The notes under the pieces: model-generated
The model's input: only the letters and a program-made list of their open reading frames with translations
Database searches by the model: none
Told to the model about the DNA's origin: nothing
Part shown: in pieces, positions 1 through 64,000 of the stretch
How the letters are laid out: each line of letters begins with the position of its first letter
How positions within the stretch are numbered: position 1 is the first letter of the stretch
Assembly: GCA_017473115.1 (NCBI GenBank)
Contig: JAFUNC010000001.1
Location: 119,104 to 183,103 of the forward strand
DNA length: 64,000 nucleotides
DNA from: Lachnospiraceae bacterium
Lineage (GTDB): Bacteria > Bacillota > Clostridia > Lachnospirales > Lachnospiraceae
Direction of reading: 5' to 3'
Made by a program: the position numbers and the translations under genes

Positions 1-449
1 ATTTCGTTACCCATAGGAGGCAAAATTCTTTTAATTACCTGGAACAATACCACGCGGAAGAAAATCTGTGTCTTGGTCATACCAAGCACCTGTCCGGCCT
101 CATACTGCCCGGCGGGGATACTCTCGATACCGCCGCGGTAAATCTCTGAGAAATAGGCCGCATAATTCACAATAAAAGCTACCACAACCGCAGGGAATCG
201 ATCCAAGCCCTGAACACCGAAAATAAGTCCCGGTCCGTAAAATACCAGAATAACCTGTAACATCAAAGGCGTTCCTCGGATAATCCAAACAATCCCTCTT
301 GTCAAATAGCGCAAGGGCTTGAATTTGGACATGGATCCGAAAGCAATCACAAGTCCCAAAGGTAACGCACCAAGCAATGTGATAAAAAACAGGATTAAGG
401 TAACTTTAAAACCGTCCAGCAATTGTAATGTAACTTCTAAAAAACTCAT
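1..449 (-). CDS. Amino-acid ABC transporter permease, C-terminus cut by window edge
   Basis: Inner-membrane permease of a polar amino-acid ABC importer (HisM/GlnP family). The 149 residues visible start at an ATG preceded by a GGAG ribosome site seven bases upstream. They show a first membrane helix (about residues 8-33), a second and third helix (about 57-75 and 83-97), and then the family's cytoplasmic EAA loop, here EAGQVLGMTKTQIFFRVV at about residue 116, which contacts the ATPase. The reading frame runs off the left edge, so roughly the last third is missing. The gene lies 132 bases downstream of a matching binding lipoprotein on the same strand; the ATPase is presumably just outside the window. 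Substrate cannot be told from the permease. Confidence 0.93.
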   Translation of the reverse strand, partial: MSFLEVTLQLLDGFKVTLILFFITLLGALPLGLVIAFGSMSKFKPLRYLTRGIVWIIRGTPLMLQVILVFYGPGLIFGVQGLDRFPAVVVAFIVNYAAYFSEIYRGGIESIPAGQYEAGQVLGMTKTQIFFRVVLFQVIKRILPPMGNE

Positions 450-529
450 ATGTACTCCTTCTCTTTTGAGGAAATCCAAGGTTTATGCACTTTTAGCGCA
501 TTCCACATTCTATCTTACCTTATTATACA

Positions 530-555
530 GAAAAAGGGCAAGCAAACTTGCCCTT
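530..555 (-). terminator. Hairpin between binding protein and permease genes
   Basis: A perfect 9-base-pair stem (AAGGGCAAG / CTTGCCCTT, loop TTTG) followed on the minus strand by a short T run lies just after the stop of the binding-protein gene and before the permease gene. It looks like a partial intercistronic terminator that would give more binding protein than permease. A TATAAT hexamer follows directly, so the permease could also have its own promoter. Confidence 0.75.
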
Positions 556-581
556 ATCTTTTATAAATTTAATCTAAAATC

Positions 582-1373
582 TTAGTAAACTACGTTAACA
601 CCATACTTTTCGCCAAGTGCCTGCATTGTGCCGTCTGCCATAAGTTCAGCAATTGCACCGTTGATTTTTTCCAAAGTCTGAGCATCTTCCAAACGTAAAC
701 CGATCGCATACTCTTCTTTTGCAAGTTCAATGCCTTCCACAACCATAAGATCGCTGTAGTCTGTTTCTTCTGTAATTACGGCTCTAGCAAGTACCCAGTC
801 AAGTACGCATGCCTGACATGTGCCGGATTTTACTTCAAGAAGACCATCCTTCTGAGCAGATACACCAACAAATTCGTTGGTAGAAAGAATTGCATCATCC
901 TCGATTGCGCTCTGTCCTGCAGAACCGCTTTCTGCACAGATGGTGATACCTGTAAAATCTTCGATTGTCTTATATGTATCCGCATTTTCCTTCTGGATTA
1001 CTACAACCTGCATATTTTCTACGTAAGAAGTAGAGAATGCCATATCTTCTTTTCTTTCTTCGGTAACGGTAAGACCGTTCCAGATACAGTCGATTGATTT
1101 AGACTGTAATTCGAATTCCTTCTGATCCCATTCGATTACCTGGAATACAGGATCTACGCCTAACTTTGCGCAAACAGCCTCTGCGAATTCGGTATCAAAA
1201 CCGGTTAAGTTACCTTCTTCATCATAGTAGTTCATGGGTTCGTAAAGAGTAATACCGATTACAAGTGTACCCTTATCTTCGATATAAGCCCAGTCTTCTT
1301 TCTGAGAAGAGCAGCCTGCCAATAAAGTAGCCATCATCAATGTTGCCAATAAAACTGCGACAATTTTCTTCAT
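582..1373 (-). CDS. Amino-acid ABC transporter substrate-binding lipoprotein
   Basis: Extracellular receptor for an amino-acid ABC importer (bacterial solute-binding family 3). The 263-residue protein has a lipoprotein signal peptide with lipobox LLAGC (Cys at about 21), then the family signature LVIGITLYEPMNYYDEEGNL at about residue 37, the GFDTEFAEAVCAKLGV segment and the second-lobe sequence ITICAESGSAGQ. Length is normal for the family. It begins with ATG behind a GGAGG-type site, lies under a good sigma-A promoter (1439-1468) and is followed by a hairpin and the permease gene. The specific ligand is not evident; cystine, glutamine and other polar amino acids are all possible. Confidence 0.93.
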   Translation of the reverse strand: MKKIVAVLLATLMMATLLAGCSSQKEDWAYIEDKGTLVIGITLYEPMNYYDEEGNLTGFDTEFAEAVCAKLGVDPVFQVIEWDQKEFELQSKSIDCIWNGLTVTEERKEDMAFSTSYVENMQVVVIQKENADTYKTIEDFTGITICAESGSAGQSAIEDDAILSTNEFVGVSAQKDGLLEVKSGTCQACVLDWVLARAVITEETDYSDLMVVEGIELAKEEYAIGLRLEDAQTLEKINGAIAELMADGTMQALGEKYGVNVVY

Positions 1374-1438
1374 TTTTCCTCCATCCCGGATTTTATATTC
1401 ATCCGTATTTTAATACTTTTCTCTGTTAAAGCACTAAC

Positions 1439-1468
1439 ATACTAGCATGTAAAATCTGTCCTTGTCAA
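1439..1468 (-). promoter_or_regulatory. Sigma-A promoter of the amino-acid ABC operon
   Basis: On the minus strand a perfect -35 TTGACA (1463-1468) is separated by 18 bases from -10 TAGTAT (1439-1444), which is preceded by TGC, giving an extended -10. The predicted start of transcription is about 60 bases before the ATG at 1373. Confidence 0.75.
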
Positions 1469-1505
1469 CCGAATTCAGAGTTAGATTTTCTTATAAGATA
1501 AAAAA

Positions 1506-1656
1506 GTTGTATGGATTATTTTATATTCCAACAGAACACGCTCTCGCTCGTTCGACTGCTGTAACAGTACTAAACTCGCAATACATTACATTTTTGCTCG
1601 TTAAGTGCTGACACAGTCGAAAACGGTTCTTTACGGAATAAAAATATCCATACAAC
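1506..1656. repeat. Nested palindromic element A (about 150 bp)
   Basis: The stretch between the ahcY terminator and the ABC operon promoter holds a nested inverted repeat. Outer arms are 1506-1529 and 1635-1656, with GTTGTATGGAT perfectly matched by ATCCATACAAC and the A/T-rich remainder imperfect. Inside, AGAAC (1533-1537) pairs with GTTCT (1626-1630) and CGACTG (1553-1558) with CAGTCG (1614-1619). The interior holds CACGCTCTCGCTCGTT (1537-1552), nearly identical to a core in the element at 55512-55527. No coding capacity. It lies outside the predicted transcripts of both neighbours. Function unknown; a small mobile palindrome or an independent structured RNA are both possible. Confidence 0.6.
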
Positions 1657-1689
1657 ACATTCACTATAACGAAAAGTAAACATATATGT

Positions 1690-1731
1690 CAAAAAATAAA
1701 AAATTGCGCGGACTATAAATAATCCGCGCAA
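1690..1731 (-). terminator. Terminator of ahcY
   Basis: Perfect 9-base-pair GC-rich stem (TTGCGCGGA / TCCGCGCAA) with a 10-base loop, followed on the minus strand by TTTTTTATTTTTT. It lies 29 bases after the ahcY stop codon: a textbook Rho-independent terminator. Confidence 0.9.
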
Positions 1732-1759
1732 CATACTTTCCCATTAATAATTATCAACA

Positions 1760-2998
1760 TTATGAATTCAGATACGCTACCTGCTCTTCGGTTAAGACGT
1801 CAATTGCCTTGCCAAGGAATGCTAACTTTCTTGCAGCCACGTTGTTATCTACTTCCTTGGGAACGTCGATTAACTTGGTGTTTAATTCGTTTGCATGCTC
1901 AACAAGATATTTTGCAGACAATGCCTGAATTGCAAAACTCATATCCATAATCTCCGCAGGATGTCCGTCGCCGGCTGCCAAGTTTACAAGACGGCCTTCG
2001 GCAAGGATGAAGATCCACTGGCCGGTAGGCAACTTATATCCCATAATGTTCTTACGCATTTCCTTCTTTTCTACGGCAATTTCTTTTAATCTTGCCATAT
2101 CGATTTCACAGTCAAAATGTCCTGCGTTACAAAGGATTGCACCGTCCTTCATTACCGCAAAATCACTTTCGTCGATAACTTTGTTGCATCCGGTTACGGT
2201 TACAAAGAAGTCACCCAGTTTTGCTGCCTCGTTCATAGGCATTACTTCAAATCCGTCCATAACCGCTTCAATTGCTTTAATCGGGTCGATTTCGGTTACG
2301 ATAACCTTCGCACCCAAGCCTTTCGCACGCATTGCAGTACCCTTACCGCACCAGCCGTAACCCGCAACAACAACGGTTTTTCCTGCTACGATTAAATTGG
2401 TGGTACGATTAATACCGTCCCATACAGACTGGCCTGTACCGTAACGGTTATCGAATAAATGCTTGCAATCAGCGTTGTTTACTTTTACCATGGGGAACAT
2501 TAACTCCCCTGCCGCATCCATTGCTTCCAAACGGATGATACCTGTGGTGGTTTCTTCACAGCCGCCGATTACATTGGGAATTAAGTCACGGAATTCGGTA
2601 TGCATCATATGTACCAAATCACCGCCGTCATCAATAATGATGTTAGGACCTACTTCCAAAACCTTACGGATGTGATGGTTGTATTCTTCTTCTGTTGCAT
2701 CATACCATGCATGTACTTCAAGGCCTGCTGCCACCAACGCTGCGGCTACATCATCCTGAGTTGATAAAGGATTGGAACCTGTTACATACATTTCGGCACC
2801 GCCTGCTGCCAGCACCTTACACAAATATGCTGTCTTTGCCTCCAAATGTACGGATAAAGCCACTTTTTTTCCTGCAAAAGGCTTTGTCTTGCTGAATTCC
2901 TCTTCCAACATTCTCAAAAGGTCGCAATTTCTTTTTACCCATTCTATTTTACGCTCGCCGCTTTCGGCTAAGTTAATATCTCTGATTTCACTGCTCAT
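1760..2998 (-). CDS. ahcY: Adenosylhomocysteinase
   Basis: Cytosolic NAD-dependent enzyme that splits S-adenosylhomocysteine into adenosine and homocysteine, recycling the product of methyl-transfer reactions. The 412-residue protein shows the family block DNRYGTGQSVWDGINRTT (about residue 183) directly followed by the NAD-binding glycine motif VVVAGYGWCGKG (about 210-220), and the substrate-site segment GHFDCEID further on. The start chosen is the ATG at 2998, seven bases after AAGGAG; an ATG two codons earlier is too close to that site. Length is on the short side, as in bacterial and archaeal forms that lack the insertion found in many proteobacterial enzymes. It is a single gene with its own promoter and terminator. 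Confidence 0.97.
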   Translation of the reverse strand: MSSEIRDINLAESGERKIEWVKRNCDLLRMLEEEFSKTKPFAGKKVALSVHLEAKTAYLCKVLAAGGAEMYVTGSNPLSTQDDVAAALVAAGLEVHAWYDATEEEYNHHIRKVLEVGPNIIIDDGGDLVHMMHTEFRDLIPNVIGGCEETTTGIIRLEAMDAAGELMFPMVKVNNADCKHLFDNRYGTGQSVWDGINRTTNLIVAGKTVVVAGYGWCGKGTAMRAKGLGAKVIVTEIDPIKAIEAVMDGFEVMPMNEAAKLGDFFVTVTGCNKVIDESDFAVMKDGAILCNAGHFDCEIDMARLKEIAVEKKEMRKNIMGYKLPTGQWIFILAEGRLVNLAAGDGHPAEIMDMSFAIQALSAKYLVEHANELNTKLIDVPKEVDNNVAARKLAFLGKAIDVLTEEQVAYLNS

Positions 2999-3054
2999 AT
3001 TCATTCTCCTTATCAAAGTTTATCCAACGTCATTTCTTCCTTTCGGACTTTTTT

Positions 3055-3084
3055 ATTATATATGAAAAGAAGACAGACTGGCAA
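3055..3084 (-). promoter_or_regulatory. Sigma-A promoter of ahcY
   Basis: Minus-strand -35 TTGCCA (3079-3084), 18-base spacer and perfect -10 TATAAT (3055-3060), about 57 bases upstream of the ahcY start codon. Confidence 0.7.
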
Positions 3085-3159
3085 GATGAATATCCGCAAA
3101 GCCGGTTATTTTTTCTTACTTTATGTCACATGAAAATAAATTTTGTACCCCATGGCAGA

Positions 3160-4197
3160 CTACTCTTTGATTTCCTCATAAATTTCCCGAATCAAAAACA
3201 GACTGATCGGGCCCAAAATAATTCCCCCGATACTGAAAAACTGCATTCCGAAAAATACCGACAGCAAAACCACAATCGGATATACATTTAATTTATTTCC
3301 GATTAATTTCGGTTCTAAAATCTGTCTCAAAAACACACAAATTCCGTATACCAAAAGACAGCCGATTCCCTGCCATACATTCCCTTGTAAAAACAAAAAA
3401 ATCGCTATGGGAAGCAATACAATTCCGCTTCCGATAAAAGGCAGCATATCCAAAAAACCTGTCAAAAATCCCCATAAATACCAGCGTTGTACGCCGCAAA
3501 CCAGAAGTCCCGCCATAGATACGGCCGAAACGCAAAGAACGATAATAGCCTGCGCCTTAACATAAATTTTAAGAAGTGTAAGAATTTTGCGGCTCAGTTC
3601 TCTCATCTTTACAAATCCCTTGCTCTTACCCAATGCCGTTTTGATCCGGTCATAATCCTTGACAAGAAGGATTATGGCGATAACGGTTACTACAATTGCA
3701 AACACTGCATCAAAAACGGTACCTGCGTAAGAATAGGACGCATCCAATGCTTTCGGTGCAACATGATCCGTTACACTCACTACAAGATTTTCTGCACTTT
3801 CCATCACGCGTCTCTCAAGCCGCCCTGCATCCACCTGCATTTTTTCTCCCACAAAATCACAACAGGTGTGCAGAACATCCACACAACAATCCTTGAAATA
3901 GTCGCCGTTTTGTCTGAAATCTCCTACCATATCCATACAGCGGCAAATACCGAACCACCCGGCCAGCAAAAGAAGTGCCGCCAGCATTCCAAGCAGTACA
4001 CCCGCCAATATCCCAACGGGTATTTTTGTTTTTGCATTTATCTTCTTTAAGAAAGGAAGAAAAATCAACACAAAAAGAAATGCAATGAGAAAAGGCGCCA
4101 AAAAACTTACCGCATAACGAAAAAACAGCAGCACGCCTGCCGTAATCACCGTCAATTTGATAAAATTATGCTTCCACAAACCAAGTAAAAAACTCAT
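3160..4197 (-). CDS. AI-2E family (PerM/YtvI-like) membrane transporter
   Basis: Polytopic membrane protein of the AI-2E transporter family (345 residues). Two or three helices at the N-terminus (about residues 12-45 and 58-88) are followed by a polar amphipathic region (about 95-155) and then by several more helices containing the family's C-terminal pattern: GFLDMLPFIGSGIVLLPIA at about 248 and ILEPKLIGNKLNVYPIVVLL at about 292. Members of this family include exporters of the signal AI-2, Na+/H+ antiporters and the sporulation protein YtvI, so the substrate cannot be assigned from sequence alone. The start ATG has an AAAGGAGAGG site. It stands alone, with an A/T-rich palindrome (4229-4252) in its leader. 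Confidence 0.85.
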   Translation of the reverse strand: MSFLLGLWKHNFIKLTVITAGVLLFFRYAVSFLAPFLIAFLFVLIFLPFLKKINAKTKIPVGILAGVLLGMLAALLLLAGWFGICRCMDMVGDFRQNGDYFKDCCVDVLHTCCDFVGEKMQVDAGRLERRVMESAENLVVSVTDHVAPKALDASYSYAGTVFDAVFAIVVTVIAIILLVKDYDRIKTALGKSKGFVKMRELSRKILTLLKIYVKAQAIIVLCVSAVSMAGLLVCGVQRWYLWGFLTGFLDMLPFIGSGIVLLPIAIFLFLQGNVWQGIGCLLVYGICVFLRQILEPKLIGNKLNVYPIVVLLSVFFGMQFFSIGGIILGPISLFLIREIYEEIKE

Positions 4198-4333
4198 ACC
4201 GCACCTCTCCTTTGCCCCGAATAAAAGACTTTAAGAAAAAATTTTTCTTAAATCCAATCGTGTTTGTTAAGGTTAGTATGAGTTTTTTATCCTAAAATAA
4301 TCATTGTAATTTTTTACTGTATTATTGAAACTG

Positions 4334-5020
4334 CTAAAAAATTTCCGGTGCCGTGAAACTTACTTTTTTCCCCGTATTTGGATGTATAAAAGTCAATCGG
4401 AAGGCACAAAGTTTTAATCCTTTTCCCACTTTGGCCGATAATTCCGACGAACCCGGCGTTCCGTATTTTGTATCCCCGAGAATCGGATGTCCCGCATTAG
4501 ACATCTGCACACGAATCTGATGGTGTCTGCCGGTAAAAAGTGTAATCTCCACTTCGGAATATATTTCTTCCTCTACTGCAGTTTCCTGCAACACGCGATA
4601 CGAAAGTTTGGCTTTTTTACCCTGCTGTACTTCCCTGCTTCCTATCTTTACCACCCGGGATGTATTTGTTTTACCGTCTTTGAGCAAAATATCTTCCAAC
4701 ACACTCTCTTTTTCAGAAAATGCTCCGTACACCCGCGCACGATACATTTTCTCTGCCCTACCGTCCTGCACCTGCGCCGAAAGAGAAGCAGCGGCCGCCG
4801 GCGTTTTGGCGAATACAAGCACACCGCTTACGGGTTGGTCCAAACGATGTACCACACCGAGATACGGCTCTTTTCCTGTCGTATCTGATTTTTCTGCAAG
4901 ATAATTTTTTAACTCGCTGACCATATCCTGCTGAAAAACACCGGCAGTCTGTACCGCGATTCCCGCAGGCTTATAACATACCAAAATATCATTGTCTTCA
5001 TATATGATTTGCGTTTTCAT
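4334..5020 (-). CDS. RluA-family RNA pseudouridine synthase
   Basis: Converts a uridine of ribosomal or transfer RNA to pseudouridine. The 228-residue protein has no S4 domain and begins directly with the catalytic domain: YEDNDILVCYKPAGIAVQT (residues 5-24), then the active-site motif GVVHRLDQPVSGVLVFAKT at about 55-73 with the catalytic Asp in HRLD, then the C-terminal GRHHQIRVQMSNAGHPILGD motif. The start at 5020 was chosen because AAAGGTGAT lies upstream at proper distance and the first residues align with the family; a longer frame to 5080 adds only a Cys/Arg-rich stretch without homology. Target base unknown. Confidence 0.92.
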   Translation of the reverse strand: MKTQIIYEDNDILVCYKPAGIAVQTAGVFQQDMVSELKNYLAEKSDTTGKEPYLGVVHRLDQPVSGVLVFAKTPAAAASLSAQVQDGRAEKMYRARVYGAFSEKESVLEDILLKDGKTNTSRVVKIGSREVQQGKKAKLSYRVLQETAVEEEIYSEVEITLFTGRHHQIRVQMSNAGHPILGDTKYGTPGSSELSAKVGKGLKLCAFRLTFIHPNTGKKVSFTAPEIF

Positions 5021-5173
5021 CCGTTTTATCACCTTTTTGCAACATAAGTTTCGGGACCGACATATCCTGTCTCCTCCCACTTATTTGTTTTTCCCATATA
5101 AAATATTATACCGGCGTTTTTATGGTATCACACACAAAAAAAGCTTTCAATCCCAACGGCACACACTTTTTTA

Positions 5174-5202
5174 TTGAAGTAAAATTGCCGATATGCTAAA
5201 AT
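5174..5202 (+). promoter_or_regulatory. Promoter of the three-gene membrane protein cluster
   Basis: -35 TTGAAG (5174-5179), 17-base spacer, -10 TAAAAT (5197-5202) preceded by TGC, making an extended -10. It lies 32 bases before the chosen ATG at 5235, which supports that start over the upstream TTG/ATG candidates, because an ATG at 5193 would precede the transcription start. Confidence 0.7.
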
Positions 5203-5234
5203 TCCAGGTAGTAAAGGCTTTTACGGAGGCATAC

Positions 5235-6338
5235 ATGAAAGAAAAAAACAAGTTATTCGGCAATGTGCTTATTTTTGCCGGAATACTTCTCCTCTTGGCA
5301 GTTGAATATCTTGCACATTCCAAGTGTGTATTTGTAATGGATGATTTATGGTACAGCACCAATCTGGTCACCGGCGAACCTTTACAGACATTAAGCGATG
5401 TATGGGAAAGTCAGGTCTGGCACTTTTTCAATTGGGGCGGACGCAATATTACCCACGGAATTCTTCAGATTACACTGATGTGGGGGGAGACCGCAGCCAA
5501 CATATTGAATCTGATTATGATGTTGACTCTGGTTTGGCTGATTTGCGTAATCGCCGGTTGTAAAAAACCGTTTTGGTTTCTTTTGGCCGCATCCCTAATG
5601 ATTAGTTTTAATGCTAACTTTATGGACAGTATGTTTTGGCAGTCCGGTACCGTTAACTATGTATATTCTTCCGTATGGATTTTATTGTTTTTATGGGTAT
5701 ACTTAAGAGAAACTTCTGCAATCGAAGGCAGTAAACTTCCTCTTGTTTCCATTTGGATTGTTCCTCTCGGCCTGATTACGGGTTGGAGCAATGAAAATAT
5801 GGGGCCTGCAAGTTGCCTGATTGCCGTAGCGGTTATTCTTTACATTCATAAAATAATAAAACGCAAGCCCGCTGTTTGGATGTATTTGGGTGCAGCATGC
5901 TCCCTTCTCGGCAGTATTCTTGTGGTGATTGCTCCGGGAAACTTCGTGCGAACCGCAGAACTTCCCGAAACCGATTTATGGACAAGTATCAGTGAACGCT
6001 TTTTAAGCATGTTACGCGCCGGTGCGGATTATCTGTTTCCTGCCGCGGCACTTTTCCTTCTTGTACTTTTCGTCTATACAGCCGTATACGAAAAGAAATT
6101 AAAGCCTTTTCAGTGGTTTTTACTTGCACACGGAGTACTTTCCTACGGTGCCATGGTCCTGTCACCCCATTATCCGGACAGAGCAACCTTCGGTACCATG
6201 TGCGTGTTTATTATTTTGATTATATCGATGTTGAAGGAACTTATGCCCCTGTCAAAATCCAAGAAAACATTACTCTGCCTTTTGACTTCCGGCAGTTGGC
6301 TCTATGCAGTATATATTTTACTTCTTTATATCGCATAA
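5235..6338 (+). CDS. Polytopic membrane protein, DUF6056-like
   Basis: 367-residue integral membrane protein with about nine to ten hydrophobic helices. After the first helix it has an extracytoplasmic-looking loop with FVMDDLWYSTNLVTGEPL and FNWGGRNITHGILQIT; an acidic pair in the first loop followed by a GGR motif is characteristic of the DUF6056 group as I remember it and is reminiscent of GT-C type glycosyltransferases, where the first-loop aspartate is catalytic. WSNENMGPA in a middle loop is also well conserved in that group. The start has a very good ribosome site (GGAGG, six bases away). First of three co-directional membrane-protein genes. Glycan-related work at the cell surface is an inference only. 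Confidence 0.8.
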   Translation: MKEKNKLFGNVLIFAGILLLLAVEYLAHSKCVFVMDDLWYSTNLVTGEPLQTLSDVWESQVWHFFNWGGRNITHGILQITLMWGETAANILNLIMMLTLVWLICVIAGCKKPFWFLLAASLMISFNANFMDSMFWQSGTVNYVYSSVWILLFLWVYLRETSAIEGSKLPLVSIWIVPLGLITGWSNENMGPASCLIAVAVILYIHKIIKRKPAVWMYLGAACSLLGSILVVIAPGNFVRTAELPETDLWTSISERFLSMLRAGADYLFPAAALFLLVLFVYTAVYEKKLKPFQWFLLAHGVLSYGAMVLSPHYPDRATFGTMCVFIILIISMLKELMPLSKSKKTLLCLLTSGSWLYAVYILLLYIA

Positions 6339-6376
6339 TTTACGTATAAAAGAATCAGAAACGGGAGTTTTCAAGT

Positions 6377-7105
6377 ATGTCGCAAACTCTGAAAAAGAAA
6401 AATATAATAGCAAATATTATCTTTCTTGCTGTTTCGGCAGGATTGATTCTTTTTGCCTTTTGGGCGCTTCATGATATTCAAACCGCCCAAGGCGCAGGCT
6501 TATATCTTGCCCTGATGCAAAACGCCCCGGACCGTCAACCTTATGATCTCTTAATTGACAGTCTCGGCGGGCTCGGTATGGTATTAACCACCCTTTTACC
6601 TGTAATTTTCCTGAAAAAAATTACTCCCGGTTCCTATCTGCGGTTTCTTTGCATCTATCTTGCTTTTGTGCCCATGATTAATCCGGGAACTTTGGTGCAT
6701 ATAAATGAACAGTTCAGCCAATGGAAACTTTGTACATTTTCCTCTTTTACGGACATTTTACATTCCTTTGCCTCCCTGGCGGACTTGTTGGTTATTATAC
6801 TTCCTCTTTTGTTGATTTTACTTACATTTTCCGCAAAAGAAGACAAATTGCAACTGAAAATCCACAGCAAAGTACTGCTCATTATAACAGCAGTTATGTC
6901 TGCCATTTATGTTCTTTTTCCGGGTATTTCGGAATACAGTTTATTTTTGGCGTACTTTTGTATGGTAATTCTTTTGTTTGAAGAAGGCGAAAAACTGCAG
7001 GAACGCATGTCTTCCAAGAAATGGCTTATTTGGCTGCTGTATATCCTCTGCGGTCTCAAAGGAATTTACCGTATAATTATGTTGCTTCAGACAACACATT
7101 TATAG
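6377..7105 (+). CDS. Hypothetical polytopic membrane protein
   Basis: 242 residues with about six to seven hydrophobic segments: residues 11-30, 66-84, 86-104, 130-150, 161-180, 183-200 and 213-235. I do not recognise a family. A loop between the first two helices contains DIQTAQGAGLYLALMQNAPD, and a later loop NPGTLVHINEQFSQWK. The gene starts with ATG eight to nine bases after GGGAG. It sits 38 bases after the DUF6056-like gene and 14 bases before the DUF6020-like gene, so the three are almost certainly co-transcribed, which suggests it is an accessory subunit or works in the same pathway. Confidence 0.7.
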   Translation: MSQTLKKKNIIANIIFLAVSAGLILFAFWALHDIQTAQGAGLYLALMQNAPDRQPYDLLIDSLGGLGMVLTTLLPVIFLKKITPGSYLRFLCIYLAFVPMINPGTLVHINEQFSQWKLCTFSSFTDILHSFASLADLLVIILPLLLILLTFSAKEDKLQLKIHSKVLLIITAVMSAIYVLFPGISEYSLFLAYFCMVILLFEEGEKLQERMSSKKWLIWLLYILCGLKGIYRIIMLLQTTHL

Positions 7106-7119
7106 TAAAGGAGCATTGT

Positions 7120-9000
7120 ATGTTTAAAAAAATACCCTCACAAAAATTGAAGTTTCTGCTTCCGGTTTGGCTGGTTCTTGCCATTCTCGGCAATATCGGA
7201 ACCTGCTATTTATTGGAACTTTCCGGTAGCGAAACTTTCCTTTCATCTCTTTTTATAAAAATTATTTTCTGCCTTTTGAATGCTGCTCTTCTTTTCTGTA
7301 CCTGCATTCAATGGATGGAAATCAAGGATAAAAAGCATAGAATCCGCCGTATTGCCTATTCTTACGGCTTTGCGTTCCTTCTTGCCTTATCCTATGTGTT
7401 GGGTTACCAACTTAAAGTAGACGGTATGACAGCGCTTGGCGTCAAAGGAAAACTCTTCATTCTTTTTATATCCATGGCTCTGGGCATTGCTTTTACATCC
7501 CTTCCCAACCTCTGGTTTATGCTGATGGACCGGGTAAAAAGCAAACGTAATACTGAATTAAGGACCTTTGATAAAAAAAGTTGCACGAAATTTTTCTGGA
7601 TTTCCTTCGGGATTATTTTTGTCAGTTGGATTCCTGCCTTTTTGGCATACTATCCTGCTATTATGTCCTATGATTTTCACAGACAGATGGTAGAAGCCTA
7701 TGGTGGACATATGAACACCCACCATCCTTTGATTCACACAGGTTTGATTCGTTTGTTTTATCTTCTGGGCGTCGAAATCGGCTCCTATGAAATTGCTATG
7801 TCCCTTTTCAGTATTTTACAAATGCTGGTATTGGCGGCTTGTTTTGCTTACTCTTGCGTTATGTTAAACCGCCTTACCGGAAAAAAATGGCCATGCTGGC
7901 TTTCTACAGCCGTTTTTGCCCTGCTTCCCATTCATCCGGTTTTGGCATTGAGTATGACTAAAGATATCTTCTTCACGGCATTCTTCCTGCTTATGGTTAC
8001 ACTTATGTTGGAATACAGAATGTCCGGCACCAAAAAGATGCGTATTATTTTGTTCATTGCCATGCTTCTTACCGGAATCCTGATGCTTATGTTCCGAAAC
8101 AATGCGGCTTATGCTTTTGTGATTTTCAGTATTTTTTATATTATATTCAGCCAAAAGCAACGCTTGCTTCTGTTGATTCTCTGCATCTTAATTGTTGTGG
8201 GCGGACACAGCGGAAAAGCCATTCTGCAGGATGTTACCGGCGCAAGCAGCGGCAGTAAAATCGAAATGGTAAGCGTTATGTTGCAACAGATGAACCGTAC
8301 CGGACATAATCACATGGGATATCATACCCAGGAACAATATGACATTTTAAGTTATTATATTCCGGAACGGTGCTGGCCCAAATACAATCCCATCATCGCT
8401 GACGGAGTAAAACATAACGTTGGTTTACATGATTTCGATAACTGGACAAACGATATACCGCAAACCATAAAAGACTGGATTACCATCGGACTTGCTTATC
8501 CCAATGATTACCTGGATGCATTCCTTCATTTAACTCTGGGATATTGGTTTATTGACGATATGACCCACGCAGAGGTATTGGGCTATGGTGTGGATTCCAA
8601 TTTAGGATTGCTTTATACCTTTAATGCTTCGACCTCCCAGTATTTTGACGGTATTGAATCACACTCTTATTTACCGGGAGTGTTGCTCTGGTATTCCAAG
8701 GTAGTAAATGCCAACGAGTATCAATACTGGCCTATAATATCACTGTTATTTAAGCCGTCCTTTTATGTATGGACAATGGTACTTTGTATTATGTCAGTAT
8801 TCTACCTCAAAGAAAAAAATAAAATGATTTTAATACTGTTTCCTTTTATTTATTTCTTAACCCTTCTGTTGGGACCGGTAGTGAACTTCCGCTACATTTA
8901 TCCGATTGTTGCAGTCATTCCGCTGTTCCTGGCATGGGTATTTTCTCCAAAAGACTGGAAGAATTCTTATATTGCCTTACCCAAATCCAAGAAAAAATAA
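7120..9000 (+). CDS. Large polytopic membrane protein, DUF6020-like
   Basis: 626-residue integral membrane protein with roughly twelve to fourteen helices. After about 185 residues of helices comes a soluble-side motif LAYYPAIMSYDFHRQMVEA followed by NTHHPLIHTGLIRL, features I associate with the DUF6020 family; later there is a polar extracytoplasmic region (about residues 380-520, with DWITIGLAYPNDYLDAFL) before the final helices. The arrangement, with a first large loop carrying Asp and His residues, resembles lipid-linked-sugar glycosyltransferases of GT-C fold, but that is inference. The start chosen has AAAGGAG six bases upstream; the frame is open further back but overlaps the preceding gene. 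A strong terminator follows. Confidence 0.8.
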   Translation: MFKKIPSQKLKFLLPVWLVLAILGNIGTCYLLELSGSETFLSSLFIKIIFCLLNAALLFCTCIQWMEIKDKKHRIRRIAYSYGFAFLLALSYVLGYQLKVDGMTALGVKGKLFILFISMALGIAFTSLPNLWFMLMDRVKSKRNTELRTFDKKSCTKFFWISFGIIFVSWIPAFLAYYPAIMSYDFHRQMVEAYGGHMNTHHPLIHTGLIRLFYLLGVEIGSYEIAMSLFSILQMLVLAACFAYSCVMLNRLTGKKWPCWLSTAVFALLPIHPVLALSMTKDIFFTAFFLLMVTLMLEYRMSGTKKMRIILFIAMLLTGILMLMFRNNAAYAFVIFSIFYIIFSQKQRLLLLILCILIVVGGHSGKAILQDVTGASSGSKIEMVSVMLQQMNRTGHNHMGYHTQEQYDILSYYIPERCWPKYNPIIADGVKHNVGLHDFDNWTNDIPQTIKDWITIGLAYPNDYLDAFLHLTLGYWFIDDMTHAEVLGYGVDSNLGLLYTFNASTSQYFDGIESHSYLPGVLLWYSKVVNANEYQYWPIISLLFKPSFYVWTMVLCIMSVFYLKEKNKMILILFPFIYFLTLLLGPVVNFRYIYPIVAVIPLFLAWVFSPKDWKNSYIALPKSKKK

Positions 9001-9008
9001 AATAAATG

Positions 9009-9047
9009 CCGCTGTGTGAATCCAATCCACACAGCGGTTATTTTTTG
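9009..9047. terminator. Bidirectional terminator between membrane cluster and two-component genes
   Basis: Perfect 10-base-pair stem CCGCTGTGTG / CACACAGCGG followed by TTATTTTTT on the plus strand and by ATTTATTTTATTTTTT on the minus strand. It can end both the membrane-protein operon and the convergent regulator gene. Confidence 0.9.
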
Positions 9048-9095
9048 TTCAAACGTAATTCATTTCCCTGATACATAAAAAGATTTCAGAATTTG

Positions 9096-9785
9096 CTATA
9101 CTTTAAACCGATATCCTACGCCCCATATCGTTTCGATATATTCAGGCTTATCACTGGTTTTTTCAATCTTCTCGCGAATCTTTTTGATATGCACGGTTAC
9201 CGTGGCAATGTCTCCCACAGATTCCATGTCCCAAATTTCACGGAACAACTCTGCCTTAGAAAATACATGATTGGGATGGCTTGCAAGGAAGGTAAGCAAA
9301 TCAAATTCCTTCGTGGTAAAAATCTTCTCTTCTCCCTCTACAAACACCCGGCGCGCAGTTTTATCAATGCGGAGTCCGCGGATTTCAATCACTTCGTTTT
9401 TACTCTTCACCTGGCCTACCAAACGCTCATATCTTGACAGGTGGGCTTTCACACGGGCTACCAGTTCACTGGGGCTGAACGGTTTAGTCATATAATCATC
9501 CGCACCCATTCCAAGGCCGTAAACCTTATCCAGGTCCTCTTTTTTGGCACTTACCATAATGATGGGAATATTTTTCTGCTCACGAATGGTCCGGCATACT
9601 TCATAACCCTCCATTCCCGGCAACATCAAATCTAAAATTACCAAATCATAATCATTGTCAAGTGCTTCTTTTGCACCAAGAGCACCGTCACCGCAAACCG
9701 CAACTTCAAAACCGTTCATTTCCAGATAGTCCCGTTGTAACTCTGCGATTGCTACTTCATCTTCAATAATTAAAATTTTACTCAT
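9096..9785 (-). CDS. OmpR/PhoB-family response regulator
   Basis: 229-residue DNA-binding response regulator. The N-terminal receiver domain (1-115) has the acidic pocket in LIIEDE (residues 4-9), the phosphorylated Asp in LVILDLMLPGMEG (about residue 53), the Ser/Thr switch in IIMVSAKKED and the Lys in DDYMTKPFSP (about 103). The C-terminal winged-helix (about 130-229) ends with the typical ETIWGVGYRFKV. Its ATG overlaps the stop of the sensor kinase gene by four bases, so the order is kinase first, regulator second, the reverse of most such operons. Targets unknown; the divergent serpin gene 2 kb away is a possible neighbour target. Confidence 0.95.
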   Translation of the reverse strand: MSKILIIEDEVAIAELQRDYLEMNGFEVAVCGDGALGAKEALDNDYDLVILDLMLPGMEGYEVCRTIREQKNIPIIMVSAKKEDLDKVYGLGMGADDYMTKPFSPSELVARVKAHLSRYERLVGQVKSKNEVIEIRGLRIDKTARRVFVEGEEKIFTTKEFDLLTFLASHPNHVFSKAELFREIWDMESVGDIATVTVHIKKIREKIEKTSDKPEYIETIWGVGYRFKV

Positions 9786-11488
9786 TCTTCAGTCCCTCCT
9801 TCTTTGGAACCTGCCTCTTCTGAGGAATTTTTATTCCCCGATTTCTTTTTACTTCCTTCGGACTTCTTTGGCGTAAAACGCTCCTTGATGCCCTTTTCCA
9901 ATTCATTGATACCAAAACGCTCCAAGGATACTTTTTCAGCTTCGGTTTCAATACGTTTGGCTGTATTTTTAATCATTTTTTCAATTTTATTGAACGGTCC
10001 GGTTTCACCGGTTTCCTCTGCATTTTCTTCCTCTGCGATACATTTACGTAACGTAAAATGAATGGTCAGACCTTTGCCTTCCTCACCGGTGGCCCAAATC
10101 TCGCCGCCATGCTCCTCTACAATCTTTTTACTGATAGAAAGGCCAATGCCGCTGCCGCCCTGCGCAGAATTACGGGATGCATCCGTACGATAAAACCTCT
10201 CAAAAATTTTATCCATATCTTCGGCAGGAATACCCTTTCCGTTATCAGACATATCCACCTGCACCTGATTCTTCAAATTCGCTACGTGGATGGATATAAA
10301 AGCACCCTCTTGCCGGCGGTATTTTACACTGTTATTTATAATATTATTAATGACTCGTTTTAACTGCTCCGGGTCTGCCCAAATCTGAATGTGGTTCTCC
10401 AGCTCGTTGATATACTCAAAACGGATACCCTTCTGCTCTAAATCGAGCCCAACTTCCTCAATACAGTCACCGAAATAATCTGCCACACTGATCTGATGGA
10501 AGCGATAGGGAATACTTTTTGCATCCAACTGGGAATAAACGGTCAACTCATTAATAAGCAAATCCATATCATTTGCTTTATTGTAAATGGTACGAATGTA
10601 TTTATTCATCTTTTCGGGCGTATCCGCTACCCCGTCCATGATACCTTCTACATAACCTTTGATTGAAGTAATGGGCGTTTTAAGATCATGCGAAATATTG
10701 CGGATTAACTCTTTGTTGGTTTTCTCCACCAACGCCTTTTCCTCCGCAGTGCTTTTTAACTGCTTTCTCATAGTCTCGAAATTATCAAAAAGGTCTTTGA
10801 TTTCACCCTTTTCTTTCGTAACAAGCTCCGTGTTCAAATCGCCTTCGGCAATTTTTTGCATCGCTTCTTTTAACTGGTTCATCGGCGTAAAAATACTGCG
10901 ACGCAGCCACCAGATTAACAGAATACCCGTTACCACCAACACGATAATCATGGCAATAAGCATTGCGGTAACAAGCGCCTCCGAAACCATGGTATTTACT
11001 TTCGTAACCAGATAAATGCTTCCTTCGCTTCCGTCCGCAAAAGTAAATTCCAGTTTTTTAACCAGACGTCTTATATCCTTAAAATAATACTCCAAATCCG
11101 TATCGGCCAGGTCCGTCAATTGATGGATGACCGGATCATACTGGCTTTCCTGGGAAACATAGTATAAAGTCTGACCTTTTTTCACAACAAGGAAGGCCGA
11201 TACTTCCTGCAAACTCTCGTCCACGGCAGCAAGAAACTCTTTATCCGCTAATTTTTCCGGGTCACTAACCGCATATTCCTTAATGGCATCAAAGTGATCA
11301 TTGATTACTTCATCATATACAGAGGCCGGATTGGATGCAAAAGAAAAACTGATACTGTCTTCCCCGTAAGTATCCCGCATTCCCAACACCGTAGCGGCAC
11401 CAATCACCAAATACGCAATGGTGGTCAACAGAATCGGTAACACCACAATAATTATAAAAGTAATCCACAGTTTGGTCTTTAATTTCAT
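9782..11488 (-). CDS. Membrane sensor histidine kinase with charged C-terminal tail
   Basis: 568-residue sensor kinase. A first helix (about residues 7-30) and second helix (about 178-202) flank an extracellular sensor region of about 140 residues with no recognised fold. A HAMP linker follows (about 205-255), then the dimerisation/H-box ELIRNISHDLKTPITSIKGY (His near residue 276), the N-box (NNIINNSVKYR), the G1 box DNGKGI, the F-box IFERFYR and the G2 box GGSGIGLSISKKIV. After the ATPase domain there is an unusual extension of about 85 residues, first helical (EKMIKNTAKRIETEAEKV), then Lys/Ser/Glu-rich to the end. Start chosen at the ATG at 11488; an in-frame GTG four codons earlier is possible but has no ribosome site. 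Confidence 0.93.
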   Translation of the reverse strand: MKLKTKLWITFIIIVVLPILLTTIAYLVIGAATVLGMRDTYGEDSISFSFASNPASVYDEVINDHFDAIKEYAVSDPEKLADKEFLAAVDESLQEVSAFLVVKKGQTLYYVSQESQYDPVIHQLTDLADTDLEYYFKDIRRLVKKLEFTFADGSEGSIYLVTKVNTMVSEALVTAMLIAMIIVLVVTGILLIWWLRRSIFTPMNQLKEAMQKIAEGDLNTELVTKEKGEIKDLFDNFETMRKQLKSTAEEKALVEKTNKELIRNISHDLKTPITSIKGYVEGIMDGVADTPEKMNKYIRTIYNKANDMDLLINELTVYSQLDAKSIPYRFHQISVADYFGDCIEEVGLDLEQKGIRFEYINELENHIQIWADPEQLKRVINNIINNSVKYRRQEGAFISIHVANLKNQVQVDMSDNGKGIPAEDMDKIFERFYRTDASRNSAQGGSGIGLSISKKIVEEHGGEIWATGEEGKGLTIHFTLRKCIAEEENAEETGETGPFNKIEKMIKNTAKRIETEAEKVSLERFGINELEKGIKERFTPKKSEGSKKKSGNKNSSEEAGSKEGGTEE

Positions 11489-11640
11489 ACAAATTCCCAC
11501 GCTTGATTTTTATCTTCCTTGAGTATAACATAATCCGCAGAGGGAACGGCCTTTTTTTTCTAAAATTTTTATAAAAAAGCCATAAAAAGGAACCGGTTCC
11601 GCCGTATCCTTAACAGATACACGACAAAAGGAGGTTTTTT

Positions 11641-12963
11641 ATGAAAAAAAAATACGCCAAATACATTGCACTACTAACCTTAATTCCTATCGTATTTCTT
11701 ACGGGATGCGGCAGTAACTCAGCCTTTGAATTTAACATTATGAATGAGTTATTTGCGGAATTTGAAGAACCGGAAGAGCCGGAAACACCTGACGTGGAAA
11801 TCCCTTCAGATTACGTGCGTCCTGTTTTACCGGAAGAATTGAATGAAGCCTACATAAATTTCTCCGTGGAACTTTTGAAAAGAAGTCTTACAGAAGGTGA
11901 AAACAGTATGATTTCTCCGGCTTCCGTGGAATTTGCCCTTGCAATGGCTTTAAACGGTGCCGAAGGCGATACCTTAAACGAAATGTTAACCGTACTGTGC
12001 CCCAATGCCACAACCGAAGAACTCAATGCTTTCGTAAAAGATTTGGACAGCATGATGACTTACAGTACCGGCGCGGAGTTCCATATTGCAAATTCTATGT
12101 GGACCAACGAAACCATTCTGGGTGACTGCTTAAATGAAACCTTTGCAAACACCATAAAAGAAGATATGAACGCAGAAGCGCATATGCTTCCTTTTAACGA
12201 TAAAGCAGTAGAAGAAATCAATGACTGGGTAAACGAAAATACCGATGGTATGATTACCGAACTTTTGAATGAAATACCCCCCGAAGTAGCAATGTATTTA
12301 ATCAATGCCATTGCTTTTGAGGGCGAATGGGAAGAGGAATATAATGAATATCAAATCGATGAGAACGGCATTTTCACCAATGCCGCAGGTGCGGAAGAGC
12401 AGGCAAGAATGTTAAATGAAACCAGCGTTGACTACTTCGAAAACGATAGTGCCACCGGTTTTATGAAATACTATGAAGGCAGGGAATATGCCTTCCTGGC
12501 AATGCTTCCCAAGGAAGAAGGCGCCATTGAAGACTTTGTAACAAACATGACTGCGGAGGATTATATGGCCTTTTATGAAAGTCATACCACCGAATATGAT
12601 GTAATCACCAAGTTACCCTGCTTTACTTACTCCTATAGTCTTACTATGAACGATGCCTTAACAGATATGGGAATGCCTACCGCATTTACCGAAGGTCTGG
12701 CAGACTTTTCCCCTATGGTAACAGACCCTACCGTAAATTTATATATCAGTAACGTCATTCATAAAACTTACATTGAACTGGATGAAAACGGCACCAAAGC
12801 GGCTGCGGTAACTGCAGTGGAAATGCAGTGTGAATCCTGTGCAGAACCGGAACTGAGAGAGATTAAGGAAGTCATTTTAGACAGACCTTTCGTCTATGCC
12901 ATTGTGGATGTAGAAAGCGGTCTGCCCGTATTCATCGGAACCATAAATTCGGTAGCGAAGTAA
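11641..12963 (+). CDS. Serpin-family protease inhibitor, lipoprotein
   Basis: 440-residue serpin, a suicide inhibitor of proteases, here tethered outside the cell by a lipoprotein signal (lipobox FLTGC, Cys at 23) and an acidic Glu/Pro linker (about 34-56). Serpin landmarks are present: NSMISPASVEFALAMALNGA at about 86-105, NDWVNENTDGMI (about 197), INAIAFEGEWEEEY (about 221), and the reactive-loop hinge ENGTKAAAVTAVE (382-394, small residues as needed for strand insertion), followed by the C-terminal DRPFVYAIVD and PVFIGTIN strands. Counting from the hinge puts the predicted scissile bond at Glu398-Ser399 within Cys-Glu-Ser-Cys. The ATG has an AAGGAGG site. A terminator follows. Divergent from the sensor kinase. 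Protease target unknown. Confidence 0.93.
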   Translation: MKKKYAKYIALLTLIPIVFLTGCGSNSAFEFNIMNELFAEFEEPEEPETPDVEIPSDYVRPVLPEELNEAYINFSVELLKRSLTEGENSMISPASVEFALAMALNGAEGDTLNEMLTVLCPNATTEELNAFVKDLDSMMTYSTGAEFHIANSMWTNETILGDCLNETFANTIKEDMNAEAHMLPFNDKAVEEINDWVNENTDGMITELLNEIPPEVAMYLINAIAFEGEWEEEYNEYQIDENGIFTNAAGAEEQARMLNETSVDYFENDSATGFMKYYEGREYAFLAMLPKEEGAIEDFVTNMTAEDYMAFYESHTTEYDVITKLPCFTYSYSLTMNDALTDMGMPTAFTEGLADFSPMVTDPTVNLYISNVIHKTYIELDENGTKAAAVTAVEMQCESCAEPELREIKEVILDRPFVYAIVDVESGLPVFIGTINSVAK

Positions 12964-12971
12964 AAATCATC

Positions 12972-13012
12972 GAGCACCTTTTGCAGTATAATGTTGCAAA
13001 GGTGCTCTTTTT
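12972..13012. terminator. Terminator after the serpin gene
   Basis: Stem GAGCACCTTTTGCA / TGCAAAGGTGCTC with one bulge, followed by TTTTTGTT on the plus strand; the minus strand exit is also T-rich, so it may serve the convergent phoR transcript as well. Confidence 0.87.
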
Positions 13013-13082
13013 GTTACTTTACTCAGATACACGGATAAGCCTTTTAACGGATATTTTTCATTCCGGTTACATACGGAAAAAC

Positions 13083-14735
13083 TTATACATCAAATACAAC
13101 CGAAATTTTTGTTCCTTTGTTCCGTTCACTCTCCATGGTAATTTTGCCGTAGTGATATTGTACAGCATGTTTTACAATCGATAATCCCAAACCCGTGCCC
13201 CCCGATTGTTTGGAATGACTTTTATCAACACGATAAAAACGTTCAAACACCTTATCATGATGTTCGGGCGAGATACCTATGCCGGTATCCTCCACACACA
13301 AAGTGACACTCTCCGGCTTCTGTTCAATCAATACTTTTACCCGGCCGCCCGGATTGTTATACTTAATGGCATTATCACATAAATTGTAAATAACTTCATA
13401 TAACAATCTGCGTACCCCTTTTATCGTTCCGGTATCGCCGTTTATCTCCAGCGAAACATTCTTATGCTCCGCTGCATCCGTAAGCGTTTCGCGTACTTCT
13501 TCCGCCAAACTGCGGAGAGATACATCCTCATAAAGCATCTCCATACCTTCATCCAATTCCGATAATCGTATAATATCATCAATCAGCGTCACCAGACCGG
13601 ACGCATCTTTATGAATACGCTTCACAAATTGCGGCACATCTTCGGGTCGGACAATACCGTTTTCCATTAGTTCGGCAGAACCGATAATGGATTGCAGAGG
13701 TGTTTTTAACTCATGAGATACATTTGCCGTAAATTCCCTTCGGTTTCGTTCCGCATTTACCTGCTCGGTAATATCAAAAGCAAGAATAACCATACCGTGC
13801 GTAATTCCCTCAGAATCAATGCGACTCAAATCAAATTGATATTCTTTACCGTTCTTTTTCATTCGGAAATTCGCATGCCCGCATTCCTCTGCTTCCTTTA
13901 AGGCCATACGCATATCCTTTTTACGCTCACTATTCAGAAAATCCTCTCCTATGCAATCGACTCCTGTGTTAAACAATGTTCTTGCCGCCGGATTTATACT
14001 GATAATTCTGCCCGCATTGTCCAATAGTACAAGGGCTTCCTTCATATTATCCGTAATCTGGTTAAATTCATCCTGCTTATGTTGCAACATACGCATCTGT
14101 CTCTTAATTTGCAGATGCTGCGCATGAATACGGTGAAGAAGCGGAGATAACTCATCATATACATCATTTTCCAAGGGCTCTTCCAGATTCAGTCCGTTTA
14201 ACGGTTCTACGACACGCTTTGCCATACGATGTGCAAGCCATGCTGAAAGTATAATCGCAATGATCAGAACAATACCAATAGGCTGGAGCATTCCCCTTAC
14301 CAGAAAAAGAGCAGTCGCGTGTCCCACTGAAATACGAAGAACACTACCGTCCTTCAGACGTACTGCTTCATATATAGTTTGCTGCATTAAGGTAGATGAC
14401 TGGCGGATACTGCTTCCCGTACCGGAAACAAGGGCTTCTTGAATTTCTTCGCGGTCGGCATGATTTTCCATAACTGCAACATCCGCATGACTGTCATAAA
14501 TAACCGTTCCGTCAGAATCTACCCATGTCAGACGATAGCGACTGGATTTCAATCCTTCCAAATAACTCCCGCCAAGTTGTTCTGTTGCACTTGCTACCAA
14601 ATTTAACTCATCTTTTAACCGGGCTTCCTGCACATTACTAAAATACTGATAGAGCACGCCGGTAATAATAATAAGACTTGCTACTAAAACGGCAACTGCC
14701 ACGGATAGGATGGACTTAAAGATTTTACTTGTCAT
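13083..14735 (-). CDS. phoR: Phosphate-regulon sensor histidine kinase
   Basis: 550-residue kinase that responds to the state of the Pst/PhoU complex and phosphorylates PhoB. It has two N-terminal helices (about residues 8-30 and 147-170) around an extracellular region, a linker, a PAS domain (about 215-325, with MKEALVLLDNAGRIISINPA), the H-box FTANVSHELKTPLQSIIGSA (His near 342), N-box YNLCDNAIKYN, G1 DTGIGI, F-box VFERFYRVD and G2 GGTGLGLSIVKHAV. This layout is that of Gram-positive PhoR/WalK-like kinases; the position next to phoB, phoU and pst assigns it. Its ATG, after GGGAGG, lies inside the end of phoB with an 11-base overlap, so translation is probably coupled. Confidence 0.93.
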   Translation of the reverse strand: MTSKIFKSILSVAVAVLVASLIIITGVLYQYFSNVQEARLKDELNLVASATEQLGGSYLEGLKSSRYRLTWVDSDGTVIYDSHADVAVMENHADREEIQEALVSGTGSSIRQSSTLMQQTIYEAVRLKDGSVLRISVGHATALFLVRGMLQPIGIVLIIAIILSAWLAHRMAKRVVEPLNGLNLEEPLENDVYDELSPLLHRIHAQHLQIKRQMRMLQHKQDEFNQITDNMKEALVLLDNAGRIISINPAARTLFNTGVDCIGEDFLNSERKKDMRMALKEAEECGHANFRMKKNGKEYQFDLSRIDSEGITHGMVILAFDITEQVNAERNRREFTANVSHELKTPLQSIIGSAELMENGIVRPEDVPQFVKRIHKDASGLVTLIDDIIRLSELDEGMEMLYEDVSLRSLAEEVRETLTDAAEHKNVSLEINGDTGTIKGVRRLLYEVIYNLCDNAIKYNNPGGRVKVLIEQKPESVTLCVEDTGIGISPEHHDKVFERFYRVDKSHSKQSGGTGLGLSIVKHAVQYHYGKITMESERNKGTKISVVFDV

Positions 14736-15405
14736 AATCTGCCTCCCACCGGTATCCTACATTACGTACCGTCTCTATCCTTTTGCCATAATCGTCTAAT
14801 TTCTGGCGCAACGTACGGATATGTGAATCCAGAGTGCGGGAGTCTCCCATATAATCCGTTTTCCATACCTGCGAAAACATTTGCTCTCTGGTATATACCA
14901 TTCCGGGATGAGAAAGAAACATTCGAAGCAATTCAAATTCCTTAAAGGTCAGTTGAATTCTCTTTCCGTCTGCAGCAACGGTATGTTCCTCCGTATTCAC
15001 AATTAATCCACCTGCTTTTAGCAATTTGATTGCCTGCTGTGGTTTGCTGCGACGCAATACCGCTTTTACCCTGGATACCATTTCCATTATGCTAAAAGGT
15101 TTTACCATATAATCGTCGGCACCCAAATCCAATCCTCGGATACGGTCGTATTCCTGGCCCTTGGCTGTTGCCAGAATAACAGGAATATTGTGATATTCAG
15201 CAGATTCTTTCATTTTTGTCAAAATTTCAATTCCGTCCATTCCGGGTAGCATAACATCCAGAACAATTAGTTCCGGTTTCTCGCTCTTTAATGCTTCCCA
15301 CGCGGAAATTCCTTCTTCAAATCCCTTCGTTTCGAACCCTGCAGAATTCAGTGCATATAATTCGATGTCGCGGATGCTTGAATCATCCTCTACGCACCAT
15401 ATCAT
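14725..15405 (-). CDS. phoB: Phosphate-regulon response regulator
   Basis: 226-residue OmpR-type regulator. Receiver domain with acidic pocket VEDDSS (5-10), phospho-acceptor in IVLDVMLPGMDG (about residue 51) and Lys in DDYMVKPFSIME (about 102); winged-helix DNA-binding domain ending ETVRNVGYRWE. The start at 15405 has the ribosome site AAGGAGGTG at the very end of phoU, the stop codon of phoU lying two bases upstream. It forms one unit with pstSCAB, phoU and phoR. The longer frame to 15450 only repeats phoU sequence in another frame. Called phoB by context; in Bacillus the same role is named PhoP. Confidence 0.92.
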   Translation of the reverse strand: MIWCVEDDSSIRDIELYALNSAGFETKGFEEGISAWEALKSEKPELIVLDVMLPGMDGIEILTKMKESAEYHNIPVILATAKGQEYDRIRGLDLGADDYMVKPFSIMEMVSRVKAVLRRSKPQQAIKLLKAGGLIVNTEEHTVAADGKRIQLTFKEFELLRMFLSHPGMVYTREQMFSQVWKTDYMGDSRTLDSHIRTLRQKLDDYGKRIETVRNVGYRWEADYDK

Positions 15406-15407
15406 CT

Positions 15408-16052
15408 TTACACCTCCTTGTGTGTACCGGTTACGGAATAAATCACCCACTCGGCAATATTGGTAGCATGATCTCCAATGCGTTCAAAATACTTCGAAAT
15501 CATCAAAAGGTCAAGTACAAACTCGCCATCAGAAGAATTTTCTGCAATTATGTTGAGAATACTACTTTTTATCTTAGAAAAATAATCATCTACCACATCA
15601 TCCCTGGCTATCACTTTATACGCCAGATTCACATCTTTTTTAACAAAAGCATCCACACTGGAAGTAACCATTTGTATGGTTTCCCGAGCCATTTCCTCAA
15701 TTAAATTCACGTCTTCCATGGTTCGGCCATCTAAAAAAGTAACTATTTCTGCAATATCTTCTGCCTGATCTCCAATACGCTCCATATCCGTAATCATTTT
15801 AAGTGCGGCAGAAATCAATCGCAAATCCCCGGCAACCGGCTGTTGATGAAGCAGAAGTTTCATACAACGTCCCTCTATATCGCGCTCCATTTGATCAATA
15901 CCCGAGCCGTTTGCTTTTACCCGGTATGCCAACTCCAAATCGCCTGTCATCAGCGCTTTGGATGCCAACGCAATGGCTTCTTCACACATAGCGCCCATTT
16001 CAATAATTTCTCTGTTCAATTCAAAAAGTTGTTCATCAAACCGATTTCTCAT
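15408..16052 (-). CDS. phoU: Phosphate transport system regulator PhoU
   Basis: 214-residue all-helical cytoplasmic protein that links the Pst transporter to PhoR and restrains phosphate uptake and Pho signalling. Two similar three-helix bundles are visible, each with the metal-binding pattern: DMERIGDQAEDIAEIVTF at about residue 88 and KYFERIGDHATNIAEWVIY at about 190. The start ATG (16052) follows AAGGAG; eleven bases separate its codon from the pstB stop. Length is normal for the family. Directly between pstB and phoB. Confidence 0.96.
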   Translation of the reverse strand: MRNRFDEQLFELNREIIEMGAMCEEAIALASKALMTGDLELAYRVKANGSGIDQMERDIEGRCMKLLLHQQPVAGDLRLISAALKMITDMERIGDQAEDIAEIVTFLDGRTMEDVNLIEEMARETIQMVTSSVDAFVKKDVNLAYKVIARDDVVDDYFSKIKSSILNIIAENSSDGEFVLDLLMISKYFERIGDHATNIAEWVIYSVTGTHKEV

Positions 16053-16062
16053 GTTTCTCTCC

Positions 16063-16818
16063 TTAACCAAATCTTCCGGTAATATAATCTTCCGTCCGCT
16101 TATCTCCGGGGGTTGAAAAGATATTATCTGTCTTATCAAATTCAACCAACTCACCTAACAGGAAAAATGCCGTGTAGTCAGACACTCGAACGGCCTGTTG
16201 CATATTATGTGTCACCATGACTATGGTATAGTTCTCTTTTAATTCCATAACCAGTTCCTCAATTCGCGAAGTGGATATCGGATCAAGAGCAGAAGTCGGC
16301 TCATCCATCAACAAAACCTTCGGTTGAACGGCCAAAGCCCTGGCAATACACAAACGCTGCTGCTGACCGCCAGACATACCAAGTGCGTTCTTTTTTAACC
16401 GGTCCTTTACCTCATCCCAGATGGCAGCGTCCCGCAACGCCCGCTCTACAATTTCATCTAATTTTACTTTATTCGTAATTCCATGGGTTCGGGGACCGTA
16501 CGCTACATTGTCATATATACTCATAGGAAACGGATTCGGCTTCTGGAATACCATGCCGATTTCTTTGCGAAGATTGTTAACGTCCACCTCTTTTGCAAAA
16601 ATATCCGTTCCTTCATAGCGGACATCACCTGTAATTTTCACCCCCGGAATTAAGTCATTCATACGATTTAGGGTTTTTAAAAACGTGGATTTTCCACAGC
16701 CGGAAGGACCGATAAACGCTGTAATACTTTTAGGCATAATTTCGATATTTACATTTTTTAAGGCCTGATGTTCTCCATACCACAGACACATATCTTTTAC
16801 TGAAATAATACTACTCAT
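16063..16818 (-). CDS. pstB: Phosphate ABC transporter ATP-binding protein
   Basis: 251-residue ATPase of the high-affinity phosphate importer. Walker [10 protein letters not shown] (about residues 36-44), ABC signature [16 protein letters not shown] (about 151), Walker [14 protein letters not shown] (about 168) and switch His in [10 protein letters not shown] (about 205). The family-specific ending with EYFLLGE-type sequence ([16 protein letters not shown]) and DYITGRFG identifies PstB. The ATG overlaps the stop of pstA by four bases. Confidence 0.97.
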
Positions 16819-17672
16819 ATACTTCTCCTTTTTGCGAAATGTCTTTGCACCAAGGTTGCGGCAAAATTAATCAGCAATGTCAGCAACATCAGAATGGCAG
16901 CAATGGCAAATGCCACGCCAAACTCTCCCTGCTCCTTTGCATAAACATAAAGTGCTACCGTCAGGGTTGCGCCCGGAGCCGCCAATCCGTCTACCAGGCC
17001 ATTTACGGCATGGGCAAAGCCGGCAGTAAAAAGTAATGCCGCAGATTCGCCAAGAATACGACCAACAGACAGAATACACCCCGTAATAACACCATCCACA
17101 CATCCCGGAAGGACCACAGTACGTACTACTCTCCATTTTCCTGCTCCTAATCCAAAAGCACCCTCCCGATACGACTGCGGAACGGTTTTCAGGCTTTCCT
17201 GCGTCGTCCGCATAATCGTGGGGAGATTCATAATAACCAACGTCAACGCTCCGGCCATCAGACAAGTTCCCATATGATTGGAAAATAAGAGCATACCCAC
17301 CAGACCATATATAATGGACGGTATACCGGAAAGTGCTTCCGCTGCATACTCAATAATGCTTACCATTTTTTTACTGGTTGCGTATTCCGTCAGATAGACA
17401 GCTGCACCCACACCCAAAGGCAATACAAGCAAAAGCGTCGCAAATACTATGTATAATGTATTTAAAATATCCGGCAAAATACCAATTTTCTCCGTCAGAT
17501 AACTTGGCTTGCTCATCAATAACTCCGGCGTAATATTCGGTATTCCGCATATTAATATATACAATAAAAGAAACAGTACCAGCGCAGCAGTCAGACCAAC
17601 GGATAAATACATTATTGCCTTTGTAAAAACTTCAAAACTTTTTCTTTTGTTCAGAAATAATTGTTTTAACAT
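16815..17672 (-). CDS. pstA: Phosphate ABC transporter permease PstA
   Basis: 285-residue membrane subunit with about six helices, first at residues 20-45. It contains the PstA pattern [10 protein letters not shown] in the first loop, [15 protein letters not shown] at about 80, and the EAA-type loop [20 protein letters not shown] at about 152 which contacts PstB. Length is normal. Three bases separate it from the stop of pstC. Confidence 0.96.
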
Positions 17673-17675
17673 AGC

Positions 17676-18542
17676 CTACTCCTTTTCACGTTTCAGGAAA
17701 AAGTTTAGTGCTGCATTGATAAACATGATAAAAAGAAACAAAACCAATGCAATAGAGAACAACGCCTGCTGTTGCAAGCCACTGGAATAAGACATTTCAC
17801 CGGCAACAGCCGTAGTCAGGAAGCGAACACTCTGAAAAAGAGAATTCGGCATATTGGGCGCATTTCCGGCAACCATCATAACCGCCATTGCTTCTCCGAT
17901 GGCGCGACCGACACCCAGTACAACTGCAGCCGCAATCCCGCTTTTGGCTGCCGGGACGGACACCCTGAAGTAAGTTTCTACAGGCGTTGCTCCCAAAGCG
18001 AGCGAAGCATCCTCATATTCTTTTGGAACGGCATCTAAGGCGGTAACGGACATTTTTATAATCGATGGTAAAATCATAATCGCCAACACAATAATTGCGG
18101 CCAGGAGTCCGGCTCCATCCGGCACCTGAAAAACTTTTCGGATACCGGGAACCAATACCAGCATGCCTACCAACCCAAAAACAACAGACGGAATGCCGGC
18201 AAGAAGACTGACAACGGACTGCATTGCAGACTTTACCTTCGGGCATGCAAGTTTAGACAGATATACCGCCGTCATAAAACCAACCGGCACGCCAATTACA
18301 ATAGCTCCTGCCGTTCCGAAAATACTTGTCAGTATAAAAGGCAGAATTCCATATTTTGCCTCCTTTGCCGTAGACGCCCATTCCGTTCCGAACAAAAAAT
18401 TGATTGGTCCGATTTTACAAATAGCCGGAATGCCTGAAATAACCAAATACATTGTAATTAATAAAACACATCCAACCGTAATCAAGCCCAGCAGCAAAAA
18501 TATACCGTGAATAAAATTCTCAAGAAATTGATTTTTTTTCAT
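17676..18542 (-). CDS. pstC: Phosphate ABC transporter permease PstC
   Basis: 288-residue membrane subunit of the phosphate importer with about six helices. Family motifs seen are NFLFGTEWASTAKEAKYGIL in the first large loop, GVPVGFMTAVYLSKLA at about 82 and the cytoplasmic EAA-type loop DAVPKEYEDASLALGATPVE at about 166. Starts with ATG after AGAGGAT; 51 bases from the pstS stop codon. Confidence 0.96.
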   Translation of the reverse strand: MKKNQFLENFIHGIFLLLGLITVGCVLLITMYLVISGIPAICKIGPINFLFGTEWASTAKEAKYGILPFILTSIFGTAGAIVIGVPVGFMTAVYLSKLACPKVKSAMQSVVSLLAGIPSVVFGLVGMLVLVPGIRKVFQVPDGAGLLAAIIVLAIMILPSIIKMSVTALDAVPKEYEDASLALGATPVETYFRVSVPAAKSGIAAAVVLGVGRAIGEAMAVMMVAGNAPNMPNSLFQSVRFLTTAVAGEMSYSSGLQQQALFSIALVLFLFIMFINAALNFFLKREKE

Positions 18543-18593
18543 AATACGATCCTCTTAACCGAATAATGAGCCGCACTTCCTCTTTGCTTTTAT

Positions 18594-19397
18594 TTAATTT
18601 GCCGGAACCACGCCTGCTGCTGAAATAATATCGTTTGCATCACCGGAAGTAATGTAATCAAAGAACTTCTGAGCCTCTTCACTCAGTGCTTCATCCTCTT
18701 TTGTTACCAGTATAAACGGGCGCTGTAACAGATACGTACCGTCTTTAATATTTTCTTCCGTAGCCGCAACTCCGTCGATTGTAAGGATTTTGACACTATC
18801 CTTTACAGAGGCAACCGAAACATAACCGATTGCTCCCGGATTTTGAGAAACCGCTGTAATCACATCTCCGGTCGATGTCAATTCCTGACGATAGTTGCAA
18901 GCATCTACACTATCAATAATCGACTCAAAACCGTCTCTTGTTCCGGAACCTGCCTCTCGGCCAACCAACACAATTTCAGCGTCCTTACCACCGATTTCTG
19001 ACCAATTTATGATTTCTCCCACATAAATTTGTGCAATGGTTTCCAGACTTAAATCCGTCACCGTGTTTTCATTATTGACAATGATTGCGATGCCGTCATA
19101 TGCCAGAACAGTGCTCTTCAAGCCCAATGCTTTCTCTTCTTCTTTTAATTCGCGGGAAGATAAACCAATATCACAGCGCCCTTCTTCAACCGCTTTAATT
19201 CCGGATCCGGATCCTGTCGGATTATAAGTAAACACGATTCCCGTATTATTCTGAAAAGCCTCTCCAAGTCCGCCAATTACCTTTTCCATAGATGTAGAGC
19301 CATCGGTAGAAACAGAACCCGCATTTTCTGCTCCGCAACCAACCAAAACAAAACACATCAACATCATACTTAACATTGTTATTACTAATTTTTTCAT
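18594..19397 (-). CDS. pstS: Phosphate-binding lipoprotein
   Basis: 267-residue extracellular phosphate receptor. Lipoprotein signal with lipobox FVLVGC (Cys at about 21), then the phosphate-binding segments GSTSMEKVIGGLGEAF (about 33), GSGSGIKAVEEGRCDIGLSS (about 62) and GREAGSGTRDGFE (about 146), all characteristic of PstS. Length is that of short Gram-positive PstS proteins. First gene of the pst-pho unit, behind a candidate Pho box at 19460-19490; AAAGGAG ribosome site nine bases upstream. Confidence 0.96.
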   Translation of the reverse strand: MKKLVITMLSMMLMCFVLVGCGAENAGSVSTDGSTSMEKVIGGLGEAFQNNTGIVFTYNPTGSGSGIKAVEEGRCDIGLSSRELKEEEKALGLKSTVLAYDGIAIIVNNENTVTDLSLETIAQIYVGEIINWSEIGGKDAEIVLVGREAGSGTRDGFESIIDSVDACNYRQELTSTGDVITAVSQNPGAIGYVSVASVKDSVKILTIDGVAATEENIKDGTYLLQRPFILVTKEDEALSEEAQKFFDYITSGDANDIISAAGVVPAN

Positions 19398-19459
19398 TTT
19401 AATATCTCCTTTTAAAGAATTTTTGTTTGCTGCTTTATAATCATCATTCTAAAAGCGAT

Positions 19460-19490
19460 ATGTAAAATCTAAAATACAGAGAATGTAAAA
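19460..19490 (-). promoter_or_regulatory. Candidate Pho box upstream of pstS
   Basis: On the minus strand the octamer TTTTACAT occurs twice (19483-19490 and 19460-19467), 23 bases apart, i.e. about two helical turns, with a related TGTATTTTA between them. Tandem A/T-rich direct repeats of this kind are typical for PhoB/PhoP binding, and the site lies 63-93 bases before the pstS start. The exact consensus for this lineage is not known to me. Confidence 0.5.
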
Positions 19491-19503
19491 TTTAGGTCAA
19501 ATT

Positions 19504-19540
19504 AAAAAAGCCATATCGACAATATTTCTGTCAATATGAC
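19504..19540 (-). terminator. Terminator of the DUF4179 gene
   Basis: Twelve-base stem (GTCATATTGACA / TGTCGATATGGC, with G-U pairs) then CTTTTTTAATTT on the minus strand, just after the stop at 19552. It isolates the upstream sigma operon from the pst promoter. Confidence 0.85.
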
Positions 19541-19551
19541 CTTTTCCGTTT

Positions 19552-20694
19552 TTATTCGATATTAAAATTAATGCTCCACTCACCCTCGATACTGCCGGCG
19601 CGGACTTCACCTTCACCCCAAAGGGTGTAGTTTGCAAGTTCTTCTTCCGGTACAACGAAATAATATTCTTCCAGAGAGACGGTTTCTCCTTTCACTTCTT
19701 CCTGCCAACCCACTGCCAAATTAGCATAAACCTGATTTCCGGCTTCATCCAAAAGATAAATGTTCATATGACGATCTGCCGCTTTGAAGTTCCCCCTGAA
19801 AAGTTGTACTTTAAGTATCCCTTCCTCATAGGAAACTGCTGTAAGTTCCATTGTTTCAGGATCCATTTCTCCTACCGGCACATTCATTACAAGATGCCCC
19901 GGTCTTGGATCAGTTTCATCTCCGGACCATGACAGCCTGTTTAATAACGGATTTTCCTGGCCCATTCCGCTGCGGCCGTTTAGACTCACTGCTTTCAAAT
20001 CATAAGACGTATCCATATTCTCAAGCGAAATCTCTTCCGTATAACTTTGGCAATCTGTCAGAAGTTGATATACGTTAAATTCCATACGTTCCGTATCAAA
20101 AGTCCCTTCAGTACTGGTCAAATCAATCTGAAAATATGCCTTATCCTGTACTTCATCATATTCCATAAAATAACATCCGCCTACATTACTCTCTCCGCTA
20201 TAACTTTTCAGGTGATAACTGTCATACATATCCACTTCTCCGCGGATATAATCTCCCGTCCCGTCATCCGTAAAAGAAACCAGTATTTCTGCGGTATTTC
20301 CATTAATTTTGGCCGCTTCCAAATTTAATACAATGCCTGAACTGCTGTCTGTTTTTTGCACAGGAATTAAATAATTAAGCAAGTCCGGCGCATTTCGCTC
20401 TAACACTCCGTAAAAGGCCGGAATATTCTCCGCTGCCACCGGCACTCCCATAAAAAGGCCAAGGCAAACCACAAGGCAAACTGCTGCCACCATGCCCGGG
20501 AACATGCCTACTGCCCTTCTGTTTCTCCTTTTTTTGCGACTTAATTTACCCATTTCCGCACTTTGAGCAAAATTGTCGCCTTTCTTTTCTTCTAACAAAC
20601 TTTTCTCAATCCAGCCCTGTATCGCTTCATCACTGATTACTGCGGCCCCAGCGCCGATTTTATCGTATGCACTTTTATATATATTCTGAAACAT
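19552..20694 (-). CDS. DUF4179-type membrane protein, probable anti-sigma factor
   Basis: 380-residue bitopic protein: cytoplasmic N-terminal region of about 60 residues ending in a basic stop-transfer (SRKKRRNRR), one membrane helix (about 64-84), then VPVAAENIPAFYGVLERNAP and a large extracellular domain. This N-terminal layout is the DUF4179 signature; such proteins follow ECF sigma genes and are thought to restrain them. The start is the ATG that overlaps the sigma stop codon as TAATG, a translational coupling seen again at the second sigma locus (46181). Signal sensed unknown. Confidence 0.85.
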   Translation of the reverse strand: MFQNIYKSAYDKIGAGAAVISDEAIQGWIEKSLLEEKKGDNFAQSAEMGKLSRKKRRNRRAVGMFPGMVAAVCLVVCLGLFMGVPVAAENIPAFYGVLERNAPDLLNYLIPVQKTDSSSGIVLNLEAAKINGNTAEILVSFTDDGTGDYIRGEVDMYDSYHLKSYSGESNVGGCYFMEYDEVQDKAYFQIDLTSTEGTFDTERMEFNVYQLLTDCQSYTEEISLENMDTSYDLKAVSLNGRSGMGQENPLLNRLSWSGDETDPRPGHLVMNVPVGEMDPETMELTAVSYEEGILKVQLFRGNFKAADRHMNIYLLDEAGNQVYANLAVGWQEEVKGETVSLEEYYFVVPEEELANYTLWGEGEVRAGSIEGEWSINFNIE

Positions 20695-21266
20695 TACACA
20701 TCCTCCTTTAACCAATTTTTCAGCATCGTTCGTGCTCTGGTAAGTCTGGCCCTTACATTGGAAGGCTGAAGTTTCAGCGCAGCTGCAATCTCTTCTACAC
20801 TCATTTCTTCATAGTAAAAAAGGTGTATCACAACCCGATATTTTATAGGTAAGCGCTTTACGGTTTCTACGATCCTTTCTTCCTCATCCGTAAGTGTGAT
20901 CTGTGAAAGAACTCCTGCCGTATCGCCGGAAATATCCTTTACACTTCCGTCCATCTGGGTTTCAACCGGCCGCTCTGTACATTCGGCAGCCTGCGCGAAA
21001 ATCGCGTCCATACTTACCATTTTCTGTCGCCAAGCCGACTTCCACAGATTTTTACAAAGGTTTGTTGTAACGCGGATAAACCACGCTCTCTCGTGTTCCG
21101 GGCTCTCAAATGCGGGGTTTTTACGAATATATCGTATAAAAACTTCCTGTCTAATATCCTCTGCATCCTGAACCGTTTTGACCATGGAAAAGGCAAGGCG
21201 GTATACACTATCTGAATTTCTTTTAATTGTCTCTGTCACCTGTTCTATTCGCGAATTTGGGTGCAT
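20694..21266 (-). CDS. ECF-type RNA polymerase sigma factor
   Basis: 190-residue sigma-70 of the extracytoplasmic-function class. Region 2 (about residues 14-80) has YRLAFSMVKTVQDAEDIRQEVFIRYI and ERAWFIRVTTNLCKNLWKS; region 4 (about 125-185) has RLPIKYRVVIHLFYYEEMSV followed by the helix-turn-helix EIAAALKLQPSNVRARLTRA. A 45-residue acidic linker lies between. Followed by and coupled to its DUF4179 partner, as in ECF group 30 as I recall it. Start ATG has GGACGGTGAT upstream. Confidence 0.93.
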   Translation of the reverse strand: MHPNSRIEQVTETIKRNSDSVYRLAFSMVKTVQDAEDIRQEVFIRYIRKNPAFESPEHERAWFIRVTTNLCKNLWKSAWRQKMVSMDAIFAQAAECTERPVETQMDGSVKDISGDTAGVLSQITLTDEEERIVETVKRLPIKYRVVIHLFYYEEMSVEEIAAALKLQPSNVRARLTRARTMLKNWLKEDV

Positions 21267-21336
21267 TTTATCACCGTCCTTTCACTTAATATACAATTCA
21301 AATGCATAAAAGGCTACAAACTATTATTTAAAATAT

Positions 21337-21370
21337 TAAAAAGTCTCCGACTATTCCGTCGGAGACTTTC
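21337..21370. terminator. Terminator after cytidylate-kinase-like gene
   Basis: Perfect 11-base-pair stem AAGTCTCCGAC / GTCGGAGACTT with a six-base loop, followed on the minus strand by TTTAATATTTT. Ends the SLC13/kinase-like operon before the ECF sigma promoter region. Confidence 0.9.
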
Positions 21371-21372
21371 TT

Positions 21373-21972
21373 TTACATTTCTTCAATTCTCTGTTTGATA
21401 TAACGTTCCAATAAATCCACGGTTGCATCAATACCCAACTTACTGCTGTTAATGCAAATCTCGTAGTTTCTGGAATCGCCCCATTTGGTATCGCAGAAAT
21501 AATTGTGATATGCCTTTCTTTTCTTGGACTGGCTTTCAATAAATTTGATCGCCTTCTTTTCAGTCATATCATGATATTTCATAACGCGGACAACCTTCTT
21601 ATCCATATCACCAAGGATAAAAATAGTAATCAGACCTTTGTTTCCTTTTAAAACTTCTTCTGCACATCTTCCCACTACCACGAAAGATTCACCTTCGTCT
21701 GCCTTCTTACGCAGGAAATCAAACTGCATCTGTGCGATATTTACATGAGGAGAACTGCTGTGTCCCTTGACAGTTCTTGATAAAACCCTGTTGGGCAGTT
21801 CATCATAAGGTTCGATGTTCTCTACCTTAACATTTTTACGAGCCGCAACCTCTCTCATGATGTGATAATCATACAGAGGCAACTCGAATTTTTTGGCAAG
21901 AATTTCGGCAATTTCGTGACCTGCACTGGCAAACTCACGACCAATCGAAATAATAACTTGTTTTTTCTCCAT
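21373..21972 (-). CDS. Cytidylate-kinase-like family protein
   Basis: 199-residue P-loop NTPase-like protein of the cytidylate-kinase-like family common in gut Clostridia. It begins KQVIISIGREFASAGHEIAE, where the usual nucleoside-kinase P-loop is altered to GREFASAGHEIA. Then come KFELPLYDYHIM, and FLRKKADEGESFVVVGRCAE and a basic region RVMKYHDMTEKKAIKFIESQ that resembles the kinase lid. True substrate unknown. Start chosen at the ATG 21972 after AAAGGGG; 19 bases separate it from the stop of the SLC13-type transporter, so they are co-transcribed and may be functionally linked. Confidence 0.85.
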   Translation of the reverse strand: MEKKQVIISIGREFASAGHEIAEILAKKFELPLYDYHIMREVAARKNVKVENIEPYDELPNRVLSRTVKGHSSSPHVNIAQMQFDFLRKKADEGESFVVVGRCAEEVLKGNKGLITIFILGDMDKKVVRVMKYHDMTEKKAIKFIESQSKKRKAYHNYFCDTKWGDSRNYEICINSSKLGIDATVDLLERYIKQRIEEM

Positions 21973-21991
21973 TCTGTCAGCCCCTTTCCTT

Positions 21992-23341
21992 TTACAGATA
22001 GCGCATCCAGACAATCAACATGGAAATTACCATTACAATAATCGTTGCGGGAACCATATATTTGCAATATTTGCCCCAGCCAATGGGATATCCTTCTTTC
22101 GCCGCCACGGAAGTACCTACAACATTTGCAGATGCTCCAATCGGGGTCGCACTTCCGCCGACATCGGTACCCATTGCCAACGCCCAGGCCAAAACGGATA
22201 AATCAATACCCTGAGTTGCCGCAAGGCTCTTAATAACGGGGATCATAGTAGCCGCAAACGGAATGTTATCAATAAAAGCACTGGCGATACCGGAAATCCA
22301 GATGATGATTGCAAGCATCAAATACATATTTCCGCCACTGATTTTACCGATAAATGCAGCGATAATCTCCAAAGTACCGGTCTGCTCCAAACCACCTACT
22401 ACAACAAACAAGCCGACAAAGAACAAAATTGTTTTGTAATCTACCTTTTTTAATAACTCAAATGCAGACTTTCCGGCCGCAATCAAAGTTACAATCGAGA
22501 TAAAAAGTCCAATGGTAGCCACCGTTAAGCCGGTCTGAGCATGGGTTACCAGCAGGACAATTGCTACACCGAAAATAATGCAACTGATAATAAAACCTTT
22601 TTTATTTTCAATTTTGTTCGCACATTTTGTTGTATCCAGTTCCTCGGATGCTACACCGGCAACCAATTGCTTTCTGAATACGATATAAAAATATAATACC
22701 ACAACAATCAAAGAAATTCCAGCGATTACACCGGTGTTCATAATAAAATCACTAAAACTGTATCCCAAAGAAGTTCCGATAATAATGTTAGGAGGATCTC
22801 CGCACATAGTCGCGGAACCGCCTAAGTTTGCACAGAAAATTTCCGCCAAAATCATGGGAATCGGATTAAATTTCAATAACTGTGCTAATTCCACGGTAAC
22901 TGCTGCCAGAAAAAGAATAACAGTGATACTGTCGATAAACATTGCCAAAACTGCCGACATAATCATAAAGGTCAGGAAAATAGGCACTGTCTGGAATTTT
23001 ACCATTTTGGCAATTGCCATACATAACCAGCGGAAGAAACCGGCTTTTGCCATACCTTCTACCATAATCATCATACCCGCGATGAAAATAATAGTCGCCC
23101 AGTTAATTCCACTGGTGCTTTCACTTGCGGTACCCGCTTCATACCAAAATCCCAATGTAAACATCGGCGCAATATTGAGTGTTTCCCATATTGCATGCAA
23201 ATCTTTCATTGCAAGACCAAATACTAAGATTAAGGTCGCAAGACCACATCCTAAAGTTACATAGTGACGTTCAATTTTTTCAGTGATAATCATAATAAAC
23301 ATTACCAAGAAAATAGTGACTGCCAAAATTTGTGCTAACAT
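21992..23341 (-). CDS. SLC13/ArsB-superfamily ion transporter
   Basis: 449-residue polytopic membrane protein with eleven to twelve helices in two repeats of the ion-transporter superfamily (SLC13, ArsB, NhaD). Repeat motifs are FCANLGGSATMCGDPPNIII (about residue 168) and, in the second half, GTDVGGSATPIGASANVVGT (about 388), the typical re-entrant Gly/Ser/Pro-rich signatures that bind Na+ and substrate. Whether the substrate is dicarboxylate, arsenite or H+/Na+ cannot be settled; there is no arsenic gene nearby. Upstream in an operon with the cytidylate-kinase-like gene. Confidence 0.87.
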   Translation of the reverse strand: MLAQILAVTIFLVMFIMIITEKIERHYVTLGCGLATLILVFGLAMKDLHAIWETLNIAPMFTLGFWYEAGTASESTSGINWATIIFIAGMMIMVEGMAKAGFFRWLCMAIAKMVKFQTVPIFLTFMIMSAVLAMFIDSITVILFLAAVTVELAQLLKFNPIPMILAEIFCANLGGSATMCGDPPNIIIGTSLGYSFSDFIMNTGVIAGISLIVVVLYFYIVFRKQLVAGVASEELDTTKCANKIENKKGFIISCIIFGVAIVLLVTHAQTGLTVATIGLFISIVTLIAAGKSAFELLKKVDYKTILFFVGLFVVVGGLEQTGTLEIIAAFIGKISGGNMYLMLAIIIWISGIASAFIDNIPFAATMIPVIKSLAATQGIDLSVLAWALAMGTDVGGSATPIGASANVVGTSVAAKEGYPIGWGKYCKYMVPATIIVMVISMLIVWMRYL

Positions 23342-23453
23342 GACTTTTCCTTCTTTCTTTTTTGTGAAGAATCTTATATCTAAGTTATTATAAAAAGAAT
23401 TCTTATCTTTTGTTCCTAAATCTGTTATTTAACTCTTCATACGGAAACTACGG

Positions 23454-24092
23454 CTAACGTTCTATAATATATTTGCAAATCGGATTTCCCATGGATGAAA
23501 ATTTCTCTTCGTACTCCGTCATAATATTTCCGGCCATCATCTCTTTATCCGCATGCAAATCATAGGAAAGTTTCACAATTTTCCAGCCGGCCTCCGGCAC
23601 TTCCTCCACCGCAAAGTCAAACAAAGCGCGATTATCCGTTTTAAATTCGATTATTCCGTCCGATTTCAGGCATTCATTATAGCGTGCCAGAAATTCGCGG
23701 CTCTCCAAACGACGCTTCGCATGTCTGTCTTTAGGCCACGGATCCGAGAAGTTCAAATATATACGGTCAACTTCTCCTTTCGCGAAAACCTCGTTGATAT
23801 CCTCCGCATCCATTCGTATAAAAATCAAGTTGGGAAGTTCCTCAACTTCCATCTTCTGGATTGCTCTCAACAAAACAGTGGAATATTTCTCAATTCCCAC
23901 ATAATTAATATCCGGATTTTCCTTAGCAAGTTGCATAATAAACTTGCCTTTACCCATACCGATTTCAATACGGACCGGATGATTGTTTCCAAAAACTTCA
24001 CTCCATTTTCCCTTACGCTCTTCCGGGTTATGAATGACAAACCGACTGTCCGCAATATACTCTCTGGAGCCTGTTACATTTCTAAGTCTCAT
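23454..24092 (-). CDS. trmB: tRNA (guanine-N7-)-methyltransferase
   Basis: 212-residue SAM-dependent enzyme that methylates G46 in the variable loop of tRNA. Family motifs: VRIEIGMGKGKFIMQLA (SAM-binding motif I, about residue 40), YVGIEKYSTVLLRA (about 66), the catalytic block LNFSDPWPKDRHAKRRLE (about 116-133), and the C-terminal TEYEEKFSSMGNPICKY. Length is normal. A single gene; its 5' region 24093-24329 holds only A/T-rich sequence with possible weak promoters. Confidence 0.97.
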   Translation of the reverse strand: MRLRNVTGSREYIADSRFVIHNPEERKGKWSEVFGNNHPVRIEIGMGKGKFIMQLAKENPDINYVGIEKYSTVLLRAIQKMEVEELPNLIFIRMDAEDINEVFAKGEVDRIYLNFSDPWPKDRHAKRRLESREFLARYNECLKSDGIIEFKTDNRALFDFAVEEVPEAGWKIVKLSYDLHADKEMMAGNIMTEYEEKFSSMGNPICKYIIER

Positions 24093-24329
24093 TTTTTCAC
24101 CATTCCAAAGTGCTTTTACACTATCCTCTTATCTTTTAACCACACGTATGCATTCAAACACAGAAAAAGCGCATTGACCTGCTTTTATAAGTACAATGCT
24201 CTTCCTTTGAGTTTCCCTTTATACACACTTTTTTCACAAAACCACACTCATTTTACACCTTTTAAAAATAAAAGCAACCGATTTTTGTAAAAAGGTACAA
24301 AATTTGCTGTTTCTTAAGTTGCGTAACAC

Positions 24330-24358
24330 AAAAAAGCGGGGGAGAAAATCTCCCCCTG
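24330..24358 (-). terminator. Terminator of the M20 peptidase operon
   Basis: Stem GGGGGAGA / TCTCCCCC followed by GCTTTTTTGTG on the minus strand, immediately after the stop of the M20 peptidase gene at 24362. Confidence 0.92.
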
Positions 24359-24361
24359 CGT

Positions 24362-25804
24362 CTACAACACCTTCAAAAGTCTCACATAAAACTCCACTGT
24401 CTTAATCAAAGTTTCAATGGGCACTCTCTCATCATTTCCGTGAATCATTCCGCGTTCTTCTTTGGACAAATACATTGCCGAAAAACGATACACCCGGTCC
24501 GTAATGCGACAATAATGTCTGGAATCGCTGCAAGCCATCATCAAATAAGGTGATACAATGGCCTCCGGCCAGGTCTGACGAATAACATCTTTTAACTTAA
24601 ACCACTCTTCACAAGAAGTGTCAGAATATATGGACGGATTCATACCGTTTACCAATTCCGGCGTAATGGCATCGTTTCCGATAACCTTCTTTAAATATTC
24701 TGTAGCCGAATCAATCGTATCATTGCCGAGCAGTCGCATATTGATACCAAAACTTGCCTTTGGCGGAAGTACATTGTAGGCCTTACTTCCTTCCATGCGG
24801 GTTACCGCTACGGTGGTACGCATCAGTGCATTCATTTCCCCACCGGACTTTTTACAAATCATATCCAATACAGGCTCAAACAGCCACAAATTGGCAAAAA
24901 TCATACGATACAGAAAAGTAGAATGCCGTCCTAAGGTATCAAACATCTCTGCAACCGGTTTTGTCAACTGCCTTTTAAAAGGATGTCCTTCGATGTCCGT
25001 CACAGCCTGACTTAACTGTCCTAAAATAGTATGTACCGGAGGAGTTGAAGCATGTCCGCCCTGGGAATCAATGTTGAAATTCATATTCACACTACCTTTT
25101 TCGCCAATACCGATTAATGCACACTGTCCGGGTACGCCGGGGAATACTTTATCCACAACGGCACCGCCCTCATCCACAACAATGGCCGGCTTTACTCCCT
25201 TTTTCTCTAAGTGGCTTACAATATCGGCACAGGAGTCTCCGTCAATCTCTTCCTCCCCGGAAAATGATAAATAAAGGTCATTCTCGGGCACATAGTGTTC
25301 TGCCAATAATTGCTCTAAGGCTTCCATCACGCCGCACAGGGTTCCTTTGGTATCCAGGGTACCGCGTCCCCAGATACATCCGTCTTCAATCAATCCGTCA
25401 AATGCCGGTTTGGTCCACCCTTCTTCTTCCACAGGTACTACATCATAATGTGCCATACATACCGAAGGCTTATCGGATGTTTTTCCTTTTAATAAAAATA
25501 AAAGTCCTGTTTTTCCTACTTTCTCAAATTCACATTTTTCGTGGATGAGAGGAAAACGTTCTTTTAAAAGTGCCTCAAACTTGGTAAATTCGGCACGGTC
25601 TACCAAGGATTCGTCTCGGTTTGAAACCGTTTTACACCGAATCATATCCACCATATCCTGAAGGATTTTATCCTCATTAAAAGTAAGAGGTTCTGCCTTG
25701 ATTTCCGGCAACTTCTCCGGTTTGAACATCAACGTTCTTATTATAATTACTGCAAACAGAATCAGGACAATTCCTCCGATTCCGCCTAAAATATATCCAA
25801 TCAT
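24362..25804 (-). CDS. Membrane-anchored M20 family metallopeptidase
   Basis: 480-residue zinc peptidase of the M20 family (dipeptidases, carboxypeptidases, deacylases). An N-terminal helix (about residues 3-25) anchors it, then the metal and catalytic motifs follow: [14 protein letters not shown] (His at about 119), [14 protein letters not shown] (bridging Asp at about 152), [13 protein letters not shown] (catalytic and metal Glu at about 187), and the C-terminal metal His in [14 protein letters not shown]. The dimerisation domain contains [13 protein letters not shown]. Downstream of DUF5058 and a second membrane protein in one operon, which suggests a peptide or N-acyl-amino-acid uptake and hydrolysis unit. 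Substrate unknown. Confidence 0.88.
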
Positions 25805-25903
25805 GAAATCCTCCGCAATACATCTTTCTTAACGTTTTTTATTGGGCAGGCAAAATACTTTTTATACATCTTTTATGTATCATTACCAAGTTATCTCTGC
25901 TTC

Positions 25904-26563
25904 CTATACCCATCCCTTTTTATACATAATACGAGCCGCAATCAGGGCAATTACCACACCTACGGGCACCAAAACACCTACGGAACTTGCAAGAGAAGGT
26001 ACACATAAGAAGAGAATTACCATAAAAATCAACGGCGTAATGGCAAGTTTCCAGTTTTTGCTTACGTAGACTACCGCAAGACCGCCAAACAATGCAGGCA
26101 GAATGTTGTCAAAAGCAGGTGCCAGTACCGGAGAATCAAGAATGGGTGATACTACCGTCAAAAGACATACACCCACTACAAGAACCAAGGTAGTTACTAT
26201 GGAGCAGGTAGCAATAGCAAGTGTTGAAATTACTTCGCCTTCTTCACTGCCGGGAGTCACTTCTGCATTTTCCATGGCATTTAATGCACTGGGGGCTTTT
26301 AAACTGGTTAAGTTACCGGTTACAAACGCAAGATACGTACCACCCACACCAAGCATGGGGGTATAGGTAATAACTTCAATCACACCTACTGTCCAGTAGA
26401 TTGGTGCAACGCCCAATAATCCTTTCAGCACCGCAGTTCCGGAAGGCCATGCATCATAATACAAACAAATCGCAACGGGTACCATTGAGATGATAACCAC
26501 TGCAGTCCAAATCCAAATTTTACCGTATAAGTCGGTTTTCTTCATATAATCACTCATTTGCAT
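25904..26563 (-). CDS. Membrane protein paired with DUF5058 protein
   Basis: 219-residue membrane protein with about six helices (residues 17-37, 47-65, 70-88, 112-138, 146-166, 170-205). The middle carries a short polar loop NLTSLKAPSALNAMENAEV. I recall proteins of this type always next to DUF5058 proteins but know no function. The start is uncertain by two codons: the GGAGG site is three bases from the first ATG and nine from a second ATG at 26557, the latter being better placed. It lies 12 bases after the DUF5058 gene, so the two are probably subunits of one transporter. Confidence 0.75.
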   Translation of the reverse strand: MQMSDYMKKTDLYGKIWIWTAVVIISMVPVAICLYYDAWPSGTAVLKGLLGVAPIYWTVGVIEVITYTPMLGVGGTYLAFVTGNLTSLKAPSALNAMENAEVTPGSEEGEVISTLAIATCSIVTTLVLVVGVCLLTVVSPILDSPVLAPAFDNILPALFGGLAVVYVSKNWKLAITPLIFMVILFLCVPSLASSVGVLVPVGVVIALIAARIMYKKGWV

Positions 26564-26575
26564 ATACCTCCTTTC

Positions 26576-27298
26576 TTAACCAATCAGCGGTGTAATCACC
26601 GCCGCAAAAATCATAGCACCTACCATACTGATGGCAAGAGCATATGTTTCCAACCACTGCATTTTACACTTTTTAATCAAAAGGCCGCAAACCGACATAA
26701 GCACGGCTGATACCAGCAATACAAAAATAGGAATCCATCCTGCAAGTCCGTTTCTGACATCCGCAAAAACCATACCAAGAAAAGCAGAAATCATACCGAG
26801 AAACATAGAGGTCAAGAACATATCACCCCATTTTTGGTCTTTATTCTTGATTTTAACCATACCACCCTGAATCTTCTTCATAAGAATGGGAGGAAGGATA
26901 ATGCTGGGCATAATTCCTAAGGTCATAACCCAAGCAATGGCTGAATATGTTTTAGGGTCCGTAATCGTCTCCGACAAGGAAATATTCAACGCATTCGCCG
27001 TAGAAGTCGCCGCCGGCAATTCATAGGTGATAGCACCGATTACACTCATTCGAATCCAAGGAAGCGGAATCCCGAGAAATTTGGATAAAGTTACGATACC
27101 AATCAAAATGGATACCGCAGGGGCAATGGTGAACACCGCCGTTGAAATAATGGTTTTACGGAGTTTAGCCGTACTGATACCTAACTCCTTACCTCTACGA
27201 TATGACCTTACCAGGAAAAATCCGGACTGCGCCAAAACAAAAATAATGACGCAAATTGCCACGATGTAGAGAAACAAACTGTTTACATTAAAATCCAT
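26576..27298 (-). CDS. DUF5058 family membrane protein
   Basis: 240-residue membrane protein with about six helices. The N-terminus MDFNVNSLFLYIVAICVIIF and a basic loop SYRRGKELGISTAKLRKTI followed by FTIAPAVSILIGIVTLSKFL are features I associate with DUF5058. The second half has a PSIILPPILMKK motif and a Lys-rich loop. Likely half of a two-component permease with the next gene and working with the M20 peptidase further downstream, probably in amino-acid or peptide uptake; this is inference from gene order. Confidence 0.8.
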   Translation of the reverse strand: MDFNVNSLFLYIVAICVIIFVLAQSGFFLVRSYRRGKELGISTAKLRKTIISTAVFTIAPAVSILIGIVTLSKFLGIPLPWIRMSVIGAITYELPAATSTANALNISLSETITDPKTYSAIAWVMTLGIMPSIILPPILMKKIQGGMVKIKNKDQKWGDMFLTSMFLGMISAFLGMVFADVRNGLAGWIPIFVLLVSAVLMSVCGLLIKKCKMQWLETYALAISMVGAMIFAAVITPLIG

Positions 27299-27606
27299 AA
27301 AATTGTCCTCCCGACTCTTCTGTTTTTTCTGTTTATTAAAAATATTTTACACAACTATAAATATACAAGCAAGGATATTTTGGCATATCTGCCCGTATGA
27401 CAAGGAAAAATAAAATTGTGAATTTTACGCATTTAGACTTTGGTTTTTTACAAAAATGGTGTATGATAGTGACTGTGTAATTTCAGATAATGCCGTAATG
27501 TTTCTGATGCGCAATTATCCTTCCTGCTGTCGTAATTGATAAGCAAATCGTACACGCATGCAAAATAGAATAGTTACAGCGAATAATATATTATGAGGAT
27601 TCTTTC
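27299..27606. other. Divergent intergenic region
   Basis: 308 bases between the DUF5058 gene and the D,D-carboxypeptidase gene, transcribed away from each other. It must carry both promoters. A/T-rich, with a TATGAT hexamer at 27462-27467 that could be a plus-strand -10, but without a convincing -35. No ORF with a ribosome site, no hairpin of note. Confidence 0.5.
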
Positions 27607-29253
27607 ATGTTTATAAAGAAGTTAAAAATCTGGAGTGCCCTGGCAATGAGTGTTATCATATTTGCAGGTTCCTCTCTTACAGCACATGCTGCTCCCCGGG
27701 ACTATATGGCGGAAATGGAAGCCCGTAAAACTCTGCCGGTGCAAACCAACGAGATTCCAGGCTGGCCTCAGGGTCCTGCCATCGGTGCACAGTCAGCAAT
27801 TCTGATGGATGCCGAAACCGGAGCGATTTTATATGCAAAAGGGATTGATGAAAAACATTATCCTGCCAGCACCACCAAAATAATGACCTGCCTTTTGGCA
27901 GTGGAAAACAGTGATTTGGATGAAATGGTCACCTTCTCCCACGAAGCGGTTTTCAGCATTGAGCCCGGTTCTTCCAATATCGGAATGGACGAAGGACAAT
28001 CCATCACCATGAATCAGGCCTTGCACGGCATTCTGATTCTTTCGGCAAATGAAGTTGCCAATGCCGTAGGCGAGCACGTGGCCGGTGATGCCCAATCTTT
28101 TGTGGATATGATGAATGCCAAGGCTCAAGAATTAGGTTGTACCAATACCCACTTTATGAATGCCCACGGACTTCATAATGAAGAACATTATACGACGGCT
28201 AGAGATCTTGCTACCATTGCGAGAGAATTCTTCAGTCATGATGTACTGGCAAATATCTCCGGTATGACTTACTGTACCTTTGAAGCCACGGAAACCCAGC
28301 CGGATTCATTCTCTCTTGCCACCAAAAATATGTTGGTGGAAGGCAAGGAATATGAATATGAATGGCTGGTGGGCAGCAAAACAGGTTATACCTCGCAGTC
28401 CCGACAAACCCTGGTCTCCTGCGCAAAAAAAGACGGTATGGAACTCATCTGTGTGGTTTTTGTAGAAGAATCTCCTTACCAGTTTACAGACACCATCGCT
28501 TTGTTTGATTACGGTTTTGAAAATTTCCAGCGGGTTAAAATTTCCGACCATGAAACCGGTTATACTATGGCAAATACCGGCTTTTTAGAGTCCGGTTCCG
28601 ATATTTTCGGTAATTCCAAACCTTTTATTTCCTTAGCGGATGATACTTATGTTATCATTCCGAACTCTGCTTCTTTTACCGACTTGACTTCGTCTCTGGT
28701 TTATGATACCAAACACGCCGGTGCCGTGGCAGAAGTACAATATTTTTATGAAAATAATTACGTAGGCGAAACCTATGTAAAAGTAACAGGTCAAAGTCCT
28801 ATGGTATTTAATCCTGACGACGGCAGTTTGTCGGACGGGAGTAACGTAGATTCCTCCGAGGCACTTTCCGGTAATACGGCAGAAAGTGAACTTTCTTCGG
28901 AAGAAACATCTTCCGAGGTTCAGGGCGAAAATACCGATCCAAATCATAGCGATGTGGAAGTCACCAGTGAAGTGATGGAAGGATTAATTGCTGAGCAACT
29001 TTCCGACGCCAACAGTGAAACAGCATCCTCAGAGAACAAACCGGTAACCAACGAAGACGGCGACAGTATTTTTATTAATATCAAAGTTGTAATTATTATA
29101 GTAGCCGTGCTTGCTACTCTTATAATCGGCCTGCTTTTATTTAAGGCTATTTCGGAAAACTATCACTTCGCCAAACGGCGCATGGCCCGTAAGCGAAGAA
29201 AAAGGAGACGCACCAAGTACGACTCCTCTGAATTTAAAAATATTAAGTTTTAA
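27607..29253 (+). CDS. D-alanyl-D-alanine carboxypeptidase with C-terminal membrane anchor
   Basis: 548-residue penicillin-binding protein of the DacA/DacF type that trims the terminal D-Ala from peptidoglycan stem peptides outside the membrane. Signal peptide (1-28, cleaved near AHAAP); then the active-site motifs ASTTKIMTCLLA (SxxK, Ser at about 88), ILSANEVANAVGEH (SxN, about 146) and VGSKTGYTSQS (KTG, about 259). After the catalytic part comes an Asp/Ser/Glu-rich region (about 400-485), a genuine membrane helix (about 492-516) and a short, strongly basic tail KRRMARKRRKRRRTKYDSSE. Most relatives instead end with an amphipathic anchor helix, so the tail is unusual. Its stop overlaps the convergent gene's stop. 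Confidence 0.93.
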   Translation: MFIKKLKIWSALAMSVIIFAGSSLTAHAAPRDYMAEMEARKTLPVQTNEIPGWPQGPAIGAQSAILMDAETGAILYAKGIDEKHYPASTTKIMTCLLAVENSDLDEMVTFSHEAVFSIEPGSSNIGMDEGQSITMNQALHGILILSANEVANAVGEHVAGDAQSFVDMMNAKAQELGCTNTHFMNAHGLHNEEHYTTARDLATIAREFFSHDVLANISGMTYCTFEATETQPDSFSLATKNMLVEGKEYEYEWLVGSKTGYTSQSRQTLVSCAKKDGMELICVVFVEESPYQFTDTIALFDYGFENFQRVKISDHETGYTMANTGFLESGSDIFGNSKPFISLADDTYVIIPNSASFTDLTSSLVYDTKHAGAVAEVQYFYENNYVGETYVKVTGQSPMVFNPDDGSLSDGSNVDSSEALSGNTAESELSSEETSSEVQGENTDPNHSDVEVTSEVMEGLIAEQLSDANSETASSENKPVTNEDGDSIFINIKVVIIIVAVLATLIIGLLLFKAISENYHFAKRRMARKRRKRRRTKYDSSEFKNIKF

Positions 29254-29903
29254 TTAATGGGAACCTCTGCTGCTTCTAATATGTCATAATATTTGGAAAG
29301 TTGCAGGGGTTCAAACATTTTCTTGTCAATAATCTGACCGTGAAGAATGATGCCTTCCTGAGCCACAATGAGGATTGCCATATCCCCCATCTCAATACGA
29401 TGCTTAATATTTGCATACAGGAAATCTCTGTTTCCCTTAGGCGTTACCACGCGGAAGAACTTCTCATAAAACTGCACCGTCATCATAACGGGTTCCCCGT
29501 AAAATTCCTTGAAATTACCGTAAGAAACCGCTGCTCCGTATAAATACCCCATCCAGGACATCATAAAAACGTAAATACCCAATACAAGAAAAATCAACCA
29601 CAAAATATACCACTGTAAGGGATATACAAACACAAACGATACAAGCATCAAAAGTAATCCGATGATAAAAGTATTCCGACGCCACTTTTTATGAAAAATG
29701 CCATAGGTTTGTCTGGCATAGCGTTTGTTCATTTCTTTGGTTAAAATAAACGTATTTTCCAGAAGAATATCTCCGATAAGTGATTTCTTACTTTTGGCAT
29801 TGGGCGTCTCAAGGCTTCCGCCCGCATTCTGTCCCGGTATAAAATTGTGATTGTAACGTTTGCGTTTCACGCTTGGGTCTGTATATTTAATCTTTTTACT
29901 CAT
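29250..29903 (-). CDS. YcxB-like membrane protein
   Basis: 217-residue protein with a basic cytoplasmic N-terminus (KKIKYTDPSVKRKRYNHNF), two close membrane helices (about 80-97 and 100-122), and a C-terminal region of beta-strand character (YEKFFRVVTPKGNRDFLYAN) ending with ILHGQIIDKKMFEPLQLSKY. Two helices followed by a PH-like domain is the YcxB layout, seen in many Clostridia with unknown function. Its 3' end overlaps the D,D-carboxypeptidase gene by four bases, tail to tail. Upstream on the same strand is the exonuclease gene, 60 bases away. Confidence 0.7.
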   Translation of the reverse strand: MSKKIKYTDPSVKRKRYNHNFIPGQNAGGSLETPNAKSKKSLIGDILLENTFILTKEMNKRYARQTYGIFHKKWRRNTFIIGLLLMLVSFVFVYPLQWYILWLIFLVLGIYVFMMSWMGYLYGAAVSYGNFKEFYGEPVMMTVQFYEKFFRVVTPKGNRDFLYANIKHRIEMGDMAILIVAQEGIILHGQIIDKKMFEPLQLSKYYDILEAAEVPIN

Positions 29904-29963
29904 TTTTTTAACAGGCCTGTCTTCCTGTATCCTTTGAATTATTTATGAATTTAATTGCTTACC

Positions 29964-30923
29964 TTAACTTTCCTGTTTCCCTGCTTTACGCTTTTCGCGA
30001 CGCATCTGACGGATGTGTTCTCTTTTGGCCACAATTTCGTCTACTTCTTCTTCCGAAATAAACTTCTGGGTTTTCACCACATAGACACCGTCTTCACTTT
30101 TCTTCAAACGGATTTTACCCTTCATAAAACCATGTTTATCACAGACGGACACACTATAAAAATGTTTGGGATTGGCCGCAAACCAACGAATCTTCTTGCG
30201 AAGGTTCTTTTTGCAAAGATAACACTTTGTAGAAATGACCTCCCGATCCTGCATTGCCTCGGTTTTATCCTCAAATTCTTTTGATATATATTTCGCGTAG
30301 TCGTGAAACAAGACTTTCACCTCATCTTTACGACTTTTAGGCACATGAAATACATCATAAGAATAATTCTCAAAAATCGAAACCTCTTCCATGGCTTCCA
30401 TGACTTTCGCTGTATAATATGCATCGGAAAATGCCCGATGAAAGGGAATATCCTGCTCAATCTGAAGATACTCTACAGCATATTCCAGAGAACGTCTGAC
30501 TTTACGGTCTTTATCAAAAGCAATGCTGAAAAGTTTCTGCACATCCAGATAGGGAAACGGACGCAGTGCCAATGGCGGCATCTCGTGATATTTCATATTG
30601 CGTTGCAGTTCCGTTAAATCCTGTGTCCCCCAAGTACAAAAGATGTATTCCTCACCGCACCACTCAAAAAAGTCCTTCATGGTATCCGTAAATGACTTTC
30701 CGTAGTTCAACTCTTTGGTATTCAAATGTATTAATTTACCTGTGATGCGGTTCATCTCTTTATAAACCACGGGCTTCACAATCTGGGTAAATTCACCGAT
30801 GATTTGTCGGTTCTCATTTAAAAGAATGGCTCCCATTTCCACAATCTCAAAAGGGAGGTCCGGATTTACCAGTTCATTTTTATCCGGCTGATTCCACTCC
30901 AAGTCCAAAACAACGTAATTCAA
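29964..30923 (-). CDS. DEDDh 3'-5' exonuclease with Cys-rich C-terminal region
   Basis: 319-residue nuclease of the DnaQ/RNase T superfamily. Exo I motif VVLDLEWNQ (Asp7, Glu9), exo II region EYIFCTWGTQDLTELQRNM (Asp at about 101), and exo III motif HRAFSDAYYTAKV (His at about 159, Asp at about 164) make up the catalytic DEDDh set. The domain ends near residue 180. The remaining 140 residues hold CYLCKKNLRKK (about 234) and SVCDKHGFMKG (about 261), which could form a zinc knuckle (CxxC plus CxxH), and a basic Arg/Lys tail. This tail is unusual for the family. Substrate, RNA or DNA, unknown. Confidence 0.87.
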   Translation of the reverse strand: MNYVVLDLEWNQPDKNELVNPDLPFEIVEMGAILLNENRQIIGEFTQIVKPVVYKEMNRITGKLIHLNTKELNYGKSFTDTMKDFFEWCGEEYIFCTWGTQDLTELQRNMKYHEMPPLALRPFPYLDVQKLFSIAFDKDRKVRRSLEYAVEYLQIEQDIPFHRAFSDAYYTAKVMEAMEEVSIFENYSYDVFHVPKSRKDEVKVLFHDYAKYISKEFEDKTEAMQDREVISTKCYLCKKNLRKKIRWFAANPKHFYSVSVCDKHGFMKGKIRLKKSEDGVYVVKTQKFISEEEVDEIVAKREHIRQMRREKRKAGKQES

Positions 30924-30964
30924 GGTTTTCTTCCTTCCGTAACTAAAATGTTTTTCCGCCTATA

Positions 30965-31402
30965 TTATAACTTACTTTTGGGGGAATGACTAGAGTGAAC
31001 TCCCAAAACATTCATTAACGCTTCCTGCAAAACTCTGGAAACATTAATTCCGGCTTTTTCTGCTTCATAATTTAACCAACTTGGCAATGCTACATTTCTT
31101 CTGACAGTACGCGTATCTATCTTTCGTCGGTATTCTGTAGAGTCCATATCAATCAAAGAAATAACCGTTTCTCCCTCCTTGGCAAAGATACCTTTTAAAA
31201 CATCTAAATCCTTCATTTTGGAAGGAGCCGGAATCTCCTGTTTAGCATCTTCCAACGATACACATTTTAATTCCATAGCATCTCTGGCCATCTTAAAAGC
31301 ATCATTCATATCTTTTCCTTCCGTCAATATTTCCAAATCAGGAACTTCTACCAAAATAATATCTTTTGCTTTCGTAAAATATACAGGATATACTGCCTTC
31401 AT
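30965..31402 (-). CDS. hicB: HicB-type antitoxin
   Basis: 145-residue antitoxin. The N-terminal HicB lobe (about 1-70; VYFTKAKDIILVEVPDLEIL, then AFKMARDAMELKCVSLEDA) covers the toxin, and the C-terminal 40 residues (RTVRRNVALPSWLNYEAEKA, then INVSRVLQEALMNVLG) look like a ribbon-helix-helix DNA-binding domain that represses the operon. The ATG overlaps the stop of hicA as ATGA, giving the usual toxin-first order. The GGAGAG site lies at the end of hicA. Confidence 0.93.
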   Translation of the reverse strand: MKAVYPVYFTKAKDIILVEVPDLEILTEGKDMNDAFKMARDAMELKCVSLEDAKQEIPAPSKMKDLDVLKGIFAKEGETVISLIDMDSTEYRRKIDTRTVRRNVALPSWLNYEAEKAGINVSRVLQEALMNVLGVHSSHSPKSKL

Positions 31403-31572
31403 AACAAATCTCTCCTTTTTAAAATTGCATAAGCAAGCACTTCATTAATTTCTTTATGTCGCGGAATTTCTTCCCGTTCATTTCCTCTTACGTATATATC
31501 ATGATTACTACCATGTCGCTCAAAGACAAAACCACCTTTCTCCAGTAGTTTAATCAATATTCTACGCTTCAA
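31399..31572 (-). CDS. hicA: HicA-type mRNA interferase toxin
   Basis: 57-residue toxin, a small double-stranded-RNA-binding-fold ribonuclease that cleaves mRNA when free. The frame reads MKRRILIKLLEKGGFVFERH, then GSNHDIYVRGNE with the catalytic His (residue 24), then EEIPRHKEINEVLAYAIL, all characteristic of HicA. It starts with TTG at 31572, preceded by AAAGGAG at eight bases; no ATG or GTG is available, so a conventional ATG-only search would miss it. The stop overlaps the hicB ATG. Autoregulated from the promoter and palindrome just upstream. Confidence 0.92.
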   Translation of the reverse strand: MKRRILIKLLEKGGFVFERHGSNHDIYVRGNEREEIPRHKEINEVLAYAILKRRDLL

Positions 31573-31592
31573 TTATATTTCTCCTTTCTACT

Positions 31593-31645
31593 ATTATACA
31601 CACTAATTGTGTATTTTACAACGCGCTGTACACAAAAAATACACA
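31593..31645 (-). promoter_or_regulatory. hicAB promoter with overlapping operator
   Basis: Minus strand: -35 TTGTAA (31616-31621), 17-base spacer, perfect -10 TATAAT (31593-31598). The palindrome ATACACAnnnnnTGTGTAT (31596-31614) fills the spacer and overlaps the -10, and a further ATACACA copy (31639-31645) lies upstream of the -35. Such placement is what is expected for repression by the HicB ribbon-helix-helix domain. Confidence 0.8.
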
Positions 31646-31803
31646 CTGATTTTTTGAATTATAACTATAACATATTGTATTTTATTCTTTTGTACTATTC
31701 ATTGGAAAATTCTTGGACGAATGTCCGAATATCAGAGGGTACATGTAACCCTGATTTGGTAAACTTATTATAAAAAATATACCATAAACCGTCAATGTAA
31801 AAT
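31646..31803. other. A/T-rich gap with two small hairpins
   Basis: Between the hicAB operator and the thioesterase terminator. It contains GGACgaatGTCC (31715-31726) and an imperfect hairpin ATCAGaGGGT / ACCCTGAT (31731-31755). No coding frame with a ribosome site was found. Confidence 0.4.
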
Positions 31804-31835
31804 AAAAAAGCCACACGACTTTTCATCGCGCAGCC
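31804..31835 (-). terminator. Terminator of the thioesterase gene
   Basis: Ten-base stem with G-U pairs (GGCTGCGCGA / TCGTGTGGCT) and TTTTTTATTTT on the minus strand, 14 bases after the thioesterase stop. Confidence 0.8.
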
Positions 31836-31848
31836 CTTCTCTTTGTTA

Positions 31849-32271
31849 TTACTTTTCTTCTGTGCAGACCAACTCTTTTAAGGCACGATCCACTTCAGGA
31901 AACTCTTTCCGCAAAGAAAGCGGCTTTCCCTCTTTGCTTAGGAAACAATGCTTGCTTTTTCCCTGAGATACCAACTCCCCTGTAGCCACGTTGGTCATTG
32001 TATAGCGAATCACCAATTTTACACCGTTAAAACTCTCTATTTCCGGTCGGATACAAATTTCATCGTCAAAGGTTGTGGTACGCTTATACTCACATTCCAC
32101 ACCGATTACCGGCGAAATGATGCCTTCGCTCTCCATTTTGGCATAACCATATCCAATCTGGTCTAAGAAATCCACACGGGCTTCTTCCATCCAACGGATA
32201 TAGTTGGAGTGATGGGTCACTCCCATTTTATCAGTTTCGTAATAATGTACTTTGTGGATGTAATCTTTCAT
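31849..32271 (-). CDS. Acyl-CoA thioesterase of the YbgC/FadM (4HBT) family
   Basis: 140-residue hotdog-fold thioesterase. The N-terminal KVHYYETDKMGVTHHSNYIR (residues 7-26) contains the catalytic Asp of the YxTDxxGxxxxxxY signature, followed by WMEEARVDFLDQIGYGYAKM. It hydrolyses acyl-CoA thioesters in the cytosol; the natural acyl chain cannot be told. Length is normal for the family. Stands alone between the DUF2809 gene and hicAB, 33 bases after the DUF2809 stop, so co-transcription is likely. Confidence 0.9.
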   Translation of the reverse strand: MKDYIHKVHYYETDKMGVTHHSNYIRWMEEARVDFLDQIGYGYAKMESEGIISPVIGVECEYKRTTTFDDEICIRPEIESFNGVKLVIRYTMTNVATGELVSQGKSKHCFLSKEGKPLSLRKEFPEVDRALKELVCTEEK

Positions 32272-32304
32272 AACTACCTCTCTGTATTTAGCATCAGTTT
32301 CTTT

Positions 32305-32766
32305 TCATTTGTCCTTTTTATCATACTCTGTTGACAGTATTTTGACAATTAAATTTTCCTCGGTGTCATCACTATTCTCTCTGTTTTTGGGGGATTTACG
32401 GGACATTTTATACACCATTTGTCCTATCACAATCAAAATACATCCTACCGCATAACAAATAATATCCTTTATATCAAACACCGAGCCGATTAACACACTG
32501 AGAAATCGGTTATCCTGCAGTCCCAGTACTTCCACAATCCGAAAATACTGCATCACTTCGACCAATACCGCAAAACACAATATAAAAGACGGCAACATCC
32601 TAATTTTCTCCGGCACAAAGATCCTGATAAAAGTATAGAGCACCATCACCACAAGCACATCCCCTATGTACGGACGAACGAAATCATCGTGGATAAAAAG
32701 TGCGATTAGCACTTCGACGGTTAGTAACATAATTGTAATTATGGTGTATGTAATTCGTTTTTTCAT
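32305..32766 (-). CDS. DUF2809 family membrane protein
   Basis: 153-residue small membrane protein with four helices (about 6-24, 33-50, 56-74 and 99-120). The segment RPYIGDVLVVMVLYTFIRIF after the first helix and LQDNRFLSVLIGSVFDIKDIICYAVG near the end (quoted in two parts: LQDNRFLSVLIGSVFDI, KDIICYAVG) fit the DUF2809 family, also related in layout to VanZ-like proteins. Function unknown. The C-terminal tail is charged and cytoplasmic. Weak ribosome site (GAGG at 12 bases). Confidence 0.75.
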   Translation of the reverse strand: MKKRITYTIITIMLLTVEVLIALFIHDDFVRPYIGDVLVVMVLYTFIRIFVPEKIRMLPSFILCFAVLVEVMQYFRIVEVLGLQDNRFLSVLIGSVFDIKDIICYAVGCILIVIGQMVYKMSRKSPKNRENSDDTEENLIVKILSTEYDKKDK

Positions 32767-32793
32767 GTTGCTTTAACCTCATCAATCATAAGA

Positions 32794-33057
32794 CTTTTTA
32801 TATGTATAAAGGAATCCGACTATATATTCTGCTATTGCGTCTTTGTGGTAAGGATTTAAGTTTTCTTAGCATATCTCCTCTTAACTCAGCAATCCGCAGA
32901 CACGACGTCTGCGAAAACCGCAATCGAACCATGGATGGTGAGTTTGCGGTGTTTGCGTCCATTATACACTACTTCTATGAGATATGCTTAGAAAACTTTA
33001 TTCCTGAACACTTAAGCAAAACAGAATATATAGTCAGATTCCTTCCACATACAAAAG
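32794..33057. repeat. Nested palindromic element C (about 264 bp)
   Basis: Long imperfect inverted repeat, arms 32794-32877 and 32979-33057. Best-matching blocks are GACTATATATTCTG (perfect) and AGTTTTCTTAGCATATCTC against its complement with one mismatch. The 100-base interior has a perfect hairpin CGCAGACacgacGTCTGCG (32895-32913) and a second stem ACCGCAA/TTGCGGT (32917-32950). The only frame inside has no ribosome site and simply reads through the repeat. Lies between the pyk terminator and the DUF2809 gene. Layout resembles a miniature inverted-repeat element or a structured RNA; no transposase is nearby and no clear target duplication was seen. Confidence 0.7.
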
Positions 33058-33081
33058 CGGCCCCTTCATAAGAAGAGGCCG
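33053..33081 (-). terminator. Terminator of pyk
   Basis: Nine-base stem GGCCTCTTC / GAAGGGGCC (one G-U pair) with loop TTAT, followed by GCTTTTGT on the minus strand, eight bases after the pyk stop. It abuts the end of palindromic element C. Confidence 0.8.
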
Positions 33082-33088
33082 AGGGAAT

Positions 33089-34504
33089 TTATACTACCTG
33101 CACTTTAATCATATTTGTGGTTCCGGACACGCCGATGGGCACACCGGAAGTAATAACCGCAACATCACCTTTTTCAAGGTAACCATTTTCCTCAGAAACA
33201 TGAATTGCATGCTCAAAAAGTCCGAATACTTCCTGCTTTTCACTGAGTACCAAGGGTGCTACGCCCCAAGACAAGTTCAACTGGCGGCTTACCTTCTCGT
33301 CAGTGGTACAACCGATGACATCACAGTCGGGACGATATCTTGAAATCATATAGGCGGAACGACCGGACTTGGTTACCGTAACAATCGCCTTGGCATTTAA
33401 GTCATGAGCGGTTGTACAGGTTGCGTGGCAAATCGCGTCGGTAATATCAGGATTTGCCTGACGGTCACGATTAAAAAATCTCTTACGGTAATCAATATCT
33501 GCCTCGGTACGCTCTGCGATACGAACCATCGTTGCCAAAGCCTGCACAGGATATGCGCCTGCTGCCGTTTCACCGGAAAGCATAATTGCACTGGTTCCGT
33601 CGTAAATTGCGTTCGCAACGTCTGCCGTCTCCGCACGGGTAGGACGGGGATTCTTCATCATGGAATCCAACATCTGCGTAGCGGTAATAACCACTTTACC
33701 TGCTTCGTAAGCTTTCTTAATAATCATCTTCTGGATTACCGGCACGTCTTCACCGGGAATTTCCACACCCATATCACCGCGGGCAACCATTACACCGTCA
33801 GAGTTTGCAATAATGTCGTCAATATTCTCTACACCTTCACGGTTTTCAATTTTCGCAATGATATGAATATTCTGTCCGCCGTTCTGGTCAAGAAGGGTAC
33901 GGATTGCAATGACATCATCTTCCGTACGTACAAAAGATGCCGCAATAAAATCCACATCCTGTTCAATACCAAAAATAATATCCTGCTTGTCCTTCTCACT
34001 TAAATAAGGCATAGAAAGGTGAGCATCGGGCACATTTACGCCCTTTTTGTTCGATACGGTACCGCCGTTTAAAACCTTACAAACAATATCCTTACCCTCT
34101 AATTTCAGAACGATCATTTCAATAAGACCGTCATCAATTAAGATTCTGGTTCCCATGGATACGTCTCTGTAAAGTGTAGGGTAAGAAAGGCTTACACCAC
34201 GCTCGTTCCCGGGCTGTTCTTCAGAATACAAAACAAACTCCTGACCTTCTTTTAACTCTACCTTGCCGTTCTCAAAATCGCGAATACGAACTTCAGGTCC
34301 TTTAGTATCCAAAAGGATACCCACAGGCTTGCCTGCTGCCGCTCTTGCCGCTTTTAAACGGTCCATTCTTGCTTTATGTTCTTCGTAACTGCCGTGTGAA
34401 AAGTTGCATCTTGCAACATTCATACCGGTTTCGATTAATTTCTCTACAACACCTTCTTTGTCCGTTGCGGGACCCATTGTACAGACGATTTTTGTTTTAC
34501 GCAT
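33089..34504 (-). CDS. pyk: Pyruvate kinase
   Basis: 471-residue glycolytic enzyme converting phosphoenolpyruvate and ADP to pyruvate and ATP. N-terminal TKIVCTMGPATDKEGVVEKL and ARCNFSHGSYEEH, the B-domain lid (about 70-170), the active-site block IIAKIENREGVENIDDII (about 220), MVARGDMGVEIPGEDVPV (about 243) and the PROSITE-type helix MLDSMMKNPRPTRAETADVA are all present. It ends after the C domain (SGVPIGVSGTTNMIKVQVV), without the extra PEP-utiliser domain found in Bacillus. Own promoter (34610-34638) with a leader of about 100 bases, and own terminator. Confidence 0.97.
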   Translation of the reverse strand: MRKTKIVCTMGPATDKEGVVEKLIETGMNVARCNFSHGSYEEHKARMDRLKAARAAAGKPVGILLDTKGPEVRIRDFENGKVELKEGQEFVLYSEEQPGNERGVSLSYPTLYRDVSMGTRILIDDGLIEMIVLKLEGKDIVCKVLNGGTVSNKKGVNVPDAHLSMPYLSEKDKQDIIFGIEQDVDFIAASFVRTEDDVIAIRTLLDQNGGQNIHIIAKIENREGVENIDDIIANSDGVMVARGDMGVEIPGEDVPVIQKMIIKKAYEAGKVVITATQMLDSMMKNPRPTRAETADVANAIYDGTSAIMLSGETAAGAYPVQALATMVRIAERTEADIDYRKRFFNRDRQANPDITDAICHATCTTAHDLNAKAIVTVTKSGRSAYMISRYRPDCDVIGCTTDEKVSRQLNLSWGVAPLVLSEKQEVFGLFEHAIHVSEENGYLEKGDVAVITSGVPIGVSGTTNMIKVQVV

Positions 34505-34609
34505 TCAAATACTCTCTTTTCTATATATGATAAAAATATTTCACTATGCACTATCTATGCATACTAGAGCTCATTCTTCCGAATTTCTCTTCACCTTCAA
34601 ATATCCTTT

Positions 34610-34638
34610 ATTATGTCAAATAATGAAGTAAGCGTCAA
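34610..34638 (-). promoter_or_regulatory. Sigma-A promoter of pyk
   Basis: Minus strand: -35 TTGACG (34633-34638), 17-base spacer, -10 CATAAT (34610-34615). Leaves a 5' leader of about 100 bases before the ATG at 34504. Confidence 0.8.
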
Positions 34639-34719
34639 CCTTTTTGGGGATTTTTGCCATTGTGTTTTACACATATTTTTTCCGATATATGGTCCGTTAT
34701 ACACATAATTTTTGCAAAA

Positions 34720-34762
34720 TAAAAAGAATTCTTCTTTCCCAAGCAGAAAAGGAATTCTTTCT
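34720..34762 (-). terminator. Terminator of the AraC-family gene
   Basis: Imperfect stem AAAGAATTCCTTT / AAAGAAGAATTCTTT (one bulge region) with a ten-base loop, followed by TTATTTT on the minus strand, about 40 bases after the regulator's stop. Confidence 0.75.
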
Positions 34763-34803
34763 ATCAAATAATTATACAAGATAAATATATGAATGTTTAA
34801 TCA

Positions 34804-35703
34804 TCACTTCCCGCACTTTGCCCTATACTCCGTAGGCGTACATCCCAGAACCTTGTGAAAGGTCTCGGCAAAATAACTGGAACTTCCGAAGCCGCACAGC
34901 AAGGCGATATCTGTCATACTGTTTTTACCTGCCATAAGGAGTTCTACACTTTTGGAAACACGATACTCCGTCAGATATTCCACCGGCGATTTTGCCAAAA
35001 ACTTCTTAAAAATCTGGCAGCAGGCGCTGCGGGACACCAGACCCGCCATAGCAATTTCATTTAAGGAAATCTTCTGCTGATATTGCTGTTGCACAAACCC
35101 TATCATACGATGCATCGCCTCCAGTTTCTTGGCATCCACATAGGACATGGGCTCCGGAGCCGCCGTAATACACGCACCCAATTGTTTGATAATGCCGTAG
35201 ATTAACGACATCATCTCCAGTTCAAATCCGTCTTTGGCCTGTCGCATAACCTTATTCAATCTGCAAACCAAATCTATTAACTCTTTTTCGCGGATGATTT
35301 CAGGATGCAAAATCATAAAAGAAGGCGTATTTTCGCCCGAAATGGCATCCATATATTTCTTGGCATACTTTGCCTCCGTCATTCCCGGATGAAAAATCGT
35401 ACACTGAAATTCACATTTATACTCATTTTCCCAATAACCATAGTGCATTCTTCCGGAATTCACAAAAATCATTTGACCCTTTTTTAACTTGCATTGCACG
35501 CCGTCCACACTGTAGCACATTTCACCGTCTGCCACATACACAAATTCCAAATCATTGTGCCAATGATTCACAATGGACAAAAGCGGGGCTTCTTCCTGCT
35601 TTGTAATAGTTGCTTTTACGGGAATATTCTCATAGTTATAATCCAATACTTCCGACTTATCGTCCAAAAGTTCCGTGGAATACATAAACCCTCTTGCCGC
35701 CAT
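34804..35703 (-). CDS. AraC-family transcriptional regulator
   Basis: 299-residue regulator. N-terminal cupin-like sensor domain (about 25-120; HWHNDLEFVYVADGEMCYSV with the metal/sugar-pocket histidines), a helical linker, and the C-terminal double helix-turn-helix (about 195-297; LNEIAMAGLVSRSACCQIFK and DIALLCGFGSSSYFAETFHK) ending GCTPTEYRAKC. Ligand unknown, but such proteins usually sense sugars or small aromatics. It lies 54 bases downstream of the MATE exporter gene on the same strand, so it may be co-transcribed and could control that exporter. Strong AAAGGAG site. Confidence 0.93.
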   Translation of the reverse strand: MAARGFMYSTELLDDKSEVLDYNYENIPVKATITKQEEAPLLSIVNHWHNDLEFVYVADGEMCYSVDGVQCKLKKGQMIFVNSGRMHYGYWENEYKCEFQCTIFHPGMTEAKYAKKYMDAISGENTPSFMILHPEIIREKELIDLVCRLNKVMRQAKDGFELEMMSLIYGIIKQLGACITAAPEPMSYVDAKKLEAMHRMIGFVQQQYQQKISLNEIAMAGLVSRSACCQIFKKFLAKSPVEYLTEYRVSKSVELLMAGKNSMTDIALLCGFGSSSYFAETFHKVLGCTPTEYRAKCGK

Positions 35704-35757
35704 ACGGACTCCTTTCTGCGTTTCCTTTGTAAAAAAACATTCTGCTGCATCACATGT

Positions 35758-37131
35758 TTACTGCATCTCTGACAATTTTCCACCGGTTCTCGTCAGATTT
35801 TTAAGCCACTTGTATTTTCTGAAATTCCAAAATACCGCCGGAAGTTTAATAATTTCATCCGTATTGATCAGAATATATACCCACAACACCGGCAATTTTA
35901 AGATAAAAGCAGCAACCAAACCGATGGGTACCGTAACCGCCCACATGGTTACAATGTCGCAGATACAACCGAATTTGGAATCACCGCCTGCGGGGAAAAT
36001 TCCTGCTACTACGGTCATATTTATGGATTTACCGATTACGTAATAAGAGCACACGATTAGCATTACCCTCAGATATCCCTGAGCCGTCTCTGTCAAACTT
36101 GTAAACATGGGAACAAAAGGAATCACACAGAGCACAATTGCACCCGCAACAATACCGGTAATAATGGCAATGTTCAGCAAAAGATTACCGTATGCCTTGG
36201 CCAAATCTCTTTTACCCTGTCCGAGAAGTGAACCGACCATGACACTGCTGGCGATAGCCACACCGGTACATACGCAAATTGCAAGGTTTTTAACAATATT
36301 AGCAATGGAGTTGGCTGCTGCCGCATCGCTGCCCAAATGCCCCATGATAACGGAATACATGGTAAAACCTAATCCCCATCCCAACTGGTTTCCAAAAAGC
36401 GGAAGCGTGTATTTCCAGAAATCTTTGACTAAAACCTTATCGCTGCGAAGAACATATTTTAAACGGATTTTAATACTGCCGGGCATGCACATAATAATCA
36501 TTGCCCACAAGGTTTCCACCAGTTTGGATAATACGGTGGCAATGGCCGCTCCCGCAATTCCCAATTCCGGAAAAGGACCGATACCGAAAATAAGCAATGC
36601 ATTAAAGATAATGTTGATAACCACGGATACCGCGCTGATAATGGCGCACATTCCTGCTTTTTCACAGTTCTTCATAATGGTTAAATACACCTGCGAAATT
36701 GCCAAAAGCAGATACGAAAGTCCCACATATCGCAGGTAAACCGCTCCATATTCAATCAATATAGGATCCGATGCAAAGGCCCGCATCATAAGTTCCGGTG
36801 TAAAAATCGAACCCAGCACAAAAGGAAGCGATACCAATACGGTATACTTCAATCCGATGCCCAGAATCTTTTCAATGGAATCCTTATCCTGAATCCCCCA
36901 ATACTGCGCTGCAAAAATTGACACGCCGGAGGTCAGGGCAAATTCAAATAAGGTAAAAACAAACATTACCTGGGTTGCCAGAGATACTGCCGAAAGAGCA
37001 TCCTGATTCAAAAAACCCATCATTACTGCATCCGATACACCCACCAGCGCAATCATTAACTGCTGGAAAGCCATGGGAACAACCAACTGAATTAATTTTT
37101 TATAAAAGTCTTTTTTCTGTAATTTATCCAT
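35758..37131 (-). CDS. MATE family efflux transporter
   Basis: 457-residue twelve-helix multidrug/toxic-compound exporter driven by Na+ or H+. The N-terminal half begins FYKKLIQLVVPMAFQQLMIA and ALVGVSDAVMMGFLNQDALS, the family signature for helix 1-2; the second half repeats the pattern at FWKYTLPLFGNQLGWGLGF and ASSVMVGSLLGQGKRDLAKA. Substrate unknown. The ATG at 37131 has only a distant ribosome site (GGAG, 16 bases away) because an in-frame stop lies between, so translation may be weak or depend on an unusual ATT start one codon earlier. Followed by the AraC-family gene. Confidence 0.92.
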   Translation of the reverse strand: MDKLQKKDFYKKLIQLVVPMAFQQLMIALVGVSDAVMMGFLNQDALSAVSLATQVMFVFTLFEFALTSGVSIFAAQYWGIQDKDSIEKILGIGLKYTVLVSLPFVLGSIFTPELMMRAFASDPILIEYGAVYLRYVGLSYLLLAISQVYLTIMKNCEKAGMCAIISAVSVVINIIFNALLIFGIGPFPELGIAGAAIATVLSKLVETLWAMIIMCMPGSIKIRLKYVLRSDKVLVKDFWKYTLPLFGNQLGWGLGFTMYSVIMGHLGSDAAAANSIANIVKNLAICVCTGVAIASSVMVGSLLGQGKRDLAKAYGNLLLNIAIITGIVAGAIVLCVIPFVPMFTSLTETAQGYLRVMLIVCSYYVIGKSINMTVVAGIFPAGGDSKFGCICDIVTMWAVTVPIGLVAAFILKLPVLWVYILINTDEIIKLPAVFWNFRKYKWLKNLTRTGGKLSEMQ

Positions 37132-37477
37132 AATGGTATATTATATACTCCTCTTTCTTATCTTTCAATGCGATTTTAGTACGAATTTTAAAATATATCT
37201 ATAACTTTTTCGATGATTTTTATAACAATCGTACAATGTGTCGCATTTTTAAGTGAATATTTCAAGAAGAATATGTTTAAGATTCGCTTATCGAGAAAAG
37301 TAATCCTTAATTCCCATTGCGCTTTATCGGAAAAATCCGCCATTTCGTCGGAAAACTCTTCTTTGTTACTTTTATTTCAAATCTTACTTTGTTAATATCT
37401 CTCTTGATGTTTCATATCATATAACACTTTCTTTTATAAAACGCAAAAAATTTATAAAAAGTAAAAGGAGTAAAAAA
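37132..37477. other. Divergent intergenic region, MATE / lipoprotein
   Basis: 346 A/T-rich bases that must hold promoters for both divergent genes. Small features seen: CGGAaaaaTCCG hairpin (about 37329-37340), and AAAAGTAA matched by TTACTTTT about 65 bases later. No frame with a ribosome site and no convincing consensus promoter. Confidence 0.4.
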
Positions 37478-38452
37478 ATGAAAAAAATCAAGTATTTATT
37501 ATTAGTAGGTGCAATGGCAGTTTGCCTTGCCGGTTGTTCTGCAACTGCCGACGAAATTACAAGCGAAAATGCAGGTAACAGTGAAGTGGTGGAAGAAAAT
37601 GGTAACGCAGAAACTTCAGAAAATGCGGCATCAGAAGAAGTCATTACAGAAGAAGAAACTTTCTGCGGGGACTGGGAAGTTGTAGAAGAATGGGGCAAAA
37701 CACCCTTCTGGTTAAAATACGGTCTTCAGGGACAGGAAGTAAAAGATTTATCGCAGACCACCCTTTTTGGATGTATGACTCCGGGTGCGACCGTAGAAGA
37801 AATACTTTCAAGTGGCGAATATAATTATTTCTATGTCTCTCCTTCATGGCAGGATAGGGTAGAAACATCTGATGTGAATGAGATTCTGAATTTACAGACT
37901 GAATATCCCATCAACCCCGGTGATTCCATTAAAATCAGCATGTACAGATCCGAAGAAGAAGTTTATTTTATCGATATGATTGTTTATAACCTGACTGATA
38001 GCGAACTTAGCGTAAGTGAAGTTCTCGCTAACAACCAATACTATATTGAAGAATACCATGAAGGTTACTATATTGATGAATTCAATGCAGAAAGACCTGA
38101 CCTTGTATTTAACCTTGAAGGTCCTTTTGACAGAACCTACTTAATTCAAATGACGGATATTCTCGGCAGACCGGATGTTATTTATACAGGTATTACCGCT
38201 GATTCCCTGGAAGAGTTTCAGGAAAAAATTAAGACAGGCGAGGGTATCCCTTGTTACTCTATGGTTTATGAAGAAGATGCAGGTAAATTAATTGTAGAAC
38301 CCATGGAAAGCAATCTTACCAATAATTATGAGTTAACTCAGGTAAACATCGTTTATGTTACAAATGACCTTTATACTTATCTTCGTGATGAAACCAACAG
38401 TGGTGCTCTTATTTATGAAGATGAAGTATTCATTTACGATCAGGCTCAATAA
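37478..38452 (+). CDS. Lipoprotein of unknown function
   Basis: 324-residue exported lipoprotein: signal peptide with lipobox CLAGC (Cys at 19), then an acidic, Asn/Glu/Ser-rich linker (about 20-62), then a globular region from FCGDWEVVEEWGKTPFWLKY. A possible repeat-like segment LGRPDVIYTGITADSLEEFQ lies near residue 228. I recognise no family. It starts with ATG seven bases after AAAGGAG. It is followed by a perfect terminator and then an AgrC-like two-component pair with its own promoter, so it is probably a single-gene unit. Confidence 0.85.
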   Translation: MKKIKYLLLVGAMAVCLAGCSATADEITSENAGNSEVVEENGNAETSENAASEEVITEEETFCGDWEVVEEWGKTPFWLKYGLQGQEVKDLSQTTLFGCMTPGATVEEILSSGEYNYFYVSPSWQDRVETSDVNEILNLQTEYPINPGDSIKISMYRSEEEVYFIDMIVYNLTDSELSVSEVLANNQYYIEEYHEGYYIDEFNAERPDLVFNLEGPFDRTYLIQMTDILGRPDVIYTGITADSLEEFQEKIKTGEGIPCYSMVYEEDAGKLIVEPMESNLTNNYELTQVNIVYVTNDLYTYLRDETNSGALIYEDEVFIYDQAQ

Positions 38453-38468
38453 TATATTTTAATATCCG

Positions 38469-38508
38469 TCTCCCGCTGATGTCCAAGGCACAGCGGGAGA
38501 TTTCCTAT
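38469..38508 (+). terminator. Terminator of the lipoprotein gene
   Basis: Perfect 10-base-pair stem TCTCCCGCTG / CAGCGGGAGA with a 12-base loop, followed by TTTCCTATT. Confidence 0.85.
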
Positions 38509-38573
38509 TACCGAAAAGGATAGGGCTATATCAGAAAATGTAGAAAAAAAGTAATCTCTTTGATATACTTGGT

Positions 38574-38602
38574 TTGACAAAGTATTACTGTATTTATCTA
38601 AA
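38574..38602 (+). promoter_or_regulatory. Promoter of the LytTR/GHKL two-component operon
   Basis: Perfect -35 TTGACA (38574-38579), 17-base spacer, -10 TCTAAA (38597-38602), 45 bases before the regulator's ATG. Confidence 0.65.
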
Positions 38603-38646
38603 ACGGCATTCAACATGTATCATACTTATTGTAAAAGGACTTTTAT

Positions 38647-39384
38647 ATGGAACTCTCACAAACTTACCAAATACATATCTGCGATGATATAAAAGAGCAT
38701 GCTTTGGAACTTAAGAATCTTCTGCAGTCCCTTGACCCAAGCCGGCACGTTGAAATCACTGTCAGTTCCTCGGCAAAAGAATTTCTCGCTCTGCTGTCAT
38801 CCGTAGAAAACGGCGAAACCCCGCCCTGGAATATTCTTTTTATGGATATCTGTTTGCCGGAAAGCGACGGCATTACTTTGGGTAAAAAAATACGGGAACT
38901 CTGTCCGGACACTTATCTTATCCTCGTTTCTTCCCATTCGGAATATGCCATAAAAGGATACGAAGCCGCGGCTTACCGCTACTTACTGAAACCGGTGAAA
39001 AAAGAGGATTTGCTGACTCTTATGGCTGACATTCAGGCAGATTACGATAAAAAAAGAAAGTTACTGATTAAAGGCCGAAAGAACAGTGCCTACGTAGCAT
39101 TAAACGATATTCTCTATATCAGTGCCGAAGATAAATATGCCATTGTCTATACTCCAAACGGACATTTTATCTGTGATATAAGTTTGAACAAATACGAAGA
39201 GCAGTTAAAAGACTATGGTTTTTATCGTATTCATCGCAAGTATCTTGTAAATGTTTACCATCACCGCAGTCTCAACAATAACCATGCATGCTTAAGTGAC
39301 GGTACTACCCTGCCTGTAAGTAAGTCCAAAACCGGTGCTTACCGGAATTTTATTTTCTCATATATGCGTGAAGAATTAATATAA
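38647..39384 (+). CDS. LytTR-family response regulator
   Basis: 245-residue regulator of the AgrA/LytR type. Receiver domain: acidic pair in HICDDIKEH (about residue 11), phospho-acceptor Asp in ILFMDICLPESDG (about 65), Lys in RYLLKPVKKED (about 117). From about residue 140 comes a LytTR DNA-binding domain (NDILYISAEDKYAIVYTPNG, then FYRIHRKYLVNVYH). Good ribosome site AAAGGA. Fourteen bases separate it from the histidine kinase gene. No agrB/agrD-like peptide genes are adjacent, so the inducing signal is unknown. Confidence 0.93.
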   Translation: MELSQTYQIHICDDIKEHALELKNLLQSLDPSRHVEITVSSSAKEFLALLSSVENGETPPWNILFMDICLPESDGITLGKKIRELCPDTYLILVSSHSEYAIKGYEAAAYRYLLKPVKKEDLLTLMADIQADYDKKRKLLIKGRKNSAYVALNDILYISAEDKYAIVYTPNGHFICDISLNKYEEQLKDYGFYRIHRKYLVNVYHHRSLNNNHACLSDGTTLPVSKSKTGAYRNFIFSYMREELI

Positions 39385-39397
39385 AACGGAGAATCCC

Positions 39398-40702
39398 ATG
39401 ACAGAAGTTATTCAAGTTTCTATTTTGGTTATGACCAATGTTTTTGTGGTCTTAAATACCATCCTTATTCTAAAATATGTCTATGGCCGGGATATGCGCT
39501 ACGATGCCAAATCCCTGACAATTACCGGCCTTTCATTTCTGATTATGGACATTATCATCTCATTTTGTCTTCCGCAGGAATTGGACCAACTGGCGTCTTT
39601 AGGCATTAATACCGGGCTTTTGATTGCAGTCTTTTTTATGTGCCGTTCCAAAAGATTCGTTACGGTGATTCTGATAATCCCCGCTATTCTTTTTTATGTG
39701 CAGACCGGTTCCATTCTGACAACTCTGGAACTTTTTACGGGACTGGACAAATTTCAGTCCGTTGCAAGCAACGGCGAAGTAATTACGCCCCTATTTATTC
39801 TATGCGATCCGCTGCTGTTTGCCGTTTTACTTCTTCTCATTCATAAAACAGACCGCAGAATTCAGAACACTGCCTTAAATGCCGTGGAAGTTATCGTTCT
39901 GCTTATTTTTAATGCGGTAGGCTTCTTTGCCGCCGGTATTATCCGCACCTTAAAAGCCGAAAACCCCTACTATTTTGTAATATCATCATTAATTCTTTTT
40001 GCGTTTGAAATCCTGCTTCTCTATGCAATTTATCACAGAAAGCGCTCCGGCTATTTTCGCAGGCTCTCTGCGGAATATAAGAAGCAGTTTGAGGCAGAGT
40101 ACAATTTTTTCAAGGACTACAAAACAAGCCAGGAAGATACCATCCGCTTTCGCCATGATTGGAAAAATCATATGCTTCTGCTGCGGGAAATGCTGGCAAA
40201 AGGCGAATATTCCAAAGCAGAAGAATACTTCTCCCGCTTAAGCGGAAACACGCCGGAAGGTGTCACCAAAACCGCAACCGGCTGCGAATTGGCCGATATG
40301 ATGATTGGAATGAAAAGCATGCAAATGGACGAGTTGAATATTGCTTTTCATTTTAAAGGTAATCTGAAAGCCTTAAATAGTTTAGAGCAGGTAGACTGTT
40401 GCGTACTTCTTGCCAATCTTTTGGACAACGCCATGGAAGCAAATACCAAAGCAGACGCCAATCGCCATATTACACTGGTAAGTCGCGAAACAGAAAGTCT
40501 TCTCTATGTTGAAATGCGAAACCCTCTTGCAGAAGAATTGTTAAAAGACGGTAACCGCCTTCTTTCTACCAAAAAGACCGACACCCCCTCAGGCATCGGT
40601 CTTGAAAATGTATTTGCTGTTGTTACAAAATATCACGGCGAATGCCGTTGTTTTACGGAAAACGAGGAGTTTGTATTCCAATTACTTCTTCCGCTCTCTT
40701 AG
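39398..40702 (+). CDS. AgrC-like (GHKL) sensor histidine kinase
   Basis: 434-residue kinase with six or seven N-terminal helices (residues 1-215) as in AgrC-type peptide sensors, then a coiled-coil linker, the H-box RFRHDWKNHMLLLREMLA (His at about 249), the N-box CCVLLANLLDNAMEANTKA (about 326) and the G-box GIGLENVFAVVTKYHG near the C-terminus. Works with the preceding LytTR regulator. Translated from an ATG six bases after GGAG. Signal unknown. Confidence 0.92.
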   Translation: MTEVIQVSILVMTNVFVVLNTILILKYVYGRDMRYDAKSLTITGLSFLIMDIIISFCLPQELDQLASLGINTGLLIAVFFMCRSKRFVTVILIIPAILFYVQTGSILTTLELFTGLDKFQSVASNGEVITPLFILCDPLLFAVLLLLIHKTDRRIQNTALNAVEVIVLLIFNAVGFFAAGIIRTLKAENPYYFVISSLILFAFEILLLYAIYHRKRSGYFRRLSAEYKKQFEAEYNFFKDYKTSQEDTIRFRHDWKNHMLLLREMLAKGEYSKAEEYFSRLSGNTPEGVTKTATGCELADMMIGMKSMQMDELNIAFHFKGNLKALNSLEQVDCCVLLANLLDNAMEANTKADANRHITLVSRETESLLYVEMRNPLAEELLKDGNRLLSTKKTDTPSGIGLENVFAVVTKYHGECRCFTENEEFVFQLLLPLS

Positions 40703-40738
40703 TTTACGACTCGGAAATTGTCTTCTCCGAACCGGAAA

Positions 40739-41815
40739 CTATTCCGTAAATAAAGCATCGTAATCATAATTCATATAAAAGTTATGCAGAGTCTCATAAT
40801 GCTCTTCATAATTTTCTTTGGTAATTTCGTACTTACCCTCGCTCATCCATTGAAGAATCTTGGTATGCAAGTCACCGTTATGATGGGCAATGTCCTTATA
40901 ATAGTTCAAATCGCAGATACTTTCATAATCTTCAAAGAAGCAAAATACGCGGACATTATCGTATTCCAGTAACTTCTCAATATAAAATTTCTCTGCGAGA
41001 AGATATCGCTCCAACTCTCCGGTTCGATGCCAGAAATCAAAGTAATAAATGCTATACGGTGAAAAATATATATAAAATTCCGTATCCGGATTCTCTGCAA
41101 TCAGCGAGGTGATGTTTTGCTCAATGGATGCTTCCATTGCGGCATATTCTTCTTCCGTAATGCCCTTTTGTTCATCAACTTTCTCTATCTCGTCCCTATT
41201 GTAAGTACTATCCACTACTTCCTTGCCATATTGGGAGTAGGCGTGCCAGTTTACATAGTCGTCCATTGACATATAGTTGTTTCCGTCAGCAAGATAACCG
41301 TGCAAATTCTGCACACTTTTCACCAGAATATCTTTGTTAAATAAATAGCCCGCATCGTTTAATACATTGTCATCGTACAGATATGTGGGACAATTATCGT
41401 AATTCATCAAATCCTTATCATCAAACAAAGCATTCACATCCAGACAACGCACGACTATTTTAATATCCGGATTATATGCAAATGCAACTTCCAGATTATC
41501 ATTTACTTCTTTGTAACTTCCACCGGAAAAAGGCACTTTTACCGCATTCACTCCAAACAATTCATTCATCTGGGAAGGTCGGAAGCACTGTGTCATGGAA
41601 CTTCCGGTGATGATGGCGTCATATTCAAAATGTTTTACGATTCCGTTATTCTGATAGCGCTCCTCTTTTAACTCGTACTTCACGAAATCCAAAGGGGCAT
41701 GATAGTGAAAGTAGGGGTCGATAAACGCATTAAAACCGCCGAATACTGCCAATATCAGCACAAACGATATGAGAATAGCCGCAATCCATTTGGTATTTTT
41801 ATCCTTCACATCCAA
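40739..41815 (-). CDS. SGNH-like partner of MBOAT acyltransferase
   Basis: 358-residue protein with one N-terminal membrane helix (about residues 10-30) and an extracytoplasmic domain. EYDAIITGSSMTQCFRPSQM (about residues 63-82) looks like the SGNH/AlgJ nucleophile block (GSS), and KDIAHHNGDLHTKI (about 309) supplies the Asp-x-x-His that would complete a catalytic set. Proteins like this transfer or remove acyl groups on surface polymers together with an MBOAT channel. The gene begins eight bases after the MBOAT stop with GAGG upstream, so the two are coupled. Substrate unknown. No terminator was noticed. Confidence 0.8.
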   Translation of the reverse strand: MDVKDKNTKWIAAILISFVLILAVFGGFNAFIDPYFHYHAPLDFVKYELKEERYQNNGIVKHFEYDAIITGSSMTQCFRPSQMNELFGVNAVKVPFSGGSYKEVNDNLEVAFAYNPDIKIVVRCLDVNALFDDKDLMNYDNCPTYLYDDNVLNDAGYLFNKDILVKSVQNLHGYLADGNNYMSMDDYVNWHAYSQYGKEVVDSTYNRDEIEKVDEQKGITEEEYAAMEASIEQNITSLIAENPDTEFYIYFSPYSIYYFDFWHRTGELERYLLAEKFYIEKLLEYDNVRVFCFFEDYESICDLNYYKDIAHHNGDLHTKILQWMSEGKYEITKENYEEHYETLHNFYMNYDYDALFTE

Positions 41816-41823
41816 ACCTCACT

Positions 41824-43275
41824 TTAGAAATTAAAATATAAAAACTCGCTGATGCCTTCCATGGAGAATACACTCCAAACCAATAAAAACAATGTAATGA
41901 TAAACGTCAAAACCGTAGGTTTAAAAGTCTTCATCTTTTCATAGGCGTTGGGGCTGCCCAGCATCAGAATCAGGACTACCGCAAACCATCCCACCAAAAT
42001 CACCTGGGGATAAGCACCTCTAACGGATAAAATATCCATAATCTCCACCAATTCCGGAGATTCAATTTTAGTGACAAACTCCATATTAAATCCGCTAAAA
42101 TCAAAACTTACCGCTTTACGCAATATGGTCAATGCCTGATGAAAGTTATCCGCACGGAAAAATACCCAAGTCACATTGATAAAGGTAAACGTAATCAGCC
42201 AGTTCAATGCCGGATGAAGTTTATCAAAAAACTTCTTAAAGATTCGGGTAATCACATTAAATATACCATGCAGGACACCCCATAAAACAAAGGTCCAACT
42301 TGCGCCGTGCCAAAAACCGCTGATTAAGAAAACAAGCATCACGTTGATATAGGTTCTGACGGTTCCTTTCCGGCTGCCACCCAAAGGAATATATACATAT
42401 TTGGTAAAGAATCGAGTCAGCGTCATATGCCATCTGTCCCAGAATTCCGTAATGGTAAACGCCTTATAGGGCGAATCAAAGTTCACCGGTAACTCCAGAT
42501 TCATCATTTTACCGATACCGATAGCCATATCACAGTAACCGCTGAAATCGAAATAAATCTGAATGGTATACCCCAAAATTACCGCAAGGGCAGTGGGTGT
42601 ATTTAAATATTCAAACGTATCATATCCGTAAGCAACCATTCGTCCGAAAGTATCCGCTACCAATACTTTTTTCGCCAAACCAAATGTAAAAATATAAATA
42701 CCTTTTGCAAAATTTTCGCTGTTAAATTTCTTCTTGGAAAGGTCCATAAACTGCGGAACCAGTTCGTCATGAGTCACAATGGGACCTGCAATCAACTGCG
42801 GAAAATAGGTTACAAAACAGGCATAATGCAAAAAATTATACTTAGGAATCTCTCCCCGGTACGCGTCCACAATAAACGAAATTTGCTGAAACGTGAAGAA
42901 ACTGATACCCAGCGGAAGCGCAATCCGAAGAAACGGAATCTCCGTCTTAAAAATACCGTTGATGTTTCCGATAAAGAAATCCATATACTTAAAGTACAGT
43001 AAAATACCGATATTTACGGCTACACCGGCAATCATCAGGACTTTTTTAATCTTTTGGTCCGTTTTATTCAAAAGAAGATAAAAACCATAATTAATCAAAA
43101 CACTAAAGATTAAAATAAAAAGATAATTTATGTTGTTGTACCCGTAAAACCACAACGACATTCCCAAAAGAAATGCCATCGCAAGATTGTATTTTTTTAA
43201 ATGATTCAGACCGAAATACCCTATGATACAAAGGCCTAAAAACAGCAATATAAAAATATAGGAATTAAATAACAT
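41824..43275 (-). CDS. MBOAT family O-acyltransferase (AlgI/DltB-like)
   Basis: 483-residue multi-spanning protein with eleven or so helices that moves acyl groups across the membrane onto a polysaccharide or teichoic acid. Family hallmarks: LPLGISFFTFQQISFIVDAY (about 135), FDFSGYCDMAIGIGKMM (about 250), NFDSPYKAFTITEFWDRWHM (about 268) and the catalytic His in LISGFWHGASWTFVLWG (about 328). No dlt genes lie nearby, so this is more likely the AlgI-like type acting with the SGNH-like protein downstream. Its promoter is 43331-43359. Confidence 0.93.
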   Translation of the reverse strand: MLFNSYIFILLFLGLCIIGYFGLNHLKKYNLAMAFLLGMSLWFYGYNNINYLFILIFSVLINYGFYLLLNKTDQKIKKVLMIAGVAVNIGILLYFKYMDFFIGNINGIFKTEIPFLRIALPLGISFFTFQQISFIVDAYRGEIPKYNFLHYACFVTYFPQLIAGPIVTHDELVPQFMDLSKKKFNSENFAKGIYIFTFGLAKKVLVADTFGRMVAYGYDTFEYLNTPTALAVILGYTIQIYFDFSGYCDMAIGIGKMMNLELPVNFDSPYKAFTITEFWDRWHMTLTRFFTKYVYIPLGGSRKGTVRTYINVMLVFLISGFWHGASWTFVLWGVLHGIFNVITRIFKKFFDKLHPALNWLITFTFINVTWVFFRADNFHQALTILRKAVSFDFSGFNMEFVTKIESPELVEIMDILSVRGAYPQVILVGWFAVVLILMLGSPNAYEKMKTFKPTVLTFIITLFLLVWSVFSMEGISEFLYFNF

Positions 43276-43330
43276 ATTTCAATGCTCTCCTATTTTATTT
43301 TTTACATAAAATTTCCGTAATACCGCATCT

Positions 43331-43359
43331 ATCATACCATATCCCTTTTGCTACTGCAA
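43331..43359 (-). promoter_or_regulatory. Promoter of the MBOAT operon
   Basis: Minus strand: -10 TATGAT (43331-43336) preceded by TGG (extended -10), 17-base spacer, weak -35 TTGCAG (43354-43359). Confidence 0.55.
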
Positions 43360-43418
43360 ACCTCTGATCACACGGATTCTTTAATCTTTACCGCTTAATA
43401 ACTCAACAGCAAGACTTC

Positions 43419-43868
43419 TTACATCATCTCTTCGGAATCGTACAGAATGGTAAAGGGACCGTCATTGACCAGCGACACTTCCATATCGGCTCCAAAGATT
43501 CCGGTCTCTGTTTTTACACCGCTCTCACGACATTTGCCAATAATATATTCATACATATCGTTGGCAAAATCCGGTGCTCCCGCCCGGATAAAAGAAGGTC
43601 GGTTTCCTTTTTTACAATCCGCATACAGGGTAAACTGGGACACCAGAAGCAATGAACCATCCACATCCTCCAACGCCAGATTGGTCTTGCCTTCCGCATC
43701 CGCAAAAATACGAAGGCCTAACAATTTCTTTACCAGTTTGTCCGCAATTTCTTTTGTATCTTCATTAGATACTCCGATAAACACCAAAAAACCTTTCCCG
43801 ATTGCACCGGTGGTTTTTCCTTCTACCACCACTTTGGCTTCTTTTACACGCTGGATTACAAATTTCAT
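43419..43868 (-). CDS. dtd: D-aminoacyl-tRNA deacylase
   Basis: 149-residue enzyme that hydrolyses D-amino acids mischarged on tRNA, a proofreading step of translation. N-terminal [20 protein letters not shown], the signature [20 protein letters not shown] (about 75-94), and the cross-subunit Gly-cisPro motif [11 protein letters not shown] (about 135) identify it clearly. Length is normal. Single gene. Confidence 0.97.
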
Positions 43869-43969
43869 ATTTTATCTCCCGGTTTGATTTTTATTCTGTT
43901 CTGAAATGCCGAAATGATTGCCGACACTTCAAATATCTTCATTTTATCTCACAATTTTAACATTTTATA

Positions 43970-43978
43970 TGCTATAAT
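43970..43978 (+). promoter_or_regulatory. Extended -10 promoter of the NifX-like gene
   Basis: TGCTATAAT (43970-43978), a perfect TATAAT with an extended TG; no good -35. About 80 bases before the ATG at 44059. Confidence 0.5.
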
Positions 43979-44058
43979 CATTTTCGGGCTTTACTGATTT
44001 CATACAAGTATCCGCCCCGACTTTTACCAGTATAACATAAGAATGAGAGAAAATAAAA

Positions 44059-44457
44059 ATGAATATTGCGGTAACTTACGAAAACGGACAAATTTTTCAG
44101 CATTTCGGACATACGGAACAGTTTAAGGTATATGAAATCGAAAACAACACTGTGACAAACAGTTATGTTGTAGATACCAACGGCCAGGGGCACGGCGCAC
44201 TGGCAGGTTTTTTATCCTTACATAATATTGAAGTGTTAATCTGCGGCGGCATCGGCGGCGGCGCACAGATGGCTCTGGCCAATGCCGGCATCAAACTCTA
44301 CGGCGGCGTAAGCGGAGATGCGGATGCTGCAGTTGCAGCTTATCTCGCAGGTAACCTTGAGTTTAATCCCAACGTACAGTGTAATCACCACGGACATGAC
44401 CACGGTGAAGGACATAATTGCGGCAACCATGGTTGCGGAAGTCACAGTTGTCATTAA
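44059..44457 (+). CDS. NifX/NifB-like iron-molybdenum cluster-binding domain protein
   Basis: 132-residue small cytosolic protein. The N-terminal 100 residues (MNIAVTYENGQIFQHFGHTE with the ligand His, then AGFLSLHNIEVLICGGIGGG and ANAGIKLYGGVSGDADAAVA) are the dinitrogenase Fe-Mo cofactor binding fold. The last 30 residues are a Cys/His/Gly-rich tail (CNHHGHDHGEGHNCGNHGCG and onward) that could bind several metal ions. There are no nitrogenase genes here; in Clostridia such proteins are common and may handle iron-sulfur or other metal clusters. Weak ribosome site. Confidence 0.9.
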   Translation: MNIAVTYENGQIFQHFGHTEQFKVYEIENNTVTNSYVVDTNGQGHGALAGFLSLHNIEVLICGGIGGGAQMALANAGIKLYGGVSGDADAAVAAYLAGNLEFNPNVQCNHHGHDHGEGHNCGNHGCGSHSCH

Positions 44458-44541
44458 TAGATTTTTGATTTCTTGCTTCATAAAATTTACTTTTCCGGAG
44501 CAAAGATTCTTTTATATATAAGAATTATTTTCCGAAAATAG

Positions 44542-44556
44542 TTAATAATTTTATAA
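44542..44556 (+). promoter_or_regulatory. Candidate PerR-like box upstream of rubrerythrin
   Basis: TTAATAATTTTATAA matches the PerR consensus TTATAATnATTATAA at most positions and ends eight bases before the -35 of the rubrerythrin promoter. Rubrerythrins are often controlled by PerR in Clostridia. A/T-richness makes chance matches likely. Confidence 0.35.
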
Positions 44557-44563
44557 AAAGAAA

Positions 44564-44592
44564 TGGACAACTTTCTTTTTAAAAAATATAAT
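44564..44592 (+). promoter_or_regulatory. Promoter of rubrerythrin
   Basis: -35 TGGACA (44564-44569), 17-base spacer, perfect -10 TATAAT (44587-44592), 36 bases before the ATG at 44628; followed by the strong AGGAGGG ribosome site. Confidence 0.85.
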
Positions 44593-44627
44593 AAAATCAC
44601 CATAAAACCAAAAGGAGGGTTACACCT

Positions 44628-45164
44628 ATGTCCAAATACGCAGGTACACAAACAGAAAAAAACTTAATGGCAGCTTTTTCCGGAGAATCAGAGGCCAGAA
44701 ACAAATACACTTATTTTGCTTCCAAGGCAAAAAAGGAAGGTTATGAACAGATTGCGGCTCTTTTCTTAAAGACTGCAGATAACGAAAAAGAACATGCCAA
44801 ATTATGGTTCAAAGAATTAGAAGGCATCGGCAATACTGCAGAAAATCTTATTTCTGCTGCTGCAGGTGAAAACTACGAATGGACCGATATGTACGATGGT
44901 TTCGCCAAAACTGCTGAAGAAGAAGGTTTCCCTGAGTTGGCTGCCAAATTCCGTATGGTGGCTGCAATTGAGAAGCATCATGAAGAGCGCTACCGTGCAT
45001 TGTTACACAATGTGGAAGCTGCAGAAGTATTTGCCAAGAGCGAAGTAAAGGTTTGGGAATGCCGCAACTGCGGTCATATCGTGGTTGGCACCAAGGCTCC
45101 CGAAATCTGCCCTACCTGTGCACATCCGCAAAGTTATTTTGAAATTCACGCAGAAAACTACTAA
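44628..45164 (+). CDS. rbr: Rubrerythrin
   Basis: 178-residue cytosolic peroxide-scavenging iron protein of anaerobes; reduces hydrogen peroxide to water. N-terminal ferritin-like four-helix domain with the di-iron Glu ligands in [19 protein letters not shown] (Glu at about 20), [16 protein letters not shown] (about 53) and [13 protein letters not shown] (about 115), followed by a C-terminal rubredoxin domain with two CxxC pairs, CRNCG (about 144) and CPTCAHP (about 163). Good promoter, strong ribosome site and a strong terminator suggest high expression. Confidence 0.97.
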
Positions 45165-45252
45165 ATTTTTACGTTTTCACACCAAGGAAAACGTATTCTG
45201 CTGAAATATGAAGTTTCATATTACATTTTTTAAAATAATGAAAACGAATATA

Positions 45253-45289
45253 AAAGGTCTGCAGTCCTTTCGGTACTGCAGACCTTTTA
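45253..45289. terminator. Bidirectional terminator between rbr and small-protein gene
   Basis: Perfect stem AAAGGTCTGCAGT / ACTGCAGACCTTT with a short loop; T-rich on both exits. Serves rubrerythrin and the convergent 49-residue gene. Confidence 0.92.
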
Positions 45290-45312
45290 ACCTTATTCAG
45301 GCACTTCTCTGA

Positions 45313-45462
45313 TTAGTATTCTTTGTTTTTGTTAGACTTATTTTCTGTTTTATCATAAGCATTGTTCTTAGAAGCATTCTTTGCTTTGTTGTTATTTTTA
45401 TCTTCTGTCTTGTAACAATCCTTATTTGCATTGTATGACTTATCGTTGTAGTTATCCTTCAT
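45313..45462 (-). CDS. Small Lys/Asn-rich protein
   Basis: 49-residue hydrophilic, low-complexity protein: MKDNYNDKSYNANKDCYKTE followed by DKNNNKAKNASKNNAYDKTE and a short end. More than half of its residues are Asn, Lys or Asp; one Cys. The ATG has an excellent AAGGAGAGG site eight bases upstream, which together with a convergent strong terminator argues that it is a real gene. Disordered by composition; no family recognised. Similar short Asn/Lys-rich proteins occur in Clostridia, some linked with stress or spore, but no role can be given. A perfect palindrome lies 55-80 bases upstream. Confidence 0.65.
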   Translation of the reverse strand: MKDNYNDKSYNANKDCYKTEDKNNNKAKNASKNNAYDKTENKSNKNKEY

Positions 45463-45516
45463 GATGCACCTCTCCTTCCAATTGAAATCTTTTTCTTTTC
45501 GCATTCTATTGTGAAT

Positions 45517-45541
45517 GAAACGCAAACGTGCTTTGCGTTTC
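45517..45541. promoter_or_regulatory. Perfect palindrome, possible operator
   Basis: GAAACGCAAA-cgtgc-TTTGCGTTTC, a perfect 10-base inverted repeat with a five-base centre, without a T run on either side. The half-site ACGCAAA resembles half-sites of LacI-family operators. It lies between the small-protein gene and the divergent ECF sigma gene, so it could regulate either. Confidence 0.5.
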
Positions 45542-45586
45542 AAAACACATCCACGTTTCTGAAACTATTGTTTGCAGGTTTGTGTG

Positions 45587-45615
45587 TTTATAAACTGGAA
45601 GTTTTTTGCTATAAT
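45587..45615 (+). promoter_or_regulatory. Promoter of the second ECF sigma operon
   Basis: -35 TTTATA (45587-45592), 17-base spacer, perfect -10 TATAAT (45610-45615). A second sequence, TGAAACCTTTCGACC from 45626, resembles -35 regions of ECF-sigma promoters and could be an autoregulated start. Confidence 0.55.
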
Positions 45616-45707
45616 TTTTTAAAAATGAAACCTTTCGACCTTTTTATGTGTTTTATTGATATAAGAGCCTAAAATAAGAATGCGCATTACAAATGAAGGA
45701 GAAAACA

Positions 45708-46181
45708 ATGACAGAGGAATTATTCTGCCAACACTATGAAAAATATAAGAATACGGTGTATTCGGTGATATTTAACTACGTGCAGAATACGGAAGATACC
45801 GCGGACCTTTTACAGGAGGTCTTTATCAAATTGTTCTCTACAGAGAATATATTTGACACTGATGAATATTTGAAAGCCTGGCTGATTCGGGTTTCCATTA
45901 ACTTATGTAAAAATCACTTAAGAAGTGCAAAAGTACGCAAGATTGTCCCTTTAGAGGAAGATATTCCCTTCTTTGATAAAAATGAGGAAAACGATTTGCT
46001 AAAAGTTGTTTTTACACTACCGGAGAAATACCGAATCCCCATTCACCTATTCTATTACGAATCTTACAGCATTAAGGAAATAGGCGATATTTTGGATATG
46101 CCGGAGGCAACAGTCAAAATCCGACTGAAACGAGGCCGCGAGAAACTAGGTAAAATCTTGAACAAGGAGGATTGGTTGTAA
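45708..46181 (+). CDS. ECF-type RNA polymerase sigma factor (second locus)
   Basis: 157-residue ECF sigma. Region 2: NTVYSVIFNYVQNTEDTADL and EYLKAWLIRVSINLCKNHLR; region 4: LPEKYRIPIHLFYYESYSIK and EIGDILDMPEATVKIRLKRG. Shares the HLFYYE signature with the ECF sigma at 20694-21266, so the two belong to one subfamily. The start chosen at 45708 has AAGGAG six bases upstream; an in-frame ATG five codons before would lie on top of that site. Coupled by TAATG to its DUF4179 partner. Confidence 0.93.
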   Translation: MTEELFCQHYEKYKNTVYSVIFNYVQNTEDTADLLQEVFIKLFSTENIFDTDEYLKAWLIRVSINLCKNHLRSAKVRKIVPLEEDIPFFDKNEENDLLKVVFTLPEKYRIPIHLFYYESYSIKEIGDILDMPEATVKIRLKRGREKLGKILNKEDWL

Positions 46182-47503
46182 TGAAAACGAATGAACTTTA
46201 TATAGAACAGATCAATCAATTCTGCGAAGCCAATTGTAAGGTAACTGCCGAGGATATTCTTACCAAGGCAAAGCAGAGACAGGCAGAGAACGTGTTGGCC
46301 GAAACACCGGCTGCAAAAACTGCCGAAAAAACACGTTCCGCAAAAGAGGAAATGCAAACTACTGCATCTTCCGAAGAAAAAGAAACAATTTCCAAAAAAA
46401 CAGGCAAAGTAATAACAATGCCCTCAGGCAAAAAGGCGATGTTCCGCTTAAGCCATATAGTAGCCGCATGTTTGGCAATTTTCCTTTTAACCGGTACTAC
46501 TATCCTTGCTTTTAGCGGCAAAATCGGACACTTCTTCGGCGATGCAGGAGTAACCGTAGTTGCTTTTGACGAACGCAAAATGGAATTCTTTTTCCGGGAT
46601 GTTCTTAACGACGAAACAACAGCCGAACTGGTTGGCAAAGGCTATTTATACGAAATTAACCAGGTACAGGAAGATGAAAACTTCCGTATAGAGGTGATTG
46701 CAGCTTCAGGCGATGTAGACAATGCTAAATTAGCGGTTGATGTATATCTTAAGGACGAACATCTGGCAGCAGCAAACGACCGCATTTACTTAATCGGCTA
46801 TCTTGCAAATCCCGGTGAAGAACCGGTCAAAGATCCCAACGGTTGCAGAGTAACCGAAGCTTATGGCACTAAAGATGAAACCGTAGACAATTTATATCAT
46901 GTTCTTTTAGATATCGATTCTAGCCATTCGGAAGTTGTATATTGCTTCTCCACTGTTATTACTACTTTTGCTTCCGATGAAGATCAACCATTATATGTAT
47001 ATGATTTATTGCCCGAATTGGAAAGAAATCCTTTCTGGAGATGGCACTCACTGGATTTGCGTTTTAATATAACCATACCGGAAGATGCTTACAGCCGGAT
47101 TATAAACCGCCGCTACAGAGATATCGCTTATCACGGTGCAACATATGAATACCATTTGGATACGGTGGAATACGGCTTTTATGATACAAGACTTATGTTC
47201 CATTTCGACTATGACAGCGATTTTATTCCAAGCAATGAAGAAGGCGCAACAGCGTATGAAAGATATATGGCTACAGAATTCAATAGTATGTTACAGGATG
47301 CCGCGTTGATCGTGGATGGTACAGAATACAAATATGACAATAACAATCTCCTTCCTTGGTCTACGTGCTATTCCGGAGAGGGAGAAGACAACACCAACCG
47401 TTGCGAACTTACTATTTTCTTTCCTTCCGCAAACTACTTCGAATCCGAAAGTATTCTTTTACGAATCGGTGACGAAACCTATGATTTAAAAGAAAGTGAA
47501 TAA
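46181..47503 (+). CDS. DUF4179-like membrane protein, probable anti-sigma factor
   Basis: 440-residue bitopic protein: a cytoplasmic region of about 88 residues (unusually long, Glu/Thr/Lys-rich in the middle), one membrane helix (about 90-110) and then GHFFGDAGVTVVAFDERKME and a 320-residue extracellular domain with many acidic and aromatic residues. The location and TAATG overlap with an ECF sigma gene parallel the locus at 19552-21266. Divergent from that protein in sequence, so it probably senses a different signal. First of four co-directional envelope proteins. Confidence 0.82.
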   Translation: MKTNELYIEQINQFCEANCKVTAEDILTKAKQRQAENVLAETPAAKTAEKTRSAKEEMQTTASSEEKETISKKTGKVITMPSGKKAMFRLSHIVAACLAIFLLTGTTILAFSGKIGHFFGDAGVTVVAFDERKMEFFFRDVLNDETTAELVGKGYLYEINQVQEDENFRIEVIAASGDVDNAKLAVDVYLKDEHLAAANDRIYLIGYLANPGEEPVKDPNGCRVTEAYGTKDETVDNLYHVLLDIDSSHSEVVYCFSTVITTFASDEDQPLYVYDLLPELERNPFWRWHSLDLRFNITIPEDAYSRIINRRYRDIAYHGATYEYHLDTVEYGFYDTRLMFHFDYDSDFIPSNEEGATAYERYMATEFNSMLQDAALIVDGTEYKYDNNNLLPWSTCYSGEGEDNTNRCELTIFFPSANYFESESILLRIGDETYDLKESE

Positions 47504-47505
47504 AC

Positions 47506-48537
47506 ATGAGAAAATATATCAAAGTTTTTTTTAAAAAACGTTTTACGAAAAAAAATATTATTATTTTTTCTATTGTCCTCGTTATTTTCACACTTCTGGT
47601 CCTCTTTGGACCGGATACAACCATTGAATACGATTGGTTAAAACAAGAAAACGGTATCGGTTATCATAAAATAAATTCCAATCATATCAAAATGACTTGT
47701 CCCGGCGATTGGCTGAATGAGTCCGTTTATGCTTATACCTTGGAACACGGGACAGGTTCGGCTCCGTACGAATATAACGTACCCACCGATAAACTTATCC
47801 TTTTTTATGCGAAGGATTATATTAATGGCAAGAAGCACCCTGCTTCCATAACCATTACCTATCTTTCAGACCAAACAACACCGGTAAAAGATCAGGCGCT
47901 GGCCTTTGCTTCTACGCTTCAAACAACGGATGACTACAAGTTCATAGGCGAGGAAGCAACCACTTGGGAAGATGTAGGACGGTACTATTATCTGCACAAC
48001 GACGACCACTATGCAGATCCGTTTCCTTCTTATGAGTGGGATCTTGCAGTTTGGAAGTATGAATATATCGATAAAAGTACCAATCAAAAGTGCGAAACCC
48101 TCTTCTTTGAAAGAGCAGACGGCCTTTATTCCATTGATATGAAATATCCGCGTTTGAGCAAAGATATAAAAGAAGGAATGTATGCCTTGTTTGAAAATAT
48201 TGATTTCCAAATCGACTTAGAAATCGACCAGCAGATGGAGGATGCGCTTTCTTGTACAACAAAGAAAACAGACGATGAAGAACTGATTGTAGTAGTTACC
48301 TATGACGGAGAAGTTACGATTGATAAGTTATATTGTGAACTGGAAAGTTATTCTTCGGAAGGTTCCGAATTATCTGTCTCCTATGCTACAACTATGGAAC
48401 ATGATGTAAAACCCGGAGAAACCGTAGTGTTTACCTTTGATGCAAGAACCGTAAGTGACTTTGAAGGCATTGAACCTCGTGTTTTTGCTGCCTGGAGTGC
48501 ACATGATATAAAAGACGGCAGCAATAGAGCTTACTAA
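47506..48537 (+). CDS. Single-pass surface protein of unknown function
   Basis: 343 residues: a very basic cytoplasmic start (MRKYIKVFFKKRFTKKN), one helix (about 18-36), then an extracellular domain beginning PDTTIEYDWLKQENGIGYHK. HIKMTCPGDWLNESVYAYTL (about 62) and a later region rich in Tyr and Asp follow; the last 90 residues look like a beta-sandwich (VVTYDGEVTIDKLYCELESY). No family recognised. It starts two bases after the DUF4179 stop with a poor ribosome site, so it is probably translated by coupling. Paralogy with the protein at 48970 is possible: both have a helix then a GDW/SDW segment. Confidence 0.75.
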   Translation: MRKYIKVFFKKRFTKKNIIIFSIVLVIFTLLVLFGPDTTIEYDWLKQENGIGYHKINSNHIKMTCPGDWLNESVYAYTLEHGTGSAPYEYNVPTDKLILFYAKDYINGKKHPASITITYLSDQTTPVKDQALAFASTLQTTDDYKFIGEEATTWEDVGRYYYLHNDDHYADPFPSYEWDLAVWKYEYIDKSTNQKCETLFFERADGLYSIDMKYPRLSKDIKEGMYALFENIDFQIDLEIDQQMEDALSCTTKKTDDEELIVVVTYDGEVTIDKLYCELESYSSEGSELSVSYATTMEHDVKPGETVVFTFDARTVSDFEGIEPRVFAAWSAHDIKDGSNRAY

Positions 48538-48552
48538 AAAGGAGCAATAATT

Positions 48553-48936
48553 ATGAAAAACAAAAAAATAATAATTGGCGTGACAATTGCTTTTTTATCA
48601 ATTATCATTTTACTGGGTGGCATTGCTCTTGCAATATTTCTCCCACTCAAAGATTACCTGGATGAAACACCGAAAATCACACCGGACCCTACCATTACGG
48701 TAGCACACGGTGAAACCTTATCGGTATCGGACCTTTGTCAGGTAGAATGTAAAGGAAATTATACTCTTTCTTTGAGTATTACCGAAACACAGATTCCCGA
48801 CGCTGTAGTAAGCGCAGACAAACAATCCATTTATGTGGGATCTTCTGCCGGTGTAATTATCGTAGAAATTATGGGCAGAGGAGAAAATGCCGAAAGCAGA
48901 TGCGTAAATGCGCGAATTCTGGTAGACTTGGATTAA
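48553..48936 (+). CDS. Small single-pass protein with Ig-like ectodomain
   Basis: 127 residues: short basic N-terminus, helix (about 8-30), Pro-rich linker (DETPKITPDPTITVAHGETL) and one domain of about 75 residues of beta-strand character (LSVSDLCQVECKGNYTLSLS, VVSADKQSIYVGSSAGVIIV). It resembles a bacterial Ig-like domain, with Cys residues that may form a disulfide, but I cannot name the family. Excellent AAAAGGAG site. Fourth gene of the sigma operon. Confidence 0.7.
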   Translation: MKNKKIIIGVTIAFLSIIILLGGIALAIFLPLKDYLDETPKITPDPTITVAHGETLSVSDLCQVECKGNYTLSLSITETQIPDAVVSADKQSIYVGSSAGVIIVEIMGRGENAESRCVNARILVDLD

Positions 48937-48969
48937 GAAATCTCCACCGTATCTTTGAAAGGAACACCG

Positions 48970-49794
48970 ATGAACAAGACAAAAAAAATCGTTATTATTG
49001 CAATAATTGCCGTGCTTTTAACGGCTGTACTGTATTTTATCATTCTTCATCCCCGCATTAAAACATACTTATCAACTGTCGCAATCTATGAAGAATTCGG
49101 CGGCAATCGTGATATTGGTGAGCCAATTATCGAATACGATCATTCTAACGTAACGGATGAATCTCTGGTTCTGACAGACTTTGGAACCTTTCGTCTCGGT
49201 ATTCCGTCCGACTGGGAAGACCGGAGCAAAGAAGACTCTGAATTCACCACATATTGCACCATCGGAGCTGCAAACGCGGTAGGAAAAGAACTTGAACCGA
49301 ATGAGGAAATTATGGTTTTTAATCCTGCGGGAAATGATAATTCTTCCATTGTACTCTTAAATAATGAAGAATTGTATGAAGAATCCGGATTTTCAGATGC
49401 GGATATCAGACACTTAACAAGAGGATTTGAGAAATTAGGCTACGAAATGCCGGATAGTGCTTATGCCACCTTAAAATGTGCACATTCCATTACTCCGGAT
49501 GACTATAATTTCTTAAAATATGATGAATCGCTTGCTTTTACCTACGCCCTTGTTTTCAGGGCCGGCAGTCTGTACTACTCTAATGGCAACACTGCTAAAA
49601 CATATTATTACGAAACTGACAATAAATGTGCAATCATTAATGAACAATACAGACCGGACTACGACGGAAAATATCATTTTAAAATGGAAGTTTATGATGC
49701 GGATGACTTAAACACAGGATATATATTTACTATGACGGTAACAGATAAGGAAACCGCTTATGCGATTATTAATTCATTGACCTTTGATGACTAA
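48970..49794 (+). CDS. Single-pass surface protein of unknown function
   Basis: 274 residues: MNKTKKIVIIAIIAVLLTAV with one helix (about 6-27), then an extracellular domain with LVLTDFGTFRLGIPSDWEDR (about 60), GFSDADIRHLTRGFEKLGYE (about 138) and several Tyr/Asp-rich strands. No family recognised. The start at 48970 has AAAGGA at seven bases; a TTG five codons earlier is in frame but overlaps that site. Last gene of the operon, before a strong terminator. Confidence 0.75.
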   Translation: MNKTKKIVIIAIIAVLLTAVLYFIILHPRIKTYLSTVAIYEEFGGNRDIGEPIIEYDHSNVTDESLVLTDFGTFRLGIPSDWEDRSKEDSEFTTYCTIGAANAVGKELEPNEEIMVFNPAGNDNSSIVLLNNEELYEESGFSDADIRHLTRGFEKLGYEMPDSAYATLKCAHSITPDDYNFLKYDESLAFTYALVFRAGSLYYSNGNTAKTYYYETDNKCAIINEQYRPDYDGKYHFKMEVYDADDLNTGYIFTMTVTDKETAYAIINSLTFDD

Positions 49795-49833
49795 CGCACA
49801 TATTGCTTTTATTCGTTGCCATTACATAAAATC

Positions 49834-49881
49834 AGCCCTCTGCTTTGTTGATTTTCATCAAAAGCAGGGGGCTTTCATTTT
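49834..49881. terminator. Bidirectional terminator, sigma operon / chemoreceptor gene
   Basis: Long stem AGCCCTCTGCTTT...TTGAT / ATCAA...AAGCAGGGGGCT around a TTTC loop, with T-rich exits on both strands. Ends both convergent transcription units. Confidence 0.88.
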
Positions 49882-51202
49882 ATAATTCTCTCAATTCAAA
49901 TTTTGCAATCATTTCTTCTAAACCAATTGCCTGTGCGGAAAGTTCCTGGCTGATTGCCGAAGTTTCTTCCGCAGATGCGGAGTTGCTCTGCACTACAGTA
50001 GAAATCTGGTCAATTCTTGCCTGAATCTGCTTTAACATATCAGCCTGTTCCTGAGATGCTTCCGCTGCACCTGCTGCCGCTCCTGCAAAGGATTCCATGT
50101 TGGAAAGGGCGGTACCGATGGATTCCATCGTATATTCCACCATAATACTTCCGTTCTCGATTTCAGTAAGAGACTTACTGATTAACTCTCTGGTGGTAAC
50201 CGCTGACTGACGGCTGTCTGCTGCCAATTTACCAATCTGGTCTGCTACTACTGCAAAACCTCTGCCGGCTTCTCCGGCTCTTGCTGCTTCAATAGATGCA
50301 TTTAACGATAACAGGTTGGTCTGTGCCGCAATACCTTCGATTGCTGCAATAATGTTTTCGATTTCTTTTGAAGTATTAGTGATACGTTCCATTGCCTCTG
50401 TAAGTTTACCGATTTTTTCACGGCTGCTTTCAGCATCCTGCGCTGCTTCCTGTGCACTGTTTGCAGCACCCATAGCATTTTGGGCACTGTCTTCGGCAAT
50501 ATTGGTTACGTCAGCAATAGTAGCCGTAAGTTCGTCTACCGCGCATGCCTGCTCGCTTGCACCTTCCGCCAATTCCTGCGCACTGCCTGCCAACTGCTCA
50601 GAACCAACCATAACATGCTGGGAAGATTCCTTAATCTGACGCAAGGTTGCATCTAACTGACTGTTTAACTGGTTCATGGCAACAATCAAAGTTTCAAAAT
50701 CCCCTACGTACAAATCCGCTGCAGAAGAAGTCACATTGAAATTGCCTTCTGCCATTTCAGCAAGTAAACTTCCGGAATCGGTTATCACTGCTTTCAATTG
50801 ACCGCAGGTATCTTTTAAATCCTGTGCAAGTTCTCCTAATTCATCGCTGCTTTCATATGTAATATCAACATCAAAATCGCCTGCTTTTAACTTATTTACA
50901 GCATCTTTTAATTCAAAAATCGGCACGACAATGGAATCTGCCAAACTGGTTGAAACGGTTTTACACAAAATAATGGTCAGCATTTCCGCAATTAGTAATA
51001 CAACAATTACTACGATACCCAGTGTAATCGGCAATCCGTTCTTTGCCATATTAATGCATAAAAGAATAATTCCTGCCATCGCAATCATCGCGGTAATGGA
51101 AACGCCTGCGATTACAGGTCCAAAACCCAAACTGAATTTCTTCTGCATCTTAGCATTTAAAAGTCGTTTGTTCAATTTTACTTTCTTTTGTTTCTTTGCC
51201 AT
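49880..51202 (-). CDS. Methyl-accepting chemotaxis protein without ectodomain
   Basis: 440-residue chemoreceptor. Two adjacent membrane helices (about residues 24-44 and 49-68) are joined by only a few residues, so no extracellular sensor exists. A HAMP domain (about 70-125, [20 protein letters not shown]) follows, a second HAMP-like segment (about 130-190), then the coiled-coil signalling domain whose tip reads [20 protein letters not shown], then [20 protein letters not shown]. Signals by binding CheA/CheW. Starts at ATG 51202 after GGAGGG; an upstream ATG gives an unlikely extension. Extended -10 promoter at 51311. Confidence 0.93.
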
Positions 51203-51310
51203 TGTAGTCCCTCCAATACTTTTATAGTAATGCACCTCCTATCGGGATGCATTTTATCAAATTATCCGCATATTTCCCCTAAACGGACAATTTTTCATAC
51301 ACTTACGTTA

Positions 51311-51319
51311 ATTATATCA
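51311..51319 (-). promoter_or_regulatory. Extended -10 promoter of the chemoreceptor gene
   Basis: Minus strand TGATATAAT: perfect -10 TATAAT (51311-51316) with TG extension (51318-51319). No clear -35. Leader of about 100 bases. Confidence 0.5.
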
Positions 51320-51339
51320 CTTATTGCCAAAAATAAAAG

Positions 51340-51377
51340 AAAAAATATAAAAAACTGTATCCCGCAGAATACAGTTT
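51340..51377 (-). terminator. Terminator of the DUF815 gene
   Basis: Stem AAACTGTAT / ATACAGTTT, seven- to eight-base loop, followed on the minus strand by TTTATATTTTTTC; 14 bases after the DUF815 stop. Confidence 0.87.
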
Positions 51378-51390
51378 CTTACTAATTTAC

Positions 51391-52581
51391 TTATTTCTTA
51401 ACAAGCAGGCTGTCTATATATTGCTTTGCGGCTCGCGCGGAACGATTACCGCGACCGAGAACAAATCGTTCAGCACCGGCAAAAAGTTCTTCTTCGGACA
51501 TTTGAATGCCGTTTTCCTCTGCCAAATGACTTACGATATTCAGATACGTTTTTTTATCCGGACGGTTAAAAGTAATCTGTAAACCAAATCGCTCGGAAAG
51601 AGAAATGATTTCCTGCATGGTATCATTACGATGTACGTCGTCACCGTCCCTGTCGGAGAACTTCTCTTTCACTAAATGGCGTCGATTGCTGGTGGCATAA
51701 ATCACCACATTGCCTGATTTGGCAGAAACCGAACCCTCCAAAATCGCTTTCAACGCGCTGAAATTGTCATCATCTTTTACAAAGGATAAATCATCAATGA
51801 AAAGTATGAATTTCAAGGGATTTTTGCTTAATTCATCCACAATTGCCGGAATTGCATGAAGTTGTTCCTTACGGATTTCTAAAATGCGCAGACCCTTATC
51901 GTACAATTCGTTTACCACAGCTTTGATGGTAGATGACTTGCCGGTACCTGCGTCGCCGGTCAATAAAATATTGGCAGCAGGCTTTCCTTCCAGCAAAGCA
52001 TAAGTATTGTCAAGAATCAACTGCTGCTCTCTTTTATAATCAATCAGTTCGGATAAACGGATGGAATCCGGCGAATGCACCGGTGTAATCCGCCCCTCCG
52101 TACTCACATAAAACATACGGGATCTTGCATACATACCATAACCATATCTGTGAATATTGGTGCAACGGTGGTTGTATTCCTTAACCAGATTGATTTGCTT
52201 TGTTTCAAACGTTGGAAGATAACCATCATAAAATAAATCCTCCCGAAGTTTTTGCGGTGTAAGATTTGCAATCTGCTGCAGGATTTCTAACTCTTTTAAA
52301 ACAGCCTCTTCTATAAAAGTTTCCGGTTTTTTGCCTTGTCCGATACTTCGGATATATATGTTTTCATCGTCGTTTACAATTCTTTGGATATAATCCGCAA
52401 AATTACTTTCATCCGAAAGATATAGTTTTCCCACGGTCTGACAATATCCGCTCACGGCAAGTAAAGGATCCTGATTACCAAGATCCTTTAAATATTCGCA
52501 TAGTGCTTCTATTACCGGGTCTTTCAGAAGATTGCGAAAGACCGTCAATGAATATAACTGAATTAAAAATTCTTTTTTCAT
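51391..52581 (-). CDS. DUF815 family AAA-type ATPase
   Basis: 396-residue cytosolic P-loop ATPase. N-terminal helical part (about 1-180), then ANILLTGDAGTGKSSTIKAV (Walker A at about 207-214), KFILFIDDLSFVKDD (Walker B at about 252) and VVIYATSNRRHLVKEKFSDR (sensor I region, about 285), then SLSERFGLQITFNRPD with arginine finger, all as in the DUF815 family of Gram-positive anaerobes. Physiological role unknown. A single gene between ilvD and the chemoreceptor. Confidence 0.9.
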   Translation of the reverse strand: MKKEFLIQLYSLTVFRNLLKDPVIEALCEYLKDLGNQDPLLAVSGYCQTVGKLYLSDESNFADYIQRIVNDDENIYIRSIGQGKKPETFIEEAVLKELEILQQIANLTPQKLREDLFYDGYLPTFETKQINLVKEYNHRCTNIHRYGYGMYARSRMFYVSTEGRITPVHSPDSIRLSELIDYKREQQLILDNTYALLEGKPAANILLTGDAGTGKSSTIKAVVNELYDKGLRILEIRKEQLHAIPAIVDELSKNPLKFILFIDDLSFVKDDDNFSALKAILEGSVSAKSGNVVIYATSNRRHLVKEKFSDRDGDDVHRNDTMQEIISLSERFGLQITFNRPDKKTYLNIVSHLAEENGIQMSEEELFAGAERFVLGRGNRSARAAKQYIDSLLVKK

Positions 52582-52657
52582 TATAAAATTACACTTTCTG
52601 TAGTTTACCTACAATCTATATATCCACTGTAAAACACTTCAAAAACTTTTAGTCGTA

Positions 52658-54313
52658 CTACTCCAGAATCGCTCCTTTGGCACCGCTGGAAACCAAAGAT
52701 GCATAGCGCTTCAAGTAGCCTTTTAACTCCTTGGTTTTGGGCACAAAATCCTTCATACGAGCGGCAAGTTCTTCATCGCTGATCTTTAATTCCAAAGTGT
52801 TTTCAGGAATATTGATGCTGATGATATCACCCTCTTTTACCACACCGATGACACCGCCGCTGGCTGCTTCCGGCGAAACATGGCCGATGCAGGCACCTCT
52901 TGTGGCACCACTAAAACGTCCGTCGGTAATTAAGGCAACACTGCTGCCAAGTCCCATACCCATAATCGCAGAGGTAGGATTTAACATTTCACGCATGCCG
53001 GGACCGCCTTTCGGTCCTTCGTAACGGATAACCACTACATCGCCGGGCTTGATTTGACCTGCATTAATAGCCGCCTGGGCATCTTCTTCACATTCAAATA
53101 CTCTTGCAGGGCCTTCATGTACCAGCATTTCCGGTAAAACAGCAGAGCGTTTTACAACACTGCCGTCCGGCGCCAAATTTCCGCGAAGTACGGCAATACC
53201 GCCGGTTTCGCTGTAAGGATTTTCAATCGGGCGGATAACATCGTGATTTAAATTGACGCAGTCTTTGATGTTTTCACCTATGGTTTTACCTGTAACGGTC
53301 ATACAATCCGTATGTAAAAGACTTTTTTTAGACAGTTCGTTCATAACGGCATATACACCGCCGGCCTCATCCAATTCCTCAATATATGTTCTTCCTGCAG
53401 GGGCAAGATGACAGAGATTGGGGGTCTTTTCACTGATTTTATTGGCAATATCAAGATTAATTTCAATGCCACACTCATGGGCAATCGCCGGAAGATGCAA
53501 CATACTGTTGGTAGAGCAACCAAGTGCCATATCCACGGTAAGCGCATTATAAAATGCTTCCAACGTCATAATGTCCAACGGACGGATGTTCTTCTCAAGC
53601 ATTTTCATAACAGCCATACCTGCATGCTTTGCAAGTTCAATACGAGCAGAATAAACTGCAGGGATTGTACCGTTACCCTTAAGTCCCATACCCAAAGCCT
53701 CCGTTAAGCAGTTCATGGAATTTGCGGTATACATACCGGAGCAGGAACCGCAGGTAGGGCAGGTTTTGCACTCGTATTCGTGCAATTTCTCTATCGAAAT
53801 TTTACCGGCATTGTACTCACCTACCGCCTCCGAAATAGAAGAAAAACTGGTTTTGGCGCCATCGATATGGCCCGCTAACATAGGACCGCCGCTTACGAAC
53901 ACCGTAGGGATATTAAGACGAGCTGCTGCCATCAAAAGGCCAGGCACGTTTTTATCACAGTTCGGTACCATAACCAAAGCATCAAAACCATGTGCATTTA
54001 CCATAGCCTCTGTAGAATCTGCAATCAAATCACGGGTAATCAGGGAATATTTCATACCTTTATGCCCCATGGCAATACCGTCGCAAACCGCAATGGCGGG
54101 GAACACAATAGGTGTTCCTCCTGCCATGGCTACGCCCATACGGACTGCTTCTACGATTTTATCAATATTCATATGTCCCGGTACGATTTCGTTATAAGAA
54201 CTGACAATACCTACCAAAGGACGCTTTATTTCTTCATCCGTCAGGCCCAATGCATGATACAATGCACGATGGGGTGCATTCTGAGGGCCTGCTTTTAAGG
54301 AATCACTAAACAT
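52658..54313 (-). CDS. ilvD: Dihydroxy-acid dehydratase
   Basis: 551-residue iron-sulfur enzyme of branched-chain amino-acid synthesis; converts 2,3-dihydroxy-isovalerate and its isoleucine analogue to 2-keto acids. Cluster ligands are in [15 protein letters not shown] (about 116) and [20 protein letters not shown] (about 181-200); other signatures include [16 protein letters not shown] (about 429) and [18 protein letters not shown] (about 456-473). Length is normal. Last gene of the ilv-leu run. The 99-base gap before it holds nested hairpins. AGGAGG ribosome site. Confidence 0.97.
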
Positions 54314-54345
54314 TTTGGAGTCCTCCTATCTATATAGATTGTGCT

Positions 54346-54412
54346 ATGCTTAGTCTTGCGGGCGAGTAATTTTCCCTCCGCAACCTGTGCATCACATATG
54401 AATACCTAAGCA

Positions 54413-54413
<1 letters not shown>
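54346..54413. other. Nested hairpins between ilvC and ilvD
   Basis: Outer arms ATGCTTAG (54346-54353) and CTAAGCAT (54406-54413) enclose TTGCGG / CCGCAA (54356-54361, 54378-54383) and a small TGTGcatCACA hairpin (54386-54396). The outer arm ends right at the ilvC stop codon. In the ilvC-ilvD transcript this can fold into a branched structure; no T run follows, so it is not a simple terminator. Possibly an mRNA-processing or stability element. Confidence 0.5.
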
Positions 54414-55645
<1,232 letters not shown>

Positions 55646-55689
55646 AGAATTTATAATACTTACTCTGTCCGTTAAAATGACTCTTTGCC

Positions 55690-56193
55690 TTAATTTGCTT
55701 CCTCGCGAATGGTTGTTCCGCCGCACTGTAATGCAACAAGTCCGGTACGGCAGATTTCCATGATATTAAAATCACGCATAATATCGATAAAATCATCGAT
55801 TTTTTTACGGTCGCCCGTCAACTGCATCACAATGGATTCTCTTGTATAATCCACTGTTTTTGCCTCAAACGCCTCTGCTGCGGAGCGGATTTCCTCACGG
55901 GTTTCGGGAGAATTTGCTACCTTAATCAAAAGCAATTCACGGCTAACGGAATCTTTTGCGTGAAGTTCCTTGATGGAAATTACGTCGGGAAGTTTATAAA
56001 ATTGATTAATCAACTGGTTCTTTTTACTCTCTTCTCCCTCGAACAAAATGGTAATTCGGGAATAATCCGGTGACTCTGTCTCACTAACGGTAAGGCAGGC
56101 AATATTAAACTGTCTGCGTCGGAACATACTGGTTACACGATTCAAAACACCGGACTGGTTGTTAACCAAAATCGCTATTGTATATCTCTCCAT
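55690..56193 (-). CDS. ilvN: Acetolactate synthase small (regulatory) subunit
   Basis: 167-residue regulatory partner of IlvB that gives feedback inhibition by valine. ACT domain at the N-terminus (YTIAILVNNQSGVLNRVTSM, then FNIACLTVSETESPDYSRIT), a second domain after SVSRELLLIKVANSPETREE, and a C-terminal FNIMEICRTGLVALQCGG. Start chosen at ATG 56193 directly after the ilvB stop (two bases overlapping region); a GTG three codons upstream is also possible. Coupled to ilvB. Confidence 0.95.
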   Translation of the reverse strand: MERYTIAILVNNQSGVLNRVTSMFRRRQFNIACLTVSETESPDYSRITILFEGEESKKNQLINQFYKLPDVISIKELHAKDSVSRELLLIKVANSPETREEIRSAAEAFEAKTVDYTRESIVMQLTGDRKKIDDFIDIMRDFNIMEICRTGLVALQCGGTTIREEAN

Positions 56194-56194
56194 C

Positions 56195-57862
56195 CTAGTC
56201 ACCTACCTTTACAATAATGTCATCCATGGAACCTCCGGGAGGAAGCATGGGAAGTACGAATTCATCTTTATCAATTCTGCAATCCACGATAAAAGGTCCG
56301 TCGCAGGCGAACGCTTTGGCAAGCGCGCCGTCCAACTCTTCCAATGTAGTTGCTACCGCACCATCCGCACCAAAGGCCTGAGCCAATTTCACAAAATCAG
56401 TCTGACGGTCCAATATAGTGTTGGAATAATGCTTATCGAAGAACAAGGTTTGCCACTGGCGAACCATACCGAGTACTCCGTTGTTCATCAGTAAAATAAC
56501 CATCGGCACATTATATGTAACGGCTGTTGCCATCTCATTTAAGTTCATACCAAAACTACCGTCACCGGTAACAAGTACGGATCTTTCACGGGTTGCCATA
56601 GCCGCACCGATTGCTGCACCCATACCAAAACCCATGGTTCCCAAGCCGCCGCTTGAAATAAATCTGCGGGTCTTTTTGAATTCCACAGTCTGGGCAGCCC
56701 ACATCTGGTGCTGACCTACGTCGGTTGCTACCGCTGTATTTTCGCCTAAGTATTTGTTTAAAGCCATAAGACAATTGCGGGGTGTCATGCCTTCGCGATT
56801 ATCCTGTACGCGTTTTTCTTCTTCACGGAATGCGGCAACTTTTGCCATCCATTCCGGCTTTTCATTCTTTTTAATCAAAGGTAAAAGTTTCGCAAGGGTC
56901 ATTTTGATATCACCGCGAAGCATATGCGCATCGTTGGTGGTTTTACCAAGTTCGGCACCTTCAATATCAATATGTACAATCTTGGCACCTACAGAGAACT
57001 TCGCACGATTGCCGGTTACACGGTCATTAAAACGTGCGCCCAATGCAATGATACAATCCGCATTATGCATTGCCATGGAAGAAGCATAATGTCCGTGCAT
57101 ACCCTGCATTCCAAGGAATCTGGGGTGATCGGTAGGAACGCCTGAAATACCCATCATGGAGCATCCGATGGGAGCATCAATCAACTCTGCCAACTGAAGC
57201 ATTTCTTCCTGAGCTTCCGAAGTAATCATACCGCCGCCAAAGTAGATAAAAGGTCTCTCAGCCGTGTTGATACAATCTGCTGCCGGAGAAATACGGATTT
57301 CCTTGGCACAAATTCTGCCACCGGGAACCACAGGTGCCTTCGGCTCATACTCGTATTTTGCCTGCTGGATATCCTTTGGAACATCGATTAAAACAGGACC
57401 GGGACGACCGGAAGCCGCAATTACAAAGGCTTCACGAATGGTGTCCGCCAAATCCTCAATCTTTCCTACGAAGTAATTATGTTTTGTAATCGGCAACGTA
57501 ACACCGGTGATATCGATTTCCTGAAAACTGTCAGAACCGATCTGGGATGTCATAACGTTACCGGTAATCGCTACCATCGGTACGGAATCAATATATGCAG
57601 TTGCAATACCGGTTACCAAATTGGTTGCGCCGGGACCTGAAGTAGCAATTACTACGCCGGGCTTTCCGGTTGCTCTGGCATATCCGTCTGCCGCATGTGC
57701 CGCGCCCTGTTCATGAGCGGCAAGTATATGGGTAATTTCATCCTGATATTTATAAAGGGAATCATAGACATTGATAATCTGTCCTCCGGGATAACCGAAG
57801 ACGGTTTCACACCCTTGTTCAATTAATGTTTTTACAATAATATCTGCGCCGGATAATAACAC
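56195..57862 (-). CDS. ilvB: Acetolactate synthase large (catalytic) subunit
   Basis: 555-residue thiamine-diphosphate enzyme that joins two pyruvates, or pyruvate and 2-ketobutyrate. Features: the activating Glu in AAHEQGAAHAADGYARATG (residue 51), FAD-domain and QEIDITGVTLPITKHNYF block (about 118), and the ThDP/Mg motif VTGDGSFGMNLNEMATAVTY (about 428) with later LLMNNGVLGMVRQWQ. Normal length. Overlaps ilvN start region and is one base from leuB, so tightly coupled. Confidence 0.98.
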   Translation of the reverse strand: MLLSGADIIVKTLIEQGCETVFGYPGGQIINVYDSLYKYQDEITHILAAHEQGAAHAADGYARATGKPGVVIATSGPGATNLVTGIATAYIDSVPMVAITGNVMTSQIGSDSFQEIDITGVTLPITKHNYFVGKIEDLADTIREAFVIAASGRPGPVLIDVPKDIQQAKYEYEPKAPVVPGGRICAKEIRISPAADCINTAERPFIYFGGGMITSEAQEEMLQLAELIDAPIGCSMMGISGVPTDHPRFLGMQGMHGHYASSMAMHNADCIIALGARFNDRVTGNRAKFSVGAKIVHIDIEGAELGKTTNDAHMLRGDIKMTLAKLLPLIKKNEKPEWMAKVAAFREEEKRVQDNREGMTPRNCLMALNKYLGENTAVATDVGQHQMWAAQTVEFKKTRRFISSGGLGTMGFGMGAAIGAAMATRERSVLVTGDGSFGMNLNEMATAVTYNVPMVILLMNNGVLGMVRQWQTLFFDKHYSNTILDRQTDFVKLAQAFGADGAVATTLEELDGALAKAFACDGPFIVDCRIDKDEFVLPMLPPGGSMDDIIVKVGD

Positions 57863-57863
57863 T

Positions 57864-58964
57864 TTATTTCTCCTTTCGTAAATGCAATCTGATTTGTTTG
57901 CCCATTTCTTTACAACCTATTTTAACACATTTCTGCGCTTCTTCAACATCTGCGGGCATAATATCTGCGGTTCTGTAACCTTCATCTAAAACTGCAGAAA
58001 CAGCCTTTTCGATACAATCCGCCTCTCCTGGCATATCAAAACTGTATTTTAGCATCATAGCCGCAGAAAGAATGGTTCCGATGGGGTTGGCCATATCGGT
58101 GCCTGCAATATCAGGGGCAGAACCGTGAATGGGCTCATATAATCCGCAACTTGTACTTCCCAAACTGGAGGAAGGAATCATTCCGATAGAACCTGTAATC
58201 ATAGAAGCCTCATCGGATAAAATATCACCAAACATGTTCTCCGTAACCACTACGTCAAACTGGGCGGGATTTTTAACAATCTGCATTGCGCAATTATCCA
58301 CAAGCATATCGGTTAAAGTAACGTCGGGATACTCTTCCGCCAACTTATGCATTACTTTTTTCCACAGGCGGCTGCTGTCCAAAACATTGCTTTTTTCTAC
58401 CGAACATAACTGTTTGTTACGCTTTCTTGCGGTTTCAAAACCGATGCGGCCGATTCTTTCAATCTCGCTTTCCGTATAGGTAAGCTCGTCGATTGCTTTT
58501 AATTCGCCGTTCTCTTCCACTGTCTCATGCTTACCAAAGTAAATTCCGCCAATTAATTCACGGACAATGATAAAATCAATGCCTTTTTCCACAATGGCGG
58601 GGCTTAAAGGTGAAGCTGCCGCAAGCTGCGGCCAAATTTTAGCAGGACGGTTGTTGCTGTATACGCCCATTCCTGCTCTCAACCGTAAAAGTCCTTTTTC
58701 CGGACGCATATGCCCCGGCACATCATTCCACTTCGGTCCGCCTACGGCACCCAGCAAAACGCTGTCGGAATTCACGCATTTATCCAGCATTTCCTGCGGA
58801 AGCGGGTCACCCCATTTATCAATGGCACATCCGCCCATATCCACTTCCTCGTATGTAAAATTATGTCCATAGAGTTTGGCCACTTCATCCAAAACCTGCA
58901 AGGCCTCACCTACGATCTCGGGGCCGATGCCATCGCCCCGGATGACTGCAATTTTTTTATCCAT
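57864..58964 (-). CDS. leuB: 3-Isopropylmalate dehydrogenase
   Basis: 366-residue NAD-dependent enzyme of leucine synthesis that oxidises and decarboxylates 3-isopropylmalate. Typical MDKKIAVIRGDGIGPEIVGE at the start, substrate Arg in RLRAGMGVYSNNRPAK (about 95-110), VRELIGGIYFGKHETVEENG (about 135), the metal Asp in VTENMFGDILSDEASMITG (about 243) and YEPIHGSAPDIAGTDMANPI (about 279). Normal length. Three bases from leuD stop. Confidence 0.98.
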   Translation of the reverse strand: MDKKIAVIRGDGIGPEIVGEALQVLDEVAKLYGHNFTYEEVDMGGCAIDKWGDPLPQEMLDKCVNSDSVLLGAVGGPKWNDVPGHMRPEKGLLRLRAGMGVYSNNRPAKIWPQLAAASPLSPAIVEKGIDFIIVRELIGGIYFGKHETVEENGELKAIDELTYTESEIERIGRIGFETARKRNKQLCSVEKSNVLDSSRLWKKVMHKLAEEYPDVTLTDMLVDNCAMQIVKNPAQFDVVVTENMFGDILSDEASMITGSIGMIPSSSLGSTSCGLYEPIHGSAPDIAGTDMANPIGTILSAAMMLKYSFDMPGEADCIEKAVSAVLDEGYRTADIMPADVEEAQKCVKIGCKEMGKQIRLHLRKEK

Positions 58965-58967
58965 GAT

Positions 58968-59453
58968 TTAGTCCTCCTTTAATGATGCAAGGAGCCCGCC
59001 TTTGGCAATAATATTTTGAATAAAATCAGGGAAGGGCTGTGCCTTGTATGTTTTACCGGTAGTTAAATTCTCAATGACACCGGTGTCAAAATCTACTTTT
59101 ACTTCGTCGCCTGCGTTGATTTCTTCTGCCGCCTCGGGACATTCCAAAATAGGAAGTCCTATGTTAATGGCATTTCGATAAAAGATTCTCGCAAAACTCT
59201 TGGCAATGACACACCCTGTTTTACAGGTTTTGATCACCAGAGGTGCATGCTCGCGGGAAGAGCCGCAACCAAAGTTCCAACCGGCCACCATAACATCTCC
59301 GGGCTGAACTTTTTTCACGAATTCCGTATCGATGTCTTCCATACAGTGAAGTGCCAATTCTTCAGCCTTCGGTGTATTTAAGTAACGGGCAGGGATAATA
59401 ACGTCCGTATCCACATTGTCGGGATATTTAAAAACTTTTCCTTGTGTATTCAT
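58968..59453 (-). CDS. leuD: 3-Isopropylmalate dehydratase small subunit
   Basis: 161-residue small subunit of isopropylmalate isomerase. [15 protein letters not shown] (about 9-23), the swivel-domain motif [18 protein letters not shown] (about 57-74) and [20 protein letters not shown] (about 87) are diagnostic. The short length is that of the clostridial/archaeal type. The gene starts two bases after the leuC stop. Confidence 0.97.
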
Positions 59454-59455
59454 GC

Positions 59456-60715
59456 TTACACCTCCTTCGGACAGGTAATGTAACCTGTCAATGCACTTGC
59501 TGCGGCAGTTGCGGGACTTGCAAGATATACCTCGCTGTCTACGTGTCCCATTCTGCCTACAAAGTTACGGTTTGTGGTAGCGATACAACGCTCGCCCGCC
59601 GCCAGGATACCCATATATCCGCCGAGGCAGGGACCGCAGGTCGGTGTGGATACTACTGCGCCCGCATCAATAAATGCGGTAACATAGCCTTTTTCCACAC
59701 ATTCCTTCATAATCTGCATGGTAGCAGGAATGATAATACAACGCACGCCGTCGGCAACTTTATTTCCTTTCAAATAACGATAAGCGGTTTCCATATCTTC
59801 CATTCGGCCGTTGGTGCAACTTCCGATAACAACCTGATCCACCTTAATTTCGGATAATTCGGTAGCAGGCTTTGTATTCTCAGGCAAATGGGGGCAACTT
59901 ACGATAGGCACCATTTTCGATAAATCAATCTCTATGGTCTTTTCATATTCTGCGTCCGCATCTGCGCTAAATTCCACCGGCTGTCTTTCGCATCTGCCTT
60001 CCATGTAAGAACGGGTTATATCATCCACAGGGAAAATACCGTTTTTTGCGCCGGCTTCAATGGCCATGTTGCAGATACAGAGACGGTCGTCCATACTAAG
60101 GCTTGCCACGCCTTCTCCTGTAAATTCCATGCTTTTATACAGGGCACCGTCTACGCCAATCTGGCCGATAATATAGAGAATTACATCCTTACCGCTGCAA
60201 TTTGCGGGAAGTTTGCCCTTTAATTCAAAACGAATTGCGGAAGGAACCTTAAACCATGCCATTCCGGTGGCCATACCTGCTGCCATATCGGTACTTCCCA
60301 CGCCGGTGGAAAAAGCACCAAGCGCACCGTATGTACAAGTGTGACTGTCGGCACCGATGATACAGTCTCCGGCGGTTACCACGCCCTGCTCAGGGAGAAG
60401 GGCATGCTCAATACCCATTTTACCCACATCATAAAAGTGACTCACGCAATGCTCACAGGCAAATTCGCGACAGGTTTTGGACTGCTCTGCTGCCTTAATA
60501 TCTTTATTGGGAACAAAGTGGTCCAGTACGATTGCCACCCGATCTTTATCAAAAACTTTGTCAAACCCGGCTTTCTTAAATTCATTGACAGCCACCGGAG
60601 TCGTAATATCATTACCAAGCACAATATCAAGTTTAGCATTGATCAACTGACCGACGGTTACGGTTTCTAAATCGGCGTGATGTGCGAGGATTTTTTGTGT
60701 CATTGTCATTCCCAT
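59456..60715 (-). CDS. leuC: 3-Isopropylmalate dehydratase large subunit
   Basis: 419-residue large subunit holding the [4Fe-4S] cluster. Cysteines: [20 protein letters not shown] (about 298), [20 protein letters not shown] (about 356-375); substrate histidines in [20 protein letters not shown] (about 123). The shorter length is that of the HacA/archaeal-type LeuC family used with the 161-residue LeuD. Two bases after the leuA stop. Confidence 0.97.
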
Positions 60716-60717
60716 GA

Positions 60718-62388
60718 TTATTTCTCCTTTCGAACCATATTATTGTAAGCGCTAAGCAGTGCTTTCGCACCTGCGCGGATAATGTCTGTATGGGTTCCTA
60801 CGCCCCAATGAAGTTTGCCGTCGCCACCATCGATTCCGATGTAAGCGGCCGCCACACTCTGGGAACCTTTGCCGTGCATACTATGCTGGGTGTAGACTTC
60901 CAACTTGTATTTATCACCGGTAAAAGCCTTCAATGCGTTGCTGACAGCATCCAAAGAACCGTTACCTGTCGTATTCATTTCCGTGGCTACGCCATCTTTG
61001 ATAAAAGTAATTCTACCTTCCACCCGCTCAGCAGACTGAACGAACTCCATCTGGTCAAGGGCCACAGGATTGTCACAATCAAAGTAGGAATCCATAAAAA
61101 TATCAAAAATCTCGGATACCTTAAGCTCCTTGTGTTCGTGGTCGGACACATCCTTGCAAAGATACGAGAAATGTTCTCTCATCTTAGGCGGCAAATCGTA
61201 ACCGTAGGACTGTTCCAGAAGATAACCGATACCGCCCTTACCGCTCTGGGAATTGACTCGGATAACATCTGCGTCATAGGTACGTCCGATGTCCTTCGGA
61301 TCGATAGGAATGTAAGGCACGGTCCACTGATGCAAATTCTTTTCTTCACGCCACTTCATACCCTTGGCGATCGCATCCTGGTGACTGCCGGAAAATGCCG
61401 CAAACACTAAGGCACCGGCATAAGGCGAACGCTCGTATACGTGCATTCTTGTGCATCTTTCATACACTTCCACCAAATCTTTTATATTGGAAAAATCAAG
61501 TCCGGGGTCCACTCCGTGGGAATACATATTCAATGCCAAAGTGATGATATCCACGTTACCGGTTCTCTCACCGTTACCAAAAAGCGTACCTTCCACACGA
61601 TCCGCTCCTGCTAAAAGTGCAAGCTCTGTATCCGCAACACCGGTTCCGCGGTCGTTGTGTGGATGAAGGGACACAGTTACATACTCGCGGTATTTTAAGT
61701 TTTCACTCATATATTCCACCTGGCTTGCGTAGACGTGAGGTAAACTCATTTCCACGGTTACCGGCAAATTAATAATAACATTGTTGTCAGGTCCAGGTTC
61801 CAAAACGTCCAAGACCGCATTGCAAACTTCCAAAGCATATTCCGGCTCGGTTCCGGTAAAACTCTCCGGCGAATACTCAAAACGAAAGTTTCCTTCATAT
61901 TCGGCTGCCAGTTTCTTGACCAATTTAGCGCCGTCTACGGCAATTTGCTTAATTTCTTCCTTTGACTTTCTGAAAACCTGCTCACGCTGTGCCACACTAA
62001 CAGAATTATAAAAGTGGATAATGGCACTGGGTGCGCCTTTACAGGCGTCAAAAGTTTTACGAATAATGTGCTCACGGCACTGGGTCAATACCTGAACGGT
62101 CACGTCCTCGGGTATCATATTGTTTTCAATCAAAGTTCTTAAAAAAATATACTCTGTTTCGGAAGCGGCAGGAAATCCTACTTCAATTTCCTTAAACCCA
62201 ACTTTTAAAAGCCACTGATAATATTCCAATTTTTCTTCCAGGCTCATAGGAATAACCAGACTCTGGTTGCCGTCACGCATATCGACGCTGCACCAGACAG
62301 GAGCTTTGTCTACGTGGTCCTTTTGGACCCATTTATAATGATTTCCCGGCGCCGGGAAATACCCTGTTGCATATTTTGTTGCATCCAT
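60718..62388 (-). CDS. leuA: 2-Isopropylmalate synthase (long, actinobacterial/yeast type)
   Basis: 556-residue first enzyme of the leucine branch; condenses acetyl-CoA and 2-ketoisovalerate. Catalytic block [20 protein letters not shown] (about 33-52), the metal motif [20 protein letters not shown] (about 236), [19 protein letters not shown] (about 262), and the C-terminal regulatory domain (about 430-556) for leucine feedback. Length and [20 protein letters not shown] at the start fit the longer type, not the shorter E. coli type. Start at ATG 62388; GGAG lies 10 bases before. Leader of about 115 bases with a hairpin. Confidence 0.96.
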
Positions 62389-62417
62389 ATATTTTATTCT
62401 CCGTTTTTTTATAGTTC

Positions 62418-62484
62418 TGCTTTGCATAAAACTTCAATACTTGATATATTCTCTACCTGATTTAGGATCTCACTGTGCAAAGCA
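62418..62484. promoter_or_regulatory. Inverted repeat in the ridA-leuA gap
   Basis: TGCTTTGCA (62418-62426) is exactly matched by TGCAAAGCA (62476-62484), loop 49 bases. Lies between the ridA stop and the leuA start. Could be an operator pair or an mRNA structure for leu genes; no T run and no leader peptide rich in Leu codons was seen. Confidence 0.4.
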
Positions 62485-62504
62485 ATATTTATGCAGTTGC
62501 TATC

Positions 62505-62879
62505 TTACAACTCTGCCACTGCGTCCACTTCCACAAGAACATTCTTCGGAAGTTCTCTGACTGCCACGCAAGAACGGGCGGGTTTTTCTGTAAAATATTT
62601 GCCGTAAACTTCATTGAATAGGGCAAAATCCTCCATATTACGTAGGTAGCAGGTGGTTTTTACCACCTTGCTTAGGGAAGTACCTGCCGCTTTTAATACG
62701 GCGCTCAGGTTCTCGCAAACCTGTTCGGTCTGTCCGCAGATATCGGAGGCTTCCACATTTCCGGATAGTGGATTAATGGCAATCTGACCGGATGTATAAA
62801 CCATGTTTCCGGCGATAACTGCCTGTGAATAAGGTCCGATTGCTGCGGGTGCATTTGTTGTGTAAACTGTTTTGCTCAT
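62505..62879 (-). CDS. ridA: RidA family enamine/imine deaminase
   Basis: 124-residue trimeric enzyme that hydrolyses reactive enamines such as 2-aminoacrylate, formed by threonine/serine dehydratase. Typical TTNAPAAIGPYSQAVIAGNM (7-26), YTSGQIAINPLSGNVE (28-43), and the C-terminal RSCVAVRELPKNVLVEVDAV with the active-site Arg (101). Placed between ilvA and leuA, which fits its role with IlvA. Strong AGGAGG site. Confidence 0.96.
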   Translation of the reverse strand: MSKTVYTTNAPAAIGPYSQAVIAGNMVYTSGQIAINPLSGNVEASDICGQTEQVCENLSAVLKAAGTSLSKVVKTTCYLRNMEDFALFNEVYGKYFTEKPARSCVAVRELPKNVLVEVDAVAEL

Positions 62880-63005
62880 ATTTGGCCTCCTTTTTATTTT
62901 GACATCTTTCTAAAAGATATTATTTGCTTTAATTTTTTTAAAAGTATGTATCTTGATATTTTTAATTTTCTGTTTTTATAAGTTTTATAATAATCCGAAT
63001 CGCAA

Positions 63006-64000
63006 TTACACAATCTTGAAGCCTTCCTTCTTAAGAGCTGCGGTGATTTCTTCTACATGTTCGTAATTTCTGGTTTCCATAGCGATTCGTAAGTAACAAC
63101 CGTTTACGCTCTCGGTATCGCCGGCACGTTCGTGGTGAACGCTGGTTACGTTACCGCCGCAATCTGCGATGATACGGGATACGTCTTTTAACTGGCCCGG
63201 CTTATCGATTAATTCGATTAACAAACTGGTGGAACGGCCGGACTTCATAAGACCGCGCTTGATTACCCTGTTTAGGCTGGTTACGTCGATGTTTCCGCCG
63301 GACACCACGCTGACCACTTTTTTACCCTGAATGGGAAATTTCTCAAACATAGCCGCCGCCACGGATACTGCTCCGGCACCTTCCGCAATCATTTTTTGCT
63401 TCTCGATTAAGGTAAGAATTGCGGATGCGATTTCATCCTCTGTCACCAATGCAATATCATCTACGTATTTGTTAATTAATTCAAAAGTATTTACGCCCGG
63501 CTGTTTTACGGCAATACCGTCGGCAATGGTAGAGACGCTGTCGAGGCACTGGATTTGGCCTGCCTTTACGGAATTGTACATACTGGCCGCACCTGCTGCC
63601 TGTACGCCGTATACCTTAATGGAGGGTCGGATGGATTTGATTGCATATGCGATTCCGGCAATCAATCCGCCACCGCCGATGGGTACGATTACCGCATCCA
63701 CATCATCCATATCGTTGGTGATTTCCAAACCGATGGTCCCCTGTCCGGCAATGACTGCTTCGTCATCAAACGGATGAACGAAGGTATAACCCATTTCGTC
63801 TCTTAACTGTAATGCCTTCTGATAAGCATCATCATAACAACCGTTTACCAGACAAACCTGTGCTCCGTATGATTTGGTGGCCTCCACCTTGGAAATCGGT
63901 GCGCCGTTTGGTAAACAAATCAAGGAAGGAATTCCCTGCTTCGACGCCGCAAGGGCAACTCCCTGGGCATGATTTCCTGCAGAACAGGCAATTACACCGC
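63006..64000 (-). CDS. ilvA: Threonine ammonia-lyase, N-terminus cut by window edge
   Basis: Pyridoxal-phosphate enzyme that makes 2-ketobutyrate from threonine for isoleucine synthesis. Its 5' end lies beyond the window; 331 codons are visible. At the edge the frame reads VIACSAGNHAQGVALAASKQ, the conserved PLP-phosphate region, then GIPSLICLPNGAPISKVEAT. Later blocks include VDAVIVPIGGGGLIAGIAYA (about 210 from the end) and a C-terminal ACT-like domain (last 80 residues, TSLLIELIDKPGQLKDVSRI). One ACT-like domain means the shorter type of about 400 residues. The apparent TTG start at 63923 is internal. Upstream end of the visible ilv-leu run. Confidence 0.95.
   Translation of the reverse strand, partial: GVIACSAGNHAQGVALAASKQGIPSLICLPNGAPISKVEATKSYGAQVCLVNGCYDDAYQKALQLRDEMGYTFVHPFDDEAVIAGQGTIGLEITNDMDDVDAVIVPIGGGGLIAGIAYAIKSIRPSIKVYGVQAAGAASMYNSVKAGQIQCLDSVSTIADGIAVKQPGVNTFELINKYVDDIALVTEDEIASAILTLIEKQKMIAEGAGAVSVAAAMFEKFPIQGKKVVSVVSGGNIDVTSLNRVIKRGLMKSGRSTSLLIELIDKPGQLKDVSRIIADCGGNVTSVHHERAGDTESVNGCYLRIAMETRNYEHVEEITAALKKEGFKIV

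Follow-up and report, generated by a model that had tools for sequence, protein, structure and literature searches.

A probable autoregulated ECF sigma factor system with a small predicted regulon of membrane-anchored proteins in a Lachnospiraceae bacterium

The window analysed here is a 64,000-nucleotide stretch of a Lachnospiraceae genome (G000; GCA_017473115.1, contig JAFUNC010000001.1, positions 119,104 to 183,103), and the locus of interest occupies a slot in it between a rubrerythrin gene and a chemotaxis-receptor gene. Five ORFs are found at the positions that the original prediction had assigned to them, and together with the flanking elements they make up the following features:

45587..45615, + strand: possible basal promoter, TTTATA-17-TGnTATAAT with an extended -10; a consensus match only, with TGCTATAAT also present in the sister genome
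45626..45655, + strand: predicted ECF-type autoregulatory promoter, TGAAACCTTT-N11-TGTGTTTTA, 30 bp; conserved in the sister genome and recurring exactly
45708..46181, + strand: P0001, ECF sigma factor, 157 aa; Pfam Sigma70_r2 and Sigma70_r4_2
46181..47503, + strand: P0002, single-pass anti-sigma candidate, 440 aa; from its position, its overlap with the sigma gene and its one helix
47506..48537, + strand: P0003, single-pass exported protein, 343 aa; from hydropathy, with a relative in genome G027
48553..48936, + strand: P0004, small single-pass exported protein, 127 aa; an ectodomain homologue is found among the predicted regulon proteins of the sister genome
48970..49794, + strand: P0005, single-pass exported protein, 274 aa; a family of the genus, with an LHPR-like motif after the helix
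49826..49882, + strand: likely terminator hairpin, serving the convergent chemotaxis-receptor gene as well; -24.7 kcal/mol, z -5.7

The sigma gene and its partner are coupled by a one-base overlap in TAATG and the gaps that follow measure 2, 15 and 33 bases, all as originally described. P0002 to P0005 have one hydrophobic helix apiece, as judged from hydropathy only, which agrees with the single-helix exported layout proposed for the three downstream proteins. Between 45100 and 50000 the number of promoter-like sites (20 versus 14.7 ± 4.3 by chance) and that of terminator-like sites (4 versus 3.5 ± 1.8) are both at the chance level, and the strong hairpin 3' of P0005 is followed by a T-rich tail. 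Given the chance-level counts of internal sites, the packing of the genes and the position of the hairpin, it is likely that the five genes form one operon.

P0001 contains Sigma70_r2 at residues 10-75 and Sigma70_r4_2 at residues 103-147 (Pfam, 1e-13 and 9e-13) and thus comprises sigma regions 2 and 4 only, the domain composition of an ECF (group IV sigma-70) factor. According to PMC8103513, AAC/CGT was among the early criteria for ECFs, and the definition was later narrowed so that the two sigma domains alone count. PMC8103513 and PMC3817407 describe it as usual for an ECF gene to be positively autoregulated and co-transcribed with that of its anti-sigma factor. A close relative of P0001 is present in just 2 of the 31 genomes of the genus that we searched, and the protein encoded by the sister genome (G001) is 89% identical.

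The original prediction made no mention of the conserved ECF-type site at 45626-45655, which ends 52 bases 5' of the sigma ATG. Upstream of the sigma gene of the sister genome TGAAACCTTT and TGTGTTTTA are both conserved and the 11-base spacer differs. The -35 element is of the AAC type (TGAAAC at 45626, conserved in the sister genome and recurring elsewhere). The -10 element is not of the CGT type: it reads TGTGTTTTA, with the box TGTG, in all seven exact copies of the motif that we found.

These seven copies of TGAAACCTTT-N11-TGTGTTTTA are distributed over 3 of the 31 genomes (two in G000, four in G001 and one in G027), with no one-mismatch copy and no match to the reversed control, a pattern that is not chance-like because chance would yield many more one-mismatch than exact copies. 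A slightly looser pattern, allowed up to three mismatches, matches the window once, with 0.02 matches expected. When up to three mismatches were allowed in six genomes, 30 sites were obtained versus 14 for the reversed control, and since this count is not far above the control we place trust in the exact copies only. All seven lie 30-66 nt 5' of an ORF of the same sense, the likely ATG being taken as its start. Two of them precede the operon itself, in G000 and G001; three precede a 94-aa protein in G000, G001 and G027, which has two hydrophobic stretches by hydropathy of the G000 copy; one, in G001, precedes a 272-aa single-pass protein; and one, also in G001, precedes a YcxB-like protein (Pfam, 4e-10), behind which a single-pass protein of 134 aa is encoded. 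As the window genome is 85% complete, its count of two sites is a lower bound.

The 272-aa protein links an unlinked site to the operon. Its first ectodomain aligns with P0004 with a score of 74, compared with 25.7 ± 4.6 for shuffled sequences (0 of 1000 as good), and when this ectodomain is used as the query against the window genome, P0004 is found (E 6.5e-4); the 134-aa protein has no likeness to P0004 in the same shuffle test. The very genome whose operon is devoid of P0004 therefore has a P0004-type gene elsewhere, preceded by the same promoter. The recurrence of the promoter before the sigma operon and before membrane-protein genes makes an autoregulated ECF system the most likely explanation, and we infer that TGAAACCTTT-N11-TGTGTTTTA is recognised by P0001. 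The original suggestion of a sigma factor that drives surface proteins of uncharacterised type thus gains ground at the level of sequence from the shared promoter, the unlinked membrane-protein genes and the P0004-type protein; what finds no support is the notion that these proteins form a fixed set.

G027 has an exact promoter copy and no close sigma: its sole sigma match at E ≤ 1e-15, in a genome that is 97% complete, is 34% identical to P0001. In that genome the promoter could therefore be read by another sigma factor, or the cognate sigma gene could have been lost recently.

Outside the genus, the full motif precedes a different ECF sigma gene in a Ruminococcus contig (L115), and in another Ruminococcus (L123) the same ECF gene starts right after it, which supports an ECF-type promoter; the L115 sigma is only 36% identical to P0001. 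Both genomes come from roe deer, the sites being at 4250 in L115 and 7536 in L123 in reverse-strand coordinates. These sites emerged from a DNA scan of named genomes with a looser 29-base pattern, which returned 44 stretches, four of them contigs of G001 and the other 40 read by us. Twenty-four of the 40 are mainly from Flavobacteriaceae, Bacteroidetes and Ignavibacteria, with the match inside a long ORF in 21 cases and not in three. The remaining 16 comprise the two sites before an ECF sigma gene, the G027 site (L136), four sites before ParA-type genes, four before sugar-transferase-type genes and five others (L117, L119, L133, L143, L151). The full 30-base motif is present in just three of the 40 stretches: L115, L123 and L136.

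Many other ECF genes of the genus have a TGNNACCTTT-like box upstream and differ in their -10 regions. Their operons (e.g. L029, L041, L051) resemble the one described here in that the sigma gene is followed by an overlapping single-pass partner, and are set apart from it by sigma factors of 38-45% identity and by those different -10 regions; the comparison covers about 1.5 kb behind each sigma gene. By eye, the -10 region of several of these operons (upstream regions in L029-L056) resembles TGTATTA or ATATTATTA, not CGT. A separate upstream sequence, TGCAACCTTTTTGC..TATACTTTGTTTTA, is kept in G000, G001 and G019 (L084, L094, L076) before a gene that we take, from reading it, to encode a MoxR-like ATPase, and is similar to the box found before another ECF gene of the genus (L042, L049). 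In G001, just upstream of the sigma gene, there is a gene (L010, ~3150-4681) whose 472-aa product looks exported and has an HExxH-like site; some 83 nt before it stands a two-mismatch copy of the motif that precedes the P0001 gene, TGAAACCTTC..CCGTGTTTTA; this protein is a possible further regulon member, the motif copy being one that does not separate from chance.

P0002 is a candidate anti-sigma factor by its position and its layout, with about 88 residues predicted inside the cell, one helix and about 330 residues outside, and the sister-genome protein is 69% identical. The original prediction had placed it in DUF4179, an assignment that we reject because Pfam and a profile comparison both speak against it. 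P0002 has no Pfam match up to E 5 and is not among the matches of a PF13786 search of the whole genome, and against 14 DUF4179 proteins it scored 6.7% over 12 columns, versus 64-99% for all 14 DUF4179 proteins when left out in turn and 88-97% for all four that fall below the cut-off. This comparison, with its controls, repeats an earlier one and is restricted to the 14 proteins over the cut-off; the earlier value of 1.9% came from 27 roughly chosen proteins, including some (e.g. L174, L175, L181) whose DUF4179 status is not clear. The finding that sigma genes adjoin 6 of the 27 DUF4179 genes stems from crude text matching and is given no weight here. DUF4179 anti-sigma factors are common in this bacterial family, being found in 29 of 60 genomes at E ≤ 0.001 and in 15 over the cut-off; P0002 shares their general layout and has no detectable sequence or profile similarity to them. 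In 397 genomes of the family, a search with P0002 returned itself and two weak matches, located in a different kind of protein or in a stop-containing frame, and what likeness it has to L041, another candidate anti-sigma factor in the genus, is chiefly around the helix.

On the same lines of evidence, P0002 is very improbable as an RsiV-type anti-sigma factor, one with a DUF4179 domain that signal peptidase can cleave only once a ligand, for example lysozyme, is bound. The layout is the same (a short inside part, one helix and a large outside domain) and an amphipathic stretch, recognised by hydrophobic moment only, follows the helix at residues 131-142, but the strongest amphipathic windows of P0002 lie elsewhere. 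RsiV is characterised by DUF4179 and a lysozyme-binding ectodomain, whereas P0002 matches neither DUF4179 nor any other Pfam family and scores far from the DUF4179 controls. The genome also has a separate sigma and DUF4179-type anti-sigma pair (C6; L013, 6807-8376), whose DUF4179 match is under the Pfam cut-off and whose anti-sigma factor is, from our reading, presumably RsiV-like.

The data do not support the five-gene set as a fixed system, its full order being found in no other genome searched. In the sister genome the sigma and anti-sigma genes are followed by a P0003 broken by frame changes and internal loss, then by two genes of the P0005 type, the first being P0005 itself, and then by genes that we take to be transposase-like; P0004 is absent. 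The broken P0003 and the missing P0004 imply that these two are dispensable there. The rubrerythrin slot is common only to G000, G001 and G027 among 12 genomes with a strong rubrerythrin match; eight of the other nine rubrerythrin stretches have different neighbours, and in the ninth (L109) the gene was missed by the word search. In G027, a P0003 relative of 34% identity stands alone in the slot, without the sigma gene, and the flanking DNA is conserved up to approximately the promoter. This relative (L011, 6652-7734, compared with 47506-48537 of the window) adjoins a rubrerythrin that is 96% identical to that of the window, and we read it as a swapped or very fast evolving gene. A promoter remnant before it, plausible by eye, is not significant (12.5 versus 12.3 ± 2.0).

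Such observations would also fit a reading in which the sigma and anti-sigma factors control mainly themselves and unlinked genes, P0003 to P0005 being wandering families of the genus that are co-transcribed in a variable slot. The lone P0003 relative of G027, with its low identity next to a nearly identical rubrerythrin, and the reduced operon of the sister genome speak for it, as do relatives of P0005 elsewhere (C10 and a fragment at C16 in G000, and in G018 and G019), whose listed neighbouring ORFs include no ECF sigma gene; a partial P0005 match is also found at a contig end in G001 (C100). Against it, the operon retains P0005 in both genomes with the sigma gene, in G001 even as two copies, purifying selection seems to act on P0005, and an unlinked copy of the promoter precedes a P0004-type gene. 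We consider this reading rather unlikely. Relative to the sister genome, dN/dS is 0.12 for P0005 (dS ~1.4, near saturation), 0.07 for the sigma factor, 0.16 for the anti-sigma ectodomain and 0.03 for rubrerythrin, values that are rough at a dS of 0.6-1.4. The original prediction had treated separation of the three genes from the sigma gene as evidence against it: such separation is seen for P0003, for P0005 and weakly for P0004, and P0005 is also retained beside the sigma gene in both genomes that have this sigma. The weak relatives of P0004 are found in five further genomes of the genus (E 3e-4 to 5e-3); they are small single-pass-looking proteins (L184, L185, L187, L188, L189) whose neighbours we take to be pantothenate-kinase-like and/or dihydrouridine-synthase-like.

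That the downstream ectodomains cannot be placed in a family is borne out, P0003 to P0005, and P0002 as well, falling below every Pfam and NCBIfam family cut-off. Sub-threshold matches are seen between P0003 and Sigma_reg_N (E 0.11, around the helix) and MrpA_fam (E 0.005), between P0005 and YxeA (E 0.07), and between a P0005 relative and DUF4179 (E 0.11, around the helix). From the sequence pattern we would guess at PsbP/DcrB-like ectodomains for P0003 and P0005, neither of which has a Pfam match to a family of that fold, and at an Ig-like one for P0004. Homology between P0003 and P0005 does not reach significance, 309 of 1000 shuffled sequences scoring as well. A search for P0003 relatives in a collection of 84,980 species gave seven pattern matches and none that was confirmed, and one in 250 genomes of the family found the window only. 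A separate match in G034, which falls within a lipoprotein-like gene, was judged to be chance.

The close packing of these genes with those of the sigma and anti-sigma factors, and the single helix and outward domain of each product, could alternatively indicate extra sensor parts that bind the P0002 ectodomain or the sigma factor and tune or reset the system by feedback. The Sigma_reg_N and DUF4179 matches point the same way and may reflect helix likeness only. The sets differ between G000 and G001, however, and relatives exist without P0002, and we regard such a role as improbable.

We thus favour a model, which we hold to be probable, in which the locus encodes an autoregulated switch composed of an ECF sigma factor and a membrane anti-sigma factor that together control a small set of membrane-anchored proteins. 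Against it weigh, above all, the G027 promoter copy that lacks a close sigma gene, and further the presence of the sigma factor in just 2 of 31 genomes, the losses from the sister operon and the TGTG -10 box. In the resting state, P0002 would keep the sigma factor at the membrane. A signal from outside, acting on the P0002 ectodomain, would lead to release of the sigma factor, probably by stepwise proteolysis as expected of the class; the regulated proteolysis step is suggested by analogy with RsiV (PMC6066255). The freed sigma factor would transcribe from TGAAACCTTT-N11-TGTGTTTTA, boosting its own operon, P0001 to P0005, and would also act at a few unlinked loci that encode small membrane proteins. 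The products of the regulon would probably modify, shield or monitor the envelope, and the class of protein suggests that it is the envelope that is sensed. Taken as a whole, the system looks genuine if fairly ordinary: an envelope response of a gut bacterium, with a known type of ECF/anti-sigma signalling and uncharacterised outputs.

Among the ECF sigma and membrane anti-sigma pairs of Firmicutes, the SigV-RsiV system of B. subtilis (PMC6066255) and the SigP-RsiP system of B. thuringiensis (PMC8844934) have the same two-domain sigma factor, an overlapping single-pass partner and a promoter upstream with an AAC-type -35 element. The present system differs from what is described there in that the P0002 ectodomain matches no family, DUF4179 included, in that the -10 region is TGTGTTTTA and not CGT, and in that the predicted regulon consists of small membrane proteins and not of known resistance genes. 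Our searches of an open-access library turned up no description of this system. According to PMC7438776, C. difficile has three ECF sigma factors whose promoter consensus was still to be identified in 2020, and a clostridial ECF promoter defined as having a TGTG -10 is useful for that reason. The analysis provides a Lachnospiraceae ECF factor with a concrete predicted promoter and regulon and ties several uncharacterised protein families to a single switch that probably serves an envelope response. More tentatively, the sigma factor and promoter may be a fixed socket for exported domains of the P0003, P0004 and P0005 types that are swapped between species, with an anti-sigma ectodomain of an undescribed family, a possibility that we hold to be less likely than not; if it were true, this would be a clade-specific ECF system for surface remodelling with quickly replaced single-pass proteins.

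Elsewhere in the window, positions 32844-33012 (+ strand) hold a TwoAYGGAY RNA (RF01731, 122.5 bits); nothing else in the window matches Rfam at the gathering threshold.
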